A stretch of 64,000 nucleotides of DNA from an uncultured Ignisphaera sp. (GTDB taxonomy: Archaea > Thermoproteota > Thermoprotei_A > Sulfolobales > Ignisphaeraceae). This document shows, piece after piece, positions 1 to 64,000 of the stretch. Within the stretch, counting starts at the first letter, position 1; each line of letters starts with the position of its first letter. Where the stretch lies: the NCBI GenBank assembly GCA_938074605.1, contig CALJEI010000002.1:62001-126000 (forward strand). The letters are read 5' to 3'. Position numbers and translations under genes: made by a program. A model generated the notes under the pieces. The model worked only from the letters and a program-made list of their open reading frames with translations. It was not told where the DNA came from and did not search any database.

Positions 1-104
1 TAGTACCAGGGGGTTAATATCGTTACTTACTATAAATAGAAGCTAATATATACATTCAACTCTAAAATAATGTATTATATACACCTGCTATATGCAATGC
101 ATCT

Positions 105-902
105 ATGGTGTGCTATAAAATGCATCAAATAGAAATTGAAATTATTGATAGATTAGATAAAGTGTTACATAGGAGTAAGCCTCAAATGATTTTTATGGAT
201 ATAGATGGTGTATTAACACTTTCTAGAGGTAGCTATATCCTAGACCTTGAGGTAGTTGATTTAATGAGAAGAATTGAGGGGCTAGGGATACCAATATGTC
301 TTACCTCAGGTAATAGCTATCCAACAGTATTAACTCTTCAAAGATATTTAGGGTTATCACCTATATTTATAGCTGAAAATGGGTGTATAATTCAAATTGA
401 AAAAAGGCTTATTAAGCTATGTAAAGAGTCTCTAAATGGTATAGTCAATAGTATTTCAGAGATATTTAAACTTCAACCATCTGACAGCAACTTATATAGA
501 TTGTGTGATCGAGCTTTTAGAATTCCACAGGAATTAAAGGCTGATATACTGAAGATTAGAGAGTTGGAAAAGAGTATTACTACTCTTTTTCCAGAGATTC
601 ACGCCCTATATACAGGCTATGTTTTACATATATATTCTAGGGAGTGTGGCAAGGGGAAAGCTATGGAGATACTTGCTAGGGAGATGGATATAGATCTCTT
701 GAATTCTATAGCTATAGGTGATAGTGTTATAGATGTAGATATGCTAAAGTCTGCTGGTCTAGCTATAGTTGTTGGCGATGCTGATAATGAGGCTAAGGAG
801 GCTGCAGATATAGTTCTACCATATAGCGCTTCAGAATCAACAAAAATCTTCTTAAAAACACTAATTAAATACATTAATAAAAATTGTATTAAAAAGAGTT
901 GA
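105..902 (+). CDS. Phosphoglycolate phosphatase, archaeal HAD type
   Basis: HAD-superfamily phosphatase, 265 residues, probably hydrolysing 2-phosphoglycolate to glycolate in the cytosol. Motif I is FMDIDGVLT (D32/D34), motif II is LTSGN near residue 67, the motif III lysine lies in GKGKAMEIL, and motif IV is AIGDSVIDVDML near residue 205. The cap between motifs II and III fits the archaeal TA0175-like phosphoglycolate phosphatases. An ATG at 120 is an equally possible start. It ends two bases from the stop of the convergent RuBisCO gene, which makes the substrate assignment attractive because RuBisCO oxygenation yields 2-phosphoglycolate. Other sugar phosphates or phosphomannose remain possible; the HAD assignment itself is firm. 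Confidence 0.8.
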   Translation: MVCYKMHQIEIEIIDRLDKVLHRSKPQMIFMDIDGVLTLSRGSYILDLEVVDLMRRIEGLGIPICLTSGNSYPTVLTLQRYLGLSPIFIAENGCIIQIEKRLIKLCKESLNGIVNSISEIFKLQPSDSNLYRLCDRAFRIPQELKADILKIRELEKSITTLFPEIHALYTGYVLHIYSRECGKGKAMEILAREMDIDLLNSIAIGDSVIDVDMLKSAGLAIVVGDADNEAKEAADIVLPYSASESTKIFLKTLIKYINKNCIKKS

Positions 903-904
903 AC

Positions 905-2242
905 TTAAATTGGCTTAACATATCCCCATTTTTCAAGAGCTTTTCTAAGCTCTATATGTCTTTCAGCATATTCATCTAGTGGAATATTCTTTGCTATAGC
1001 CTCTAGTGCTTGTCTAACTGCTGCTGCACCTGCTCTAGGGCCATCTGGATGTCCAACAACCCCTCCACCAACCTGTATAACAATATCTTTACCCATAACT
1101 CTTACAACCTCTGGTAAAGTACCTGGGTGAAGACCTCCTGAAGATACAGGTACAGCTGGCTTTATGTGATAGAATGGCTGTTCAATGTGGAAGATGTCAT
1201 TTTCATCTGGTTTAAACTTCTCCTCTCTAAGCACTTTACAATGCCTTATTACATCAATGGTTTTTGCCTCTAGTTTCCCAACCTCTGGTGTCCCTACATG
1301 AAGCTGGTCAACCCCTATTATTCTAAACAGTTTTGCTAGTGTAAACATGGAGATGCCATGGTAAGGATTTCTTGTTATGGCAGCATGCATAGCCCTATGT
1401 GCATGTATTGCTAGTTTATATTCTTCAGCAAGGTCTCTTATATATGTAAGAGCAGACCATCCACATATAACAACATCAACCATGATATATGGATTTCCAT
1501 AGTCTGCCACAAGTTTTAGTCTTTTCTCCATTTCTCTAACATCAGCAGTTATATTTGCAAACCAGACCTTTCTCTCACCCGTCTCTTTTTCAACTCTATC
1601 AATAACCCTCATTATAGCCTTTGCCCTTGCCTCAAATCTACAGTAACTAGGGCTAGCAAGATTTTCATCATCCTTTATATAGTCTAGCCCCCCACTAAGA
1701 ATATCATATGCAAGCTTCTCAACCTCATCAGGGCTATAGCCAACTTTTGGCTTAGGAACTGTTCCAACGATAGGTCTATCATATACTTTAAATATATCTT
1801 TAACACCTTGAAGTCCTCTATAGGGCCCCTTAAAATACTTTATAAAGCTATAAGGAAGATATATATCCTCAACTCTAAGCCACTTAGCTCTCCTCATACC
1901 AAATATATTTCCAGCAACACTAGCTAGAAAACCAGGTATATTATTTTCCTCAAATAGCTCTACTGGATAGCCAATCTTCACTAGATAAGACCCATCACCA
2001 AGATCTATAAACTGGTATGCCTTACCCATGAGTCTATTCAGTCTATTCTGATCATACCATATATATAGTGTTGTCCATGTACCAACACTACTTTCAGCAG
2101 CTACACCACCTGCAGTATCCTCAATAGTAAAGCCTTCTGCTGGCGTAACCCTAAACACCAAAATTACATCTAATTCTGGATCTGGTAAATAGTCCTTTTT
2201 AACAAATAGTGGATAAGGCTCAAACTCAACCTTTTTAGACAT
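905..2242 (-). CDS. rbcL: Ribulose-1,5-bisphosphate carboxylase, archaeal type III large subunit
   Basis: Carboxylates ribulose-1,5-bisphosphate to two 3-phosphoglycerates; in archaea type III enzymes act in AMP/nucleoside salvage rather than a Calvin cycle. With the ATG at 2242 it has 445 residues, and the GGTGTGAGG just before it supports that start (an upstream in-frame ATG lies at 2269). Active-site features are present: PKPK with the catalytic lysine near residue 164, the carbamylation segment YIKDDEN near 190, HRAMHAA, LHVGTPEVGKLE, loop 6 HIKPAVPVSSGG and the phosphate-binding VQVGGG-like IQVGGGVVGHP. This is a real RuBisCO, not a type IV RuBisCO-like protein. The AMP phosphorylase and ribose-1,5-bisphosphate isomerase of the pathway are not in this window. 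It lies 92 bases after an isomerase-family gene on the same strand. Confidence 0.95.
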   Translation of the reverse strand: MSKKVEFEPYPLFVKKDYLPDPELDVILVFRVTPAEGFTIEDTAGGVAAESSVGTWTTLYIWYDQNRLNRLMGKAYQFIDLGDGSYLVKIGYPVELFEENNIPGFLASVAGNIFGMRRAKWLRVEDIYLPYSFIKYFKGPYRGLQGVKDIFKVYDRPIVGTVPKPKVGYSPDEVEKLAYDILSGGLDYIKDDENLASPSYCRFEARAKAIMRVIDRVEKETGERKVWFANITADVREMEKRLKLVADYGNPYIMVDVVICGWSALTYIRDLAEEYKLAIHAHRAMHAAITRNPYHGISMFTLAKLFRIIGVDQLHVGTPEVGKLEAKTIDVIRHCKVLREEKFKPDENDIFHIEQPFYHIKPAVPVSSGGLHPGTLPEVVRVMGKDIVIQVGGGVVGHPDGPRAGAAAVRQALEAIAKNIPLDEYAERHIELRKALEKWGYVKPI

Positions 2243-2320
2243 CCTCACACCAAACAATATCATCTTCAAAAATGGGAAAAAAACTTTCTGTAACTATCAA
2301 GTACTATCAGTCTTACTACA

Positions 2321-2334
2321 CTACTCTTTAGTAG
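2321..2334. repeat. Small inverted repeat between isomerase and RuBisCO genes
   Basis: Perfect inverted repeat, CTACT-CTTT-AGTAG, directly after the stop codon of the minus-strand isomerase gene and about 80 bases before the RuBisCO start. It could be a weak hairpin in a readthrough transcript or an operator for RuBisCO. Five base pairs is short, so chance cannot be excluded. Confidence 0.3.
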
Positions 2335-3738
2335 TTAGACTATTACTATCTTTATCCCTAGCAATCTACATGCATTAGCGATTGCCTCTACATAGTCACC
2401 GTGTATCATACTTGCATGGTGTATAAATCCTTCTTCAACCAGGGTTCTATACACTTTTTCAAGATCATCAACCTCTACCCATGTCCATGCACCTCTTACT
2501 CTAGGCTCTATATCAATAGCCCATCCTCTTGTTATAAACATCTTAAATTCACCATCATATTCTACAAGCCTTGAAATCGTTACTATACCTGGCTTTACCA
2601 CACCCTCTATAGTGCCATAGCTTCTATCAACTCCTACATCCCTATACATTATACTATGGTATGATAGTGTACAGCCTGGTTGCATAAGTGTTGGAGGTGC
2701 ATTTCCGCAATGCCATGCTAGAAATACATTGGGTTTTTCTGGATGTCTTATTGTCCAATCTATGAAATGTGGTGGAACTGTATATAGAGATGCAGCATAC
2801 TGTATAAGCATTGTAAGTACTCCATATATATCGACTTCACATGAAGACATTATACCCGAGTCTGTTAGTCTTGCTAAGACATAACACGGGGATACCCCAT
2901 AATATCTCTGGATTTCAGTCCAGCATCTAAAGCCTAAACCCGAAAGCTTTTCACGCTCTACTATATCCCTCAATACAGCTTCTAACTTAGCCTGTCTATA
3001 TACTGCATCTTGAGAAACCCTAGATATATCTACCTGATGCTTCATCTCTTCAACAATTTTAATAACAGATGGATTATTATCGTCAAGCTTTCTAGCCTCC
3101 TCAATAACCTCTAGAAGTGTTATATGCACAACTCTCTGACTGAATTTCTCAGCCATTTTAGCCTCATTAAATGTTACAGTTTCAAAACGTGTTGGCCTTG
3201 GCCCAATAAGCCCTATCCTAGTACCTATAAAGTTTTTAACTATTGAAGCAGTTCTTACAAAACTATCAAATTGCTTCTTAAATTCACTATCCTCTGGATA
3301 GACTATGCCCCCAAATACAAATGGTATTTTTCTTCTATATAGTGCTGATGCTAATGATAATGTACCACAAAATGAATCTGATCTTCTAAAACCACCTGGA
3401 AGAATTTGAGGCTCTTTAGTAGCTACAATCATTATAGGAATTCTCCTAAAGTGTTCTGCAATAAGTGCACCAGCAAGCTCATCACCAAAGGTAAGAGTTG
3501 CCATAAATATAGCATCAACACCCCTACCCCTAAATAATTCAACAGCTTTATACCCATCCTCATCATCAGTTACAAGCCCTAGCTTTGTATCACCCTCACT
3601 TGGATAAACCAATTCAACCTGCGGAAATTCACTCTCAATAACATCTATAAATCTCTTCTTAAGCTCTTGAGCCCACTTCTCATCAAATGGGTATCTGTGT
3701 AGTGGAACAAACCCAATAACAATTTTATCTTTCAACAC
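2335..3738 (-). CDS. L-fucose/L-arabinose isomerase-family protein
   Basis: 467-residue protein of the FucI/AraA-like sugar isomerase fold, which interconverts aldoses and ketoses using a divalent metal. Seen: an N-terminal Rossmann-like half with TLTFGDELAGAL near residue 82, a central CGTLSLASALYRR segment, CWTEIQRYYG and SSCEVDIYG, which place acidic residues where the family binds Mn2+, and C-terminal SMIHGDYVEA with the likely histidine ligand. The start is GTG at 3738, with TTG at 3735 as an alternative; GGGGA lies just upstream. The protein is shorter than bacterial FucI (about 590) and closer to the archaeal isomerase-like group, whose substrates are mostly untested. Position ahead of RuBisCO suggests co-transcription. 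The substrate is unknown. Confidence 0.75.
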   Translation of the reverse strand: MLKDKIVIGFVPLHRYPFDEKWAQELKKRFIDVIESEFPQVELVYPSEGDTKLGLVTDDEDGYKAVELFRGRGVDAIFMATLTFGDELAGALIAEHFRRIPIMIVATKEPQILPGGFRRSDSFCGTLSLASALYRRKIPFVFGGIVYPEDSEFKKQFDSFVRTASIVKNFIGTRIGLIGPRPTRFETVTFNEAKMAEKFSQRVVHITLLEVIEEARKLDDNNPSVIKIVEEMKHQVDISRVSQDAVYRQAKLEAVLRDIVEREKLSGLGFRCWTEIQRYYGVSPCYVLARLTDSGIMSSCEVDIYGVLTMLIQYAASLYTVPPHFIDWTIRHPEKPNVFLAWHCGNAPPTLMQPGCTLSYHSIMYRDVGVDRSYGTIEGVVKPGIVTISRLVEYDGEFKMFITRGWAIDIEPRVRGAWTWVEVDDLEKVYRTLVEEGFIHHASMIHGDYVEAIANACRLLGIKIVIV

Positions 3739-3765
3739 AGTCCCCTACTTAAAACTAATGAAAAA

Positions 3766-3778
3766 ATATTTAAATTTA
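3766..3778 (-). promoter_or_regulatory. TATA box of the isomerase-RuBisCO unit
   Basis: On the minus strand this reads TAAATTTAAATAT, centred about 33 bases before the GTG at 3738. The spacing suits a transcript with a very short leader, as is common in Crenarchaeota. Confidence 0.5.
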
Positions 3779-4162
3779 TTTGGCAATTACATCAAGCACC
3801 CTAAGGAGAAAACCACTTTCTTCACATCATCAACGTTAAATAGTAAGATAACCCTACTTGAAATATGCTACATAACATTATTTATAATTGTTAACTTAGC
3901 AGAACTTAAAGTGAATCTAAGGTAGATACCATATGTAGTGTTATTAAGAGTAAGTATACTATGACTTTAAGACCATAATGCTAAAATATGTAGAGAATAG
4001 CTATTGGATTTTCATTTTTAGTGTAAAATATTGGTATATTGTGATTGAGATATGACGGCATATCAACTTTTTAGCATTGTCACTATTTTAGCTATTTCCC
4101 AACACTATTTTTCACGAAGTAAAATACATGCTATAACTCACATTAATGAATTTATTACAAAA
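3779..4162. other. Intergenic region, no gene seen
   Basis: About 380 AT-rich bases between the nurA stop and the isomerase promoter. I see no open frame of useful length, no GC-rich block as expected for a tRNA of a hyperthermophile, and no complete C/D-box pair. A GATGATG-like stretch on the minus strand near 3820 lacks a partner CTGA box. Confidence 0.4.
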
Positions 4163-5317
4163 CTATTGAAGTTTTGACAAAAATCTTATTTTTTCTGGAT
4201 TCATAAGCGATAGAAATATTAGTGCTTTGTCAAAGTTTGTAGTAAGTTTTTCAGATAATTCAGCTAACATTTTTTGATATACTGTGTATTTTAAATTGTT
4301 TGATATATCTGATAATGCATCTGTATAATCTATTGGTGCAGGTATTCCTGTACCTGTACTTATTTTCATAACACTTGATATAAGGGTGTCTTCATCTAGG
4401 GAACTACTTGTTAGATACTCTATTTTTGTTGCCGTTGGATATATAGTTTTTTCAGCTCTATAGAAGGCTAGCTTTACTGTATGTCCAGCCATACTCTGGA
4501 TAATTCCTTCGTACCACGGCATTCTAGATTTAAGCCATTCACTATCAACATCCATTCTATTCTTAAGTTTTAAAAGCTCATTTCTTACATCAAAATATGA
4601 GCCAAATATAATGTATTCACCTGGTTTTAGAACGAGGCTTAGAATCGCTCTATCACTCATTTTAAGATCTTTAAATCCAAGAATATTAACTATATCTCTA
4701 GAGTAGCTCCTCTTTAGAACACCAACAATAGCTGTATTTGTTCTATCTGCAAACTCCATTATATTCTCAGTTAAATCAGTAATAATTCGGTAGAACTTAC
4801 CCTTTTTTGATTCCTTTGTTCTCCAGCTTGGAAGTATTCTTGGAATTATTTCACCATCAAGTAGAAGAACATCAAAATCAATTTCACCTCTCTCTTTAGC
4901 TTTCAAAAGTTCTATAGCAGTTTTACGCTCATAGTACTTGGCATAGATGTTTGTTAGATCCTCTACAAAATTTAGATCTACAAATGCTTTAGAGTCCACC
5001 CCGGACTTTCCACAAGTTTTACCATAGCCTATAGAACTAACAACTACAATACCAAGATAACCACCTATAAGCTCTATTGCAGGTGCAGTAAAACTAGAAT
5101 CAACAGCATAGTAACAAAGATCAACAGGATTGCTAGTTTGTTTTATTGTAAAGTTACCCTTTGATTCAATAGCACTTCTAATTCTATCCCTTACCTCTAT
5201 AACCTTAACAACCTCTCTATATAGTTTATTGATAGCTTGATTCAAAGCTTTATCAACGATTTCAGGTAGGACTCCTATAATTTCCTCTACTACTTCACTA
5301 GGGTGGTTCTCCAACAA
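4163..5317 (-). CDS. nurA: NurA 5'-3' nuclease
   Basis: 384-residue NurA-domain nuclease. NurA dimers sit on the HerA hexamer and resect DNA ends during archaeal homologous recombination. The first acidic motif is YYAVDSSF near residue 70 and the second is LLLDGEIIPR near 152, matching the RNase H-like core with Mn2+-binding aspartates; the C-terminal PAPIDYTDAL-like region holds a further acidic residue. The start is TTG at 5317, supported by AGGTGA about six bases before it; no better ATG exists. It overlaps the herA stop by 20 bases, so the two are translationally linked. Mre11 and Rad50, often next to this pair, are absent here. Confidence 0.85.
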   Translation of the reverse strand: MLENHPSEVVEEIIGVLPEIVDKALNQAINKLYREVVKVIEVRDRIRSAIESKGNFTIKQTSNPVDLCYYAVDSSFTAPAIELIGGYLGIVVVSSIGYGKTCGKSGVDSKAFVDLNFVEDLTNIYAKYYERKTAIELLKAKERGEIDFDVLLLDGEIIPRILPSWRTKESKKGKFYRIITDLTENIMEFADRTNTAIVGVLKRSYSRDIVNILGFKDLKMSDRAILSLVLKPGEYIIFGSYFDVRNELLKLKNRMDVDSEWLKSRMPWYEGIIQSMAGHTVKLAFYRAEKTIYPTATKIEYLTSSSLDEDTLISSVMKISTGTGIPAPIDYTDALSDISNNLKYTVYQKMLAELSEKLTTNFDKALIFLSLMNPEKIRFLSKLQ

Positions 5318-6803
5318 TTTTCACCTGTATAAGCATTGGATACTTTAGCGGATTTCCAAGTCCAGCAAAAAAGAATTCTCTAGTTTCTAAAAGAGAGAGA
5401 GTCTCAGTTCCTATACCAGCTAAATCTATAAAGTTTTGTAGCTGTTGAAAATCATATGGTGTTTGAAGTCTACTAAAGAATACTGTATTTATATTATTTC
5501 TAACATCTGGTGAAAAATCTACTACTCTCTGACTAGCTAATATAGTGCCTATACCCCACTTTCTACCCTCTCTAAGAGTTTTTTCTATCATAGTATTAGA
5601 TGGGTAACACCCTCTATCACAGGCATAATTATGTGCTTCATCTATAACAACTAGAATGTTCTGAGGCTTTCTAGTCTTTTCTACAATTTCCCATATCTTT
5701 GATAAAACACCCTTAACAATAACTCTTCTAACTTCTGTTTCAACAATACTAAGATCTATAACAACAATTCTATTCCTATATACCATATCTATAATATCAG
5801 CTACTCTATATCTTGCTCTATTTAATCTATCAATATATCTTCTACCATAGATTTTTATATAGAGACTAAGCTTCTCAGGTGTGGCTCCTCGAGCACCAAG
5901 AGCAATTGAAACAAGTCGAGCTATATAAGCAATATTATCTGCATTCCATAGACTATTTTTAGATGTGTTTAATATAAGCTCCTCAACTCTATCAATATCT
6001 ATAGTAGAGGAATTTAAAAAATTGAGTATCTGTTCATCATTTTGATTTAAACATCGTTTAAAATCCTTTTTTGCATCTATACACAACATGTAATAAAGAA
6101 GAGTAATTGGTAGATAGTTCTCTATAAGCTCCCTTATAGAACTCATGACATTAGCCAGACCCTGAGAAATAGTATCTATATCAATAGCTATCTCCTCAGC
6201 ATCTACTATTTTTTCACTAGAATAATATCTAACATAATCCATACCAGTATGATCAAAAACCACAATTTTCCAATTAGTTTTATCTATAACTTCATCAATT
6301 AAAGCTTTTACAAGTCTTGATTTACCAGTACCAGTAGTTCCAACAACAGCTATATGATATCTTAATGCCTCTAGATTAAGAGGTATTGTTAAACCACTAT
6401 ATTTATGGACACCTATCTCAAGACCATACCCAAGATCAAGCTGAAGATCTTTAGAAGATTCAATAATACATACTTTTGATCTTGGTGTAGGTGGAGAAGT
6501 GGGGGGTTTTAATCTCCCATTAACTACTTCACCTAGTATTTTAATGAAAGAAGCCTCAAAAGGTAAATCAATACTTTCTTCAGCAAGTTCAGGTCTTTCA
6601 ATAATAGCAGCTCTTTGGGTATGGGTTAAAAGAGGATCGTATTTACTAAGCCATCTTAGAACACCTAGGTAAGTTTTAATAAACTTTGCATCTTTTATAA
6701 TAACAAGAGATTCCTCCTTAGCCAAATGCTCTGCATCTTTGTAAATAAGTATGGGTGCAGAAGATATTCGAGCATTAGATGTAACAACACCTATTTCCCG
6801 CAT
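5298..6803 (-). CDS. herA: HerA hexameric DNA translocase ATPase
   Basis: 501-residue HerA/FtsK-superfamily ATPase that pumps DNA through a hexameric ring and drives NurA. The N-terminal part (about residues 1-130) matches a HAS-barrel region, followed by Walker A GTTGTGKS at 155-162, a helical insertion, Walker B ILVVIDEAHN near 380, an arginine-rich TLREGRKWGIG segment and ILASQRVVDFSP. The ATG at 6803 has GGAG upstream. It is the first gene of the pair with nurA. The family call is firm. Whether this is the main end-resection HerA or a second paralogue cannot be told, since mre11/rad50 are not beside it. Confidence 0.9.
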   Translation of the reverse strand: MREIGVVTSNARISSAPILIYKDAEHLAKEESLVIIKDAKFIKTYLGVLRWLSKYDPLLTHTQRAAIIERPELAEESIDLPFEASFIKILGEVVNGRLKPPTSPPTPRSKVCIIESSKDLQLDLGYGLEIGVHKYSGLTIPLNLEALRYHIAVVGTTGTGKSRLVKALIDEVIDKTNWKIVVFDHTGMDYVRYYSSEKIVDAEEIAIDIDTISQGLANVMSSIRELIENYLPITLLYYMLCIDAKKDFKRCLNQNDEQILNFLNSSTIDIDRVEELILNTSKNSLWNADNIAYIARLVSIALGARGATPEKLSLYIKIYGRRYIDRLNRARYRVADIIDMVYRNRIVVIDLSIVETEVRRVIVKGVLSKIWEIVEKTRKPQNILVVIDEAHNYACDRGCYPSNTMIEKTLREGRKWGIGTILASQRVVDFSPDVRNNINTVFFSRLQTPYDFQQLQNFIDLAGIGTETLSLLETREFFFAGLGNPLKYPMLIQVKIVGEPP

Positions 6804-6984
6804 ATATTAACTCCAATTTTATCCTTAACAACACTAGTAATTAATGTAGACAGCTAACCGAAAGTTTCATTCATCGTCACACTTATAATATAATAGAGGG
6901 GTAGATAAATGCTACTACAGCCTAGTACATCTATAGTTAATTATATTCCATTACTATATAGTTTTTAATCAAATATAAAGATTA

Positions 6985-7968
6985 TTATCCCTTTATCTTT
7001 AAAAGATATTTATATGCTGCATCTGCTGCTATTGCACCTTCTGCTGCTGCTGTTATTATCTGTTCAAATCTATATTTATGTTTTCCACCAGCAACATCGC
7101 CACAAGCATATATTCCTGGAAGATTTGTACTCATATCATGATTTACAGCAACATATCCCATTTCATCAAGTTCTAGACCTATAGATTTTAGTAGCTCTTT
7201 TGGAGGTTCTGAACCTATCTCTATAAAAACTCCATCAACCTCCAGAATTTTCTCCTCACCCGAAATAACATTTCTTATCCTTACTCCAGTTACCTTATTC
7301 TCACCAAGAATTTCAACAACAATACTATTAATAATAGGTTCTATTTTTTGATTGCTCCTAATCTTCTCTACATAGTATGGGAATGCCCTAAAGCTATCTC
7401 TTCTATGTATAAGATAAACCTTTTTAGCAATTGTTGCAAGATATAGTGCACTTGTAAGAGCAGAGTTTCCTCCACCAACAACAGCAACAACCTTGTTTCT
7501 AAAGAAAGGCCCATCACAAATAGCACAATAGGATATACCACGCCCTATCAATCTATCTTCACCAGGAACATTAAGTCTTCTTTTAATACTTCCTATAGCT
7601 AGTATAACTATATAGCTACATAACCTCCTACCACCTTCTGTCTCAACACACCAAACATTATTTTCTCTAGTAATAGTTTTAACAGAATCTCCTACAATTA
7701 TTGGTACTCCATATTTCTTCACATGCTCTTCAAACATTTCAGCTAATTTAACTCCAGGAACACTTGGAACCCCAGGATAGTCGTCAATAAGAGGTGCTAG
7801 AGCCATTTGTCCACCAATATCCTTACTTACTATAATTACATTTACATTAAATCTAGCAAGATATATTGCTGCTGTTAAACCAGCTGGTCCTGCACCAACT
7901 ACAATACAGTCATATACCCCCCTAGATTCCCTAGGTACGTCAAGTCGAAATCTACTCAACAAAACCAC
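6985..7968 (-). CDS. trxB: Thioredoxin reductase (NADPH type)
   Basis: 327-residue flavoprotein disulfide reductase. FAD-binding GAGPAGLTAA lies near residue 25, the redox pair is CAIC at 148-151, the NADPH Rossmann motif is GGGNSALTSA near 165, followed by HRRDSFRA, whose arginines read the NADPH phosphate, and a second FAD motif GIYACGDVAGG near the C-terminus. All parts of the low-molecular-weight enzyme are intact, in contrast to the paralogue at 26862-27842. It should reduce a thioredoxin or glutaredoxin-like protein in the cytosol. The start is GTG at 7968; the next good start would remove the N-terminal extension of about 15 residues. It is a single-gene unit with its own TATA box. Confidence 0.92.
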   Translation of the reverse strand: MVLLSRFRLDVPRESRGVYDCIVVGAGPAGLTAAIYLARFNVNVIIVSKDIGGQMALAPLIDDYPGVPSVPGVKLAEMFEEHVKKYGVPIIVGDSVKTITRENNVWCVETEGGRRLCSYIVILAIGSIKRRLNVPGEDRLIGRGISYCAICDGPFFRNKVVAVVGGGNSALTSALYLATIAKKVYLIHRRDSFRAFPYYVEKIRSNQKIEPIINSIVVEILGENKVTGVRIRNVISGEEKILEVDGVFIEIGSEPPKELLKSIGLELDEMGYVAVNHDMSTNLPGIYACGDVAGGKHKYRFEQIITAAAEGAIAADAAYKYLLKIKG

Positions 7969-7992
7969 CTACTCTTCAGTATAGCTATAGAA

Positions 7993-8005
7993 GTTAATAT
8001 AAATA
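7993..8005 (-). promoter_or_regulatory. TATA box of trxB
   Basis: Reads TATTTATATTAAC on the minus strand, about 30 bases before the GTG at 7968. Another TATA-like run lies at 8011-8020. Confidence 0.45.
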
Positions 8006-8057
8006 CAAATTATAAATATAAGTATCATTACTGACTTTGAATTAAATAATGTTGTTT

Positions 8058-9056
8058 TTATAGTGGAAGCTTTATAGCTTTTTTCTCATTGTTACTAAGA
8101 TATATTGCTTCTATTATTTCCTGTGCTTTTACAGCATCTTCAATACTTATAAGCGGTTTTCTACCCGTTTTTATAGCTTCTATCATATCCTCTAAAGCAT
8201 TTCTAATAGTTGTTTGTGGTGGATTTGGTTTTATCCAAGCTCTTCTATCTCTTGAATAATATACTACACCTATTGGGGTTCTTTGAATTGTTCCTCTACC
8301 TCCATATACCTCTAGTGGTGTTAATGGTGGATTTTCTGCTACCTGTATCCACCCACTTTCAAGTATTGATAGTGTTCCTCTAGAGAATACAACTATACCT
8401 ACACCAAAATCATCAACCTCATATGCCTTTGTAAGATTTACAGCAATACCTTGAACCTCTACAGCTTCATCCACTAATATATATCTAAGTAGATCTGCTG
8501 CATGTATACCTAGATCTAGCAATCCTCCACCTCCAGCCAATTCCTTTACACCAAACCACAGTGTCCATTCCTTAAACCATCTATCTATAGCTGCTGAGTG
8601 AGCTATTCTTACTCTAACCATGTAGATATCTCCAATTTCATTTGCAGCTATAATCTCTCTAATTTTTATTATATCTGGATTAAATCTAGAGTTAAAGCCT
8701 GTAGTAAATAGTATTCCATGCTTTTCAATAATACTTTTTATCTCTTTAGCCATCTTAATATTTACTCCAATGGGCTTTTCACAAAATACATTTATACCAT
8801 TTTCGGCAAACATTCCTATATACTCTAAATGTTTCGACGTCTCACTATCTATAACCACAAAATCAGGTTTCCTTTCAATAAGCAATTCTATAGATGGCAA
8901 AAATTCTAGTCCATATCTATTGGCATAGTATAGACCTCTATCTCTATTATCATCAAATACCCCAATTATCTCTACATCATTTCTAGCCTTAAGTAGCTCT
9001 ACATGGCCTGGTGCATGGACATGGGCAAAGCTTACTATACCTACTCTTAGCTTCAT
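8058..9056 (-). CDS. Gfo/Idh/MocA-family oxidoreductase (first)
   Basis: 332-residue NAD(P)-dependent dehydrogenase of the Gfo/Idh/MocA family, which oxidises sugars, inositols or related polyols. Seen: the N-terminal Rossmann fold starting at LRVGIVSFAHVHAPGH, with a variant glycine motif, CEKPIGVN near residue 92 with the family lysine, and LLDLGIHAADLLRY near 178 with the usual catalytic aspartate/histidine pair. The ATG at 9056 has GGTG upstream. It begins 6 bases after the stop of the related gene 9063-10178, so both are one operon and probably act on the same or successive sugar intermediates. The substrate cannot be read from sequence. Confidence 0.85.
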   Translation of the reverse strand: MKLRVGIVSFAHVHAPGHVELLKARNDVEIIGVFDDNRDRGLYYANRYGLEFLPSIELLIERKPDFVVIDSETSKHLEYIGMFAENGINVFCEKPIGVNIKMAKEIKSIIEKHGILFTTGFNSRFNPDIIKIREIIAANEIGDIYMVRVRIAHSAAIDRWFKEWTLWFGVKELAGGGGLLDLGIHAADLLRYILVDEAVEVQGIAVNLTKAYEVDDFGVGIVVFSRGTLSILESGWIQVAENPPLTPLEVYGGRGTIQRTPIGVVYYSRDRRAWIKPNPPQTTIRNALEDMIEAIKTGRKPLISIEDAVKAQEIIEAIYLSNNEKKAIKLPL

Positions 9057-9062
9057 AGCTCA

Positions 9063-10178
9063 TTACACCTTCTTCAACCCAATTACACTATTGTTTATTA
9101 TAGGTTTAACTTCATCTGGTATATACACTTTAACCTCTTCTCCATCTCTGCTAGAAGACTGATAGAGAGCATCAAGAATCACCATCTCATATACGATTTC
9201 CCTAGGATCTATAGGGCTAGCAAGCCCCTTTGCTATAGCTTCAATAAACCTCCCTATCTTATCTACCCATACATCCTTTTGAGGTAATACAATTTTAGAT
9301 GTTGTCATATATCCATTTTCATCTCTATAGATTTCAAGCGGGTAAAGTTTTAAACCACCCTTTAAACCAAGAAAGAATGGTCTGCCAAGATCATCGTTAT
9401 GCATAGCCCATGCCACCTTAAGCCATAGAATAGCATTACCTCTAAGTACTATTTTTCCAATAGCAAAATCTTCAACGCTAAACCTATTGACATCCCATGA
9501 ACCCCAGCTACCAACTACGGATGCAGCCTCTTTATCTTTTCCAAGCGTCGTATATATATGTCCGCTAACTCGTATCACCTCTGGATATCCAAGTATATAC
9601 ATTGCATTATCAATAGCATAGCAGCCAAGATCAAGTAGAACACCACCTCCTGACAACTCTCTGTCTATGAATGTTATTCTAGGTGGTATAGCCCTTCTTC
9701 TCTCTCGACCCTCAATAGTTTCACCATAGTAGAATCTTCCAAGAAGCCCAGACTCAACAAATCTTCTAGCTGCTACAATCTCAGCTGAAAATCTATTTTG
9801 AAAACCAACCATTAAAATTCTTTTGTATTGAGTAGCTGTACGCAACATCTCTAGAGCTTCTACAGCAGAAGTAGCCATAGGCTTTTCAACAAGTACATGA
9901 ACACCTTTCTTAAGAGCATATATGGCTGGTGCTGTATGATATTTATGTGGAGTACAAATACTTACACCATCTAGTGGAATCCTATCAATCATCTCCTCAT
10001 AGTCTCTAAATACATTCTCCTCAGGAATCCCATACATTTTAGCAAAACTCTTAGCTCTTTCAATATCTATATCAGCTACAGCCGTTAGCTCTACAAGTTT
10101 AAGCTGACTATAGTATTTAGCATGCACTTCAGCTATGCCTCCTGCTCCAATAAACCCAATTTTAACCCTTTCAACCAT
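9063..10178 (-). CDS. Gfo/Idh/MocA-family oxidoreductase (second)
   Basis: 371-residue Gfo/Idh/MocA dehydrogenase. The Rossmann motif GFIGAGGIAEVHAKYY is canonical, VEKPMATS near residue 95 carries the family lysine, and LLDLGCYAIDNAMYI near 175 gives the catalytic region. The ATG at 10178 is chosen because GGTGAGG lies 8 bases before it; a GTG at 10193 would add five residues and bury that site. First gene of a two-gene operon with the 332-residue paralogue. The region 8-10 kb and the GH127 and isomerase genes elsewhere in the window point to plant- or microbe-derived sugar use, but a specific pathway is an inference only. Confidence 0.85.
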   Translation of the reverse strand: MVERVKIGFIGAGGIAEVHAKYYSQLKLVELTAVADIDIERAKSFAKMYGIPEENVFRDYEEMIDRIPLDGVSICTPHKYHTAPAIYALKKGVHVLVEKPMATSAVEALEMLRTATQYKRILMVGFQNRFSAEIVAARRFVESGLLGRFYYGETIEGRERRRAIPPRITFIDRELSGGGVLLDLGCYAIDNAMYILGYPEVIRVSGHIYTTLGKDKEAASVVGSWGSWDVNRFSVEDFAIGKIVLRGNAILWLKVAWAMHNDDLGRPFFLGLKGGLKLYPLEIYRDENGYMTTSKIVLPQKDVWVDKIGRFIEAIAKGLASPIDPREIVYEMVILDALYQSSSRDGEEVKVYIPDEVKPIINNSVIGLKKV

Positions 10179-10228
10179 ATCTAAATCCCTCACCCAATTA
10201 CAGAACTATAGTTTAAAAGCATTACCGT

Positions 10229-10240
10229 GGTATATAAACG
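10229..10240 (-). promoter_or_regulatory. TATA box of the Gfo/Idh/MocA operon
   Basis: Minus-strand CGTTTATATACC, about 55 bases before the ATG at 10178. A weaker GCTTTTAAAC lies closer, at 10211-10220. Confidence 0.45.
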
Positions 10241-10650
10241 TTGAACTATTTGTATTGCTGAAACATATAGCAATTATCTAGAGATTAAAAGTCTTTAAAT
10301 CTATTATATTTAGAAGCTCTATCTAATATAGCTAATATGGTTAGTGCTGCGCAGTACAGCAGAACAAAAGAATAGAGTTATTTGCAAAGAAATGCCCTCT
10401 AAGAATGATGTCATTGATATTTTAGTGATATGCTTAGGATAATGATTTTCAGCCATACAACTACTTCTTTGCCTTAATCTATGATATTTCTAACTACCCT
10501 TTATTCAATTGTTTTTAAAGTTAGATATTCCACTAATAGAAGGTTTACCAATTTAATGTTATACACACCTAAATATGGGTTTATGTTAAATTAAACACAA
10601 TGTCACTACATTAAGAAACATTTTATGCATACTACCTACTCAAAGATAAT
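10241..10650. other. Intergenic region with a GC-rich near-palindrome
   Basis: About 400 bases between divergent promoters. The only stand-out is a 14-base near-palindrome GTGCTGCGCAGTAC at 10344-10357, rich in GC inside AT-rich DNA. No open frame, tRNA or complete C/D-box RNA was recognised. Confidence 0.35.
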
Positions 10651-10651
10651 G

Positions 10652-10661
10652 ATATAAAAAA
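10652..10661 (+). promoter_or_regulatory. TATA box of the TrmO-like gene
   Basis: Reads ATATAAAAAA, about 38 bases before the ATG at 10694, so a leader of ten or so bases is expected. Confidence 0.45.
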
Positions 10662-10693
10662 GCTATATTTGGCTTTCATGGTGTTAAATATTG

Positions 10694-11206
10694 ATGGCTA
10701 TGGATATATTGTTTAGGCCTATAGGATATATTAGTCATAATTTTAGCGATGAAGTTGTATCCAATAGTATAGATGGGGTAGAGGGTTATGTAGTGATATC
10801 TCCAGAGTATATTGATGGTTTAGAGGGTCTAGAGGGTTTCTCGCATATAATTCTTATAGCATATCTACATAAAATTAGTGATAAAGCTAAGGGTATACTA
10901 AAGGTGAGACCTAGAGGTTTTGCAAGAAAGCTCCACATAGATATTAGTGAAGTACCTCTAGTTGGAGTTTTTGCAACAGATTCACCATATAGACCAAATC
11001 CTATAGCAATCTCTATAGTTAGGGTTATTGATATAAGAGAGAATGTTCTTCATGTTAAGCATTTAGATCTATATAATGGAACTCCCATACTTGACATTAA
11101 GCCATATACTTATTCGAGAATAGTTAAGGATTTGACTCTTCCAAAGTGGTATCAGGAACTTTTGAATAAGGCTAGAAATATAAATCCTAAATGTATAGAA
11201 TTATAG
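10694..11206 (+). CDS. TrmO/TsaA-like tRNA methyltransferase
   Basis: 170-residue protein of the TrmO (YaeB/VirR) family, a beta-barrel SAM-dependent N6-methyltransferase that methylates t6A37 in some tRNAs. Diagnostic segments are RPIGYISHNF at the N-terminus, LEGFSHIILIAYLHK near residue 48, RPRGFARK and VGVFATDSPYRPNPIAIS near 98, and LDLYNGTPILDIKPY near 128. The bacterial C-terminal domain is missing, which is normal for short archaeal members. The ATG at 10694 is preferred; TTG 10691 and ATG 10700 are close alternatives. Monocistronic, convergent with the radical SAM gene. The exact archaeal substrate is not proven. Confidence 0.85.
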   Translation: MAMDILFRPIGYISHNFSDEVVSNSIDGVEGYVVISPEYIDGLEGLEGFSHIILIAYLHKISDKAKGILKVRPRGFARKLHIDISEVPLVGVFATDSPYRPNPIAISIVRVIDIRENVLHVKHLDLYNGTPILDIKPYTYSRIVKDLTLPKWYQELLNKARNINPKCIEL

Positions 11207-11279
11207 AGCTTTAACTATATAGAGAACGAAGTTTTTATCTTTAAACTTATGAACCGAAATTCGGTTCTGAAACCATATT

Positions 11280-12701
11280 TTATCCATATCTACGTAGATT
11301 GTATATACAGCCAGGATCAGGAGCTAGAAGATCTTCAAAGTATGCGTATGCTCTTGCTCTACATCCACCACAAACATTTCTATACAGACATTTTCTACAG
11401 AAACCCTTAAGCTGTTCTCTATTCCTTAAATATTTTAATATACTGCTTTCATACCATATTTCCCTAAATGTTCTCTGCCTAATATTTCCAATAGGTATCG
11501 GCATAAATACACATGGCGTTATTGTACCGTCTGGCTGTAGAGCTACATATATTCTTCCTGCGCCGCACCCACCTATAAATTCTGCAATTGATGCTGTAAC
11601 TATATCCCCTCTAACTACAAAATGTGTTGGAGCTGCCTCCCCCCCATGGCTCATCTGCAGCGTTACTCTTCCATACTGTGGTGCTGTAGTATATATCTCC
11701 ATTTTTCTTCTTTTCATCTCCTTATATATGTACCTCATAAAATATTCTCTCTCAATAGGATTTAAATCCATGTTAGCGATATCCATCCCTCTACCAACTG
11801 GTATAAAATTAAAGAATACAACTCTCTTTACACCAATACTTTCTGCAAGATCTAAAATATCATCAACTTCATCAATATTATGCTTTGTTATTGTAACAGC
11901 CATTGCATGGCTTAAATTAATCTTAACAGCATTTTCAAGTGTTTTTATAGCTCTAGCCCACGAACCATCAACACCTCTGAATCTATCATGTTTTTTCATA
12001 TCTACAGAATCTACTGAAACTTCAACATATCTTAAGCCTGCATCAACAGCTTTCTTAAGCTCATCAAACTCTGCAAATTTCCACCCATTTGTTGCTGTTG
12101 CCACGTACATACCTCTTTTAGCCGCTGCTTTTACAACTACTAGATAGTCTGGATGAATTGTTGGTTCTCCACCACTTAATGCAATAGAGGCAACGCCAAG
12201 TTCATCTAATTCTTCAATAACTCTTAACTTTTCCCATAGTGAAAGCTCTGTTGGAAGTGGCTTATCTGCCTTTTGATAACAGTGAATACATCTTAGATTG
12301 CACATATTTGTGAAATTCCATACAACCATAAATGGTGTTAAGAACTTCTGAGGCTTGGTAACACCATGCACTGCGATACTCCTTAGTACACTCTCTACAC
12401 CTCTTCTAATAGCTGGATCTCTAACCATTTCAATAACATCCCTATCATTACCATTAAGAATTGTTATACTGAACTTTATGATTATATCTATTAGATCAAC
12501 CAGAAATTCCACTCCAATCGAACATTTCAAGTCTATACCGCTATATTTTGATAGTGCATGATATAGTATGCTATGTTCCCTACTATAATCTTGATACATA
12601 CATCTAGCTTTCTTTGTGGCACATCTTAGAATTAAGCGTATGAATGGATTATTTAAAAATAGTTTTATTAATACTATAAGAGTTAACGCCTCCTCCCCCA
12701 C
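11280..12701 (-). CDS. Radical SAM/SPASM-domain protein
   Basis: About 473 residues. It has a poorly recognised N-terminal region of about 120 residues, then a radical SAM barrel with CNLRCIHC binding the SAM-linked [4Fe-4S] cluster and LSGGEPTIHPDY shortly after. A C-terminal SPASM-type region follows, with CGAGRIY, PDGTITPCVF and a cysteine-rich CRKCLYRNVCGGCRARAY tail holding auxiliary Fe-S ligands. Such enzymes mature peptides, proteins or haem (AhbC/AhbD) and often carry out peptide cross-linking. GTG at 12701 is chosen because GGTGA lies five bases before it; GTG at 12710 is the outer limit. It follows a small membrane ORF by about 30 bases. The substrate is unknown. Confidence 0.85.
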   Translation of the reverse strand: MGEEALTLIVLIKLFLNNPFIRLILRCATKKARCMYQDYSREHSILYHALSKYSGIDLKCSIGVEFLVDLIDIIIKFSITILNGNDRDVIEMVRDPAIRRGVESVLRSIAVHGVTKPQKFLTPFMVVWNFTNMCNLRCIHCYQKADKPLPTELSLWEKLRVIEELDELGVASIALSGGEPTIHPDYLVVVKAAAKRGMYVATATNGWKFAEFDELKKAVDAGLRYVEVSVDSVDMKKHDRFRGVDGSWARAIKTLENAVKINLSHAMAVTITKHNIDEVDDILDLAESIGVKRVVFFNFIPVGRGMDIANMDLNPIEREYFMRYIYKEMKRRKMEIYTTAPQYGRVTLQMSHGGEAAPTHFVVRGDIVTASIAEFIGGCGAGRIYVALQPDGTITPCVFMPIPIGNIRQRTFREIWYESSILKYLRNREQLKGFCRKCLYRNVCGGCRARAYAYFEDLLAPDPGCIYNLRRYG

Positions 12702-12731
12702 TACAATCACCAGCTATATTGAAGTCATATA

Positions 12732-13094
12732 CTATAAAGATAGAATTGATAGTAGTCTCTTCACAACTCCTTCAAACGAGTATTTCACCATAAGATAGAA
12801 TTCAATGAAGGATGCTGTTAAATCTATATAAGCCATATAGTAAGTAATAGAATTTCTTAAGAAAATCAGTATTAACAATAAATTTGCTACAGTAGATTGA
12901 AGTTTATTACCAACATTGGTAAACGTACCATGTATTATTTTAAGAGTTGTAATATTTATAGCTCCTACAATATGATTAGATACACTAAGGATTATAACAA
13001 TGTATGTTAGACAAAACAATGATACATTAATTACCACACCTCCATGTAAATAAAAGATGCCAACTTCTAAGGAAGGGACAAACAACATCCTCAT
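12732..13094 (-). CDS. Hypothetical small membrane protein
   Basis: Possible 120-residue protein, not recognised. It is hydrophobic, with likely membrane segments near residues 22-38 (LFCLTYIVIILSV), 69-80 (ANLLLILIFL) and a weaker one near 85-105, and ends in a short basic tail. It stops about 30 bases before the radical SAM gene on the same strand, so they may be co-transcribed. Against it: AT-rich DNA readily gives hydrophobic chance frames, and the start is not clear (ATG at 13094, ATG at 13088, or GTG codons further in). An inverted repeat overlaps the start. Treat as tentative. Confidence 0.35.
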   Translation of the reverse strand: MRMLFVPSLEVGIFYLHGGVVINVSLFCLTYIVIILSVSNHIVGAINITTLKIIHGTFTNVGNKLQSTVANLLLILIFLRNSITYYMAYIDLTASFIEFYLMVKYSFEGVVKRLLSILSL

Positions 13095-13113
13095 AGTAGT
13101 AGCCCACTACTAT
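13093..13113. repeat. Inverted repeat at the start of the small membrane ORF
   Basis: Seven-base arms ATAGTAG and CTACTAT around a seven-base loop, sitting on the start of the minus-strand 120-residue ORF. It could be an operator or a hairpin covering the start codon. Confidence 0.35.
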
Positions 13114-13719
13114 CCTACTTTTTCTCTACCTAAAATAGAAATCCTTGATACAATGTATGGTGAATTTAAATGGACTACTCCATAGCATCAATATAGTGTC
13201 TCTATACTTTACACATGAGGTATAAACCATTGAAATGAAGATGAGACCTTACATTTACCCTAATATAAACGCTGTTCTGAAAATTCAATAATTATTAAAT
13301 TATTGTTAACTAGTGTTTCTCAATAGATAGACAATACTCCAAACTTTTATACATTAACGTTTAGCTTAACCATCTACCTCCTAATGACTATCTTCTATCA
13401 ATCATAAAGCTATAACTAGTAATATTAACTATAACTCTGCCATACCCTCATTAATAAAATAACTCTAATTAAGCTCACTAGACTTATTCTAAACAATATA
13501 TGTATATCAGTCTTATGATAGAGAATATAAATAGAATTCAAAATAAATGTGATGTATGCATAAGTAATAATGTTGATTGATGGTAGTACACTAATATTAA
13601 TTAGGTATAACAAAGCATTTTATAGATTGGCTCATCTATTTTATAGAACTACTTTTAAGTTTCTTTAGGATGTTAAAATAAAAAATGATTATTTTTATCT
13701 TAGGTAAAAGGTTTTAGAT
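13114..13719. other. Intergenic region, no convincing gene
   Basis: About 600 bases, very AT-rich, upstream of the small ORF/radical SAM unit and downstream of the NRAMP-family gene. A 62-codon minus-strand frame at 13425-13613 is biased to I/L/Y as expected from AT-rich chance DNA and has no family resemblance. A run of T at 13684-13699 past the NRAMP gene stop is on the wrong strand sense to call a terminator with confidence. Confidence 0.4.
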
Positions 13720-15204
13720 CTAGATTGTTAGTCCGAAGAATGTTGCTAGTGTTGCTAGTATTGCAAATGTTGACCAGAATATAACTCCTATTACAAGTAT
13801 TATAGCACTCCACATTGGAGTCCTTGTCTCCTTTGGAAGATATTTTCTTCCTATGTATATAGTTGCTGCAGCTGTTAATGCAAGTACTATATTTGAAATG
13901 TTTGCCACCATTAATATCCATGCAAAGGGTACTATTCCAAATATGTAGTTTAGTGCAAATGCAAATATTATCCAGATTATTATGAATGTTAATACTGTAT
14001 AGTACACCTTTTTAACTTCACCCTTAGCCCATCTTCTTACCCTTTCACTTGCCTGCCATATAAGGTCAACCAGCGTTCTTGTTATCATATCTGTTGAACC
14101 TAGCTGTGTTGAGAATAGTATCCATACTCCTACTAGAAGTGCTATCCCCCAGCCAACGGGTCCCCAAAGCCTAGAGAAGTACTCTCCTTGATATGCTGCA
14201 ATTCCCCATGCAGGTAGTTTTGTACCTAGTGGTATAAGTGCTGCTGCTAGTGCTGTGGGTAGGTACATTCCTATAAATGCTCCAAGAGTAAATACACCAA
14301 CTATATCTATCCATGCAATAGTTCTCCATATCTTCCATCTTCTAAGATTTTCTGGATCTACTTTAAATATTTTGCCTACAGGGCTAACAGTAATCTTCTT
14401 ACCCTTCACTAGCGATGGTATTGCTCCAACCTTAGCCCCCATACCAATACCTTTATCACGATAGTAGTTAGATACAGTTGTATTGTTTAAACCACCTGCT
14501 CCAGCATATCCAGCAAGTGCACCTAATAGAACTATTGTTGCACCCCTTGGGAGATAGCCAAATGTAAATAATCCTTTAAATGTTTCAGCTGCAACAGAAG
14601 CAGGTACAGCAATTACACAAAGCACAATCAATGTTGCAATTACTAGAAATATCATTATCCATTGCACGATTTCAAGCGCTCTTTCTACAATACCACCAAC
14701 AGATACAATACCAACTATAATAAGAGCTAGAATTACACCAGTAATCATAACATATATTGCTTCACCAGCTCCTGGAATCTTACCAAGTATAGCTGCCACA
14801 ACACCTGTAGCTGCAGCAAATGCCCACGCCGGCCAGGCCCTCTCAAGAATTGAGAGAACAACCAGTAGTGGACCCCAAAACCTTGGGCCAGGCCATAGTC
14901 TTAACATACCATTGAATATAGGTTCACCAGTGTGCATGGTATAGCGAACCATTTCAAGATTAAGAATTGTCTGCAGTAGTATGGATACTGTTGCTATCCA
15001 TAGTATATATGGCCCATAGAGAACAACGTTACTAGGCCCTATAAGCCACTCACCTGAGCCTATAGCCACACCTAAAACTATAGCACTAGGCCCTATGATC
15101 CTAATAACACTTGAAAATTTTAGTGGAGGTGGTGGTGGAAGTTCATCTATTTCAACTGGTGGTCCATGGCCTAGGGGGATTTTACTTGGCGTTCCATCCC
15201 CCAT
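13720..15204 (-). CDS. NRAMP-family transporter, atypical
   Basis: 494-residue membrane protein with about 11 membrane segments and a proline-rich cytosolic N-terminus. It resembles the NRAMP (SLC11-like) metal transporters, in the branch where helix 1 reads GVAIGSGEWLIGP instead of the metal-binding DPGN of typical NRAMPs. In the helix 6 region, GYAGAGGLNNTTVSNYY replaces the usual MPH motif. The family call rests on the helix 1 GPS...GSGEW segment and the following NLEMVRYTMHTGEPIF block. With both metal motifs changed, the substrate may not be Mn2+/Fe2+. ATG at 15204 is preferred over GTG at 15210, as GGTGTGAG precedes it. Monocistronic with its own TATA box. Confidence 0.75.
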   Translation of the reverse strand: MGDGTPSKIPLGHGPPVEIDELPPPPPLKFSSVIRIIGPSAIVLGVAIGSGEWLIGPSNVVLYGPYILWIATVSILLQTILNLEMVRYTMHTGEPIFNGMLRLWPGPRFWGPLLVVLSILERAWPAWAFAAATGVVAAILGKIPGAGEAIYVMITGVILALIIVGIVSVGGIVERALEIVQWIMIFLVIATLIVLCVIAVPASVAAETFKGLFTFGYLPRGATIVLLGALAGYAGAGGLNNTTVSNYYRDKGIGMGAKVGAIPSLVKGKKITVSPVGKIFKVDPENLRRWKIWRTIAWIDIVGVFTLGAFIGMYLPTALAAALIPLGTKLPAWGIAAYQGEYFSRLWGPVGWGIALLVGVWILFSTQLGSTDMITRTLVDLIWQASERVRRWAKGEVKKVYYTVLTFIIIWIIFAFALNYIFGIVPFAWILMVANISNIVLALTAAATIYIGRKYLPKETRTPMWSAIILVIGVIFWSTFAILATLATFFGLTI

Positions 15205-15235
15205 ACTCACACCTGTGGAAATATTGTATCTTCAC

Positions 15236-15247
15236 AAATTTATATAT
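15236..15247 (-). promoter_or_regulatory. TATA box of the NRAMP-family gene
   Basis: Minus-strand ATATATAAATTT, about 37 bases before the ATG at 15204. Confidence 0.5.
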
Positions 15248-15375
15248 TTTTTTATAATGGGAGACAGTCACTGAATACAAGGTGGCAGCTAGCATATGTC
15301 AATCTAAACTGTATCCTATCCATTTATTAAACCACATTAAAACAAATTATTTATAGAAATTATAGGTGTTTAGAC

Positions 15376-16377
15376 ATGGCCTTTAAGGTTATTATTACAG
15401 CTCCTATTCATAGTGATGGTATTAGTATCGTAAAGGATATTGCAGAAGTAAATATTCTAGAAACTCCTCCATTATCAGAGGATATTCTAATTAGGTATAT
15501 AGAAGATGCTGACGCCCTTATTGCTACCCTTGGCATAGAGCCTGTAACAAGACGCATTATAGAACATGCTACTAAGTTAAAGATAGTGGCTCGTCATGGT
15601 GTTGGTTATAACAATATTGATGTTGATGCAGCTACTGAATATGGAATATGGGTTACTGTAACACCTGTTGAAGAACTCTTTGAAGCTGTTGCTGATCATG
15701 CATTTGCGCTACTTTTATGTATTGCTAGAAATATATGTAGAGCTGACAGATTTGTTAAATCACGACAGTGGGGTGTAGATAGTACTAAATTATATAACTT
15801 TATTGGTGTAGGTCTAAAAGGTAGAGTTATTGGTATTATTGGGCTTGGGAGAATTGGTCAGAGAATAGCTGAAAGGGCTAAGGGCTTTAAAATGAAAATT
15901 GTATACTATGATATTGTTAGAAAGCCCGAGGCTGAAAAACAAGGAATAGTGTATAAAGAACTGGAAGATCTGTTTAAAGAATCAGATTTTATAGTTATAG
16001 CTGTACCTCTTACTAAAGAGACAAAGAATATGATAGGAGAAAGAGAGATTTCACTAATGAAGCCTACAGCCTATATAGTTAATATTGCTAGAGGTGGAGT
16101 AATAGATCAAAGAGCTCTATATAGAGCATTAAAAGAGGGTAGAATAGCTGGTGCAGCACTAGATGTCTTTCAACAAGAACCTATACCACCAAATGACCCA
16201 ATTCTAGAACTCGAAAACACTATCTTAACACCACATATAGCTTGGCTTACAAATGAATGTAGAAGAGCTATGGCAGTTTCCGTAGCAGAAGAGGTTGTAA
16301 GAGTATTAAAAGGGGAAGAGCCTAGATACCCAGTAAACCCTATGGTTAAAGAGATTATAAGAATAAGAAAACGCTAA
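15376..16377 (+). CDS. D-2-hydroxyacid dehydrogenase (phosphoglycerate dehydrogenase-like)
   Basis: 333-residue NAD-dependent D-isomer-specific 2-hydroxyacid dehydrogenase. Rossmann motif GIIGLGRIGQRIA lies near residue 153, catalytic arginine is in NIARGGVID near 237, glutamate in FQQEPIPPND near 264, and histidine in TPHIAW near 286. It lacks the C-terminal ACT domain of long serine-pathway enzymes, so it may be a short SerA (3-phosphoglycerate to 3-phosphohydroxypyruvate), a glyoxylate/hydroxypyruvate reductase or a related enzyme. A glyoxylate role would connect to glycolate from the phosphatase at the left edge, but nothing in the sequence decides. AGGTG lies 8 bases before the ATG. Followed 77 bases later by endonuclease III. 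Confidence 0.88.
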   Translation: MAFKVIITAPIHSDGISIVKDIAEVNILETPPLSEDILIRYIEDADALIATLGIEPVTRRIIEHATKLKIVARHGVGYNNIDVDAATEYGIWVTVTPVEELFEAVADHAFALLLCIARNICRADRFVKSRQWGVDSTKLYNFIGVGLKGRVIGIIGLGRIGQRIAERAKGFKMKIVYYDIVRKPEAEKQGIVYKELEDLFKESDFIVIAVPLTKETKNMIGEREISLMKPTAYIVNIARGGVIDQRALYRALKEGRIAGAALDVFQQEPIPPNDPILELENTILTPHIAWLTNECRRAMAVSVAEEVVRVLKGEEPRYPVNPMVKEIIRIRKR

Positions 16378-16454
16378 ATACTATAAAAATATAGGTATAG
16401 ACCCTTATATTATGCCAAGCTTCTACAACATCTACACCTATAGGCTGTTCCAAT

Positions 16455-17165
16455 ATGCTTTCCACATGTCTATGGGATAAAGATAAGATTCTTAAAATTA
16501 TTGAAATTTTGAATAAGACCTACAGTATAAATTTTAATGAATTTATTGTAAAAAACATTCTAGATAGCAAGTATGATGTACATGTTAACTACTTTGAAAT
16601 TCTAACTGCAATTATACTAAGTCAAAATACAAGTGATAGAAGTGCTATAAAGGCTTTCAATAATTTAAAGGCTTTATTGAAAGAAATAACGCCTATAAGT
16701 ATTGCCACAGCTGATGACAATATATTGAAAAACGCTATAAGAGTAGCAGGTCTAGCTAATAGGAAGAGCAGAATTTTAAAAGAGTTAGCATTTGTTTTAC
16801 AGCATAATCCACTATTTTTTAAAAGTTTAGAGCAAATGGATTTAGATGAAGCAAGAAGAAAACTTTTAGAATTGCCTGGTGTTGGTCTTAAGACAGCTGA
16901 TGTATTTTTGTTAATAGTATTAAAGAAGCCTACCTTTCCCATTGATACGCACATTAATAGAATTGTAAAAAGATTGGGTGTAGCATCAGCTAGTGATAAG
17001 TATGAAGATATAAGGATGAAGATGATTGGTTATTTAGATGGTGATATTAATAAGCTTGTTTTACTCCATCTTCTATTGATAATCCATGGAAGAAAAATTT
17101 GTATAGCTAGAAAACCAAGATGTAGTCAGTGTAGTGTATCTAAGTTATGCTGCAAGAATCTATAA
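16455..17165 (+). CDS. nth: Endonuclease III DNA glycosylase/AP lyase
   Basis: 236-residue HhH-GPD base-excision repair enzyme that removes oxidised pyrimidines and cleaves the abasic site. The helix-hairpin-helix is LPGVGLKTADVF, where the lysine corresponds to the catalytic K120 of E. coli Nth. The catalytic aspartate is in FPIDTHINRI. The C-terminal [4Fe-4S] loop has the exact C-x6-C-x2-C-x5-C spacing (CIARKPRCSQC then C). All key residues are intact and the length is typical for archaeal members. It stands between a dehydrogenase and the aromatic cluster with no functional link visible. Confidence 0.93.
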   Translation: MLSTCLWDKDKILKIIEILNKTYSINFNEFIVKNILDSKYDVHVNYFEILTAIILSQNTSDRSAIKAFNNLKALLKEITPISIATADDNILKNAIRVAGLANRKSRILKELAFVLQHNPLFFKSLEQMDLDEARRKLLELPGVGLKTADVFLLIVLKKPTFPIDTHINRIVKRLGVASASDKYEDIRMKMIGYLDGDINKLVLLHLLLIIHGRKICIARKPRCSQCSVSKLCCKNL

Positions 17166-17317
17166 AAAGCTTTTCACCAACATGACTTTTATTGGTATAG
17201 CCCCTAGCCTCTATATTCTTAGCTTACACCCCTTTAGTATGTGAGACTAGCTTATAGTAGTTCGATTTTATAGAATGTATCTAACTTTAGCTAGTATCAT
17301 TATGTATATACCTGTAT

Positions 17318-17348
17318 AAAATATATAAATAGGTAAAGTTTATAAAGG
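17318..17348 (+). promoter_or_regulatory. Promoter of the aromatic amino-acid gene cluster
   Basis: Two TATA-like boxes: AAAATATATAAATA at 17318-17331 and AGTTTATAAAGG at 17337-17348. The second is about 48 bases before the GTG at 17391. This is the only clear promoter seen before the ten-gene run to 26865. Confidence 0.5.
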
Positions 17349-17390
17349 GCACACTATACAAAACTTATTGGTGTACAAAATGGAATTTCA

Positions 17391-18221
17391 GTGGTGAAGG
17401 TAGATGCCTCTCCAATACTAAAAAATATTGGCGAAGAGCTGAATCAGATACAGAACATAGCTATAAATGCTAGAAAGAATCTAGTTCTAATGCATAGATG
17501 TGATAAACATATCCATATGGCTTCCTCTCTAAGCAGCATTGACATAATAGCTGCTCTTCTCACGAAGTATATTAAGAGGGATGCAAATCCCTTAAACAAG
17601 GACTGGTTTATATTAAGTAAAGGTCATGCAGCTCCAGCTTTATATGCTGTCTTGACAGAAATTGGTGTTATACCAAAGGATGAGCTTATCAAAATAAATA
17701 GTATTAACTCTATTCTACAGAATCACCCTGATGTAGATTCGCCAGGAGTAGATATGGCTACAGGTAGTCTTGGACAGGGTCTAAGTTTTGCTATAGGTAT
17801 AGCTACCTGGATTAAGTATAGAAATGGTAGGGGGAGAGTATTTGTACTGATAGGCGATGGCGAACAGGATGAAGGTCAAATATGGGAGGCTATAACACAT
17901 GCAGCCACACTTAAACTTAATAACCTTATAGTCATTGTTGACTGGAACTGTTCCCAACTTGATGATGTAACTGAGATAGTTAAACCTAAGTACTATCTAC
18001 CATTTGTGTGGAGTGCTATTGGATGGAGGGTCCTATGGTGTGATGGACATGATGTAATAAGTATTGTAAGCACAATTAACGAAGCTCTAGAGTCAAATAG
18101 ACCTACAGTAATCTTTGCAAAGACTATACACAATCATGGAGTAGATCTAAATAGTGATAGCCTTAGTCAAGCTGTAGAGGAGCCTATAGATGGAGGCAGT
18201 ACAATTAACCGGAATGCGTGA
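17391..18221 (+). CDS. tktA: Transketolase, N-terminal (TPP-binding) half
   Basis: 276-residue N-terminal half of a split transketolase. It binds thiamine diphosphate and Mg2+: [13 protein letters not shown] near residue 150 with NLIVIVDWN about 30 residues on forms the GDG...N cofactor motif, and [11 protein letters not shown] near 84 is the conserved histidine segment. Works with the next gene as a heterodimer to move two-carbon units between sugar phosphates. First in the aromatic cluster, it probably makes erythrose-4-phosphate for DAHP synthase. The start is GTG at 17391: an ATG at 17380 is in another frame and stops after five codons. The stop overlaps the next gene by 32 bases. Confidence 0.92.
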
Positions 18222-19149
18222 TGTGATTGGAGAGATTTTGATTGAACTTGGTAAAGAAATTAGTGATCTTGTAGTAATAACTGCTGATGTTGGAAAACCA
18301 ACAAGAGTCTATAACTTTGGCCAAAAATTTCCAGATAGATACTATAACGTAGGGATAGCTGAACAGCATATGATAGACTTTGCAGCTGGTTTAGCATCTG
18401 CTGGAGCACTACCCATAGTTGCTGCATTTGCAATGTTTATTTTAAGAGCTTGGGAGCAGATAAGAAACACTGTAGCTAGAATGAATCTGAATGTAAAGAT
18501 TGTGGCCACACATGCTGGATATAGCGATCATGCAGATGGATCAAGCCATCAAGCTCTTGAGGATATAGCGGTTATGCGTGTTATACCACATGTAAATGTT
18601 GTTGTTCCTGCAGACATAGCCGATATAAGGAGAAGCTTTAGAGCTATAGTAGCTGAAGTGAGGGGACCTGTATACTACAGAATTGGAAGAGATTATGCAC
18701 CACCAATAACTGAGGATCACAACTATGAATTTACTCTTGGAAGAGCGTATACGCTAAGAGATGGCCATGATGTTACAATAATTGGTGCTGGCCCAATACT
18801 ATACGAGGCTTTAATTGCAGCTGAAATGCTAAAAAAGATGGGTGTTAGTGCTTCAGTTATCAATCTTCTATCTATTAAACCAATTGATGTTGATACTATT
18901 GAAAAGACTGCAAGAGCTACAGGTAGAATTGTAACTATTGAAGAACATGTGATTTATGGAGGTATAGGGAGTGCTGTTGCAGAGGTTATTGCTGAAAGAT
19001 ACCCTGTTCCAATGAGATTTATAGGTGCTAAAACCTTTGGCAGATCTGCAAAAAGTGTAAGAGAACTTCTAGATTACTTTAACATAAATAGCAAGGCTAT
19101 TGTGAAGACTTGTCTAGAGGTTATCAAATATGGTGATAGAAGAGCTTAG
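18190..19149 (+). CDS. tktB: Transketolase, C-terminal half
   Basis: 319-residue partner subunit holding the pyrimidine-binding and C-terminal domains of transketolase. [16 protein letters not shown] near residue 56 contains the glutamate that activates thiamine diphosphate; [17 protein letters not shown] near 117 and the C-terminal [16 protein letters not shown] near 257 are typical. A 1-deoxyxylulose-5-phosphate synthase-like enzyme or dihydroxyacetone synthase is less likely given the split archaeal form and its place with aro genes. ATG 18190 lies inside the end of the N-half gene, with GAGGAG upstream, so translation is coupled. Its stop overlaps the next gene by 20 bases. Confidence 0.92.
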
Positions 19150-20170
19150 AAGAAATATAGATGAAATTGATAAAAAAATTATTCAATTGATAGGTAAGAG
19201 GCTAGAAATAGTACAGAAAATCGCTGAGGTAAAAAATATTGAGGGTAGAAGTATATCGGATAATGAGAGAGAGCTAACTGTTAAAATGAATTGGAAAAGA
19301 TTAGCAGTAGAATACAATGTACCAATTGATATGGCTTCAGCATTAATAGAATTAATAATAAAATATTCAAAAAGTCTACAGATCCATTCAAGAATTAAAG
19401 AGAAGATACAAAGATCTATAACATTTATTGGATATGGGAATATGGCTAGAGTACTCGCTAGACAACTTATTAAAGCAGGTCATAGTGTGGTAATAACTGG
19501 AAGAAACCTAGATAAAGCTAAGAAATTGTCTAGCGATCTTGGATGCTCCTACATGGATGTAGAATCCGCTACTAGATTTGGAGAATATATAGTCCTAGCT
19601 CTACCATTTAACGCCTTTACAAGTGGGTACGTAGATGAAGTGACTGTATATTTTGAAAATAAAGTAGTTATGGACATTCTTTCATCTAAGTCATGGGTAT
19701 TTAACTATCTTGAGCATAAATCACTATCTAAAAACTTTATGTATATATCTACACACCCACTATTTGGACCTCTTACACCACCTATTGGCGAAAAAATAGC
19801 TATAATACCATCTAAATCTAGTGTTGCTGTAATTCAAGATGTGGCTAACCTATGGCTTTCAGCTGGCTTAGAACCTATTATAGTGAGTTTCGAGGAACAT
19901 GAAAAAGCAATGGCTATTGTGCAAGTTCTTACACACCTATATCTTATGGCTTTTTCAAGAGCTTCTGAAAAACTTTCACAGGAACTAGGTATTGGTAATG
20001 TAGATAAACTTTCAACTCCAACATATAGAGAAATTAAAGCTATCGTTGAAAAACTTAAACATTTAAAGGATGTTGTTCTTGAAATTCAGAAGGTAAATCC
20101 CTTTTCAACATTTGTAAGAAAAGAGGCTATTGAGATTTTAAAGAATGTAGTTGAAAGTCTAGGTGAATAA
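19130..20170 (+). CDS. tyrA: Chorismate mutase-prephenate dehydrogenase fusion
   Basis: 346-residue two-domain enzyme. Residues 1-85 are an AroQ-type chorismate mutase ([26 protein letters not shown]), which turns chorismate into prephenate. Residues 95-340 are an NAD-dependent prephenate dehydrogenase, with Rossmann motif [12 protein letters not shown] near 98 and the catalytic HPLFGP near 205. Product is 4-hydroxyphenylpyruvate for tyrosine. Placing the branch enzyme near the head of the chorismate genes is unusual but fits one transcription unit. No ACT domain is seen at the C-terminus, so tyrosine feedback, if any, must act elsewhere. Confidence 0.9.
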
Positions 20171-20172
20171 AT

Positions 20173-21162
20173 ATGCTATTTATTTTGAAGGAAGGCTCCC
20201 AATATTCATCACTGATAGAAAAGATAAGAGATTCCTCAGCATCATATAGGGTTGTAGATATATATGGATTAAAGCTTGTTGTTGCTTGGCCTGATAGCCT
20301 AGTTGAGAAAATTGAGGATCAGTCAATAAAGGTTAAAATAAAGGTTAAAAGACCCTACCAACTAGCATCAAATGAATGGAGAGATAAAACAATAGTTAAT
20401 GTAGGTGGTATTGAAGTTGGTGGAAGAGGTATAGTTGTAGCTGCTGGCCCTTGTGCTGTTGAAGATGAGGAACAGATGATGGAGATAGCAAAGGCTGTTA
20501 AAGGAGCTGGTGCCCATATGCTAAGAGGTGGTGCATTTAAACCTAGAACTAACCCCTACTCCTTCCAAGGACTTGGTGAGGAGGGTTTAAAGATACTTAA
20601 AAGAGTATCAGATTCTGTAGGTCTACCTATAGTTACAGAGCTTATGGATGTAAGAAATGCTGGTCTTATAGCCAGATATGCTGATATGATTCAAATTGGT
20701 GCTAGAAATGCGCAAAACTATACCCTTCTTAGGGAGGCTGGTAAACTTAATAAGCCTATACTTTTTAAGCGTGGATTTGGTATGACTGTTGAGGAATGGA
20801 TTTTGTCTGCTGAATATATACTTCTAGAAGGTAATGGTAATATAGTTCTATGTGAAAGAGGTATAAGAACATTTGAGAAAAGTACTAGGTTTACTCTAGA
20901 TATAGCTGGATTTGCAGTAGCAAAAACACTTACACATCTACCTATAGCATTAGATCCAAGTCATCCTGCTGGTAGAAGGGATATAGTTGAACCACTTGCA
21001 CTAGCAGGTATAGCAGCTGGAGCAGACATGCTTATAATTGAAGTTCATACAAACCCTGAAAAAGCTCTAAGTGATTCTGAACAGCAATTAAATATAGAGC
21101 AATTTGAAAATCTTATGAAGAAAGCTAAGGCTATTGCTAAAGCTATAGGGAGATATATATGA
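20173..21162 (+). CDS. aroF: DAHP synthase, type I-beta
   Basis: 329-residue 3-deoxy-D-arabino-heptulosonate-7-phosphate synthase, the first step of the shikimate pathway (PEP plus erythrose-4-phosphate). Metal and substrate motifs: AAGPCAVED near 92, RGGAFKPRTNPYSFQG near 118, LFKRGFGMT near 200, and DPSHPAGRR near 262. Residues 1-65 form a ferredoxin-like N-terminal region like that of the Thermotoga enzyme, where it senses tyrosine/phenylalanine, so feedback control is possible. The organism uses this classical route rather than the aldol-type bypass of many euryarchaea. Two bases separate it from tyrA, and it shares ATGA with aroB. Confidence 0.95.
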   Translation: MLFILKEGSQYSSLIEKIRDSSASYRVVDIYGLKLVVAWPDSLVEKIEDQSIKVKIKVKRPYQLASNEWRDKTIVNVGGIEVGGRGIVVAAGPCAVEDEEQMMEIAKAVKGAGAHMLRGGAFKPRTNPYSFQGLGEEGLKILKRVSDSVGLPIVTELMDVRNAGLIARYADMIQIGARNAQNYTLLREAGKLNKPILFKRGFGMTVEEWILSAEYILLEGNGNIVLCERGIRTFEKSTRFTLDIAGFAVAKTLTHLPIALDPSHPAGRRDIVEPLALAGIAAGADMLIIEVHTNPEKALSDSEQQLNIEQFENLMKKAKAIAKAIGRYI

Positions 21163-22223
21163 GAGTAGTAGAAGAATCTATATGTTGTTCAAATACAAAA
21201 GTATTTATAGGTAGAGGTATAGTTAGGGAGATTCTAGAGAAGGAGATTAATGGTAATGTCCTCATAGTTAGACAAGATGCTGTTGATCCAAAATATGTTA
21301 TAAGTACCCTAAAGACTAAACCACATGAAATTGTTCTACCTGGAGGCGACCAAATAAAGGATATAAATATAGTTATGCAAATTATACAGCTTCTTTCTGA
21401 AAAAGGGTTCCAAAGAAGAGACTATATAATTGCCCTTGGAGGAGGAGCACTTACAGATGTCGCAGGATTTGCAGCCTCTATATATATGAGAGGTATTAGA
21501 TTAATAAATATACCTACAACAATACTAGGTATGGTTGATGCTGCCCTTGGTGGTAAGAATGCTGTTAACTTTCATGGTATTAAGAATATTATAGGCTCAT
21601 TCTACCAACCACACATTGTTATATCCGACTTAATATATTTAGATACTCTACCTAGAAAAGAATTCATAGGCGGTCTTGCCGAAGTTATTAAATATGGTGC
21701 TACACTAGACTATGAACTATTTAAATATCTATCTAGTAATAGCACTAGAATTTTAGATAGAGATTATGAAGCTATTGAATACATAGTATATAGGTCAACA
21801 ATAAATAAACTATCTATAGTTAAACACGACCCATATGAGTTAAAAAACGTTAGAATTGTTTTAAACTATGGCCATACAGTTGGACATGCTATAGAGGCTG
21901 TCACAGGATTTGCTGTACCACATGGCATGGCTATAGCTGTTGGTATGGTGTGTGAGGCTATTATTGGAGAAGGTATTGGTATTACGGAGAAAGGTGTTGT
22001 TGATATTCTTGTAAATATTCTAAAAATGTATGGTCTTCCCACATCACTAAGAGAACTTAATATTAGAGTTGAACAAGAAGTTCTATTGAATGCTATGCTA
22101 AAGGATAAAAAGAGGCATGGTGACTATATATATCTCCCAATACCAACATCATTGGGTTCGTGGACCCCCTATAAAATTTCAATTAATGAAATGAGGTCTG
22201 CTATAGAAAAATGTCTTGGATAA
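21159..22223 (+). CDS. aroB: 3-Dehydroquinate synthase
   Basis: 354-residue NAD- and metal-dependent enzyme that cyclises DAHP to 3-dehydroquinate. LGGGALTDVAGFAA near residue 92, IPTTILGMVDAALGGKNAVN near 120, GGLAEVIKYG near 172 and the metal ligand segment NYGHTVGHAIEA near 232 are conserved. Length is normal. Starts in an ATGA overlap with aroF and overlaps aroE by 13 bases. Confidence 0.95.
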   Translation: MRVVEESICCSNTKVFIGRGIVREILEKEINGNVLIVRQDAVDPKYVISTLKTKPHEIVLPGGDQIKDINIVMQIIQLLSEKGFQRRDYIIALGGGALTDVAGFAASIYMRGIRLINIPTTILGMVDAALGGKNAVNFHGIKNIIGSFYQPHIVISDLIYLDTLPRKEFIGGLAEVIKYGATLDYELFKYLSSNSTRILDRDYEAIEYIVYRSTINKLSIVKHDPYELKNVRIVLNYGHTVGHAIEAVTGFAVPHGMAIAVGMVCEAIIGEGIGITEKGVVDILVNILKMYGLPTSLRELNIRVEQEVLLNAMLKDKKRHGDYIYLPIPTSLGSWTPYKISINEMRSAIEKCLG

Positions 22224-23008
22224 ATATAGATACAAAATTATTTGGATTAATAGGCCATAACATATCGTATACACTATCACCAGCAATACACAACTATGTA
22301 TTTCAGGAGGTTGGATATAATGCCATATATCTAGCATTTGATGTAGCTAGAGAAAAATTTGATAAGATTATTCCTGCACTGCTAGAGTTGTGTGAAGGTC
22401 TTAATGTTACTATACCGTATAAAGAGGAGGTAATAAAGTTTTTAAATGGTATTGACCACAATGCTGAGAAAATAAACGCTGTAAACACTATCCATAGAGG
22501 ATATGGGTATAATACAGATTATATAGCTATTAAGAGTCTTGTAATGGAGAGAATGGAGAATCTTGAAGATATGATATGTTATATCTATGGGGCAGGTGGG
22601 GCTGCAAAGGCTTCCGCCATAGCATTAGGGGATCTTGGATGCAAACTCTATATTGTGAATAGAAGTATTGAAAGAGCAATAACGTTTGTTAAAAGACTTA
22701 ATAATCTAGGATACAAAGCGTATGTAGGGGATAGATGTCTGGATAAAGTTGATGTTGTTGTAAATGCAACTCCAAATCCATCATTTGTACACGATAACTG
22801 TCTTACAGCAAAGCTTGTTGTAGAACTTGTTTATAACCCTGTTGAAACTGTATTGATTAAAAAAGCTAGAAGTAAAGGTATAGAGGTTATTGATGGTATT
22901 AAGATACTTGTGAGACAGGCTTTAGAGGCACAGAAAATATGGAATGGTATAACATTTTCAGAGGATAGAGTTATTAGGTATCTCTATGCCAGGAAACTCA
23001 TTCGGTAA
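22211..23008 (+). CDS. aroE: Shikimate dehydrogenase
   Basis: 265-residue NADP-dependent enzyme converting 3-dehydroshikimate to shikimate. [18 protein letters not shown] near residue 12 binds shikimate; [10 protein letters not shown] near 65 holds the catalytic lysine and INAVNTI near 88 its neighbour asparagine; YNTDYIA near 100 has the catalytic aspartate; [12 protein letters not shown] near 125 is the dinucleotide motif. Overlaps aroB by 13 and aroC by 23 bases. Confidence 0.95.
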
Positions 23009-24158
23009 ACTATTTAAGATTACAACCTTTGGAGAAAGCCATGGACCTGCAGTTGGCGTTGTAGTAGATGGTGTTCCAGCTGGTTTACCCCTAGATAGTA
23101 GTGATATTGAGTATGAACTCTCCTTCCGTAGGCCTGGCTATAGAATGGTTTCTCCGAGGATGGAAGAAGATAGAGTAGAGATATTATCAGGTGTATTTAA
23201 TGGTAGAACTACAGGAATGCCCATAACAATTATAGTAAGAAATACAGATATTGATTCCTCCTACTATGAAGAAATAAGGTTTTCACCAAGACCTGGACAT
23301 GCAGATCTTCCATATATTACCAGATATGGGTTTGCGAATTGGGATTATAGGGGTGGTGGAAGAGCTAGTGGTAGAGAGACTGTTGCAAGAGTTGCCGCTG
23401 GTGCTATAGCGAAGAAGTTGCTAATGGCTTTAGACGTGTGGATTGCCGGATGTATAGTGTCTATAGGAGATGTTGAAATAGTTGATGAGATAGTGTTTGA
23501 AGAAGCTCTCAGCTCTAGGTGTAGTCCTGTTAAACCATGTCTAAAAAAGTATGAAAAGATATTCATCGATATGATTGAAAATATTATAAAGGTAGGTGAT
23601 AGCTATGGAGCTATTGTACAAGTGTTTGTAAAGAATCCCCCTGCTGGATTAGGCGAACCTGTATTTGATAAAATTAAGGCTGATCTTGCTAAGGCTGTAA
23701 TGTCTATCCCAGGCGTTGTAGGTTTTGAAGTAGGGCTTGGATTTAAGTATGCAAAAACTAAAGGTAGTAGTGTACTAGATGAAATTGTGGTTAAAGATTC
23801 TGGAATTGGTTGGCGTTATAACTATAGTGGTGGTATATTGGGCGGTATTACAACTGGTGAGCCCATAGTGTTTAGATGCGCATTTAAACCAACTAGCTCT
23901 ATAAGGATGCCGCAAAAAACAATTGATTTAAGGACGCTAGAAGAAAAAACAATATCCATTAGGGGAAGACATGATCCATGTATAGGTATAAGGGGTGTTG
24001 CTGTTGTTGAAGCAATGACGGCACTTGTAATTGTTGACCATGCAATGAGATCTGGACTTATACCCTTAGTAAAAATACCTGATAGTATAGCAGATACCAT
24101 CTCCAATAGATGGAAGCGGTATAGAGAGCTATGTATGCATATGGGGGAATCTCAATAG
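22986..24158 (+). CDS. aroC: Chorismate synthase
   Basis: 390-residue FMNH2-dependent enzyme that turns 5-enolpyruvylshikimate-3-phosphate into chorismate. Signatures: [14 protein letters not shown] near residue 17, [13 protein letters not shown] near 47, RPGHADLP near 101, [16 protein letters not shown] near 121, and [17 protein letters not shown] near 329. Length and all histidines are as expected. It needs reduced FMN from another protein, since this monofunctional form has no NADPH oxidoreductase domain. Overlaps aroK by 28 bases. Confidence 0.96.
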
Positions 24159-24916
24159 TAAATGCTATACCAGCATGGCTTGGCTCTGTAATAGCCATAA
24201 ATCTTAAGGTTCATACCGAGGTTAGTTTATGTAAATCTATATGCAGATATCAATCACCACTTATAGAGACTATAGCAAACTATTTTATGAAAAAATATGC
24301 TTTACCTCCACTTAAGATAGACATACATTCAGAAATTCCACAGGCAAGTGGTCTTAAGAGTAGTAGTGCTGTTGCTGTAGCAACAATTAAAGCTATAATC
24401 CATAAGTTCAATATATATGAGCCATCAATACCAAGATTAGCTGCAGAATTATCGAAAATAGCTGGTGTGTCTATCACTGGTGCATTGGATGATGCTGCAG
24501 CAGCTTTCTATGGAGGTGTAGTATTTACAGATAATCTAAATATGCATATACTTAATGTTAGTGATTTTAGAGATGATCTCAATGTAGTTCTACTGTTTAA
24601 AGACAGTAGAAAGAATGTAGATGTCGAGAAAATGCGAAGACACTACCATGTATTTAAATATATATTTGAGGTAGCCTATTCAGGCAATATATTTAAGGCA
24701 ATGACAATGAATGGTATTTATATTGCTAGAATATTGGGATATGACGAAAATATAATTTGGAGAGCCATTGAGTTAGGAGCTTTAGCAGCTGGTGTATCAG
24801 GTAATGGACCAACAATATTTGCTGTATGTAGAGAAGGTGATGGTGGTCCCATTATAGACTACTTCTCTACATATGGTACTGTAAAAGTAGCAAAACCCGT
24901 TAGAATTTCATTATAA
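24131..24916 (+). CDS. aroK: Shikimate kinase, archaeal GHMP type
   Basis: 261-residue kinase of the GHMP superfamily, unrelated to the bacterial P-loop shikimate kinase. ATP-binding motif [16 protein letters not shown] lies near residue 69 and the C-terminal GHMP motif [12 protein letters not shown] near 223. It phosphorylates shikimate at O3. The N-terminus [16 protein letters not shown] matches archaeal AroK. The long overlap with aroC and its place before aroA remove doubt about function. Confidence 0.92.
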
Positions 24917-24946
24917 AATGATTAGCTCCAAGTAATGGAGATAAAA

Positions 24947-26182
24947 ATGAGAGCTATAATAAAAAAATCTATTATTAAAGGCTCTATAGCAGCACCTCAG
25001 TCAAAAAGTTGGGCAATAAGATTACTATTCTTATCTTTGTTAACAAACATTGAATTAAATAATTTAGTTTTATCAGAAGATATATTGGATGCTCTAGATG
25101 CTATAAAGGTGTTTAATGTTACTATTAATGGAAGTAGGTTCTATAAACCAATGTTACTTAAACTACATAGTACCTACACATTTTTTAGAGGATCTGCAAC
25201 AGTTTTACGAATGTTTATACCAATAGCGGCGGTAATTGGTGGAAGAATTACTATTGATGGTAGTGAGAGTCTTAGAAGAAGACCCCTAAATGCTATAATT
25301 GAAGCATTGAGTGAAAAGGGGGTAATATTCTCTAGCACTAGTCTTCCAATTACTATGGAGGGAAGGATTAGAGATCCATATATTGAAATATATGGTGGTG
25401 AAAGTAGCCAGTATATCTCAGGCCTTATGATAGCATTAATGATAGCTGGAGGTGGAACTATAAAAATTAGGGGGAAAGCTGCTTCTAGAAGCTATATAAA
25501 TTTAACAGCTGAGCTTATAAACAGTCTAGGTGGGACTGTCCATATATATAGCAATAGGATTGATGTTGAGCCTTGCAAAGATATAGCTCCATATATAGGC
25601 TCTATACCTGGTGACTATCTTTTAGCGTCATTCTATGCTGCAGCTGCTATACTATCAGATGGCTATATATCTATATATGGATTGCCAAGACCTTATAGCT
25701 TTTTTGGAGACCATAGTATAGTTGACATATATAGATCAATGAATGCAGTGAGTATGTATAGAGATGGTGTTTGGTATGTTGAGTCTAGCGGTAGCTATAG
25801 AGCAATAGAGATAAATATTGATGATTCACCTGATCTAGCACCCTCTATAGCACCTCTAGCTGCAGTGGCTAAGGGAACTACAATTATTAGAGATGTTGAA
25901 AGACTTGCAATTAAGGAAAGCAATAGAAGAAACACAATAGTTTTAGCACTAAAAAGCTTTGGTATTGAAGCTTATGATAGAGAAAACTATATTGAGATTA
26001 TAGGGGGCAGCCCTAGAGAGGGTAGAATTATTTGCCCAAATGATCATAGAATTGCTATGATGATAGCATCAATAGCTGTTAGAAGCAGTGGAGTAATAGA
26101 CAATGCTGAATGTATATCTAAAAGCAATCCCTATTTTTGGAGAGACCTAAAGTTAATTGGAGGAAGAATTTATCTAAGTTAA
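24947..26182 (+). CDS. aroA: 3-Phosphoshikimate 1-carboxyvinyltransferase (EPSP synthase)
   Basis: About 411 residues; transfers enolpyruvyl from PEP to shikimate-3-phosphate. APQSKSWAIR near residue 15 is the substrate-binding N-terminal motif, FRGSATVLRMF near 75 replaces the usual GNxGT segment, DDSPDLAPSIAPLAA near 285 has the catalytic aspartate, and CPNDHRIAMM near 365 is the C-terminal motif. ATG at 24947 is preferred because GGAGAT lies five bases upstream; ATG at 24935 would overlap that site. The glycine-loop difference may matter for glyphosate sensitivity, but that is inference. Confidence 0.93.
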   Translation: MRAIIKKSIIKGSIAAPQSKSWAIRLLFLSLLTNIELNNLVLSEDILDALDAIKVFNVTINGSRFYKPMLLKLHSTYTFFRGSATVLRMFIPIAAVIGGRITIDGSESLRRRPLNAIIEALSEKGVIFSSTSLPITMEGRIRDPYIEIYGGESSQYISGLMIALMIAGGGTIKIRGKAASRSYINLTAELINSLGGTVHIYSNRIDVEPCKDIAPYIGSIPGDYLLASFYAAAAILSDGYISIYGLPRPYSFFGDHSIVDIYRSMNAVSMYRDGVWYVESSGSYRAIEINIDDSPDLAPSIAPLAAVAKGTTIIRDVERLAIKESNRRNTIVLALKSFGIEAYDRENYIEIIGGSPREGRIICPNDHRIAMMIASIAVRSSGVIDNAECISKSNPYFWRDLKLIGGRIYLS

Positions 26183-26211
26183 TAAATCTCATAGGTATTA
26201 GGTGAATATAT

Positions 26212-26865
26212 GTGGAAAGATTGAATAGACCATTTATAGTTGCATCAAAGCCTATTTTAAACATACAGGATTTGAGAATAGCATTAGCTATAAATGATGC
26301 AGATTTTATTGAGCTTAGAATAGACTATATGGATAACCCACTAGAGATAGACTATAGTTTACTAAAGGATAAAAAAGTTATTGTAACACTTAGAGAATTT
26401 AATGAGGGTGGTGCAAAGCTTCATGACCCTAATATCAAAATAGAGCTACTAAAAAGATTAAGAGATCTAGGAATACTATATGATGTTGAGGTATCCTTTA
26501 TAGAGAGATTTAATGTTGAATACAATAATGCAATTGTATCTATGCACTTTATAGGTTTAAAACCTAATATAGATTATGTAATAGAGAAGGTGCTTAGATA
26601 TAGGGATAGGGCATTCATTGTAAAAATAGTAGTAGAGCCATTCCCTGGATATAGAAACTTTTTAATTCAACTTCTTGAGCTTGGAGAGAATATAGCTGCC
26701 TTCCCAATGTCAATAGATCCTCTAGAAAGAATAGCATATGCATTACTAGGTTCTAAACTAATCTACGGCTATATAGATACACCAACTGCCAAGGGACAGC
26801 TACACTATAGACAATTAAAAGAGTTAATAAACCTGATACATAACATTATTAACAAAAATATCTAG
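26212..26865 (+). CDS. aroD: 3-Dehydroquinate dehydratase, type I
   Basis: 217-residue class I dehydroquinase, forming 3-dehydroshikimate through a Schiff base. The catalytic histidine is in IVSMHFIG near residue 104 and the Schiff-base lysine in FIVKIVVEPF near 137. IELRIDYMD near 38 binds substrate. The start is GTG at 26212 with AGGTGA seven bases before it; the ATG two bases earlier stops after four codons. Last gene of the aromatic run; it overlaps the convergent TrxR-like gene by four bases at their stops. Confidence 0.92.
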   Translation: MERLNRPFIVASKPILNIQDLRIALAINDADFIELRIDYMDNPLEIDYSLLKDKKVIVTLREFNEGGAKLHDPNIKIELLKRLRDLGILYDVEVSFIERFNVEYNNAIVSMHFIGLKPNIDYVIEKVLRYRDRAFIVKIVVEPFPGYRNFLIQLLELGENIAAFPMSIDPLERIAYALLGSKLIYGYIDTPTAKGQLHYRQLKELINLIHNIINKNI

Positions 26866-27842
26866 AGTCTAAATAACCTTCTTTGCTGAGATACCCCACT
26901 CTTCTTCCAATCACTTACAAAATTTTTCACAATACCTCTCCTTCTATTAACATAATTTATAGCAGATAATGCAGCTATTACACCACTTGCCGCTGATACT
27001 ACCGCCTGTTTATATGGCATATCTACTAGATCACCTGCTGCAAATAGACCTTCAGTTTTTGTAGTACCATATTTGTCTACCACCACCTCATTCCTCTCAT
27101 TTATATCTACATACGGTTTTAGAAAATCTATTTGGGTTTCAAAACCCAGTTCAATAAATAGAGCATCAACATCAACAACTTCTCTATCTCCATTCCCATT
27201 CATAACTACAATCTTCTCAAGTTTCTCATCCCCATATAGTTCAACAACTCTATAGCCTGAGTACACAGATACATTACCGTACTTCACCGCCTCCTGTATA
27301 CTTACATCAGTTTTTGTTGGCACTATATAGATTAGCTCTTTAGCTATTGGCGCTAGGAGATTTAGAGCTTCAATACCATTTTCACCAAAGCTATTTAGAG
27401 CTATCCTTCGACCCTTATACAGCGGCCCATCACATACTACACAATAGCTAAGTCCTTTACCAATAAAATTCTCCTCACCCCTAACCCTAAGTTTTTTAGG
27501 AGCTTTTCCACATGCTGCAATTACACTTAGTGATTCTAGTATGCTTCCCCTTCTCGTCTTTACAATAAATATTCCTTCACTTTTATTAAGCAGTATTACT
27601 TCATCTATAAATATTTCAGCACCAAATGCTATAGCCTGTTTCTGTACCTTTAATACTAGATCTAGTCCACCAATCAATTCTATACCAGGATAATTCTCAA
27701 TAACATTAGCATACCTCAATTGTCCTCCAACATCCATTGTTATAATTGCTGTTCTAAGCCCCTGTCTTGCTGTGTATAAAGCTGCTGAAGATCCTGCTAT
27801 TCCACCCCCTATAATAATAACATCATATAATTCTTTATGCAT
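26862..27842 (-). CDS. Thioredoxin-reductase-like flavoprotein lacking NADPH motifs
   Basis: About 326 residues from the ATG at 27842 (GTG at 27869 is the outer limit). It has the FAD motif GGGIAGSSAALYTARQG, the redox pair CVVC, and GLFAAGDLVDMP near the C-terminus, so the flavin and disulfide centres are intact. The central Rossmann domain is changed: NSFGENGIEA stands where the true reductase has GGGNSA, and VPTKTD replaces HRRD. Related archaeal proteins that lack these motifs do not use NADPH and may take electrons from ferredoxin or another donor. It lies 20 bases or so after an amidohydrolase gene on the same strand. Donor and partner are unknown. Confidence 0.85.
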   Translation of the reverse strand: MHKELYDVIIIGGGIAGSSAALYTARQGLRTAIITMDVGGQLRYANVIENYPGIELIGGLDLVLKVQKQAIAFGAEIFIDEVILLNKSEGIFIVKTRRGSILESLSVIAACGKAPKKLRVRGEENFIGKGLSYCVVCDGPLYKGRRIALNSFGENGIEALNLLAPIAKELIYIVPTKTDVSIQEAVKYGNVSVYSGYRVVELYGDEKLEKIVVMNGNGDREVVDVDALFIELGFETQIDFLKPYVDINERNEVVVDKYGTTKTEGLFAAGDLVDMPYKQAVVSAASGVIAALSAINYVNRRRGIVKNFVSDWKKSGVSQQRRLFRL

Positions 27843-27890
27843 CTCAGATACACTAATTAAGTAAAACACTAGGTAACTAATAGGGATTTG

Positions 27891-29432
27891 CTATAAGAAA
27901 ACGTTCTTACCCTCTATGAATACCTTTAAAGTCCTGATACTCTTTAATTCATGAAGATCTAGTTTAAGAGGATCTCTATCAACTACATTAATATCAGCTA
28001 AACAGCCAGGCTCTAAACATCCAATATCGTTTCGCAATAGCAATTGGCTAGAACCCTTAGTATAGAGATGTAATGCCTCTACAACATCTATTGCCTCATC
28101 ATATGTGTATTTCGCTAGCTCTATACCCTCAAAAGCACCTCTGGTAATAGCTGCATATATTGTTCTCCAAGGATTTATATCCTCTACTGGAGCATCTGTT
28201 GAAAAGCCTAATACAATATTTCTATCTATTAAACTCTTAACTCTATATACATATCGAGCTCTTTCAACACCCACCCGATCTACAACCCAGAAATCAGACA
28301 ATATAAAATGTGGCTGTACAGCAATACGAAGACCTTTTAATCCATCTAACTGATCATCTCTAACTATAGATGCATGCTCAATTCGTGTATAGTTATTTGA
28401 TAAAGTATTTCTTATCGAGTATAAAGCAATATCAAGTGCTTTATCCCCTATGGCATGTAGAGCAACATCTATACTATTTTCTTTAGCCCAGTTAAGAATT
28501 TGTGCTAAAGTATTGGTGGATATTCTCTCAACACCATAATTACTAGGATCATCATTATATGGTAAAGTGAGAAGAGCTGTTCTAGCCCCAAGAGAACCAT
28601 CAATAAAGATTTTTATTCCCATAAACTTCAAAAATTCATCTCCAAACCCTCTCTTTAAACCAATTGATTTAAAGATATTACTATAGATAGCATCTAGATA
28701 GAGGTGGGTTCTAATCCAAAGCCTATTTTCTAAATCCATTGAGATGAGGGTGGGTATAATATTTATAGGTGCAGAAAGAAATCCAATTGATGTAACTCCG
28801 TGTTCAATGATATATCTCTGAGCAGAATCTAAAATTCTTCTATAGCTATCTACATCAATATCTATTTTCCTCCATATATACTCCAATACATCCTCTTTAA
28901 CAACACCATTTATAGCATCTACATTTGGATCACATCTAAATATATCAGTAAGCTTTAAGAGCTCCATAGCCTTAGTGTTAACAACACCAAGATGCCCACA
29001 GACTCTTAATAATAACACTGGCAATTCTCTAACTACAGCATCAATATCATGCCTTGTTATAATTCTTTTCTCTATAAATTTCTCCTGATCCCATCCACGA
29101 CCAATAATCCATCCACTGATTACTCTCCCACTATATATTTTAATGAGTTTCTTAACTTCATCTATACTTTTTGCGTCTCTTAAATCAATTGCATGTAGAT
29201 TAATTCCAAGTGCATCCATATGGATATGTGGATCAACAAAACCTGGAAGTGCAACACCATCAACCTTAATATGTTCACATGATGTATTTCTACATATATA
29301 TTCACACACATTAGTAGAACCTGCATATATGACCCGTCCAAATGACGTAATTAAACACTCAACAGTTTTTACAGGCTTGAATTGAGTGTATATTCTACCT
29401 ATAAAAACCTTTACATGCAATAAGTTCACCAC
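27891..29432 (-). CDS. Amidohydrolase, YtcJ-like (amidohydrolase 3 family)
   Basis: 513-residue metal-dependent hydrolase. Metal ligands of the TIM barrel are visible: DPHIHMD near residue 66, HAIGDKALD near 328, ARIEHASI-like RIEHASI near 350, and FSTDAPVED near 412. The segment FIDGSLGARTALL near 276 is typical of the YtcJ/exoenzyme-regulatory group. Substrates in this family are mostly unknown amides or imides, so no specific reaction is claimed. The start is GTG at 29432; TTG at 29420 with GGTGA before it is an alternative. It begins four bases after the NUDIX gene stop, so both are one operon. Confidence 0.85.
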   Translation of the reverse strand: MVNLLHVKVFIGRIYTQFKPVKTVECLITSFGRVIYAGSTNVCEYICRNTSCEHIKVDGVALPGFVDPHIHMDALGINLHAIDLRDAKSIDEVKKLIKIYSGRVISGWIIGRGWDQEKFIEKRIITRHDIDAVVRELPVLLLRVCGHLGVVNTKAMELLKLTDIFRCDPNVDAINGVVKEDVLEYIWRKIDIDVDSYRRILDSAQRYIIEHGVTSIGFLSAPINIIPTLISMDLENRLWIRTHLYLDAIYSNIFKSIGLKRGFGDEFLKFMGIKIFIDGSLGARTALLTLPYNDDPSNYGVERISTNTLAQILNWAKENSIDVALHAIGDKALDIALYSIRNTLSNNYTRIEHASIVRDDQLDGLKGLRIAVQPHFILSDFWVVDRVGVERARYVYRVKSLIDRNIVLGFSTDAPVEDINPWRTIYAAITRGAFEGIELAKYTYDEAIDVVEALHLYTKGSSQLLLRNDIGCLEPGCLADINVVDRDPLKLDLHELKSIRTLKVFIEGKNVFL

Positions 29433-29436
29433 ATGT

Positions 29437-29910
29437 TTAAATTAAGGAGAACTCCATTTCCTCAACTTGAAGAAGATAATATCTATTTTTAATTAATTTG
29501 GTAATTAATTGCTTAGTCGTGCTTGAAATATCGCTTCTCTCAAGTGCCTCCTTTAATGAAATCCATGCTACATCTATAGCATCACCACCTGGTTTAGGTA
29601 CACCTTTAATACTCTTTGAATCAAATAGAACATCTAGTATTAAATAATGGTATCTTATATTACCTTTAGCATCCCTAATAACATCATTTATTATATACAC
29701 TATGCCTAGTGGATTAGCAGTAAGACCTGTTTCCTCATATAATTCTCTTTTAGCTGCATCAAATATCTTTTCACCTGCCTCAATAACACCCCCCGGTATC
29801 GACCATCTACCCTTTGCAGGTGGATATCCTCTTTTAACTAGAATAATACTATCATTTAATATAAGTACAGCTCCAACAGCTGCTATGGCATATTTTGGAT
29901 ACTCTCTCAA
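29437..29910 (-). CDS. NUDIX hydrolase
   Basis: 157-residue NUDIX-fold pyrophosphohydrolase. The NUDIX box is complete: GGVIEAGEKIF followed by AAKRELYEETGL, near residues 41-63, with the metal-binding REXXEE glutamates. The family cleaves nucleoside diphosphates linked to X, including ADP-ribose and oxidised nucleotides; the substrate cannot be told. The start is TTG at 29910, preceded by a GGGG-rich stretch. Lies 25 bases after the GH127 stop. Confidence 0.88.
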   Translation of the reverse strand: MREYPKYAIAAVGAVLILNDSIILVKRGYPPAKGRWSIPGGVIEAGEKIFDAAKRELYEETGLTANPLGIVYIINDVIRDAKGNIRYHYLILDVLFDSKSIKGVPKPGGDAIDVAWISLKEALERSDISSTTKQLITKLIKNRYYLLQVEEMEFSLI

Positions 29911-29935
29911 CCAAACCCCCTGCTCTACCCCACTA

Positions 29936-31849
29936 TTACCGTGTTTTCATCCATACAGTCATTTGCGTTGCTCCTCGATTATTCCATGCATAGTATGGTA
30001 TTGCTACAAATCTAACCTTCTTAATCTTTGGAACATCTTCTATATATTCGTAATAAAGTTTGTTAATATGGCGTATAGTTTCATCAACATATCCTTCTCC
30101 CACTATTGTCATAACACCATTAAGGATATCACTTCTAAAAATTTCAGTAAGGTTAGCTGAGTGTAGATCTATAATTAAATCTCTTACATCAAATTCCTTA
30201 TTATCTACCCCTTCTATACAGTAGACCATAGGTCCTCTCTTTATAGCTACCCTACCATAACTTGCTTCCACATATGGATGTGACTTTATAAACTTAGGTC
30301 TCATTTTGAATTCTATAGCTATTCTATCACCTCTATCCCATGCTTTAACAATTTTTATATATTTTCCAGGCTCTCCACTAAACTCTTTTTCATTGACTAG
30401 AATAGTGGGGTTTTCTGCCCATGAAGGTATTCTAACCATAATTGGTATTTCGTCGATTTTCTCTGGCTCAATTTTAATAATTGTCTTGCCATACCATGGA
30501 TAGCTAGTCTCTATAGAAATTGTAAATCTATTCCCATCTACTTCAAACATAGCTTTACTTCCTATAAATAGATTCACCATTATGCTTCTATCAACTCTCG
30601 AAAAGGAGTATATCATTGATGGAAGATAGGCTAGAAGCCGTGCGATATTAGGTGGACAGCATGCACATTCAAACCAAGGTTGCCTCTGATGCTTTGCATG
30701 ATAATCAGCAAGTGGATTAACATAGAAATACTTAGTACCATCAATAGAGATGCCGGCTAGTGCTGAATTAAATAGAATAGATTCTAATATTTCTACATAT
30801 TCTGGTTTTCCAGATGCTAAAAACATTCTCCATGCCCACATAGCTGCTGCTACAGATGCACAAGTTTCGCTGTAGGCTCGTTCACACGGTAATTCATAGT
30901 CTTCACCAAATGCCTCCCCTTCATACCTTGAACCAAATCCATATGTAATATACATCTTTTTATCAATAATTTTTCTCCAAAGTCTCTCTAATGCAAGCCA
31001 TAACCCCTTATCACCATTCTCTATATACAAATCAGTAGCTCCTGCCATATAGTATAGCACTCTCACAGCATGACTTCCAACAACATCGTCTAACTCTCTT
31101 ATTGGCTTATGATCTACGACATATTCGGGTGAGGGTTTAGGTCTTGACATTACTGTATTGGTTATATACCCCCTACCCCTTACCTCTACGAAAAATTCCA
31201 CTAAATCAAGATATTCTTTCTTACCACTCTCCCTATAGAGCTCTATAAGTGCTATTTCCACCTCCGGATGACCATCAGCTGTTTTCAGCTTCCCTTCATC
31301 CCACCCAAATGTATCTTTCAATAAATCAGCAAATTTTAAAGATGCTGCATACAGCTCGGCTCTCCCAAGACTTCTTTTTACTGCAATTGCTGCCTGAAAC
31401 AAGTGTCCTGCACAGTAAAGTTCATGACTCCACGCTAGGTCTGCCCATCTCTTAAGATTATTTATTGTAATGTAGGTGTTTATGTAGCCATCTGGTTGCT
31501 GTGCTGCAATGACTTCTTCTATTGCAGTAGTAACCATTTTGTATAGTTCTTCATTCCAATTATATGCTAATATATATGCCGATGCCTCAATCCATTTATA
31601 TACATCTGAATCATTAAACAACAAACCTTTATATGCTCCCTTAGCCCTTCCTGATGCTACTCTAAAATTTTCCAGTCTATTTGTTTCTACAATCTTTATA
31701 AATTGTAGTGGCAATGTGACACTTGCTAATGTCTCTAGCCTCGGCCTCCAGAAATCATCAGTAACTTTAACTCTATTAATTGGAAAAGGCTCTATAACAG
31801 CATATCTACTTCTAGATATATTAACAATATGAACATTTGTATTAGTCAT
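29936..31849 (-). CDS. GH127-family glycoside hydrolase (beta-L-arabinofuranosidase-like)
   Basis: 637-residue protein of the former DUF1680, now GH127, whose founding enzyme releases beta-L-arabinofuranose. An (alpha/alpha)6 barrel fills most of the length. Zinc/nucleophile region: SETCASVAAAMW near 330 gives the Glu-x-Cys pair, and WFECACCPPN near 392 gives the vicinal cysteines, one of which is the nucleophile in the characterised enzyme. No signal peptide is present, so it acts in the cytosol, presumably on imported oligosaccharides. The ATG at 31849 has GAGGTAA upstream. First of a run with NUDIX and amidohydrolase genes. Related GH families with other sugar specificity are possible. Confidence 0.85.
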   Translation of the reverse strand: MTNTNVHIVNISRSRYAVIEPFPINRVKVTDDFWRPRLETLASVTLPLQFIKIVETNRLENFRVASGRAKGAYKGLLFNDSDVYKWIEASAYILAYNWNEELYKMVTTAIEEVIAAQQPDGYINTYITINNLKRWADLAWSHELYCAGHLFQAAIAVKRSLGRAELYAASLKFADLLKDTFGWDEGKLKTADGHPEVEIALIELYRESGKKEYLDLVEFFVEVRGRGYITNTVMSRPKPSPEYVVDHKPIRELDDVVGSHAVRVLYYMAGATDLYIENGDKGLWLALERLWRKIIDKKMYITYGFGSRYEGEAFGEDYELPCERAYSETCASVAAAMWAWRMFLASGKPEYVEILESILFNSALAGISIDGTKYFYVNPLADYHAKHQRQPWFECACCPPNIARLLAYLPSMIYSFSRVDRSIMVNLFIGSKAMFEVDGNRFTISIETSYPWYGKTIIKIEPEKIDEIPIMVRIPSWAENPTILVNEKEFSGEPGKYIKIVKAWDRGDRIAIEFKMRPKFIKSHPYVEASYGRVAIKRGPMVYCIEGVDNKEFDVRDLIIDLHSANLTEIFRSDILNGVMTIVGEGYVDETIRHINKLYYEYIEDVPKIKKVRFVAIPYYAWNNRGATQMTVWMKTR

Positions 31850-31885
31850 AAGATTACCTCTGCTATAAAATTAGCCAAGGGATAC

Positions 31886-31900
31886 AAAATTTAAATATAT
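31886..31900 (-). promoter_or_regulatory. TATA box of the GH127 operon
   Basis: Minus-strand ATATATTTAAATTTT, about 45 bases before the ATG at 31849. Confidence 0.45.
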
Positions 31901-31935
31901 GTTAGTGATGTAAATAGATTAAGGATGATTTACAA

Positions 31936-34900
31936 TTAAATAATTTTAATGATTTTCTCTTGACTATCCCAAAACTCCTTAAGCTCCCCTATATTTAAGT
32001 CATAGTATCGCCCTCCAATAAATGCCATCACCTTTGAGAGTTCAAGACCTAGTCTGTGGTTGAGTACTATTGGCATCCCTAGATCTACAACTAATCTTCT
32101 AATTCTATAATCTTTTTCAGGATTGTAGCCTGTTGTTATTACAAGCTCTATACCCCCCCTTATAATTTCATCTTCAATACTCCTTAGAACTACCCTTTCA
32201 CTACTTTTAATCTCCATACCTTCAATAGTTACAACAGTATATCCAATACTATCTAGTATTCTGCTTGCTTCTGATAACATATCTATATATTCATTCTTTG
32301 GTTCAGGGGTATATATCAATATCTTCTTTCCATTCTTTTCTGGTAGCCTATTGCCTGCTACACTTAACCAACTTAGTATGAATGCCTCTTCATACACTCT
32401 ACCCAAACATGCAACCTCTCCAACACTCCTCATCTCAGGCCCTAGAAATGGATAGGCACCCCTTAGCCTAGCCCACGAAAATTGGGGTGATTTTACACCA
32501 AACCACTTTGGTAACAGTAAATTAAATCTATTCTTTTCAACTACACTTGTCAAGACACCATTTAGAGAAGCTTCTATAGCTGCCCTCATAAGATTATAGC
32601 CTGTAACTTTGCTTGTAAAGGGCATAGATCTACTGCCCCTAAGATTAAGCTCAATAACATACACTTCGCCATCTTTATACAGAAGCTGTAAATTGTAGGG
32701 ACCCTTTATATTCAGTGTACTATTTAGCTCCATAGCAATTTTTGACGCTCTTAAAATAGCATCCCACGGTAGATATTTTGGCGGTAGAACCATTGTAGCA
32801 TCTCCACTATGGATTCCTGCAGGCTCAATGTGTTCTATTACAGCTCCTATCGCCGTTGATCCATCTCCAACAGCATCAATTTCAAACTCTATAGCACCAT
32901 CGATAAACTTTGATACAACTGCAGGATATTTTGGTGATACTTTAGCAGCTCTCACAATAAATTCTATAAGCTCCTTCTTATTCCACGCTATTTTCATAGC
33001 TGAACCACTTAAAACATAACTTGGTCTAATGAGGACTGGATAGCCTACATCTTCTGCAAACTTAACAACCTCATTTACACTTGTTGCCGCTACCCATGGA
33101 GGTTGCTTTATACCTAAATGGTCGAGCAATTCACTAAAGAGAGCTCTATTCTCAGCTCTATGCACACTTGCCCCAGAGGTACCAAGGAGAACGACACCCC
33201 TCTTTTCAAGCTCCCATGCAATATTATTTGATATCTGACCACCTAAAAAGGCTACTACACCTAACGGTTTCTCAAGCTCATATATATCAAGAACTCTCTC
33301 AACTGTAATCTCATCAAAGTATAGCTTTTCATTCATATCCCAATCCGTTGATACAGTCTCAGGATTATAGTTAATTACTATAACCTCATAACCTAGCTTT
33401 CTAACTTCATCTGCAAACATAACTATACTCCAATCAAATTCAACGCTAACGCCTATTCTAAACCCTCCAGCACCAAGAATTATTATCTTTGGCTTTGAAC
33501 TTGCATAGGATATATCATGTTCCCAACCATTGTATGTTAAATATAGATAGTTGGTTTTAGCAGGCCATTCAGCTGCAAGGGTATCTATCTGTTTTGTTAC
33601 AGGCTTTATGCCATACTTCACTCTAATGCTCCTTATCTCATCCTGGTTCTTTCTAAGCATTTTACCAAGTTGTTCGTCACTAAATCCAAGCCTCTTACCC
33701 TCAGCAATTACTGTAGGCAAATCAGAGTCATCTGTAGAACTTTTTTTCAACTTTTCATAGAAATCAACAACATCCTTTATCTGTCTAAGAAAGTACTTAT
33801 CAATACCAGTTAAATCATATATTCTATCGATATTCACACCATATTTAAATGCCTTTGCAATCCATATAGGCCAGTAAGGCTCTCTCTTTCTAATCTTATC
33901 CACCACATAGTTAAGCGATATTGTATCATCCTCATATATTGGACCTCCAACAAGACCTGGTTCACCTATATCAAGCATTCTTATGGCCTTTTGTAAAGCC
34001 TCCAAAAAACTTCTACCAATAGCCATAACCTCTCCTACACTCTTCATTTCAGTACCAAGACTTTTCTCAGCATATTCAAATTTATCTAGATCCCATCTAG
34101 GTATCTTTACAACGACATAGTCTAGACTTGGCTCAAAACATGCAGAAGTCTTTCCAGTAACCTTATTAATAACTTCATACAGCCTATATCCCAAGGCTAG
34201 CTTAGCTGCTATGTATGCAAGCGGGTAACCTGTTGCTTTGCTAGCTAGTGCGCTACTTCTAGACATCCTAGGATTGGTCTCTATAACATAGATCTCATCA
34301 CTATTCCACGGATTTTGAGCAAGCTGTACATTACCCTCTCCAATAAGCATTATAGCTCTTTCAACAGCTATAGATAGATTTCTATTTAGCTGATATTCAT
34401 AATCAGTAAGAGTTTGACATGGTGCAATAACTATTGATTCACCTGTATGTATACCCATAGGATCCAAATTTTCCAAACATGCTATAGCAGCAACATTATC
34501 ATAAGCATCTCTTACAACCTCAAACTCTATCTCCTTCCAGTGATGTAGGTATTTCTCAATGAGAATCTCACCAATTTCAGACTGTGCAAACGCTGCTCTA
34601 AGTCTTCTTAAGAGATGCTTCTCACTCCAAGCAACAAAACTACCAGCACCCCCTAAATTAAAGCTCACCCTAACCATAACTGGATAACCTAATTTGTTAG
34701 CAGCATCTATAGCCTCATCAGTACTCCTAGCTGCTATACTTGGTGGAATGGGTATCTCATACTCCGTCATAGTCTTCCTAAATAACTCTCTTGATAGTGC
34801 TCTTCTAACCCCCTCTATAGGTGTACCCAAAACCTTAATGCTATATTTTGATAACACACCACTGTCATATAGTCTTACACCTATGCTTAGTGCTGTTTGT

Positions 34901-35169
34901 CCACCAAAACCAATCATTATACCATCAGGTCGCTCAATATCTATAACCTTAGCTACAAATTCGGGTTTTACCGGTAATAGGTACACCTTATCAGCAAATC
35001 TATGCCCTGTCTGTATGGTTGCAATGTTTGGATTTATAAGTATTGTTTCTATACCCTCCTCTTTAAGTGCTTTTAAAGCCTGACTACCGCTATAGTCAAA
35101 TTCTGCTGCTTCTGCAATCTTTATAGCTCCAGATCCTATAACCAAAACTTTTTTAACAGCCTCCACCAT
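31936..35169 (-). CDS. carB: Carbamoyl-phosphate synthase large subunit
   Basis: 1077-residue two-fold repeat ATP-grasp enzyme making carbamoyl phosphate from bicarbonate, ammonia and two ATP, for arginine and pyrimidines. The first half starts GSGAIKIAEAAEFDYSG and has MGIHTGESIVIAPCQTL near 235; the second starts near 560 with GAGGFRIGVSVEFDWS and PAGIHSGDATMVLPP near 783. The C-terminal 130 residues form the allosteric domain. Full length. Its ATG lies inside the carA stop region (17-base overlap). Last gene of argG-argH-carA-carB. Confidence 0.97.
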   Translation of the reverse strand: MVEAVKKVLVIGSGAIKIAEAAEFDYSGSQALKALKEEGIETILINPNIATIQTGHRFADKVYLLPVKPEFVAKVIDIERPDGIMIGFGGQTALSIGVRLYDSGVLSKYSIKVLGTPIEGVRRALSRELFRKTMTEYEIPIPPSIAARSTDEAIDAANKLGYPVMVRVSFNLGGAGSFVAWSEKHLLRRLRAAFAQSEIGEILIEKYLHHWKEIEFEVVRDAYDNVAAIACLENLDPMGIHTGESIVIAPCQTLTDYEYQLNRNLSIAVERAIMLIGEGNVQLAQNPWNSDEIYVIETNPRMSRSSALASKATGYPLAYIAAKLALGYRLYEVINKVTGKTSACFEPSLDYVVVKIPRWDLDKFEYAEKSLGTEMKSVGEVMAIGRSFLEALQKAIRMLDIGEPGLVGGPIYEDDTISLNYVVDKIRKREPYWPIWIAKAFKYGVNIDRIYDLTGIDKYFLRQIKDVVDFYEKLKKSSTDDSDLPTVIAEGKRLGFSDEQLGKMLRKNQDEIRSIRVKYGIKPVTKQIDTLAAEWPAKTNYLYLTYNGWEHDISYASSKPKIIILGAGGFRIGVSVEFDWSIVMFADEVRKLGYEVIVINYNPETVSTDWDMNEKLYFDEITVERVLDIYELEKPLGVVAFLGGQISNNIAWELEKRGVVLLGTSGASVHRAENRALFSELLDHLGIKQPPWVAATSVNEVVKFAEDVGYPVLIRPSYVLSGSAMKIAWNKKELIEFIVRAAKVSPKYPAVVSKFIDGAIEFEIDAVGDGSTAIGAVIEHIEPAGIHSGDATMVLPPKYLPWDAILRASKIAMELNSTLNIKGPYNLQLLYKDGEVYVIELNLRGSRSMPFTSKVTGYNLMRAAIEASLNGVLTSVVEKNRFNLLLPKWFGVKSPQFSWARLRGAYPFLGPEMRSVGEVACLGRVYEEAFILSWLSVAGNRLPEKNGKKILIYTPEPKNEYIDMLSEASRILDSIGYTVVTIEGMEIKSSERVVLRSIEDEIIRGGIELVITTGYNPEKDYRIRRLVVDLGMPIVLNHRLGLELSKVMAFIGGRYYDLNIGELKEFWDSQEKIIKII

Positions 35170-36322
35170 TTTTCACCATCATCTTAAATTTGCTAAAGAC
35201 CCATGTAGTGTCGTGGGGTCCTGGACCACCCTCTGGATGAAACTGAGTCGCTATTACTGGTAGTTCCTTATGTATTACACCCTCTAGACTACCATCATCA
35301 ATATTCTTAAACCATGTAATTAGCCCTGCATCCTCTAAACTATTCTCATCTACTGCATATCCATGGTTCTGTGTTGTTATATAGCTCTTCTTAGTAAGAA
35401 CATCCACAACACCTTTATTTGGTCCTCTATGACCATACCTAAGTTTATATACTTTAGCACCTAGTGCTAAAGAAATTAGCTGCATGCCTAGGCAGATACC
35501 TAGAACAGGTCTACCTGACTCTACAACCTCTCTTACAGTTTTTATTTGCTCTACTAAAACTGCTGGATTACCCGGTCCATTACTTAATAAAATCCCATCG
35601 CCATTATCAATTAAAGTTTTTGAGTCTGTCCAACATGGATATCTAATAACTCTAAACCCCTGTCTCAATAACCATCTCACTATACCATACTTTATACCAC
35701 AGTCGAGTACAGATATTGTAGCTACAGCTTTATCCATAGGCTCATGTATAACTACATTTTTTGGCGAGACCATGTATGAAAAATTTATATTGTCATACTT
35801 TTCACTAACCTTTAGCCTACTTTCAAGTTCACTCCACGCAACCTCCTCTTTTTCATTAAATACTGCTAGTACACCCATCATGACTCCATACTCCCTTATC
35901 TTCCTAACTAAATACCTTGTATCAACTCTAAACATCCCAGGAATTCCATATCTTTCTAGCCATGCATTCAAATCTCCAATTGATAAATAGTGGTTAGGAT
36001 GAGGTAATTCAGATACTATAAAGCCTTCAACCTGGATCCTATCAGATTCGTAATTTAGTGGTATGCCACAGTATTCATGTTCTCTTTCTGGAACGCCATA
36101 GCATCCAACCATTGGATGTGTCCATATAAGTATTTGTCCAGCATAGCTTGGATCAGTTAACGCTTCCGTATAGCCTGTCATTCCAGTTGAAAAAACAACT
36201 TCACCTACTCTAGTATCAGCTACCCCAAATCCACAGCCCTCTATAGCTGTACCATCTTTAAGTAGTAGTCTTGCCTTTAACCCCGTTTTGCAGTTTAACT
36301 TTGGCATTGCTATATATGTCAA
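35153..36322 (-). CDS. carA: Carbamoyl-phosphate synthase small subunit
   Basis: 389-residue glutamine amidotransferase subunit giving ammonia to CarB. The N-terminal domain has FSTGMTGYTEALTDPSYAGQI near residue 49. The class I triad is intact: catalytic Cys in GICLGMQLISLA near 275, and His/Glu in TQFHPEGGPGPHD near 360. The start is TTG at 36322, supported by GGTGAGG a few bases before; ATG at 36307 is the alternative. Ten bases follow the argH stop. Confidence 0.96.
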   Translation of the reverse strand: MTYIAMPKLNCKTGLKARLLLKDGTAIEGCGFGVADTRVGEVVFSTGMTGYTEALTDPSYAGQILIWTHPMVGCYGVPEREHEYCGIPLNYESDRIQVEGFIVSELPHPNHYLSIGDLNAWLERYGIPGMFRVDTRYLVRKIREYGVMMGVLAVFNEKEEVAWSELESRLKVSEKYDNINFSYMVSPKNVVIHEPMDKAVATISVLDCGIKYGIVRWLLRQGFRVIRYPCWTDSKTLIDNGDGILLSNGPGNPAVLVEQIKTVREVVESGRPVLGICLGMQLISLALGAKVYKLRYGHRGPNKGVVDVLTKKSYITTQNHGYAVDENSLEDAGLITWFKNIDDGSLEGVIHKELPVIATQFHPEGGPGPHDTTWVFSKFKMMVKNGGGC

Positions 36323-36332
36323 AGACCCTCAC

Positions 36333-37751
36333 CTACACTTGGTGGACTCCACTTATAAGCTCTGCTATACATCTCTCCACATTTTCTACACTGTCTTTAA
36401 CAAACTTTCTATCCTCTTCAAGTGCTTTCCATGCTCCCTCAATCATCTTCTTAATATATGTTTCAATAGGCTTACTTCTTATAATACTCCATACACTATT
36501 AGGCTGAATACCTATATTTAGTAGAATTTTGGCTAGAGCCTCACCATTTTGCCTATAGTTTTTTAGCTGTTTAGCTATCTGGAAGTACACCTCTCTAACT
36601 GGTTTACCTTTCCTCATCGCTATATACTCTACAACATCGCTACTCCAACACGGTTTATCCTCAATGTATTTAAGAATTCTATCCTCATTTAATTTAATTC
36701 CCTGGATAAGATCTACAAATATATTAATAGTAGTAATAGTGCTAGAGACTATATCTATATATATTCTGTTTATCTCTTGTAGATCCAGGTTATAACCATA
36801 AGGTATAGATTTATATATCATCAACATTGAAGTAAAAAGCCCCATAATATTAGAAATTTTAGCTCTAGCAATCTCCAGCGTTACCAAATTTCTTTTATGT
36901 GGCATAATGCTGCTTGTTGCTATGTGTTCCACTGGAAACTCAATAGCAGATGGAATAACGCTATTTATAAATATTAAGTCTTCAGACATTCTACTCAATT
37001 CACTTAAAGCTAACACTATACCAGAGGCTATAGATAGGAGAAACTGTCTAGAGCCTGTGGCGTAGTATGGAGGCAAAATCTCTTGGTTAAGACATAGATA
37101 TCTTGAAAGCAACCCCATATCTAAAGGAACCATTGTACCTGCTGCAGCACCTGAACCTAAAGGATTTTCAGAAAGCACATCCTGTAGCTGTAGTAAGTGT
37201 TTCCATACTATTGATAGTGAATGTTCGTATGATAAAAAATACAGTGCTGCACTACCACATTGTGCTAGTTGTTGATGTGTAAAAAATGGAAACATAATGT
37301 TTCTATACTCAGATGCTTTTTCTAACAGTACTTTCCTCAACTCTATTAAACTACTTAGAATGTCGTATAGAGTATCCCTTGCATATAATCTTAATGCTAC
37401 AGCAACATGGTCATTTCTACTTCTACCTAAAGCTATATATCCTGCACCACCATCTACTACATCATATAGATAGGACTCTATAGCCTCAAATATATCCTCA
37501 AATTTCATTTTCTTCTCTTCAATCCACCTATATATCTTTTCACCATCAGTTTTTACAATATCTACCAACTCACCTACTATATTCTGTACATAGTCCTTAG
37601 GGATATAACCACTACTTCCTAACGCCTTTACATGGGCAAGTATAACCATAGCTACATACTTAGTTAACTCTCTATCAAATTTAAGGCTTGAGATATAATC
37701 TTCAATAAAATTTTTTGACTCTCCTAAAAACGCCCTATATCTTATTGCCAA
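36333..37751 (-). CDS. argH: Argininosuccinate lyase
   Basis: 472-residue fumarase-superfamily enzyme splitting argininosuccinate into arginine and fumarate. GRSRNDHVAVALRLYARD near residue 109, a T-H-Q-Q segment (FFTHQQLAQ) near 160, and the flexible loop SSIMPHKRN near 281 are seen. The loop differs from the bacterial SSIMPQKKN, and GSGAAAGT replaces GAGALAGT; both look like archaeal variation, and the operon secures the call. The start is TTG at 37751, with GGGG upstream, overlapping the argG stop by ten bases. Confidence 0.92.
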   Translation of the reverse strand: MAIRYRAFLGESKNFIEDYISSLKFDRELTKYVAMVILAHVKALGSSGYIPKDYVQNIVGELVDIVKTDGEKIYRWIEEKKMKFEDIFEAIESYLYDVVDGGAGYIALGRSRNDHVAVALRLYARDTLYDILSSLIELRKVLLEKASEYRNIMFPFFTHQQLAQCGSAALYFLSYEHSLSIVWKHLLQLQDVLSENPLGSGAAAGTMVPLDMGLLSRYLCLNQEILPPYYATGSRQFLLSIASGIVLALSELSRMSEDLIFINSVIPSAIEFPVEHIATSSIMPHKRNLVTLEIARAKISNIMGLFTSMLMIYKSIPYGYNLDLQEINRIYIDIVSSTITTINIFVDLIQGIKLNEDRILKYIEDKPCWSSDVVEYIAMRKGKPVREVYFQIAKQLKNYRQNGEALAKILLNIGIQPNSVWSIIRSKPIETYIKKMIEGAWKALEEDRKFVKDSVENVERCIAELISGVHQV

Positions 37752-38938
37752 TTTCTACCCCTTATCCTATGTGCAGTCAACGCATAGAAGCTATGAGCAG
37801 TTATAAAACCTCTAGCCTCAGCATCTGAGGGATACCAGCCCTTATTATAGTCTATAAGTTCCTGTGAATATAGCGAATAGGGGCTTGTTCTACCAACAAT
37901 ACGTAGACTACCTTTATATACCTTGACTCTTACAATACCACTTACAAATCTATTTACAGAATTTATAATAGCGTTGAAGTGCTCCATCATAGGGTCTATC
38001 CACAGTCCTTGGTATACAAAATCACACCACATTTCATCAACTAACCTCTTAAATCTAAGCTCCTTAGGTGTTAAAACTATTCTCTCAAGATCCTGGTGTG
38101 CTTCTATCAATGCTAATGCTGCTGGTGCTTCATAGACCTCCCTACTTTTTAATCCTATGACTCTACTTTCTATCAAGTCAATTCTTCCATATCCATGTGA
38201 CCCTATAACTATATTGAGGAATTTTATTAGTTTAGCGCCATACAACCTATCTCCGTTAACCTTTACAGGCACCCCATTATCAAACTCTATATCTAGGTAT
38301 AGCGGTTTGTCAGGGGCTTTCTCTGGCGATACTGTCCATGAAAATACCTCCTCAGGAGGCTCTTTAAATGGATCGTCCAGCTCGCTACCCTCTATACTTC
38401 TACTCCAAAGATTCTCATCAATACTATACTTCTTATGACTTTCAGGTACTTTAAATCCATATTCAGATAGTATTCTAATGTTTTCATTTCTTGTTAGCCT
38501 TAACTCCCTAACAGGAGCGATTATCTTTATATCAGGCCCTAGATACGCCTTTAACGTTACATCAAATCTTATCTGATCATTACCTTTACCTGTACAGCCA
38601 TGTGCAACAGCATCTGCCCCTTCACTAATGGCAATTTCAGCTACCTTCTTGGCAATTAATGGTCTTGCTAATGCTGTTCCAAGGGGATATTTGCCTTCAT
38701 ATAATGCATTTGCCTTTATAGCACTAAAGATATAGCCTTCAACAAAAACATCCTTGGCATCTACTGTATAATGCTTTGATGCTCCAAGCTGATACGCTCT
38801 CTCTTCAACATCCTTAAGTTCGTCCTCCTGACCAACATCTACTGTTACAGTTATTACCTCTGCATTGTATTTTTTTCTAAGGAGTACAAGGATTGTTGAA
38901 GTGTCTAAGCCTCCTGAATATGCCAGTACTACCTTCAA
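37742..38938 (-). CDS. argG: Argininosuccinate synthase
   Basis: 398-residue enzyme joining citrulline and aspartate with ATP. The PP-loop AYSGGLDTST lies at residues 6-15; ALARPLIAKK near 87 and GCTGKGNDQIRFD near 115 bind ATP and citrulline. Length is typical. The start is TTG at 38938 with GGGTGT upstream. First gene of the argGH-carAB unit, 110 bases from a divergent ACT-domain gene. Ornithine carbamoyltransferase, needed between CarAB and ArgG, is not in the window. Confidence 0.96.
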   Translation of the reverse strand: MKVVLAYSGGLDTSTILVLLRKKYNAEVITVTVDVGQEDELKDVEERAYQLGASKHYTVDAKDVFVEGYIFSAIKANALYEGKYPLGTALARPLIAKKVAEIAISEGADAVAHGCTGKGNDQIRFDVTLKAYLGPDIKIIAPVRELRLTRNENIRILSEYGFKVPESHKKYSIDENLWSRSIEGSELDDPFKEPPEEVFSWTVSPEKAPDKPLYLDIEFDNGVPVKVNGDRLYGAKLIKFLNIVIGSHGYGRIDLIESRVIGLKSREVYEAPAALALIEAHQDLERIVLTPKELRFKRLVDEMWCDFVYQGLWIDPMMEHFNAIINSVNRFVSGIVRVKVYKGSLRIVGRTSPYSLYSQELIDYNKGWYPSDAEARGFITAHSFYALTAHRIRGRNWQ

Positions 38939-39048
38939 TAATTACACCCTTAAGGCTTTAAGTACTCTAAACATATACTCATAACACCTTTTTCCATTTA
39001 GCGATACACATATTACTGACTGCTATTATTATTGTTACAGATGTAACT

Positions 39049-39732
39049 ATGTCTTCAATATCACAGACTGTATATGAAATTGTTTCAGGTGATCCGATCC
39101 TTCAACAGTGTATGGCTAGAGAAATAGTTAATTTTACTAGACTTGCAAGAAAATTAAAACCAGTAGTATCACAAATTGTTGGTCGTGATGTCCCCATAGA
39201 ATCTATAAAAATGGCTTTAATAAGATATGCATATAGACTTATTGAAGAAAGACATATCTTTGGTAAAGAGGTTCTAGCCATACTAGCAAAATCTTCAATT
39301 GAACTTAGAACAGGAATAACAATAATAACTATAAGAAGTAAAGCGCTTCATACAGTCATGCCACTACTTGCAAAGCTTACTATAAAATCAAGATTTACAG
39401 CCATTATGCAGAGTATTACTACTGCAACTATAGTGTTGGATAATGATACTGCTGATGAATTTCTAAAGAATATAGCTAATAATGATATTGTATATGTCCA
39501 GAAAGATCAAGCAGCTATAGTTGTTGTAAGTCCTGAGGATATAATGTATACTCCTGGTGTTATAGCATATGTATCAAATATTCTTGCACAAAATTCAATA
39601 AATATAATACATATAGAATCATGCTATACAGATACGATCATTATTGTATCTAAGGAGGATATCCAAAATGCATTTAATGTATTGATGAAGTATATAGATG
39701 CTGCAAAGAGATCATTAAAAGTTGAAGGATGA
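39049..39732 (+). CDS. ACT-domain protein, possible amino-acid-responsive regulator
   Basis: 227-residue protein. The N-terminal 80 residues are helical (SGDPILQQCMAREIVNFTRLA, then VPIESIKMALIRYAYRL) and could be a helix-turn-helix or dimer module. The C-terminal part, about residues 160-225, looks like an ACT domain (VSPEDIMYTPGVIAYVSNILAQNSINIIHIES), the small-ligand sensor fold of amino-acid enzymes and regulators. No catalytic domain is seen. It is transcribed away from argG across 110 bases, so control of arginine or carbamoyl-phosphate genes is a fair guess. The ligand and DNA binding are unproven. Confidence 0.6.
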   Translation: MSSISQTVYEIVSGDPILQQCMAREIVNFTRLARKLKPVVSQIVGRDVPIESIKMALIRYAYRLIEERHIFGKEVLAILAKSSIELRTGITIITIRSKALHTVMPLLAKLTIKSRFTAIMQSITTATIVLDNDTADEFLKNIANNDIVYVQKDQAAIVVVSPEDIMYTPGVIAYVSNILAQNSINIIHIESCYTDTIIIVSKEDIQNAFNVLMKYIDAAKRSLKVEG

Positions 39733-39741
39733 AAGATAAAG

Positions 39742-40779
39742 CTACTCACTACTTTTAACTCTTTCACTAATCTCTTCAATAACTCTTCTAGGTAGTGTAA
39801 ATGCTGGTTTCTCAGGTAAGAGACCTTTTGGTCTAAACATTGTGACCATCACTATTACCAATCCAGTTAGGAGATACTCTAGCCAGACTGGATCAATGGG
39901 TATTACTGTAGATATCTCATATTTGTACATTACTATAAACATTCTTGCAGATGAAAATAGAAGGGCACCTAATACAACACCAATATTATTACCTACACCC
40001 CCAAGCATTATGTATGCCCATGGAAGAAATGTAAATTCATAGCGTGAAAACTGATATGCATAAATAGTCTGTGTAAAAAGGGCGTAGAGCGCTCCAGCCA
40101 CAGATGCCATTGCTGAGCCTATTGTTAGTGCATATGCTCTTATAGTACCTATATCCTTCCCATATACTTCAGCAGCAATTTCAGAGTCTCTTACAGCCTT
40201 CATAGCTCTTCCAAGGGGAGATCTATTGATTCTTTCAGAAATAATTAACATAACTATTGTTATTAGAAGTATAAATGCTATAGCAGTCTGTGATCTAAAG
40301 CCCTGCGCAAATCTAAATACATCTGGTATACTAAGACCCTTTGTACCACCAATGAGAGGGGTATAGTTATAGAGTATACTTCTTAGTATTTCACCAAATG
40401 AAAGTAGTGTTATACCCAGATAGGCTTCCCGAAGTCGTAAAGCTGGAAAAGCAGCTGCATACCCTATTATGGCGCCTAGTGCAATAGCAAGAATTAATGT
40501 TATTATAAGTAGTGTTATAGCCATTAGTGGACTGGTTGCTAAAACAGTACTCATTGCTGAAGCATATCTTGCACTATTTTCAGCGTATTCCACCCCCCAT
40601 GGAAGCCCAAGTAATACAGCTGCAATTCTACTCATTAGCCCACCTGCTGCAAGAGCACCAACAAGAACAGCCATCACTCTACCAAACTGTGGTATGCCGG
40701 TAAATCCAACCTCTATATTTAAACTCAGTGCGAGGATTGCCCCTATTCCAAAGTTTATAGCAAGATATTCAAGACTCAT
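39742..40779 (-). CDS. livM: Branched-chain amino-acid/amide ABC permease LivM
   Basis: 345-residue inner-membrane permease of the HAAT family, with 8-10 hydrophobic segments. The family segment LREAYLGITLLSFGEILRSI near residue 135 and PLGRAMKAVRDSEIAAEVYG near 187, the coupling loop to the ATPase, are clear. Pairs with LivH; the two overlap by ATGA. Ends in a short charged cytosolic tail. Converges with the ACT-domain gene nine bases away. Confidence 0.92.
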   Translation of the reverse strand: MSLEYLAINFGIGAILALSLNIEVGFTGIPQFGRVMAVLVGALAAGGLMSRIAAVLLGLPWGVEYAENSARYASAMSTVLATSPLMAITLLIITLILAIALGAIIGYAAAFPALRLREAYLGITLLSFGEILRSILYNYTPLIGGTKGLSIPDVFRFAQGFRSQTAIAFILLITIVMLIISERINRSPLGRAMKAVRDSEIAAEVYGKDIGTIRAYALTIGSAMASVAGALYALFTQTIYAYQFSRYEFTFLPWAYIMLGGVGNNIGVVLGALLFSSARMFIVMYKYEISTVIPIDPVWLEYLLTGLVIVMVTMFRPKGLLPEKPAFTLPRRVIEEISERVKSSE

Positions 40780-41684
40780 ATCCTTCTCACCAATCCAGCT
40801 AACCCCTTCGGATATATAAGAAGAGTTACAACGAGCATCATCATCGGTATAGCAAATCTATATGCAATAATATCTGGTATCCAGTAAGATAATAAGAATG
40901 TTAAAAATCTTTCACTAACACCAACTAGAGCACCTCCAAGCAGACCACCATATATACTATAAAGCCCTCCAACTATAGAACCAGCAAAATAGTATACAAC
41001 ACTATCAAAACCTATGGTTGTGGTACCCTCCATAAACAACACCAAGAGCCCCCCTGATAAACCTGCAAGTAATCCCCCTATAAACCAGGAAAGTGCATAC
41101 ACTATATTGATATCTATTCCGAGAATAGAGGCTAGAGTTGGGTTTTCTATAGAGGCTCTCATAGCTATACCGAGATTAGTCCTAGTTAAAAATATATGTA
41201 GTAGTATCACTAAAACTATAGCTGTAACTATTGATACAATATGAATATATTTTATAGGTGCACCCCAAATCCTAGCTATAATGGGGTCTGATAACACAAT
41301 ATTTATTTTTGTTGCATCAACACCGAAATTTCTCTTTAGAATATCCACAACCATGTTGAGAATTGCAAAAAGTATTAGATCTATGCCTAGGGTAACCATC
41401 ATAAGCGTTATTTCAGATGCTCCTAAATTCAACAATCTCCTTATTATAAGTAGATATATAAGGATAGCAAATACTGCTGTAACTACTGATGCTATGGGTA
41501 TATAGATATATGGTGTATATCCAAAGAATCTATATAGTATGAAAACCACATAGAAGCCCCAGCTAACCATTGATGCATGAGCAAAATTAAAGGTTCTAGT
41601 AGATGCATAGAGTAAGGTTATAGATGCACATCCTATAGCTAGTATTGCAGCATATGTTATAGAGCTAAACAGTATTGCTAACAT
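40776..41684 (-). CDS. livH: Branched-chain amino-acid/amide ABC permease LivH
   Basis: 302-residue permease with about eight membrane segments. TRTFNFAHASMVSWGFYVVF near residue 28 is the LivH signature, and LGIAMRASIENPTLASILGI near 172 is the ATPase-coupling loop. Works with LivM as a heterodimer. The ATG at 41684 has AGGTG upstream, and a TATA-like box lies at 41722-41732 on this strand. Divergent from livK. Confidence 0.92.
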   Translation of the reverse strand: MLAILFSSITYAAILAIGCASITLLYASTRTFNFAHASMVSWGFYVVFILYRFFGYTPYIYIPIASVVTAVFAILIYLLIIRRLLNLGASEITLMMVTLGIDLILFAILNMVVDILKRNFGVDATKINIVLSDPIIARIWGAPIKYIHIVSIVTAIVLVILLHIFLTRTNLGIAMRASIENPTLASILGIDINIVYALSWFIGGLLAGLSGGLLVLFMEGTTTIGFDSVVYYFAGSIVGGLYSIYGGLLGGALVGVSERFLTFLLSYWIPDIIAYRFAIPMMMLVVTLLIYPKGLAGLVRRI

Positions 41685-41721
41685 ATCTTTAACACCTTTC
41701 TATTACCATAATACAGTTTAA

Positions 41722-41732
41722 CACTTATATGG
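41722..41732 (-). promoter_or_regulatory. TATA-like box of livHM
   Basis: Minus-strand CCATATAAGTG, about 43 bases before the livH ATG; a divergent promoter pair with livK. Confidence 0.4.
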
Positions 41733-41855
41733 TATTCTCTAATAGTGTTGATAGATAATTTCAGACCTGGTTTAAATATCTTAATTAAAAATATTACACT
41801 AAGGATATGTTAATATTTTTAAAAGTAGCAAATAAATATTTATACCACTTAATAG

Positions 41856-41866
41856 GCTTTATACAT
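41856..41866 (+). promoter_or_regulatory. TATA box of livK
   Basis: GCTTTATACAT, about 35 bases before the ATG at 41896. A second candidate, AATATTTATA, begins at 41835. Confidence 0.45.
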
Positions 41867-41895
41867 AATATTTTAGAAATGTGGTGATATAACTC

Positions 41896-43209
41896 ATGAA
41901 GACACCCATAGCAGTAGCCCTCATAATAGTAGCTCTTATAGTAGGAACAGTAATAGGCTATGTAATATCAGGCCCAACTATAGCAGCTCCCCCCACAACT
42001 ATCACATCTACTATAACAGTTACAGTAACTCCGACAATCCCTACTGCTGGACTCTCAGGAGACATCCCCATTGGCGCACTGCTACCTTTAACGGGAGTAT
42101 TAGCAACCTATGGTAAAATGTGTCAAGAGGCATTTCTGATGGCTGTAGAAGATGTAAATTCATGGCTTGCTGCAATGGGCAAGCCATGGAGATTAAAACC
42201 GTTTGTAGAGGATACTGCGGTAGATGTTAAGCTTGCTGTTGATAAGTTCATGGCTCTCGCTGGACGTGGTGTAAAGGCCATTGTAGGGCCTATGGCAAGT
42301 AGTGAAGTAAAAGCGATTAGAGATTATGCTAATGAACGTAAAGTGGTTGTCATATCACAGAGCTCTACATCTATGGAGCTTGCCCTCCCCAACGACTTCA
42401 TCCTTAGATTTACTGCTCCTGATAAGTATCAGGGTGTTGCAATAGCTTATGTTATGTGGGAGAGAGGAATAAGGTATGTTGTTCCGATATGGAGGGGTGA
42501 TACATGGGGTGATGGTCTACTTAACTATACTAAGACTACATTCATGGATATCTGTAGAGCTAGTGGGGAAAGCTGTGGATTTGATGATGGTGTTAGATAT
42601 GCTCCAGAGGCAAAGGAGTTCTCTGTAGAAGTTTCAAGATTGGCAAGTATCGTTAGGAATTATATAACTAGATACGGAAGTGAGAAGGTTGGTGTACTTG
42701 CTATAAGCTTTGAAGAAATTGCAAGTATATTTACAGAAGCTATAAACTATCCAGAGCTCTCACAAGTTAGGTGGCAGGGCTCTGATGGAACATATGGAAC
42801 AGGTAAACTTGTTGAAGACCCCCAACTTGCTGAGTTTACAATTAAGACAGAATTCTGGAATACAATGACAGCAACTGGCGAATCGCCAATAAAGGAATCG
42901 TTCAGGAAACGCTTGATGGAGAGATTAGGAGGTATTGAGCCTATACCATATGCCTACTTTACATATGATGCTGTATGGGCAATAGCATTAGCAATAAATA
43001 ACATTGGCTCATATGATGGCTTAGCGATTAGAGATGCTATGCCATCAATTCTAAAACAGTTCATTGGCGTCTCTGGCTACATTACCCTAGATGAAAATGG
43101 TGATAGAGTATCAACAGACTATACAATAGCAACTATAGTTAAAGAGGATGGAAGGTATCTGTGGAAAGATATAGGAGGGTATATAGGAGGTAAACTAGTA
43201 CTCTATTAG
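41896..43209 (+). CDS. livK: Branched-chain amino-acid/amide-binding protein LivK
   Basis: 437-residue substrate-binding protein, membrane-anchored and facing outside. Residues 5-27 are a hydrophobic signal-anchor (VALIIVALIVGTVIGYVI), followed by a Thr/Pro-rich linker to about 53, typical of crenarchaeal binding proteins, then a periplasmic-binding-protein type I fold (GDIPIGALLPLTGVLATYGK). No lipobox cysteine is seen. KAIVGPMASSEVKAIRDYAN near 125 is typical of Leu/Ile/Val and amide binders. GGTGAT lies before the ATG. Ligand (branched-chain amino acid, amide or urea) is not certain. Confidence 0.9.
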   Translation: MKTPIAVALIIVALIVGTVIGYVISGPTIAAPPTTITSTITVTVTPTIPTAGLSGDIPIGALLPLTGVLATYGKMCQEAFLMAVEDVNSWLAAMGKPWRLKPFVEDTAVDVKLAVDKFMALAGRGVKAIVGPMASSEVKAIRDYANERKVVVISQSSTSMELALPNDFILRFTAPDKYQGVAIAYVMWERGIRYVVPIWRGDTWGDGLLNYTKTTFMDICRASGESCGFDDGVRYAPEAKEFSVEVSRLASIVRNYITRYGSEKVGVLAISFEEIASIFTEAINYPELSQVRWQGSDGTYGTGKLVEDPQLAEFTIKTEFWNTMTATGESPIKESFRKRLMERLGGIEPIPYAYFTYDAVWAIALAINNIGSYDGLAIRDAMPSILKQFIGVSGYITLDENGDRVSTDYTIATIVKEDGRYLWKDIGGYIGGKLVLY

Positions 43210-43380
43210 CTTAATTGCCAAATTCAAAACAGTATCAACAATTAAAATAGACAATCAATATAAAAATCAATATATGAGTTTTTTATATTCTCTTTTCTTT
43301 TTGTACTGCATAAAACTTTTTAAATTTTCTGTAATTTAAACACATTAATACATATAATATGTAGTAGGTGTACAATAACA

Positions 43381-44136
43381 ATGAGTATTCCAATACTTGC
43401 AGCAAAGAGTGTTACAAAGAGGTTTTATGGCCTTACTGCTCTTGATAATGTTTCTCTCACTGTAGTGAGAAATAGCTTAACGCTACTCATAGGCCCTAAT
43501 GGAGCAGGAAAAACAACATTTGTCAATGTATGTACTGGGGTTCTAAAGCCGGATTATGGTAGGATAGAGTTTAATGGTATAGATATTACTGGGCTTCCGC
43601 CATATAAGATATATAGCTATGGATTAGTGAGATCCTTTCAAATACCGCAACCATTTAAAATGCTTACAGTTCTTGAAAATGTACTTGTTGCTATGAAGAA
43701 TAATAATGAGTATCCACTTAAGTCGTTGTTTAAGAGATTCTGGATTAAGGAGGAGTATAAAAATATTGAAAAAGCATTTAGAATACTTAAAGTTGTTGGT
43801 CTAGATAAGTACTGGGATTGGGAAACATACAAGCTTGGTGCAGGCCAGCTTAAAATGTTAGAGGTTGCTAGAGCATTAGCTGCTGGTGCAAAGCTATTAG
43901 CATTAGATGAACCCATAGGTGGTACTGATCCTTCATATGCTAATAGAATATTTGATAATCTTAGATCAATAAAAGAGATGATGGAAGTATCATTTCTAGT
44001 AATAGAGCATAGAATTGATATAGCACTAAAGTATGCAGACTACGTATATGTTATGGATAGAGGCAGGGTTATAGCTGAGGGAAGTTCTAGTGATATTGTA
44101 AAGAATCCAAGAGTTGCTGAAGTATATCTAGGGTGA
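43381..44136 (+). CDS. livG: ABC transporter ATPase LivG
   Basis: 251-residue ATPase. Walker A GPNGAGKTT lies at 38-46, Q-loop VRSFQIPQPF near 83, signature LGAGQLKMLEVARAL near 158, Walker B LLALDEPIGGTDP near 174, and H-loop IEHRIDIALKYAD near 209. The variant signature LGAGQ is common in LivG. AGGTG lies 14 bases before the ATG. Directly followed by livF, whose frame continues in phase after this TGA. Confidence 0.93.
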   Translation: MSIPILAAKSVTKRFYGLTALDNVSLTVVRNSLTLLIGPNGAGKTTFVNVCTGVLKPDYGRIEFNGIDITGLPPYKIYSYGLVRSFQIPQPFKMLTVLENVLVAMKNNNEYPLKSLFKRFWIKEEYKNIEKAFRILKVVGLDKYWDWETYKLGAGQLKMLEVARALAAGAKLLALDEPIGGTDPSYANRIFDNLRSIKEMMEVSFLVIEHRIDIALKYADYVYVMDRGRVIAEGSSSDIVKNPRVAEVYLG

Positions 44137-44142
44137 AATATT

Positions 44143-44856
44143 CTGACACATATTAAAACAGAGAATATATGTTCTGGTTACGGAAAAATAAAAGTTCTAT
44201 TTAATGTAAACATAGAGGCTGAAAAAGGTAGAATAACAGCTATTATAGGTCCTAATGGAGCAGGAAAAACAACTTTACTAAATAGTGTATTTGGCATTGC
44301 TGACATATTTAGCGGTAGGATACTGTTAGATGGTAATGATATTACTGGTCTAAAGCCTCATGAAATAGCTAGAATGGGTATAGGCTATGTTACTCAAACG
44401 AATAACATATTTGCTGATCTAACTGTTGAAGAAAATCTTAGATTAGCTGCTCATGAGCTAAATAGAAGTGAGTATATTAGGAGGAGAGATGAGGTTCTAG
44501 AGCTATTCCCAAGACTTAGAGAATTTCTAGGTAGACGTGCTGGTACATTAAGTGGTGGTGAAAGAAGAATGCTAGCAATAGCAATAGCGATGATGAGAAG
44601 CCCTAGTGCTATACTACTTGATGAAATTACAACTGATCTTGCTCCAATTATGGTTAAAAAAGTTCTTGAGAAGGTGGTTGAGTTAAAAGAAAAATTTGGT
44701 ATAACAATACTATTAGTGGAACAATATGCCCATAGAGCTCTCGAAATTGCTGATAAAGTATACCTGCTTGTGAGTGGTGAAATAAAGTTTGGTGGTGAAC
44801 CTAAAGAACTTTTAAAACATGAAGATCTAATAAAGCTATATCTTGGTGAAGTTTAG
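44143..44856 (+). CDS. livF: ABC transporter ATPase LivF, probable non-AUG start
   Basis: About 237 residues. Walker A GPNGAGKTT lies near residue 33, Q-loop YVTQTNN near 80, signature LSGGERRMLAIA near 134, Walker B AILLDEITTDLAP near 153. The first ATG in frame, at 44374, would cut off Walker A, so the gene must start earlier. No ATG, GTG or TTG exists between the livG stop at 44134-44136 and Walker A. CTG at 44143 (giving MTHIKTENICSGYGKI) lies six bases after GGTGA; ATT at 44140 is the alternative. The homology-based N-terminus (usual LivF: M-x5-N-x3-GYGKI) fits well. Partner of LivG. Confidence 0.88.
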   Translation: MTHIKTENICSGYGKIKVLFNVNIEAEKGRITAIIGPNGAGKTTLLNSVFGIADIFSGRILLDGNDITGLKPHEIARMGIGYVTQTNNIFADLTVEENLRLAAHELNRSEYIRRRDEVLELFPRLREFLGRRAGTLSGGERRMLAIAIAMMRSPSAILLDEITTDLAPIMVKKVLEKVVELKEKFGITILLVEQYAHRALEIADKVYLLVSGEIKFGGEPKELLKHEDLIKLYLGEV

Positions 44857-45953
44857 TACATTCCCCTATTCAGGATTTTGCTAAACTCTATGGCTGTCTC
44901 CCTATATGTGTTAATACCGTGAATTAGATCTTCAACTGTTATCTCCTCTTTATCACTATGTGAGAATTCTGACTTACCTGGCCCATAGGCTGCTATGTTA
45001 CGTGTTACATATGGATACAGTAAATTCATGTCACTTGTACCAAGCTTATAAAGCATTCTAGGCTTTTCACCCTGTTTTAGTATTGCTCTTGCTAAAGCTC
45101 TTACAGCTATATTATTTGGGGAAATTCTGATGGGTGGAGTATAATCTAGTGTGGTATATGTACACAATTTAAACTCTTTCATTATAGTATCAATGAATTT
45201 TAGTATGGATTCCAGTGATTCATTTATTGCAACTCTAATATCTATTAGCATCTCACCATATTTAGGATAGATATTGTATCTACTACCATCTCCACAGCAA
45301 AGGTGAAGAAGTGCTGAAGAATTTTCACTGTATTTAAATCCATGCATTTTTTCGCTGATACTATTCCAGATCCTGAGTAGTGAAATACATGCTGAACTCT
45401 CTAGCATTGGTGATGACGTGTGTCCGCCATAACCATTGCATTGAATTTTTAGCTTAATACTCCCCCTATACCCAATTACAATACCCGTATTGTTGCTAGG
45501 TTCAGCAATAATAGATCCCTTAGTTTTAAATCCTCTACTAATTAGATTTCTTGCTCCTCGACTATCCCCCTCTTCACCAACAACAGCTATAGAATATACT
45601 TTAATATTTTTATCTATATATGTTTGTGCCTGAGATACACCAATAAATAGTGCTGTTAGAGGACCCTTTGCATCTACTGCCCCCCTACCAGTAATTTTCT
45701 CACCATCAAATACTACTGGTAATTCTCCTGGTACTGTATCTATATGGCCTATAAAAGCTATAGATGTATCCCCATCTCCATAGCTAGCTATGAGATTTCC
45801 AATCTCATCTATATATACATCCTCATACCCAAGATCAATGGCATATTCTTTCAATATAGTTATAGCTCTATGTTCTTCTCCTGTAGGGCTATATGCCTTA
45901 AGTAGATCAGTAAGCATATCAACTGCTAAACTGTGAAGAGATACATCCTTCAA
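44853..45953 (-). CDS. lysK: [LysW]-lysine/ornithine hydrolase LysK
   Basis: 366-residue M20-family metallohydrolase that frees lysine or ornithine from the LysW carrier. Zinc ligands: FIGHIDTVPG near residue 69, GRGAVDAKGPL near 90, VVGEEGDSRGA near 124, and the C-terminal EFSHSDKEE near 338. TTG at 45953 is the outer start, overlapping lysJ by 35 bases; ATG at 45917 would give a protein with no overlap, but neither has a strong ribosome site. Last gene of lysW-lysX-lysJ-lysK. Its stop overlaps the livF stop by four bases. Confidence 0.92.
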   Translation of the reverse strand: MKDVSLHSLAVDMLTDLLKAYSPTGEEHRAITILKEYAIDLGYEDVYIDEIGNLIASYGDGDTSIAFIGHIDTVPGELPVVFDGEKITGRGAVDAKGPLTALFIGVSQAQTYIDKNIKVYSIAVVGEEGDSRGARNLISRGFKTKGSIIAEPSNNTGIVIGYRGSIKLKIQCNGYGGHTSSPMLESSACISLLRIWNSISEKMHGFKYSENSSALLHLCCGDGSRYNIYPKYGEMLIDIRVAINESLESILKFIDTIMKEFKLCTYTTLDYTPPIRISPNNIAVRALARAILKQGEKPRMLYKLGTSDMNLLYPYVTRNIAAYGPGKSEFSHSDKEEITVEDLIHGINTYRETAIEFSKILNRGMY

Positions 45954-47076
45954 TTCTACTCACTGTAAACATAATATCATCATCGTTAATAGTATATGGG
46001 GGTAGGAGTCGTAAAACAGTTAAACCAGCTTTTAATGCTAGAAGTCCATTATCCTGAAGACATCTTATTATTTTTGTAGGCTCCACCCTAAGATCAACAC
46101 CTATCATAAGCCCCACTCCCCTAACCTCTTTTACGATTCTATACTTCTTTAAATTATCCCTAAGCTTTTCAATTAATTTGAATCCTTTTATACCTGCTTG
46201 CTGTGGTACAACCTCATTTATTAGAACCTCTACTGATGCTTTAACAGCAGCACATGCAACTGGATTTCCGCCATATGTTGAGCCATGGCTTCCAGGCTCA
46301 AGCTTAGATACAATATCGCCTGGTATAAACACTGCACTTACTGGAAAGCCTCCCCCAATTGACTTTCCAGCCAATAGTATATCTGGTATAATGCCATATT
46401 GTTCAAAGAGCCATGTTGTACCTGTTCTTCCAAAACCAGTCTGTATTTCATCTATTATTAGTAGAGCTCCTTTTTCAATAGTTTTTTCTCTAAGTGTTAA
46501 TATAAATTCCCTTGAAGCTATATTTACCCCACCCTCACCCTGTATAAGCTCAACTATAATTGCTGCAACATCCTCATCTATAGCATTATCTAATTCAGAA
46601 AGATCATTATATCTCAATTGATGTGTTTCTGGAAGCAGTGGTTCAAACCCTTTTCTATACTTAGAATTAGATGTTACAGATAGAGCACCAAATGTTCTTC
46701 CATGAAAAGAGTTCGTAAAGTATATAATTTTCTTTCTATTTGTAGCCTTTCTGGCAACTTTAAGCGAAAACTCTACAGCCTCACTCCCACTATTCAGTAA
46801 ATATATATATTCAAATTTATTTGGCACAATTTTAGAGACTACATCAAGCATCTCATCCCTTACCCTACACCTAAACGCTGTTGATAGTATTGATACGCTA
46901 CTCAGCTGCTCAACAATGGATTTCACTACATGTGGATGTCTATGACCTAGAAATGCTACACCATGACCTGTGTGTTCATCTAGATATCTTCTGCCATTTG
47001 AATCCCATACATATTGCCCTTCTGCATACTGTATCTCAATACCCCTATCCTCATAGAACATAAGGTATTTTAACAA
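45919..47076 (-). CDS. lysJ: [LysW]-aminoadipate/glutamate semialdehyde aminotransferase LysJ
   Basis: 385-residue class III PLP aminotransferase working on LysW-bound semialdehydes, using glutamate as amino donor. GHGVAFLGHRHPHVV near residue 36, ELIQGEGGVN near 169, DEIQTGFGRTG near 206, and the PLP-lysine segment LAGKSIGGGFPVSAV near 238 are present. It is ArgD-like and is expected to serve both lysine and ornithine synthesis in Crenarchaeota. The start is TTG at 47076, one base after the lysX stop, with GTGAGG upstream. Confidence 0.93.
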   Translation of the reverse strand: MLKYLMFYEDRGIEIQYAEGQYVWDSNGRRYLDEHTGHGVAFLGHRHPHVVKSIVEQLSSVSILSTAFRCRVRDEMLDVVSKIVPNKFEYIYLLNSGSEAVEFSLKVARKATNRKKIIYFTNSFHGRTFGALSVTSNSKYRKGFEPLLPETHQLRYNDLSELDNAIDEDVAAIIVELIQGEGGVNIASREFILTLREKTIEKGALLIIDEIQTGFGRTGTTWLFEQYGIIPDILLAGKSIGGGFPVSAVFIPGDIVSKLEPGSHGSTYGGNPVACAAVKASVEVLINEVVPQQAGIKGFKLIEKLRDNLKKYRIVKEVRGVGLMIGVDLRVEPTKIIRCLQDNGLLALKAGLTVLRLLPPYTINDDDIMFTVSRIEGCISSQFSS

Positions 47077-47077
47077 T

Positions 47078-47950
47078 TTATTTCCTCACCTGATTCCTTA
47101 CATACTCCATTATCTTTCTATGGAGTTGAACACCTGTTGCTACTACAGTATTCTTAAATTCTGGTACAGCATTTATCTCATTTACTATATATCCCCTTGC
47201 TGGATCCTCAAATATGTCGATACCTGCTATCTCAATTCCAATTAATCTAGCAGTCTTTAATGCTAGTTCATTAAGCTCAGCATCAATTTTTGCTGTTACT
47301 GCCTTTCCACCCCTAGCAGTATTTGTTATCCAATGATTGCTAACTCTATAGATAGCTGCAGGAGTTTCATCACCAACTATAAAAATCCTTATATCTCGCC
47401 CCGGCTTCTTTACATACTCCTGAAGCATATGAACCTTCATTGTAGGATTTGGTATATAGGTTCTATGCTCAAGTAGTGATCTAAGCTCCTCATCATCTCT
47501 AGCCATAGCTATTAATCGGCCCCAACTACCATCGATAGGCTTTACCACAACTGGATATCCTAAGAGTTGTGCTGATTTATAGCATGAGTCTTCACTAAAA
47601 GCTATAACAGTTCTAGGAATCTTTATACCTACTTTTGCTAATATTGATGCTGTCCAAAGCTTATTCATAGCTATTGCTGTAGCATTTGATGTATTGATGG
47701 TTCTTAGACCAATTGATTCAAGAGCTAGAGTAGCATTTAATGCAGTTGTGTGGCTTATAGCTCTCTGTAGGACTATATCTACATCTATGTTTGACAATCC
47801 AGATAGACTACTGTGTCCAACTATAAGTTGGAGAGAATGTATGTGGAGAAGATTAACGTCAAGCCCAAGCTCTTTTGCTGCATCAGTTAATGCTTTTTCC
47901 TCCCACCTCAAAACCTCATACGCTATACCAACTTTGGCAATAAACCCCAC
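47078..47950 (-). CDS. lysX: [LysW]-aminoadipate/glutamate ligase LysX
   Basis: About 290-residue ATP-grasp (RimK-like) ligase that couples the amino group of aminoadipate and/or glutamate to the C-terminal glutamate of LysW. VGIAYEVLRWEEKALT begins the fold; KPIDGSWGRLIA near 130, FIVGDETPAAIYRVSNHW near 190, TARGGKA and VNEINAVPEFKN near 260 form the ATP-grasp site. GTG at 47950 is chosen: it follows lysW by four bases and gives the family's usual N-terminus, whereas ATG 47986 lies inside lysW. Only one X-type ligase is in the window, so whether it takes one or both substrates is open. Confidence 0.92.
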   Translation of the reverse strand: MGFIAKVGIAYEVLRWEEKALTDAAKELGLDVNLLHIHSLQLIVGHSSLSGLSNIDVDIVLQRAISHTTALNATLALESIGLRTINTSNATAIAMNKLWTASILAKVGIKIPRTVIAFSEDSCYKSAQLLGYPVVVKPIDGSWGRLIAMARDDEELRSLLEHRTYIPNPTMKVHMLQEYVKKPGRDIRIFIVGDETPAAIYRVSNHWITNTARGGKAVTAKIDAELNELALKTARLIGIEIAGIDIFEDPARGYIVNEINAVPEFKNTVVATGVQLHRKIMEYVRNQVRK

Positions 47951-47954
47951 CTCT

Positions 47955-48128
47955 CTATTCTCCCCAGTCTTCACTAACCCCTTCAAAAGGCTTTACTTTT
48001 ACTGTATTATTATCATCAACTATAACCTCGAGAGTTACTCCACAGTCATGTTCAACTATCTCTCCTGCTATAACATCATCTGGTAGCTGTACCTCTCCAC
48101 CACAGACAGGACATTTAACTGATACCAT
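47955..48128 (-). CDS. lysW: LysW amino-group carrier protein
   Basis: A 57-residue acidic protein, short enough to be missed by length cut-offs. The N-terminal zinc site starts with VKCPVCGGEV and ends near EHDCGVTLEV, giving CxxC plus a His-x-Cys pair. The C-terminus is the diagnostic EDWGE, whose last glutamate carries the substrate as an isopeptide. It protects the amino group of aminoadipate and glutamate and presents intermediates to LysZ, LysY, LysJ and LysK. ATG 48128 has a GGTGGG stretch upstream. First gene of the operon, divergent from lysY. Confidence 0.95.
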   Translation of the reverse strand: MVSVKCPVCGGEVQLPDDVIAGEIVEHDCGVTLEVIVDDNNTVKVKPFEGVSEDWGE

Positions 48129-48356
48129 CTATAGCCCACCATATATACTAAATCTAGATTTAACTAAACTTTGCAGTGTATACTGGGGATATATATAATA
48201 CTGTAAATGGTATATGCGGATTAATGGCACATCTCCGTTCAAACACAGCACCAACTATAAATATTGCCTATTTGAAGCCGCACCAAAAAATATGCAGAGT
48301 ATTAGTTAAGTTTGCACCCACCTAAATACTATGCTAAAGTGGATAGGTGACAATCA
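48129..48356. promoter_or_regulatory. Divergent control region between lysW and lysY
   Basis: 228 bases between the two halves of the lysine/ornithine gene set. AGGTGA lies six bases before the lysY ATG. A TATATATAATA run at 48190-48200 and weaker AT boxes at both ends are promoter candidates. In Sulfolobus, LysM binds the lysW promoter; a lysM-like gene lies just downstream here, so a LysM site is expected, but I could not define an exact operator. Confidence 0.4.
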
Positions 48357-49415
48357 ATGAGTAGGTTAAGTGTATGTGTAGTAGGTGCATCAGGATATAC
48401 AGGAGGTGAGCTACTCAGGCTCTTAGCTACACATCCCTATGTAGAGGTTACTATGGCAACCTCTAGAGAATATGCAGGAAAGCCTATACACTACGTGCAT
48501 TTTAATTTACGAGGTATGTATAGAAACCTTAAATTCTCTGAATTAAACATAGATCTCCTCCTAAAAAAGTGCGATACTGTTTTTCTGTCACTTCCACATG
48601 GTGTATCGCTAAACTATGTGCCAAAACTATATGAGGCTGGATTAACCATTGTCGATCTAAGTGCAGATTTTAGACTAAAGAATCCTGAGGCATATAGAGT
48701 TTGGTACGGCTATGAACACCCCTATCAGGATTTAATTAAGAAAGCCGTCTATGGCTTACCTGAACTTCATAGGGATGAACTAAAGAGTGCTAAACTTATA
48801 GCAGCACCCGGATGTAATGCAACAGCTGCTATACTATCACTGATACCCCTTATCAAGAATAAGCTTATCCATACAGATAGAATAGTTATAGATGTAAAGG
48901 TAGGTAGTAGTGAAGCTGGTTCAAAGCCCTCTATATCTGATCACCATCCTGAGAGGGAGGGTTGTATAAGGCCATATGATGCTGAGGGCCATAGACATGC
49001 CGCTGAAGTTGAACAAGAGTTAAGTATTATTGCAAGACATGAGATTAGGGTGTCTATGGTTCCACATGCTGTTGGAAGTATAAGGGGTGCTTTAGCTTCA
49101 TCTCACACCTGGCTTATCAATAGCTTAGATGATACAGAGCTTTTAAGATACTATGTAAATACGTATAAGGGGGAGCCCTTCATAAGAATAGTATATAAGT
49201 TGCCACCGGGATACCCAGATCCAAAATATGTAATTGGAAGTAATTTTGCTGATATAGGTTTTGCTGTTGAAAGAAGATTGAATAGAATTACATCATTTGC
49301 AGCAATAGATAATTTAATGAAGGGTGCTGCAGGACAGGCTATACAGGCTTTTAACATTGCAAAGGGCTTTGACGAGAGCACAGGACTTATAATAGTACCT
49401 CCAAAACCTGTATAA
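48357..49415 (+). CDS. lysY: [LysW]-aminoadipyl/glutamyl phosphate reductase LysY
   Basis: 352-residue NADPH-dependent reductase of the ArgC family; reduces LysW-bound acyl phosphate to the semialdehyde. The Rossmann motif GASGYTGGELLRLL is at residues 9-22, the catalytic cysteine is in APGCNATAAIL near 149, KVGSSEAGSKPS near 181 and the histidine region MVPHAVGSIRGA near 231 are conserved. Starts with ATG after AGGTGA. Fourteen bases from lysZ. Confidence 0.95.
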   Translation: MSRLSVCVVGASGYTGGELLRLLATHPYVEVTMATSREYAGKPIHYVHFNLRGMYRNLKFSELNIDLLLKKCDTVFLSLPHGVSLNYVPKLYEAGLTIVDLSADFRLKNPEAYRVWYGYEHPYQDLIKKAVYGLPELHRDELKSAKLIAAPGCNATAAILSLIPLIKNKLIHTDRIVIDVKVGSSEAGSKPSISDHHPEREGCIRPYDAEGHRHAAEVEQELSIIARHEIRVSMVPHAVGSIRGALASSHTWLINSLDDTELLRYYVNTYKGEPFIRIVYKLPPGYPDPKYVIGSNFADIGFAVERRLNRITSFAAIDNLMKGAAGQAIQAFNIAKGFDESTGLIIVPPKPV

Positions 49416-49429
49416 GGTGTAGAAATAGT

Positions 49430-50233
49430 ATGACTATTATTGTTAAAATTGGTGGTCGAGTCCTCAATAGAAATATTGATAGCATTATAAAGGATATTGC
49501 TGAACTCTCAAAAAATAGAAAGGTGGTTTTAGTTCATGGTGGTGGGGATATTGTTAGTGAATTCTGTAAAAGACTTGGAGTAGAGCCTAGATTTGTTGTA
49601 TCTCCTGAAGGTATTAGAAGTAGATATACTGATGAGAGGGAGCTTGAGGTATATGTAATGGTTATGGCTGGGAAGATTAACAAGTTGATAGTATCTAAAT
49701 TTAGATCTCTTGGCTGTAGAGCCGTGGGTATAACTGGAGCTGACGGCCCTACACTATTGGCTGAGAGGAAAAAGCGTATTGTAATAATAGATGAGAGGGG
49801 TAGAAAGAGAGTAATAGATGGCGGATACACAGGTAGGATAGTAAGCATTGACACCGAATTAATCAACACGCTACTCGAAAGGGGATACATAGTTGTTGTA
49901 TCGCCAATAGCCATAGATAGTGAAGGTACACTACTAAATGTAGATGGAGATCAGGTAGCATATACAATAGCATCAGCCCTAAAGGTTGAAAGTTTAGTTA
50001 TACTAACAGATGTAGATGGTGTTATAATTGATAACAATATTGTTAAAGAGATTAAAACTAGCGAAATCAATAAGATTATAGAAAAGGTCGGCGCAGGTAT
50101 GAATAGAAAGATATTGATGGCTGAAAAAGCTCTAGAAAATGGTGTAGGTAAAATAGTAATAGCTTCAGGCAACATTGATAATCCTGTGACAAATGCGTTA
50201 AGAGGTGGTGGTACTAGTATCATTAAAGGGTGA
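49430..50233 (+). CDS. lysZ: [LysW]-aminoadipate/glutamate kinase LysZ
   Basis: 267-residue amino-acid kinase of the ArgB family, phosphorylating the side-chain carboxylate of LysW-bound aminoadipate or glutamate. VKIGGRVL at residues 5-12, LVHGGGDIVSE near 36, TGADGPTLLAER near 103, and ILTDVDGVI near 187 form the ATP and substrate sites. AAGGTG lies before the ATG. Its TGA is five bases from the lysM start. Confidence 0.95.
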   Translation: MTIIVKIGGRVLNRNIDSIIKDIAELSKNRKVVLVHGGGDIVSEFCKRLGVEPRFVVSPEGIRSRYTDERELEVYVMVMAGKINKLIVSKFRSLGCRAVGITGADGPTLLAERKKRIVIIDERGRKRVIDGGYTGRIVSIDTELINTLLERGYIVVVSPIAIDSEGTLLNVDGDQVAYTIASALKVESLVILTDVDGVIIDNNIVKEIKTSEINKIIEKVGAGMNRKILMAEKALENGVGKIVIASGNIDNPVTNALRGGGTSIIKG

Positions 50234-50237
50234 GAAA

Positions 50238-50660
50238 ATGCCTACATTAGACGATATTGATATAAAGCTATTAAAACTTCTCAAGGAAAATGCAAGAACC
50301 CCCTACTCAAGGCTTGCAAAAGAGCTTGGTATAAGTGAATCTGCAGTTAGAAAGCGTATATCTAAACTAATTAAAACTGGGGTTATAAAGAAAATGACCA
50401 TAGAGTATGACCTTGGAAATGAGGTAAAGGCTATCATTCTTGTTAAGTCACAGCCACCTGTACCTGTGCCAGAAATCTCTAGAAATATTATGAAAATTAC
50501 AGGTGTTGATTATGTATATGAGGTTACAGGAGAGTATGACATTATTGTAGTGGCTAGGGCAAGTGGTGTTGATATGGTTAATAGATTTATAGATGAAATA
50601 AGATCGATACCAGGAGTGGTAAGCACATATACTATGATTGTACTTAGAACCTGGGTCTAG
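50238..50660 (+). CDS. lysM: Lrp/AsnC-family regulator LysM
   Basis: 140-residue Lrp-type regulator: winged helix-turn-helix (DDIDIKLLKLLKENARTPYS, then LGISESAVRKRISKL) at residues 5-50 and an RAM/ACT-like effector domain (VKAIILVKSQP to the end). ATG 50238 is chosen because GGTGA lies at 50229-50233; an upstream frame opens at 50205 but runs inside lysZ. Sequence and place at the end of lysYZ match LysM of Sulfolobus, which responds to lysine and controls lysW expression. Here that role is inferred from synteny. Confidence 0.88.
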   Translation: MPTLDDIDIKLLKLLKENARTPYSRLAKELGISESAVRKRISKLIKTGVIKKMTIEYDLGNEVKAIILVKSQPPVPVPEISRNIMKITGVDYVYEVTGEYDIIVVARASGVDMVNRFIDEIRSIPGVVSTYTMIVLRTWV

Positions 50661-50772
50661 ATAGACCAAGAGGGAAAAACTTTTAAACACTGTACCTAAC
50701 CTATTACTATAACTCAACTTTAAACATTTAAACGCTAGAGGTGAAGATGATGCGCCAAACACTATAGGTGGG

Positions 50773-51738
50773 GTGAGGGGTGATGCAGCTAAACATGTTA
50801 CTGTTAAAGCTCCTGGTTCTATAGCAAATCTAGGTCCAGGGTTCGATATTCTAGCTATTGCTATCTCTGAATTCCAAGATATAGTTGAGGTTTCTCTCAC
50901 CCCTGGTAATAGCAAAATACATGTTACTTCTAAAGGCTTCAATATACCATCAGGTGAACATAATGTTGCATATGCTGTTGCAAAAGGATTTATGGAGAAA
51001 TATGGTATAGGAGATGTTGATTTACATATTAGAGTTGTTAAAGGTGTCCCTCCAGCCTCTGGTCTAGGGAGCTCAGGGGCAACGTCTGCTGCCACAGCTT
51101 TTGCGTTATCTAAACTCTTTAAACTAAATCTATCTGACGAAGAACTTATGTATCTAGCGGGGTTAGGTGAAGCCTTTGCTACGGGCTCCCCTCACTATGA
51201 TAATGTTGCTGCAAGTCTTTTTGGTGGTTTTGTAATTATTGATGCTAATAGGGGTAGGGCCTATAGCTTTAAACCTAACGTGAAGCTTAGTATAGCCATA
51301 GTCATCCCAAAACTCTATGAGTTTATGAATAGGAGAAAGACTGAATACGCCAGATCTTTATTGCCAAGACAGATAGATTTAGATACACACATTAAACAGT
51401 CATCCTCATTAGCAAAACTAATCTACGCTTTATTTACTAACAACGTTGAGCTATTTGGTGAAGCAATATCAACAGATTTTATTGTTGAACCTCATAGGGC
51501 TAAGATGATACCATATTACTATGAGCTTAAGAAGCTTGCTCTTGAACATGGTGCTCTCGGATTTAATATAAGTGGCGCTGGACCCTCGGTATTCTCTATA
51601 CACAGGACTTCTGAGGAAGCTAAATATGTAGGTGAAAAACTAAGTGAGTTTCTTATTAACAAGGGTGTGGAGTGTAGTTACATTGTTTCGCATGTATCTG
51701 AATCAGGTGTTAAAGTTGTTGAGGTGGGAGATATATGA
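50773..51738 (+). CDS. thrB: Homoserine kinase
   Basis: 321-residue GHMP kinase phosphorylating homoserine. VKAPGSIANLGPGFDILAIA at residues 11-30 is the N-terminal motif, VPPASGLGSSGATSAA near 95 the ATP-binding loop, and ISGAGPSVFSIHR near 266 the C-terminal motif. The start is GTG at 50773, behind a GGTGGGG run. ATGs at 50747/50750 are in another frame and stop after a few codons. It shares ATGA with hom. Confidence 0.95.
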   Translation: MRGDAAKHVTVKAPGSIANLGPGFDILAIAISEFQDIVEVSLTPGNSKIHVTSKGFNIPSGEHNVAYAVAKGFMEKYGIGDVDLHIRVVKGVPPASGLGSSGATSAATAFALSKLFKLNLSDEELMYLAGLGEAFATGSPHYDNVAASLFGGFVIIDANRGRAYSFKPNVKLSIAIVIPKLYEFMNRRKTEYARSLLPRQIDLDTHIKQSSSLAKLIYALFTNNVELFGEAISTDFIVEPHRAKMIPYYYELKKLALEHGALGFNISGAGPSVFSIHRTSEEAKYVGEKLSEFLINKGVECSYIVSHVSESGVKVVEVGDI

Positions 51739-52763
51739 TTAAAAGAATAAAAATAGTAGTAATTGGTTTTGGATCTATTGGAAGGGCTCTAGCTAAGGTA
51801 ATAGCATTAAAGAGAAAAACTATTAACAATAAATATGGTATTCTAATAGATGTAGTTGGAGTTGTTGATTCAAAGGGAATGGCCCTAAAAGCCGACGGTT
51901 TTGATGAGTATGAACTGCTAAAGCTTTGCGAAGTTCCAAGATCAGGGGTGAATTTATTTAAACCCTATGCTTACCAAGGTGTCGATTTAGATGTTCTTTA
52001 TAATAGTACCCAACCCGATGTTCATATAGAGCTAACACCATCTGAATACAGTTCTGGTGAACCTGGTATCTCAAATATAATCTATGCTATTAATAGAGGT
52101 GTACATGTTGTTACTGCAAACAAGGCTCCACTTGTACTAAAATATAGAGAAATTATGTCTAGTGCTTTATCAAAAGGTGTAGAGATACGGTTTAGAGCTA
52201 CAGTTCTTGGAGGAACACCATTTATTGATACATTAATGAGTTTGAGAAGCCATGATATTGAGAGAATTGAGGGTATATTAAATGCTACATCTAATTTTAT
52301 ACTAACTGAAATGCATGAAAAGCTTGTTGACTTTAATGAAGCCCTTAGAATGGCACAGGCATTAGGTGTAGCAGAAGCTAATCCTACGCTAGATGTAGAT
52401 GGTGTAGATGCTGCTGCAAAGATGGTAATCATATCAAACATTTTAGAAAAACCATTAAAAATTGAGGAAATTTATAGGGAGAGTATATCTAGAGTTACAC
52501 TAAGGGATATTATTGATGCTGTAAGACAGGGATATATTATAAAGTCAATAACGTTCTTCGATGTTCGTGGAGGGAAGGCCTCAATAAAAATTGTAAAGAT
52601 TCCGAAGAGCGATTTATTTGCACAGATAAATGGTATAATGAATGGTGTTAGAATAAGAAGTGATGCAACAGAAATTGTGTTTATAGGTAGGGGTGGTGGT
52701 GGTATAGAGACTGCACATTCTATATTAGATGACGTTATTTCAATAGCCTTACATTATAGTTGA
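51735..52763 (+). CDS. hom: Homoserine dehydrogenase
   Basis: 342-residue enzyme reducing aspartate-4-semialdehyde to homoserine. IGFGSIGRALAKV near residue 11 binds NAD(P), TANKAPLVLKY near 133, GGTPFIDTLM near 159, ILNATSNFIL near 179 and ANPTLDVDGVDAAAKM near 214 are conserved. No C-terminal ACT domain, the usual short archaeal form. Begins in the thrB stop (ATGA) and is directly joined to the aspartate kinase gene (TGA then ATG). Confidence 0.95.
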   Translation: MIKRIKIVVIGFGSIGRALAKVIALKRKTINNKYGILIDVVGVVDSKGMALKADGFDEYELLKLCEVPRSGVNLFKPYAYQGVDLDVLYNSTQPDVHIELTPSEYSSGEPGISNIIYAINRGVHVVTANKAPLVLKYREIMSSALSKGVEIRFRATVLGGTPFIDTLMSLRSHDIERIEGILNATSNFILTEMHEKLVDFNEALRMAQALGVAEANPTLDVDGVDAAAKMVIISNILEKPLKIEEIYRESISRVTLRDIIDAVRQGYIIKSITFFDVRGGKASIKIVKIPKSDLFAQINGIMNGVRIRSDATEIVFIGRGGGGIETAHSILDDVISIALHYS

Positions 52764-53912
52764 ATGGGTGGGTATGTATTGGATAGTAGAAGACTTTGTG
52801 TAATAAAGATAGGGGGTTCACTACTAAGAGACTCTAAATCATATTTGGAATCAGCACAAAAAATTAGGGAGGTATTTATTGAAAATGGGTATAAGACGAT
52901 AGTAGTGGTTTCCGCTGTCAAGGGTATAACTGATAAACTTATACAGGTTGCAAAAGGTTCGCAAGAAGCTTTAAGGTATGTAAGCGAAAAATACCTTGAA
53001 ATAGCTAAGGAATTGAATAGTGTAAAGATTATTAGGAGGGTTGATGAGGAGCTTAAGAGACTTGAGATAGTAGCTAGCGCTATAAGTGGGGGTGGTATTG
53101 ATTTATCTCTATATGACCTATTACTATCATTTGGAGAAAGAATAAGTAAAATACTGATGGTCGGCGCACTTGAAGCTGTTGGTGTTAGTGCCCTAGAACT
53201 CCATGCAAATGAGCTTATTGTAACTAATGAGACATTCAGTGACGCCTCAATTGACTATATCTCAACATCCGCTAATCTTGAGAAACTCTATTCATCTATT
53301 ATTGATAATCCGGCCATCCCTGTGATAGAGGGCTTTATAGGATCAACAATAGATGGAAGAATAACAACACTTGGTAGAGGTGGTTCTGACTATACAGCAA
53401 CAACAATAGCATCACTACTAAATATAGATGCAGTCTATCTGGTAACAGATGTAGATGGCATAATGACTACAGATCCAGATATAGTTGAAAATGCTAGGCT
53501 TGTTAGGGTTATGAGCTATAGAGAGTCGCTTGAGGCAGCATTACATGGTGCAAAGAAAATTAATCCAAAAGCATTTGAACCTTTAGAGAAATTCTATAGT
53601 TCTAAGTTAATTATAGGCTCATGGTCTAGGTTTGGCACTGAGATAGTTAGGGAAATTTCAAGAGATCTATGGGGGCCTAAGGTAATTATGAATAGAGAGT
53701 CGCAGGGTGTATCATACATAGCTATAGTTGGTGAAGGAACATCATCAATACCATTTATAAGGAGGGTACTTGAAATAATTGATAGAAATGGCATTGATAT
53801 AGTTGGTATACAGTCATATGTATACAGGCCATCACTACTAGTATATGTCACTCCATCATATGAACTTAAAATTCTTCGTCTATTACACAAGGAATTGTTT
53901 GAGGGTGTTTGA
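52764..53912 (+). CDS. Aspartate kinase, short form
   Basis: 382-residue kinase for aspartate, first step to threonine and methionine. VIKIGGSLL near residue 13, LSFGERIS near 119, LGRGGSDYTA near 203, VTDVDGIMTTDPD near 222 and LHGAKKINPKAFEPL near 256 cover the catalytic domain. After about residue 300 there is room for one ACT domain (YIAIVGEGTSSIPFIRRVLEI near 314-376), whereas most aspartate kinases have two in series. It starts directly after the hom stop. The gene symbol is left open to avoid confusion with lysine genes; lysine here probably does not come from aspartate. Confidence 0.93.
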   Translation: MGGYVLDSRRLCVIKIGGSLLRDSKSYLESAQKIREVFIENGYKTIVVVSAVKGITDKLIQVAKGSQEALRYVSEKYLEIAKELNSVKIIRRVDEELKRLEIVASAISGGGIDLSLYDLLLSFGERISKILMVGALEAVGVSALELHANELIVTNETFSDASIDYISTSANLEKLYSSIIDNPAIPVIEGFIGSTIDGRITTLGRGGSDYTATTIASLLNIDAVYLVTDVDGIMTTDPDIVENARLVRVMSYRESLEAALHGAKKINPKAFEPLEKFYSSKLIIGSWSRFGTEIVREISRDLWGPKVIMNRESQGVSYIAIVGEGTSSIPFIRRVLEIIDRNGIDIVGIQSYVYRPSLLVYVTPSYELKILRLLHKELFEGV

Positions 53913-53913
53913 A

Positions 53914-54975
53914 ATGAAACGTCGTGTAGCTGTATTAGGTGCTACAGGAATTGTGGGTCAAAGATTTGTATCACTTTTAGGAGATCATCCATGGTTTGAA
54001 TTAGCCATAGTAGCAGCTTCAGAAAAAAGTATAGGAAGGAAATACTGTGAAGCTGTTAGATGGGTTATTGAAAAGCCTATACCTAGCAGTATTGCTGATC
54101 TTGAGCTATCTCCAATATCAAATGATATAGCAAAAGAGGAAATCGATATTGTATTTACAGCACTTCCAGCTGAAGTTGCTAAAGATATAGAGATTGAACT
54201 AGCAAAAAAGGGGATAATTGTTATATCTAATGCCAGCCCTATGCGACTTGAACCAGATATACCGCTACTCAACCCTGAGGTTAATGCCGATCATGTAGAG
54301 GTTATAGAATATCAGCGTAGGGTTAGAAGATGGAGTGGAGCTATTGTAAAGGTTCCTAATTGTACAACAGCAATATTGACTCTTTCACTAAAGCCCATCA
54401 TGGATGAATTTGGTATTAAAAGAGTTATTGTATCAACTATGCAAGCTCTTTCTGGCGCTGGTTTAACTGGAGTACCATCAATGTTAATATTAGATAATTT
54501 AATACCCTTCATAGAGGGTGAAGAAGAGAAGGTGGAAAGTGAATCCAGAAAGATTTTAGGATATCCAACATCTGATGGCATAACACTTAATAGCAACTTT
54601 GTTGTTTCTGCAAGCTGCCATAGGGTAATGGTGCTAGAGGGCCATACAGAATCTGTTTTTGTAGAAACTGTAAGAGATGTTGATGTTGAGGATTTGATTA
54701 AGTCTATGGAGGAGTTTAAATCTAATAAGATAAGGGGGCTAGGTCTTCCTACAGCTCCAGAAAAGCCTATCGTTGTTAGGAGAGAAATTGATAGACCTCA
54801 GCCAAGATTTGACAGAATGGAGGGGAGAGGCATGAGTGTTGTGATTGGAAGGATAAGAAAGGACTATGCATTAAATGGAGTCAAATATATTGTACTTGGC
54901 CACAATACATTAAGGGGTGCTGCAGGAACTGGTGTGCTTATAGCTGAACTTATGGTTAAAAAGGGTCTTGCGTAA
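53914..54975 (+). CDS. asd: Aspartate-semialdehyde dehydrogenase
   Basis: 353 residues from the ATG at 53914, one base after the kinase stop (an in-frame start at 53845 lies inside the kinase gene). Reduces aspartyl phosphate with NADPH. VLGATGIVGQRFV near residue 7, catalytic cysteine in VPNCTTAIL near 149, ALSGAGLTGVPS near 180, SASCHRVMVLEGHTES near 231. This is the archaeal/fungal type of ASADH. Last of thrB-hom-ask-asd. Confidence 0.95.
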   Translation: MKRRVAVLGATGIVGQRFVSLLGDHPWFELAIVAASEKSIGRKYCEAVRWVIEKPIPSSIADLELSPISNDIAKEEIDIVFTALPAEVAKDIEIELAKKGIIVISNASPMRLEPDIPLLNPEVNADHVEVIEYQRRVRRWSGAIVKVPNCTTAILTLSLKPIMDEFGIKRVIVSTMQALSGAGLTGVPSMLILDNLIPFIEGEEEKVESESRKILGYPTSDGITLNSNFVVSASCHRVMVLEGHTESVFVETVRDVDVEDLIKSMEEFKSNKIRGLGLPTAPEKPIVVRREIDRPQPRFDRMEGRGMSVVIGRIRKDYALNGVKYIVLGHNTLRGAAGTGVLIAELMVKKGLA

Positions 54976-55024
54976 AAACTATTAAGACGAATAACTATTT
55001 CAATTAAGATAATTGTATACTAGA

Positions 55025-55804
55025 TTATTGTGTTTTGCTTATCTGCTTATGAATAGCATGAAGTAGTTGTGTTAATTGATCCAATTGTTGTTCAATAGAT
55101 TTTAGTAGTTCATAGTATTTTGCTATATCATTCATAAATTTAAAGATATTTTGTTTTTGAATAAATAATTGGGCAATACGCTTTAGAGTTGTATATTTTT
55201 TGGCCCATCTAGGTATTATACCAGCACTTCTCATTTCATCTATTTTCTTCATAAGAACATGAATATCTATACCAAGTCTTTCAGCCGCTTCATCAATAGT
55301 TGTAGTTTCTGCTATGGCTTTTAAAACCTCAATATGGCTAGGGTTAATGTTGTGTGTCACTCCATAGAAAACCTCAAAGTAGTCAGCTATAGTATCTTCA
55401 ACAACCTCGCGAAGTATGGTTTCAAGTTCTTCACTTTCAACTAAAAATACATCAGATAGTTGAATGACTTTTACCCCAAGCTTTTCAGCAAGTTCTTTAG
55501 CTGCATCATCAGCAAAACCCTTACATATAACAAGAGGCTTCATACCAAGAATAATTGAATTGACATAGGCTTGTCTTACTCCAGAGACATCTATCTTTCC
55601 AGCCTTTATTTCAACTGCAAACGTCTGTCCAGCACCATCATTAACAATAGCATCAACCTCTCCAACAATAGTCTCATTTATAATAATCTTCCTCCTTGTA
55701 TCTACAATACTATAGCCAAGTTCTTCAAGAACTCTAATTGCTACCCTTTCACTACTAAGCCATTTCCTAGACGGACTAAGTGTATATCTCCTTTCAATAT
55801 TCAT
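55025..55804 (-). CDS. RecB-family PD-(D/E)XK nuclease-like protein with HTH and coiled coil
   Basis: 259 residues. N-terminal 130 residues look like a restriction-endonuclease-like fold: SERVAIRVLEELGY near 18, GEVDAI near 48 and FAVEIKAG near 62 give the D...ExK catalytic set. A winged-helix-like part follows near 160-205 (SHIEVLKAIAETTTIDEAAERLGI), then a C-terminal coiled coil (about 225-259). This resembles the COG4998-type 'RecB-family nuclease' proteins seen across Crenarchaeota, whose function is unknown. No recognisable partner is beside it; it converges with asd. DNA repair or defence are both possible. Confidence 0.75.
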   Translation of the reverse strand: MNIERRYTLSPSRKWLSSERVAIRVLEELGYSIVDTRRKIIINETIVGEVDAIVNDGAGQTFAVEIKAGKIDVSGVRQAYVNSIILGMKPLVICKGFADDAAKELAEKLGVKVIQLSDVFLVESEELETILREVVEDTIADYFEVFYGVTHNINPSHIEVLKAIAETTTIDEAAERLGIDIHVLMKKIDEMRSAGIIPRWAKKYTTLKRIAQLFIQKQNIFKFMNDIAKYYELLKSIEQQLDQLTQLLHAIHKQISKTQ

Positions 55805-56270
55805 GTATAATCATTCCCAGAACATTTACTATATTTTTACTTAAACCTCTATATCTCTTAAAGGTATACTATTATTTAAAAATTTAATTGCGGATATTCA
55901 ACAACACTATAGTGTATTAAAAGCCTCTAAACATATAGGGGTATAGAGATTTAGCGTATAGTTCTGAAGTATTGTTCTACTTCTACTATATGTATTTATA
56001 TTTTTTAAGTATAGAGCTTTTACCCTATTCAAATTGTGTGCACTGAGTTGTAGCTATAAATACACTTTATAATATTAAATAGAATAGATAAATTTATATA
56101 GAATTAAAAGTAGTGTCTAAAGATGTTAGTAAGAATATGTGGTTATCTACTGTTTTATAGATGGAGATTTTACGAAATAACAACAGGCTTACACTATAAT
56201 TGATTAACGGAGTTTAGATAAAATGATTACAAGCCTATTTTAATTTTCTTCTAGATTACCAGCTTTTCAT
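55805..56270. other. Intergenic region, no gene seen
   Basis: About 470 AT-rich bases between the nuclease gene and the oppF stop. Several TATA-like runs (for example near 56085-56100) but no open frame, tRNA or structured RNA that I can support. The nuclease promoter must lie in the left part, since its ATG is at 55804. Confidence 0.4.
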
Positions 56271-57206
56271 CTACTTATTTTTAAAATGCCAGCAGCGCAC
56301 CATGCTACCATTAATATATATAGGTGGCGGCATTTCCTTACTACATATATCTTCCCTATACCTGCACACAGTATATAATGGGCATCCCGTAGTAGGATTG
56401 TATTTGAGTTCACCAATATCTTTTAATTTAAATGCCTCTACTATAATTTTTGTATATGGGTGGAATGGCTCATTTATTATCCTCTTAACATCCCCTTCTT
56501 CAATTAAATATCCCTTTAATAATACTCCAATTCTATTCGATATATATCTAGCAACATTGAGATCATGTGTAACTAGTATGTATGTAAAGCCCATCATATC
56601 TTTAAGATCTTTAAGAAGGTTTAGAATCTGTGCCTGTGTAATAACATCTAGGGCAGAGGTAGGCTCATCAAGTAAGACAAGTTTTGGATTTGATATAATT
56701 GATCTTGCAATCACAATTCTTTGAAGCATCCCACCACTTAATTCAAATGGATATCTATCCATAATTTTTATATCAAGTCCTATAAGCTTTAGTAGTGTTA
56801 TTGTCTTCTCTAATGCTTTTTTTCGATCAACACCTAGTGCTATTAATGGCTCAGAAATTATATCCTTTACTTTCATCCTTGGGTCTACAGACGTTAAAGG
56901 ATCTTGGGATACATAACCTATTCTCCTTACAATCTCCTTTCCCCTTTTATCATCCTTATAAATATCTATACCCTCTATATATATTGAACCTTTGTACGGT
57001 TTTACTAGTCTCATAAACGCCTTTAATATTGTTGTCTTACCACTTCCACTCTCACCAACAAACCCATAACATTCACCATAATTAATGGAAAAAGAGACTC
57101 CTTTAACAACATCTACATCTAGATAACCAAAGCGTAATGGTCTTGAAATTCTGTAGCTTATCCACAAATCTCTTACATTTATGAATTCTTTAAAGGATTC
57201 CAGCAT
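56271..57206 (-). CDS. Oligopeptide ABC transporter ATPase (OppF/DppF-like)
   Basis: 311-residue ATPase. Walker A GESGSGKTT lies near residue 51, signature LSGGMLQRIVIARS near 157, Walker B LVLLDEPTSALD near 180, H-loop VTHDLNVARY near 213. The C-terminal region has cysteines in CPLYTVCRYREDICS and a final RCWHF, as in oligopeptide ATPases that bind a [4Fe-4S] cluster there. Pairs with the next ATPase. ATG 57206 overlaps its stop by 28 bases. The transported ligand may be peptides or oligosaccharides. Confidence 0.9.
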   Translation of the reverse strand: MLESFKEFINVRDLWISYRISRPLRFGYLDVDVVKGVSFSINYGECYGFVGESGSGKTTILKAFMRLVKPYKGSIYIEGIDIYKDDKRGKEIVRRIGYVSQDPLTSVDPRMKVKDIISEPLIALGVDRKKALEKTITLLKLIGLDIKIMDRYPFELSGGMLQRIVIARSIISNPKLVLLDEPTSALDVITQAQILNLLKDLKDMMGFTYILVTHDLNVARYISNRIGVLLKGYLIEEGDVKRIINEPFHPYTKIIVEAFKLKDIGELKYNPTTGCPLYTVCRYREDICSKEMPPPIYINGSMVRCWHFKNK

Positions 57207-58129
57207 GCAACACCATGAGATTTATTAATATAGGACAGTTTAGGCTTCTCACTACACCTATTAGAGTAGTATGTGCATCTAGAAGCATATGCACACTCAT
57301 TTAAGTCTGCCTTCAGCTTATTATTGGCATATCTAATATTCTTAAAATCTAAATTTGCTGCATCTATAAGCTCTTTAGTATATGGATGGAGTGGCTTTGA
57401 TAGTACCTCTTCTGTTTTTCCAATCTCCACCACATTACCCATAAACATTACTGCTATAAAGTTGCATAATACTGAGGCAAAGAGTATATCATGTGTTATT
57501 ACAATTAGCGTCTTTCCACTTCTAACAATACCTCTTAAAAGATTTAGTGTAGTACCCTTTAGATAGGCGTCTAAATTACTTGTAGGCTCATCTGCTACAA
57601 CAATTTCAGGGTTTATGGCTATAGTGAGTGCTATAGCTACTCTCTGACTCATTCCACCTGAAAGTTGATGTGGATATCTGTTAAGTATATCATCTGGAAG
57701 ATCTACAGCCTTGATCGCATTTAGAGTAATTTCAAGTATTTTAGCTTTTGAATAAGCCCTAAATCGCTGACTTAATACATCAAAAAATATAGACCCTATT
57801 TTTAGGTATGGATTGAGGGTTGCTATAGGATTTTGTGGTATTCTAACAACAATATTGCCCCTTATACCACTGTAATTCATTCTACTACCATCAATGACAG
57901 TTATATTGTGTACCTCAAGACACCCTTTCGTCACTGCATATGGTGGTAGTAAACCTGCTACAGCATTTCCAAATGTTGTTTTACCTGATCCACTTTCGCC
58001 AACAATACAGAATGCCGTAGCCTTTGGTATATCAATATCTATTCCATTTAAAGCCCATAGAACCCTATCCTCCTCTTCATAGCCTATCCATAGATTTCTT
58101 GCTCTAACAACTATTTCATTTAAAACCAT
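57179..58129 (-). CDS. Oligopeptide ABC transporter ATPase (OppD/DppD-like)
   Basis: 316-residue ATPase from the ATG at 58129, preceded by GGAGGTGGAGG; the frame extends to 58153 but that part lies within the permease gene. Walker A GESGSGKTTFG lies near 45, signature LSGGMSQRVAIALT near 154, Walker B IVVADEPTSNLDAY near 175, H-loop ITHDILFASVL near 210. C-terminal cysteines C-x6-C-x6-C and a late CWNP match the Fe-S-binding tail of DppD. Operon order is binding protein, two permeases, two ATPases. Confidence 0.9.
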   Translation of the reverse strand: MVLNEIVVRARNLWIGYEEEDRVLWALNGIDIDIPKATAFCIVGESGSGKTTFGNAVAGLLPPYAVTKGCLEVHNITVIDGSRMNYSGIRGNIVVRIPQNPIATLNPYLKIGSIFFDVLSQRFRAYSKAKILEITLNAIKAVDLPDDILNRYPHQLSGGMSQRVAIALTIAINPEIVVADEPTSNLDAYLKGTTLNLLRGIVRSGKTLIVITHDILFASVLCNFIAVMFMGNVVEIGKTEEVLSKPLHPYTKELIDAANLDFKNIRYANNKLKADLNECAYASRCTYYSNRCSEKPKLSYINKSHGVACWNPLKNS

Positions 58130-59043
58130 AGCCTCCACCTCCTCCTTAGCCATGGACTTAACGCTTCAGTTAAACCATCCCCTAGCAGTATTAATCCAAG
58201 TGCTGTTAATGCTATAAATAGTCCTGGAAAGAAGCTTATCCACCAAAATGTCCTGATGTATCTAATGCCATAGCCTACAATCATCCCCCAGTCGGGTAAA
58301 TCGATAGAAGTAAGTGATGCTACGCCTATTAGAAAGTTTATAGAGGCTATCTCTATTAATACTGAACCCGAGTCAGTTATACCCTCAACAAATATTATAG
58401 GAGCTACATTTGGTATAATATGCCTAAATATTGTATATGTTTTTGTAAAGCCCATAGCCTCACAAATCTTTATAAAATCTAGTTCTCTAAGTTGTCTTAC
58501 CAAAATGTATGTCAGCCTAGCATACCAGGGACTCCACGTAGCTATCAATGCTATTACTACTGATTGAATACCTCTACCAATGATTGTTACAAGAGCAGCT
58601 GCTAACACCATTGATGGGATTACGATGAGAAGCTCTATTAGATATGTACTTATCTTCTCTATAACCATATTAGAATAGCCTGCCGCTATCCCCATTATAA
58701 TACCTAGAGCAATGCTGATAAAAACTATGGCTACTGTTTGTATCAATGCTAAATGTGCACCTACTAAAATCCTACTAAATAGATCTCTACCCATATCATC
58801 TGTTCCAAATACGTGATTGATATTTGGACAATTAAATGGGAGGCAAGGAGGTAGCCCCTGTCTTTTCATTGTTTCCTCAGTAACAATACCCCATCCTTCT
58901 AGATGGTAAGGCGTGTTAAAGAATCCTATAATACTTAAAATAGCCATTATTACCATTATTGTAAAGCCTATTGAAAACTTTCTACTGATTTTAAAAAGAT
59001 TAAGAAATGCTGTCAGCCTACCCTCAACTATACGGCTATTCAT
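58120..59043 (-). CDS. Oligopeptide ABC permease (DppC-like)
   Basis: 307-residue permease of the DppC type with about six membrane segments. HVFGTDDMGRDLFSRILVGAH near residue 76 is the family signature (usual form GTDxxGRD), and LDFIKICEAMGFTKTYTIFRHIIPN near 200 is the ATPase-coupling loop. ATGA overlap with the preceding permease gene. Confidence 0.92.
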   Translation of the reverse strand: MNSRIVEGRLTAFLNLFKISRKFSIGFTIMVIMAILSIIGFFNTPYHLEGWGIVTEETMKRQGLPPCLPFNCPNINHVFGTDDMGRDLFSRILVGAHLALIQTVAIVFISIALGIIMGIAAGYSNMVIEKISTYLIELLIVIPSMVLAAALVTIIGRGIQSVVIALIATWSPWYARLTYILVRQLRELDFIKICEAMGFTKTYTIFRHIIPNVAPIIFVEGITDSGSVLIEIASINFLIGVASLTSIDLPDWGMIVGYGIRYIRTFWWISFFPGLFIALTALGLILLGDGLTEALSPWLRRRWRLWF

Positions 59044-60056
59044 ATTCTCACCCTTGGATCAGAGACTATCTGAATTATATCAGATATAGTATTAACAACT
59101 ATGAATAGTATTCCAGTAAGTGCTAGTAGCCCTATTATAAGGGGGTAATCGTTGTAGGGGATAGCTTTAACAATTGTACTACCTATACCATCTCTACCGA
59201 AAATATTTTCAACAGTTGCTACATCTACAATACTATATGCAAATGTTATTCCATGTAGTTGTGAGATTGCAGGCACCATTCCTCTTAATGCATATCTATA
59301 TACAACTCTACTTCTTGGAAGACCAAATGATATTGCTTGTTTCACATATTCTTCATATAATTTTTCTGAGAGTGAGTATCTAAGTACCCTCACTGTAAGT
59401 GACATTGGATAAAGAGCAACTATTATTGCAGGAGGTAGAATCCTTATTAAAGCATCTATAAAGATTTCAGCCTTGCCACTAATTATGCTATCTATTATAT
59501 AGGAGCCTGACACACTTTCTATTACTAACATATAGCTAGGTGCTATTCTTCCAAATAGATTTACTCCTAACATCTGTAGAAATACAGAAAGCAGAATTGC
59601 TATCCAAAATCTTGGAAATGAAATAAAAAGTGCTGATATTGTATATAATACCTTATCCACTAAATAGCCTCTATATAGAGCTGACATTACTCCTAAAAAA
59701 ATACCGAGCGGAATTGCTATAAAGAAGGCTACTATTAGAAGTTCTAATGAAGCTACAAGATTTCTAGTGATGACCGAAATTACAGGTTGTTTAAATCGTA
59801 ATGAAATCCCCCAATCACCTTTAAAAAATCTATTTATATGGATATAGATCTGTAGATAAAGTGGTTTATCTAAACCAAGCTCACTTTCTGCAGCTTTTAT
59901 AGCCTCCTCAGCCCTTGGCCCTCTAGGCCTTCCCGCCCATGTATATGCCGGATTTCCAGGAGAAAAATATATGAGGATATATGTAAGCACTAATATCCCT
60001 AATACTACGATAAAGGCTGAAACCACTCTTTTAATGATATAGTTTAACGAAAACAT
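59040..60056 (-). CDS. Oligopeptide ABC permease (DppB-like)
   Basis: 338-residue permease of the DppB type. The N-terminal segment LNYIIKRVVSAFIVVLGILVLTY is the first membrane helix, FKGDWGISLRFKQPV near 75 is typical, and AISFGLPRSRVVYRYALRG near 237 is the coupling loop to the ATPase. GAGG lies before the ATG. Fifteen bases after the binding-protein stop. Confidence 0.92.
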   Translation of the reverse strand: MFSLNYIIKRVVSAFIVVLGILVLTYILIYFSPGNPAYTWAGRPRGPRAEEAIKAAESELGLDKPLYLQIYIHINRFFKGDWGISLRFKQPVISVITRNLVASLELLIVAFFIAIPLGIFLGVMSALYRGYLVDKVLYTISALFISFPRFWIAILLSVFLQMLGVNLFGRIAPSYMLVIESVSGSYIIDSIISGKAEIFIDALIRILPPAIIVALYPMSLTVRVLRYSLSEKLYEEYVKQAISFGLPRSRVVYRYALRGMVPAISQLHGITFAYSIVDVATVENIFGRDGIGSTIVKAIPYNDYPLIIGLLALTGILFIVVNTISDIIQIVSDPRVRI

Positions 60057-60071
60057 CTTTCTCTTTATACC

Positions 60072-61733
60072 TCAGGATATTACTTCTATGTACTGGAAGA
60101 ATATTACAAACATGTATATTGGATTTAGTGCATCATTTCTAAATACAATTTTTTCAGGATCGTAGATATATGGCTGTATGGAATCACATATACTAATTGC
60201 TACAGCATCTCTAAATATTATTTCTTGTGCCCTCCTATACATCTCTATTGATTGCTCATAATCTATACCTTCTAATTGAAAAGCATTATCTATTAGCTCG
60301 TCATATTCCGGATTTTCATAGCCACTCCAATTCCATTCAATATCATTGCTATGTAGAATATAAAGATAGTCGTAGGGCGTTGGATATGTAGGCCACCAAT
60401 CATTTATTATCATATGGGGTGCTTTATCAGCCTCTCTCCACACAGCCACCCCTCGCTCTTTCACTTGCTCCCATGGAAGCGCAATTATATCTACATCTAT
60501 ATCTAACTGTTTAAGTGAAGATTTTAGAAGTGAGGCAAATCTCTCCTCCTCCTCATATCCAGATACTATAACTAATTCTAGCTTTATATTTGATATATTA
60601 AGTCCTTTTAGTATCTCCCTCGCTTTAGTTATATTGTATTCATATTTAAGATTCTCAACATAACCTGGATATCCAAATGGTATTATCCCACTAGCGCTTC
60701 TCCCAAATCCCTGAAATGCAAAATCCACTACACTATCCCATGGAATTGCATATAGAATTGCCTTTCTAACTTCTGTTATATTTGTAGGCCATCTCCTTAC
60801 ATTAAACATAAGTATATAATTGTGAAATGTTGTTTGATTTACAACATCATAACCATGTTTATACATTCTTGGAATATTTGCCTTAACTACATTTGTTGCT
60901 ATATGGATGCTTCCATCTAGTAACCCTAGTTCTTGGGCTGCAGGTTCTTCAACTATCTTTATAATTACGATATCAGGTGCTCTTGTATTGTTTACTATAT
61001 CCCATCCCCACCACTCCTCAAATTTCTCTAGTATAACTTCAGATTCAGGTTTATATGACACTATTTTATAGGGGCCACTACCAACATCTCTACCAGATTC
61101 AAACCACAATCTAATTTTCTCGTCCATAATATCTGTAGTATTTACATAGTTAAGCACACTAGTGCTATATATGAAGGCTCCATAGGCTGAAGAAGCTATT
61201 AGCGGTATTGGTGCTGGATATCTTAATTTAAATAGTACAGCAGTTTCATTTATCACATATATATCCTCTAGACTATCCCATATCCACCCTGGTCCAATAC
61301 CCTTTTCCTCATAAATAAGCTTGCTTCTCATTATACTAAATCTAACAGACTCACCTGTCAACAACGTACCATCATGAAACACTACACCTCTCCTTAAATT
61401 AAACACCCAGGCTGTTTCATTAACCTTACTCCAACTAATAGCCAATGCTGGCTTGAATTCATCTTTTATAGGATCATAGTATAGTAGAGGTTCATATACA
61501 TTACCTAGTACTACAATACCAGTATCAAATTCTATACTAGGGTCTATACCAGTTATGGCATCTCTATAGGCATAGACAATAACTTTTCTACTTGGTTGAA
61601 TGGGTGTAGGCTTAGTTTCTGTGGGCAATGTTATAGTTGGTGCAACCTCCCTTTTAGGTATGGTATACAGAACGCCCATTATTGCCACAATTATAATCAC
61701 TACTAAAATTAGAGGTATGTATTTTAACTTCAT
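60072..61733 (-). CDS. Oligopeptide-binding protein, SBP family 5
   Basis: 553-residue solute-binding protein. A hydrophobic N-terminus (about residues 4-24, LIPLILVVIIIVAIMGVLYT in part) anchors it outside the cell, then a short Thr/Pro linker and a family 5 fold: KPALAISWSKVNETAWVFNLRRGVVFHDG near 92-120 is the diagnostic block. Ligand could be peptides, oligosaccharides or others, since family 5 proteins in thermophilic archaea often bind cello- or xylo-oligosaccharides; with a GH127 gene in the window, sugars are worth considering. First gene of its operon, with a TATA box about 33 bases upstream. Confidence 0.9.
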   Translation of the reverse strand: MKLKYIPLILVVIIIVAIMGVLYTIPKREVAPTITLPTETKPTPIQPSRKVIVYAYRDAITGIDPSIEFDTGIVVLGNVYEPLLYYDPIKDEFKPALAISWSKVNETAWVFNLRRGVVFHDGTLLTGESVRFSIMRSKLIYEEKGIGPGWIWDSLEDIYVINETAVLFKLRYPAPIPLIASSAYGAFIYSTSVLNYVNTTDIMDEKIRLWFESGRDVGSGPYKIVSYKPESEVILEKFEEWWGWDIVNNTRAPDIVIIKIVEEPAAQELGLLDGSIHIATNVVKANIPRMYKHGYDVVNQTTFHNYILMFNVRRWPTNITEVRKAILYAIPWDSVVDFAFQGFGRSASGIIPFGYPGYVENLKYEYNITKAREILKGLNISNIKLELVIVSGYEEEERFASLLKSSLKQLDIDVDIIALPWEQVKERGVAVWREADKAPHMIINDWWPTYPTPYDYLYILHSNDIEWNWSGYENPEYDELIDNAFQLEGIDYEQSIEMYRRAQEIIFRDAVAISICDSIQPYIYDPEKIVFRNDALNPIYMFVIFFQYIEVIS

Positions 61734-61760
61734 TTCAGATCGTAAAACTAGATAGCTAGA

Positions 61761-61773
61761 GTCTTTTTAAGCT
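61761..61773 (-). promoter_or_regulatory. TATA box of the oligopeptide transporter operon
   Basis: Minus-strand AGCTTAAAAAGAC, about 33 bases before the ATG at 61733. Confidence 0.5.
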
Positions 61774-61939
61774 ATGATCATACATCCCAATCAGCCTTAG
61801 GGGCACATCATTTTTTCAGTAACCGGATTAATCATCACAACCGTTAATAGGAATTGTCTACACAGGGGTTTAAAAATTAAATTAATATATTTTACTGTAA
61901 TCCACACCAACTTATCTAATGAGATGAAGTATTACTACC

Positions 61940-63331
61940 TTAGCCTAGGAATCCCCTCATTTTCCCTAGTGAGAGTATGTGGGGTTCTATATAATTTAAT
62001 TCTATAAGCTTTCTATATGGTTCAGCAGGCTCGTGTCTTACCCCCATTATATCCATCGCTTTATTAACCTTTAGTACTATCTCCTTATCTAACCTCCTTT
62101 CTGCTACTTGAGATACATAGAATTGAGCCTCGTACTCCCACTCCTTCTTTAAATATGGCATGTATTTAATTATCTCATCAAGGATATTCCTTTTATATGC
62201 CTCTATTATGAATTCTGCATCTAAAAATAGTGGTGGTACTCCAAGAATGTACCATGTTGCTGTATATACGATAGCTCTTGGTGTACTAAGCATTCTATCA
62301 TCTAAGACAATATGTCTTCCATATTCCCTCCACGATACTCTATCTCTAGTTGTTGGAATAAGTAGTGCATATTTATTTACTATATCTATATATCTAGCTA
62401 CTAGAGCTCTATACCTTTGTGTAGCATCCTCAATGATTTGAAGTATGCTTGGTTCAACTTTTCTTGGTATACCATCAATATTGTTAAGTAGTACTGACCG
62501 AACCCTCTGATATTCTGTATATGCAACATCATATCTTACTGCTGATTGTATTGTTATTGTTGAAAATCCCCTATATTGCTCCACTTCCATATCTACAAGT
62601 CTTGGGTTATTAATTCCTCCTCTAAATGGTGGAGATCCCATTCCTATAATTGGCTTTATATCAACATCGAGTTCTCTATCTATTTTGCTGAGTTCGTGTA
62701 GCGCATATATTAATGATAGTGCAGAGGCTATGTGTCCACTCTTAGTAGCAGTATCACTTTTACCTAAAAATACTCTTAAATCTCTTAAATCAGCATTGAA
62801 TTCGTCTAAGACGCTGTATAGACTTGTAATATATTCATGTATCTGTATAAGCTTTGAAGAATCCTCAACTAGAGGTACTAGCTGCATTACTAGACATGGT
62901 ATATTCATTTCCTCACATATAACTTTAGATTTTCTTATAATAAGCCTCTGAATCAATTTGACAATATCTACTGTTTCAACCATTGGTAGAATTATCCACT
63001 TTACTGCCTGTGTACATAGGTGTGTATATGAATAATAATTTGCTATAAGAGCTGCCTCTAGGGCTAAAGCAACTCTATCAAAGTCTTCCAATTTGGGATT
63101 GGGAATCCTTGGAGTAATGTATAGCTTCTCACCAACTGGTATATCTAGACTCTTAGCCTTCATAACTATATCCTTAGGCTGTGCATATGGTGTAAGCTTT
63201 CCCTCATAATCCACCATAATCTCATCACAGCCATATACAGTAAAACCTTGTATCGCCTCATCCACTTCTTCTTGCACACTCACCCTTATTGTTGAATCTG
63301 GGTGTTGAGTACACATAAGTTTAGGTATCAT
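61940..63331 (-). CDS. ppcA: Phosphoenolpyruvate carboxylase, archaeal type
   Basis: 463-residue archaeal-type PEP carboxylase, much shorter than the bacterial/plant enzyme (about 900). It makes oxaloacetate from PEP and bicarbonate. MCTQHPDSTIRVS at residues 6-18, VDYEGKLTPYAQPKD near 40, LGKSDTATKSGHIASAL near 189, and MGSPPFRGGINNP near 231 are family signatures. It supplies aspartate for the threonine genes to its left and right. 48 bases after the threonine synthase stop, so the two may be co-transcribed. Confidence 0.95.
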   Translation of the reverse strand: MIPKLMCTQHPDSTIRVSVQEEVDEAIQGFTVYGCDEIMVDYEGKLTPYAQPKDIVMKAKSLDIPVGEKLYITPRIPNPKLEDFDRVALALEAALIANYYSYTHLCTQAVKWIILPMVETVDIVKLIQRLIIRKSKVICEEMNIPCLVMQLVPLVEDSSKLIQIHEYITSLYSVLDEFNADLRDLRVFLGKSDTATKSGHIASALSLIYALHELSKIDRELDVDIKPIIGMGSPPFRGGINNPRLVDMEVEQYRGFSTITIQSAVRYDVAYTEYQRVRSVLLNNIDGIPRKVEPSILQIIEDATQRYRALVARYIDIVNKYALLIPTTRDRVSWREYGRHIVLDDRMLSTPRAIVYTATWYILGVPPLFLDAEFIIEAYKRNILDEIIKYMPYLKKEWEYEAQFYVSQVAERRLDKEIVLKVNKAMDIMGVRHEPAEPYRKLIELNYIEPHILSLGKMRGFLG

Positions 63332-63379
63332 TGTTACTCTAACCCATTTTGTTTATGGTTAAATCCTTCCCGTTTCTTT

Positions 63380-64000
63380 CTATTTGACTATTAAATTATA
63401 GTGCTCTGCTCTTATAATAGCTTTGTTGACTATTGTATCTGGATCTTTTAGGGCATGCCCTGTCGCTATTAAAACTACAACTTCACTTCTATCTATGAAA
63501 TTATCTTCAACTAATTTCTTAAAACCTGCAAACGTTGTAGCACTAGCTGGTTCAACACCTATACCCTCAAATACAGCCAATGCTCTCATTGCAGCTAGAA
63601 TTTCATCATCAGTCACGGTTATAAAAGTGCCATTGGATTCCCTAACAGCCCTTAGTGCCTTTAGCCAGTTAACAGGTTTACCAATTTTTATAGCTGAGGC
63701 TATAGTCTGCGGATTCTCTATGGCATAAAGCTCATCTATTCCCAACTTCCACGTCATTGCAAGTGGTGCTGCTCCAGCTGCCTGTACACCTACCATCTTG
63801 GGGAGTTTATTTATTAAACCATAGCTGTAGAGCTCCTTAAACCCTTTCCAAATAGCTGATATATTACCTGCATTTCCAACAGGTACAATTACAGTATCTG
63901 GTACAAAACTAAGTTCATCAACTATCTCAAAGGCTACCGTCTTCTGCCCTTCTAATCTCCATGGATTATATGAATTTAATGGATATAGTCTTCGACCGCC
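63380..64000 (-). CDS. thrC: Threonine synthase, 5' end outside the window
   Basis: The last 206 codons of a PLP-dependent threonine synthase; the frame is open to the window edge, so the N-terminal part with the PLP lysine lies outside. An internal ATG at 63796 is not the start. Seen: NPWRLEGQKTVAFEI near the edge, VPVGNAGNISAIWKG (phosphate-binding glycine region), VQAAGAAPLA and the C-terminal GVEPASATTFAG. Converts O-phosphohomoserine from ThrB to threonine. Upstream of ppcA on the same strand. Confidence 0.93.
   Translation of the reverse strand, partial: GGRRLYPLNSYNPWRLEGQKTVAFEIVDELSFVPDTVIVPVGNAGNISAIWKGFKELYSYGLINKLPKMVGVQAAGAAPLAMTWKLGIDELYAIENPQTIASAIKIGKPVNWLKALRAVRESNGTFITVTDDEILAAMRALAVFEGIGVEPASATTFAGFKKLVEDNFIDRSEVVVLIATGHALKDPDTIVNKAIIRAEHYNLIVK

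Follow-up and report, generated by a model that had tools for sequence, protein, structure and literature searches.

A family of archaeal thioredoxin reductase-like proteins with lost NADPH-site residues and a conserved Asp-Trp tail: candidate ferredoxin-fed enzymes

Two thioredoxin reductase-like proteins are encoded in the window (the whole 64,000-nucleotide stretch of DNA analysed here), and one of them raises the question of which electron donor could feed a reductase that has kept its flavin site and redox-active cysteines and lost the residues that grip NADPH. The first-pass annotation of this DNA had proposed that this protein should not use NADPH in the normal way, that its relatives take electrons from ferredoxin or another donor, and that the occurrence of both forms in one genome reflects two electron routes to thiol proteins. 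We have followed these proposals through the sequence family, its C-terminal tail, its gene neighbours and the genomes that carry it.

Loss of the NADPH-site residues at the locus and in its family

The reading frame of the target gene is intact, with a Pfam Pyr_redox_2 match at 85.6 bits (Table 1). Residue numbering throughout follows the 335-aa form that begins at the GTG; orthologues such as L002 and L009 seem to start nearer to the internal ATG at 27842 than to the GTG. Identity to the canonical reductase of the window is 30% over 296 columns. Against TIGR01292, the NCBIfam equivalog model for NADPH thioredoxin reductases, the canonical protein of the window passes the cut-off of 343.45 bits with a score of 349.6; the target stays below that cut-off at 247.5 bits, as do four of its orthologues at 291-309 bits. 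By their sequence, the flanking genes appear to be AroD-like (convergent) and amidohydrolase-like (upstream on the target's strand). A gene run at 17391-26865, presumably a nearly complete shikimate (aromatic amino acid) pathway judging by sequence, ends convergently at the target, and its gene order is largely kept in loci L031, L034 and L036.

Table 1. Coordinates in the window of the target gene, its motifs and the comparison protein (residues numbered from the GTG start).
Feature	Position	Strand	Remarks
Thioredoxin reductase paralogue without NADPH motifs, CDS	26862..27842	(-)	326 aa from ATG
Same ORF from GTG start	26862-27869	(-)	335 aa
FAD-binding GxGxxG, reads GGGIAG, residues 21-26	27792..27809	(-)	kept in target
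Redox-active CVVC (Cys143, Cys146)	27432..27443	(-)	
SFGENG, residues 160-165, replaces NADPH pyrophosphate loop GGGNSA	27375..27392	(-)	
PTKT, residues 184-187, replaces 2'-phosphate-binding HRRD	27309..27320	(-)	
C-terminal tail, residues 313-335	26865..26933	(-)	absent from the canonical thioredoxin reductases compared
Tail Asp320-Trp321, conserved	26907..26912	(-)	aligned with Asp-Trp of Gloeobacter FFTR
Canonical thioredoxin reductase, same genome, comparison protein (GGGNSA, HRRDSFR)	6985..7968	(-)	

Of 147 genomes searched within the order, 39 hold a clear orthologue of the target, defined as a match of at least 200 bits (incomplete or in fragments in G061, G119 and G136), and the best 30 of these orthologues, when aligned, all keep CxxC and all lack HRR. 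A decaying pseudogene was considered for the target and rejected, as intact orthologues share its motif changes; chance or decay is unlikely to account for the substitutions because the same ones recur in the 30 orthologues of the order. A search of genome contigs gave 511 relatives, of which the best 80, retrieved by patterns drawn from conserved stretches of the family itself, were the ones read; they fall in Thermoproteota (39), Thermoplasmatota (25), Nitrososphaerota (11) and Geothermarchaeota (2), with three assigned to no phylum. The 30 order orthologues together with 78 of these named loci (the 80 minus L136 and L144, both cut before the tail) gave 93 distinct family sequences once duplicates were removed. 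As canonical controls we used the 30 proteins that best matched the canonical reductase of the window.

HRR is present at its site in none of the 93 family sequences, the target included, while all 30 canonical controls have both GGG[ND]xA and HRR, and five more distant canonical proteins (L171-L174 and L177) also carry HRR. CxxC is present in all 93. The FAD loop is less uniform, at least 25 of the 93 reading GGA or GGS-xAG instead of GxGxxG; in the target both the FAD motif and CVVC are kept. These results bear out the first-pass annotation on the retained flavin and cysteine motifs and on the loss of the NADPH motifs relative to the reductase at 6985-7968. The motif pairs it had drawn were essentially correct but shifted by one position, with SFGENG facing GGGNSA and PTKT facing HRRD, and the loss of the glycine loop, which it had given as NSFGEN for GGGNSA, is partial, the third position of the target's loop still being Gly. 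Normal use of NADPH, which it had doubted, does indeed appear unlikely from the loss of HRRxxxR.

What the remaining loop might hold is a separate matter. Gly stands first in the loop in 67 of the 93 sequences and Ser in the other 26, among them the target, and the third position is Gly in 92 of 93, so that some nucleotide may still bind. The kept glycines favour the main rival to a ferredoxin-fed enzyme, namely a thioredoxin reductase that depends on NADH, or takes NAD(P)H in a relaxed way, having lost the arginines for the 2'-phosphate (a loss to be expected where NADH is preferred) while its Rossmann loop goes on binding the dinucleotide; in the target itself, however, the first loop Gly is lost. 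An acidic residue replacing the His of HRR is a hallmark of NADH use, and neither Asp nor Glu stands at that position in any of the 93 family sequences; the first-Arg position is Pro in 49 of them. The loss of HRRxxxR is in itself compatible with NADH use, because the thioredoxin reductase of Thermoplasma, which also lacks HRRxxxR, was re-examined and reported as NADH-dependent (cited in PMC6262447). Yet that enzyme keeps GGGNSG and has Glu at the His position, and no Asp-Trp is seen in the portion of it that aligns, which ends 8 residues short of the end of the chain. On balance we consider dependence on NADH unlikely for the target.

At locus L092, a 634-aa ORF joins the reductase to a protein of about 300 aa that has a membrane-like stretch, either because a stop is missing or as a real fusion; its contig is labelled Calditenuaceae, yet it groups with Pyrobaculum in the tree. 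Long ORFs such as L092 and L099 looked like candidate fusions, and no redox domain was recognised when their upstream parts were read. An archaeal thioredoxin reductase-like protein at L166 (genome G006, family f6) also has no HRR (loop GNDDHA, then VIPHAD) and has no tail, and is a separate, non-canonical type.

The Asp-Trp tail, the tree and the structure models

Beyond the last helix, 92 of the 93 family sequences carry a tail with Asp-Trp, the exception being L141 (among the 78 named loci with the tail region, 77 have it), whereas none of the 30 canonical controls has Asp-Trp in its last 60 residues. In all 107 sequences measured (duplicates included), 32 or 33 residues separate the KQ of the FAD motif from this Asp, compared with 29 in the ferredoxin-dependent flavin thioredoxin reductase (FFTR) of Gloeobacter violaceus, the protein of PDB entries 5j60 and 6xtf (PMC8469568). 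A profile built on the final 58 positions aligned the family's Asp-Trp to that of chain 5j60 with an E-value of 6.6e-9, a value that rests mainly on the helix common to all thioredoxin reductases, tail-less AhpF scoring higher; 5j60/6xtf is the sole thioredoxin reductase-like chain, among those listed, whose match to the tail profile reaches the Asp-Trp. Full-length alignment with hhalign also pairs the two Asp-Trp motifs. The use of KQ (for RQ) in the FAD motif as a marker of FFTRs was rejected, AhpF and other NADPH enzymes sharing it.

Trp315, in the tail of the Gloeobacter enzyme, forms a pi-stack with the other subunit's FAD. It has been proposed to move away during turnover and is described as a "determinant for catalysis" (PMC12796991, PMC8469568). 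The Asp-Trp of chain 5j60 stands at residues 317-318, and we take residue 318 as the Trp315 of these papers through an offset of +3, inferred from the chain length of 320 against a last residue of His317. Such a tail is unnecessary for ferredoxin use, since the Clostridial FFTR is without one (PMC8469568). Two genomes that appear to be ammonia-oxidiser-like (L161 and L162, in G176 and G341 of families f16 and f48) also carry the Asp-Trp tail. In the reductases of L161 and L162 the redox pair reads CTKC, and they form a deep branch of their own in the tree.

A maximum-likelihood tree of 78 rows, tail columns included, was built from 144 by taking every second family row, every third canonical row and all others. 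A branch with full support separates the family from the rest, and adding the ammonia-oxidiser-like forms, the f44 forms and three more members gives a 54-row group (100/97) whose nearest outside row, L165, is tail-less and has GGGNSA and HRS (100/98). Judging by its sequence, then, the target is a member of a distinct archaeal clade that extends over Thermoproteota, Nitrososphaerota, Thermoplasmatota and Geothermarchaeota. Gloeobacter FFTR and Thermoplasma thioredoxin reductase group instead with bacterial and methanogen enzymes, and forcing Gloeobacter FFTR into the clade gave a tree 21.7 log units worse (p-AU 0.0296), with FFTR represented by a single long-branched row. The archaeal family and the cyanobacterial FFTR have perhaps evolved separately, as a case of convergence, to the extent that one long-branched FFTR row can place the latter.

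AlphaFold monomer models have the thioredoxin reductase fold, with mean pLDDT of 81 and 85. Both fold in the closed form, with the tail at pLDDT below 50, and as single chains they bear only on contacts within one subunit. The best matches among solved structures are NADPH enzymes at rmsd of about 3 (for the target model against 3F8R chain B, Z 33.9 and rmsd 3.3 over 299 residues). 5j60 does not figure in the VIA list of structural matches, to which we attach no weight as evidence. Foldseek matches 5j60 to the model at rmsd 13.7, which we read as a different angle between the domains of the model and of 5j60.

The most probable account of the target, in our judgement, is that it is an FFTR-like archaeal thioredoxin reductase fed by ferredoxin rather than NADPH, with the Trp321 tail positioned at the flavin. 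Ferredoxin is the likely donor because the NADPH-gripping residues are lost and the tail Trp resembles that of the ferredoxin-fed cyanobacterial enzymes. In the proposed cycle, reduced ferredoxin (here of the 4Fe-4S type) would dock beside the flavin and reduce the FAD in two one-electron steps while the Trp321 of the partner subunit is stacked on the flavin; the tail would then leave and the CVVC domain rotate in, whereupon the reduced FAD would reduce the Cys143-Cys146 disulfide, and the resulting dithiol would pass its electrons to a thioredoxin or a PDO-type protein. The stacking across the dimer, ferredoxin as donor and thioredoxin or PDO as acceptor are all predictions.

Gene neighbours and genomes with a single reductase

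Gene neighbours offer a view of possible partners in part of the family. At all 25 Thermoplasmatota loci (among the best 80 of the 511 relatives), and also in the ASS_A1 genome, the gene next upstream of the reductase and in the same direction encodes a thioredoxin with WC[GA]PC, which matched PF00085 in the two cases tested; the gap between the two genes is within about 30 bases or the genes overlap, except at L148 (about 425). A Rieske ferredoxin gene lies directly downstream of the reductase in six of the 80 named loci, all in Thermoplasmata (L128, L133, L146, L148, L149 and L150). The Rieske-type ORF overlaps the reductase stop in five of these six, and the one tested matched PF00355 with an E-value of 7e-12. 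Only one set of Thermoplasmata has this neighbour, perhaps through a single event. Beyond the thioredoxin gene, a divergent gene is seen in 22 loci (for example L131 5117-5491 (-) and L121 5077-5463 (-)); it is a possible regulator, TrmB/MarR-like in the one tested (L131).

The Rieske neighbour and the Asp-Trp tail bear on a further alternative, in which some other non-nicotinamide donor, such as F420H2, flavodoxin, a hydrogenase or another flavoprotein, reduces the FAD. Archaeal thioredoxin reductases have been reported as F420-dependent in M. jannaschii and as hydrogenase-linked in Thermococcus onnurineus (PMC7278568), and the 2'-phosphate region varies among non-NADPH thioredoxin reductases (PMC5627308). 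The tail, and the Rieske gene beside some relatives, point instead to a one-electron iron-sulfur donor, and we regard the other donors as rather improbable.

Neither an upstream thioredoxin gene nor a downstream Rieske gene was seen in the Thermoproteota neighbourhoods read; a partner conserved across lineages was found in none of 20 order neighbourhoods, and a partner recognisable by cysteine motifs in none of 15 further ones. Genes for GcvH and NADH-dehydrogenase-like genes recur near the reductase in Pyrodictiaceae, and we draw nothing firm from this. The same holds for L140 and L159 (the latter on the same contig as L192), where a 90-aa ORF with two Fer4 domains lies about 2.3 kb off and a 102-aa ORF with WCKDC about 3.1 kb off, both on the other strand. 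Within the genus, the reductase often sits between biosynthetic gene runs. The window's own genome contains no Rieske match; it holds small 4Fe-4S ferredoxin-like ORFs of 75, 87, 107 and 135 aa and two thioredoxin-fold matches, a 188-aa frame over the cut-off and a 242-aa frame below it, the latter being, from its size, a putative PDO.

The first-pass annotation had read the two forms in one genome as two electron routes. Both do occur together here and in many Sulfolobaceae-like genomes; elsewhere, though, the target form is the only intact thioredoxin reductase that was found. Within the order, an intact canonical enzyme is absent (the best canonical-query E-value being weaker than 1e-80) from 17 of the 39 family-bearing genomes, six of them at least 95% complete; in one of the six, G024, a broken canonical copy remains. 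We also picked 21 genomes in which earlier searches had shown one match or no canonical one, and which were therefore likely cases. In all 21 the canonical protein matched the family member best, and in 18 (five in f7, eight in f21 and five in f32) the family member was the only intact thioredoxin reductase-like protein found, the next match in these 18 genomes reaching at most 75.6 bits against about 275 or more for the canonical enzymes of the order. In G153, the next match belongs to a canonical copy broken into three pieces, and three f20 genomes hold a second, divergent thioredoxin reductase-like protein at 143-152 bits. From their tree position, f21 appears to be Thermoproteaceae-like and f32 Thermofilales- or Thermoproteales-like.

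In a phylum sample of 397 genomes, counted by eye, 80 have a clear family member (E-value of 1e-106 or better). For 42 of those 80, with five candidates scored in each genome, no other candidate reached 1e-60; this figure is too high by at least three as it includes the three f20 genomes. Some near-complete genomes, for example G075 and G125, have neither form, so that absence of the canonical enzyme is not special to the family. Where the target form is the sole intact reductase found, it may therefore be a replacement enzyme and not merely a second route. Remnants of a canonical reductase stand at G024:C7:9213-10096 (L167) and G153:C1:1213546-1214248, with the family member intact in both genomes; either genuine decay or faulty assembly may account for these remnants.

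A last alternative holds that the protein is not a thioredoxin reductase in the cell but a dithiol-flavin protein working otherwise, for example as a disulfide sensor, an oxidase or a DDOR-like enzyme. That the Thermoproteota neighbourhoods read show no conserved gene for a thioredoxin partner, and that in the genus the gene often sits between biosynthetic runs, would fit such a role. The thioredoxin gene next upstream at every one of the 25 Thermoplasmatota loci argues against it, as does the presence of the family without a canonical reductase in several families of genomes. The thioredoxin-contact motif G[RK]G, moreover, occurs in 82 of the 89 sequences (of 95) where the pattern was readable, the target having GKG. 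We hold this alternative to be very improbable.

A probable ferredoxin-fed reductase among known systems

A ferredoxin-type donor thus stands as our best guess, in agreement with the donor named first in the first-pass annotation and pointed to by the Asp-Trp tail and by the thioredoxin and Rieske neighbours of relatives; NADH use keeps the small probability that we have given it. A broader reading, which we put forward tentatively and rate somewhat below even chances, is that archaea of four phyla, namely Thermoproteota, Nitrososphaerota (ammonia-oxidiser-like members included), Thermoplasmatota and Geothermarchaeota, have a thioredoxin reductase of independent origin that is fed by ferredoxin and gated by a tail Trp, that it replaced the NADPH enzyme in whole families, and that in some Thermoplasmata it belongs to a one-operon chain of Rieske ferredoxin, reductase and thioredoxin. 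If this is true, thiol control in those families would be tied directly to ferredoxin, as it is in photosynthetic cells.

Electron supply to thiol proteins in thermoacidophilic and hyperthermophilic archaea is described mainly via the NADPH enzyme, a view that a widespread ferredoxin-fed reductase would alter. Ferredoxin is indeed abundant and a key electron carrier in Sulfolobus (PMC2946596). The family would be a second, possibly convergent, case in which a stacking tail Trp marks the swap from NADPH to ferredoxin, and its signature (no HRR, tail Asp-Trp) would allow the re-annotation of proteins that now stand under the general name of thioredoxin reductase. FFTRs are known from cyanobacteria and clostridia (PMC12796991, PMC8469568, PMC9025218), and a review of archaeal thiol systems assigns them to 'certain bacteria' (PMC7278568). 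We found no description of an archaeal FFTR, or of a tail Trp in an archaeal thioredoxin reductase, in open-licence PMC text; subscription papers lay outside the search, and an earlier account is possible.

Among known systems, the closest in kind is Gloeobacter FFTR, which shares with the target the FAD, the CxxC, the tail Asp-Trp and the absence of HRRxxxR (FFTR reads TPKD, its Pro standing where 49 of the 93 family sequences also have one), at 30% identity over 305 columns. It differs from the family in grouping with bacterial enzymes and in having its tail 3-4 residues closer to KQ, and its use of ferredoxin is demonstrated whereas that of the target is predicted. Within the Archaea, TrxB2 of Sulfolobus solfataricus (WP_010923960.1), listed as a 'putative non-NADPH TR' (PMC5627308), is probably an orthologue of the target, since, wherever an f11 genome gave a further match beside its canonical B3-like enzyme, that match was a member of the clade; the available text of that paper describes no tail, distribution or mechanism for it. 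A possible further member is saci_1169, which is named TrxB and rises 6.1-fold under 1-butanol (PMC8208165); it is saci_0931, and not this gene, that is orthologous to SSO2416 (PMC12529230). The canonical NADPH thioredoxin reductases (the protein at 6985-7968 in the window, and SsTrxB3, 3F8P/3F8R) share fold, FAD and CxxC with the target and differ from it in HRRxxxR, in the full GGGxxA loop and in having no Asp-Trp tail. The reductase of Thermoplasma acidophilum (3CTY), archaeal and without HRRxxxR like the target, is set apart by the kept GGGNSG, by its Glu at the His position and by a place outside the clade. DvTRi of Desulfovibrio vulgaris is an NAD(P)H-independent reductase that coexists with a canonical one, and TRi is said to be absent from Archaea (PMC5627308); the target, reading PTKT, lacks the TQ/NGK motif of DvTRi. 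DDOR, finally, lacks the thioredoxin-contact GR/KG motif (PMC9025218), and so differs from the target, in which that motif is present as GKG.
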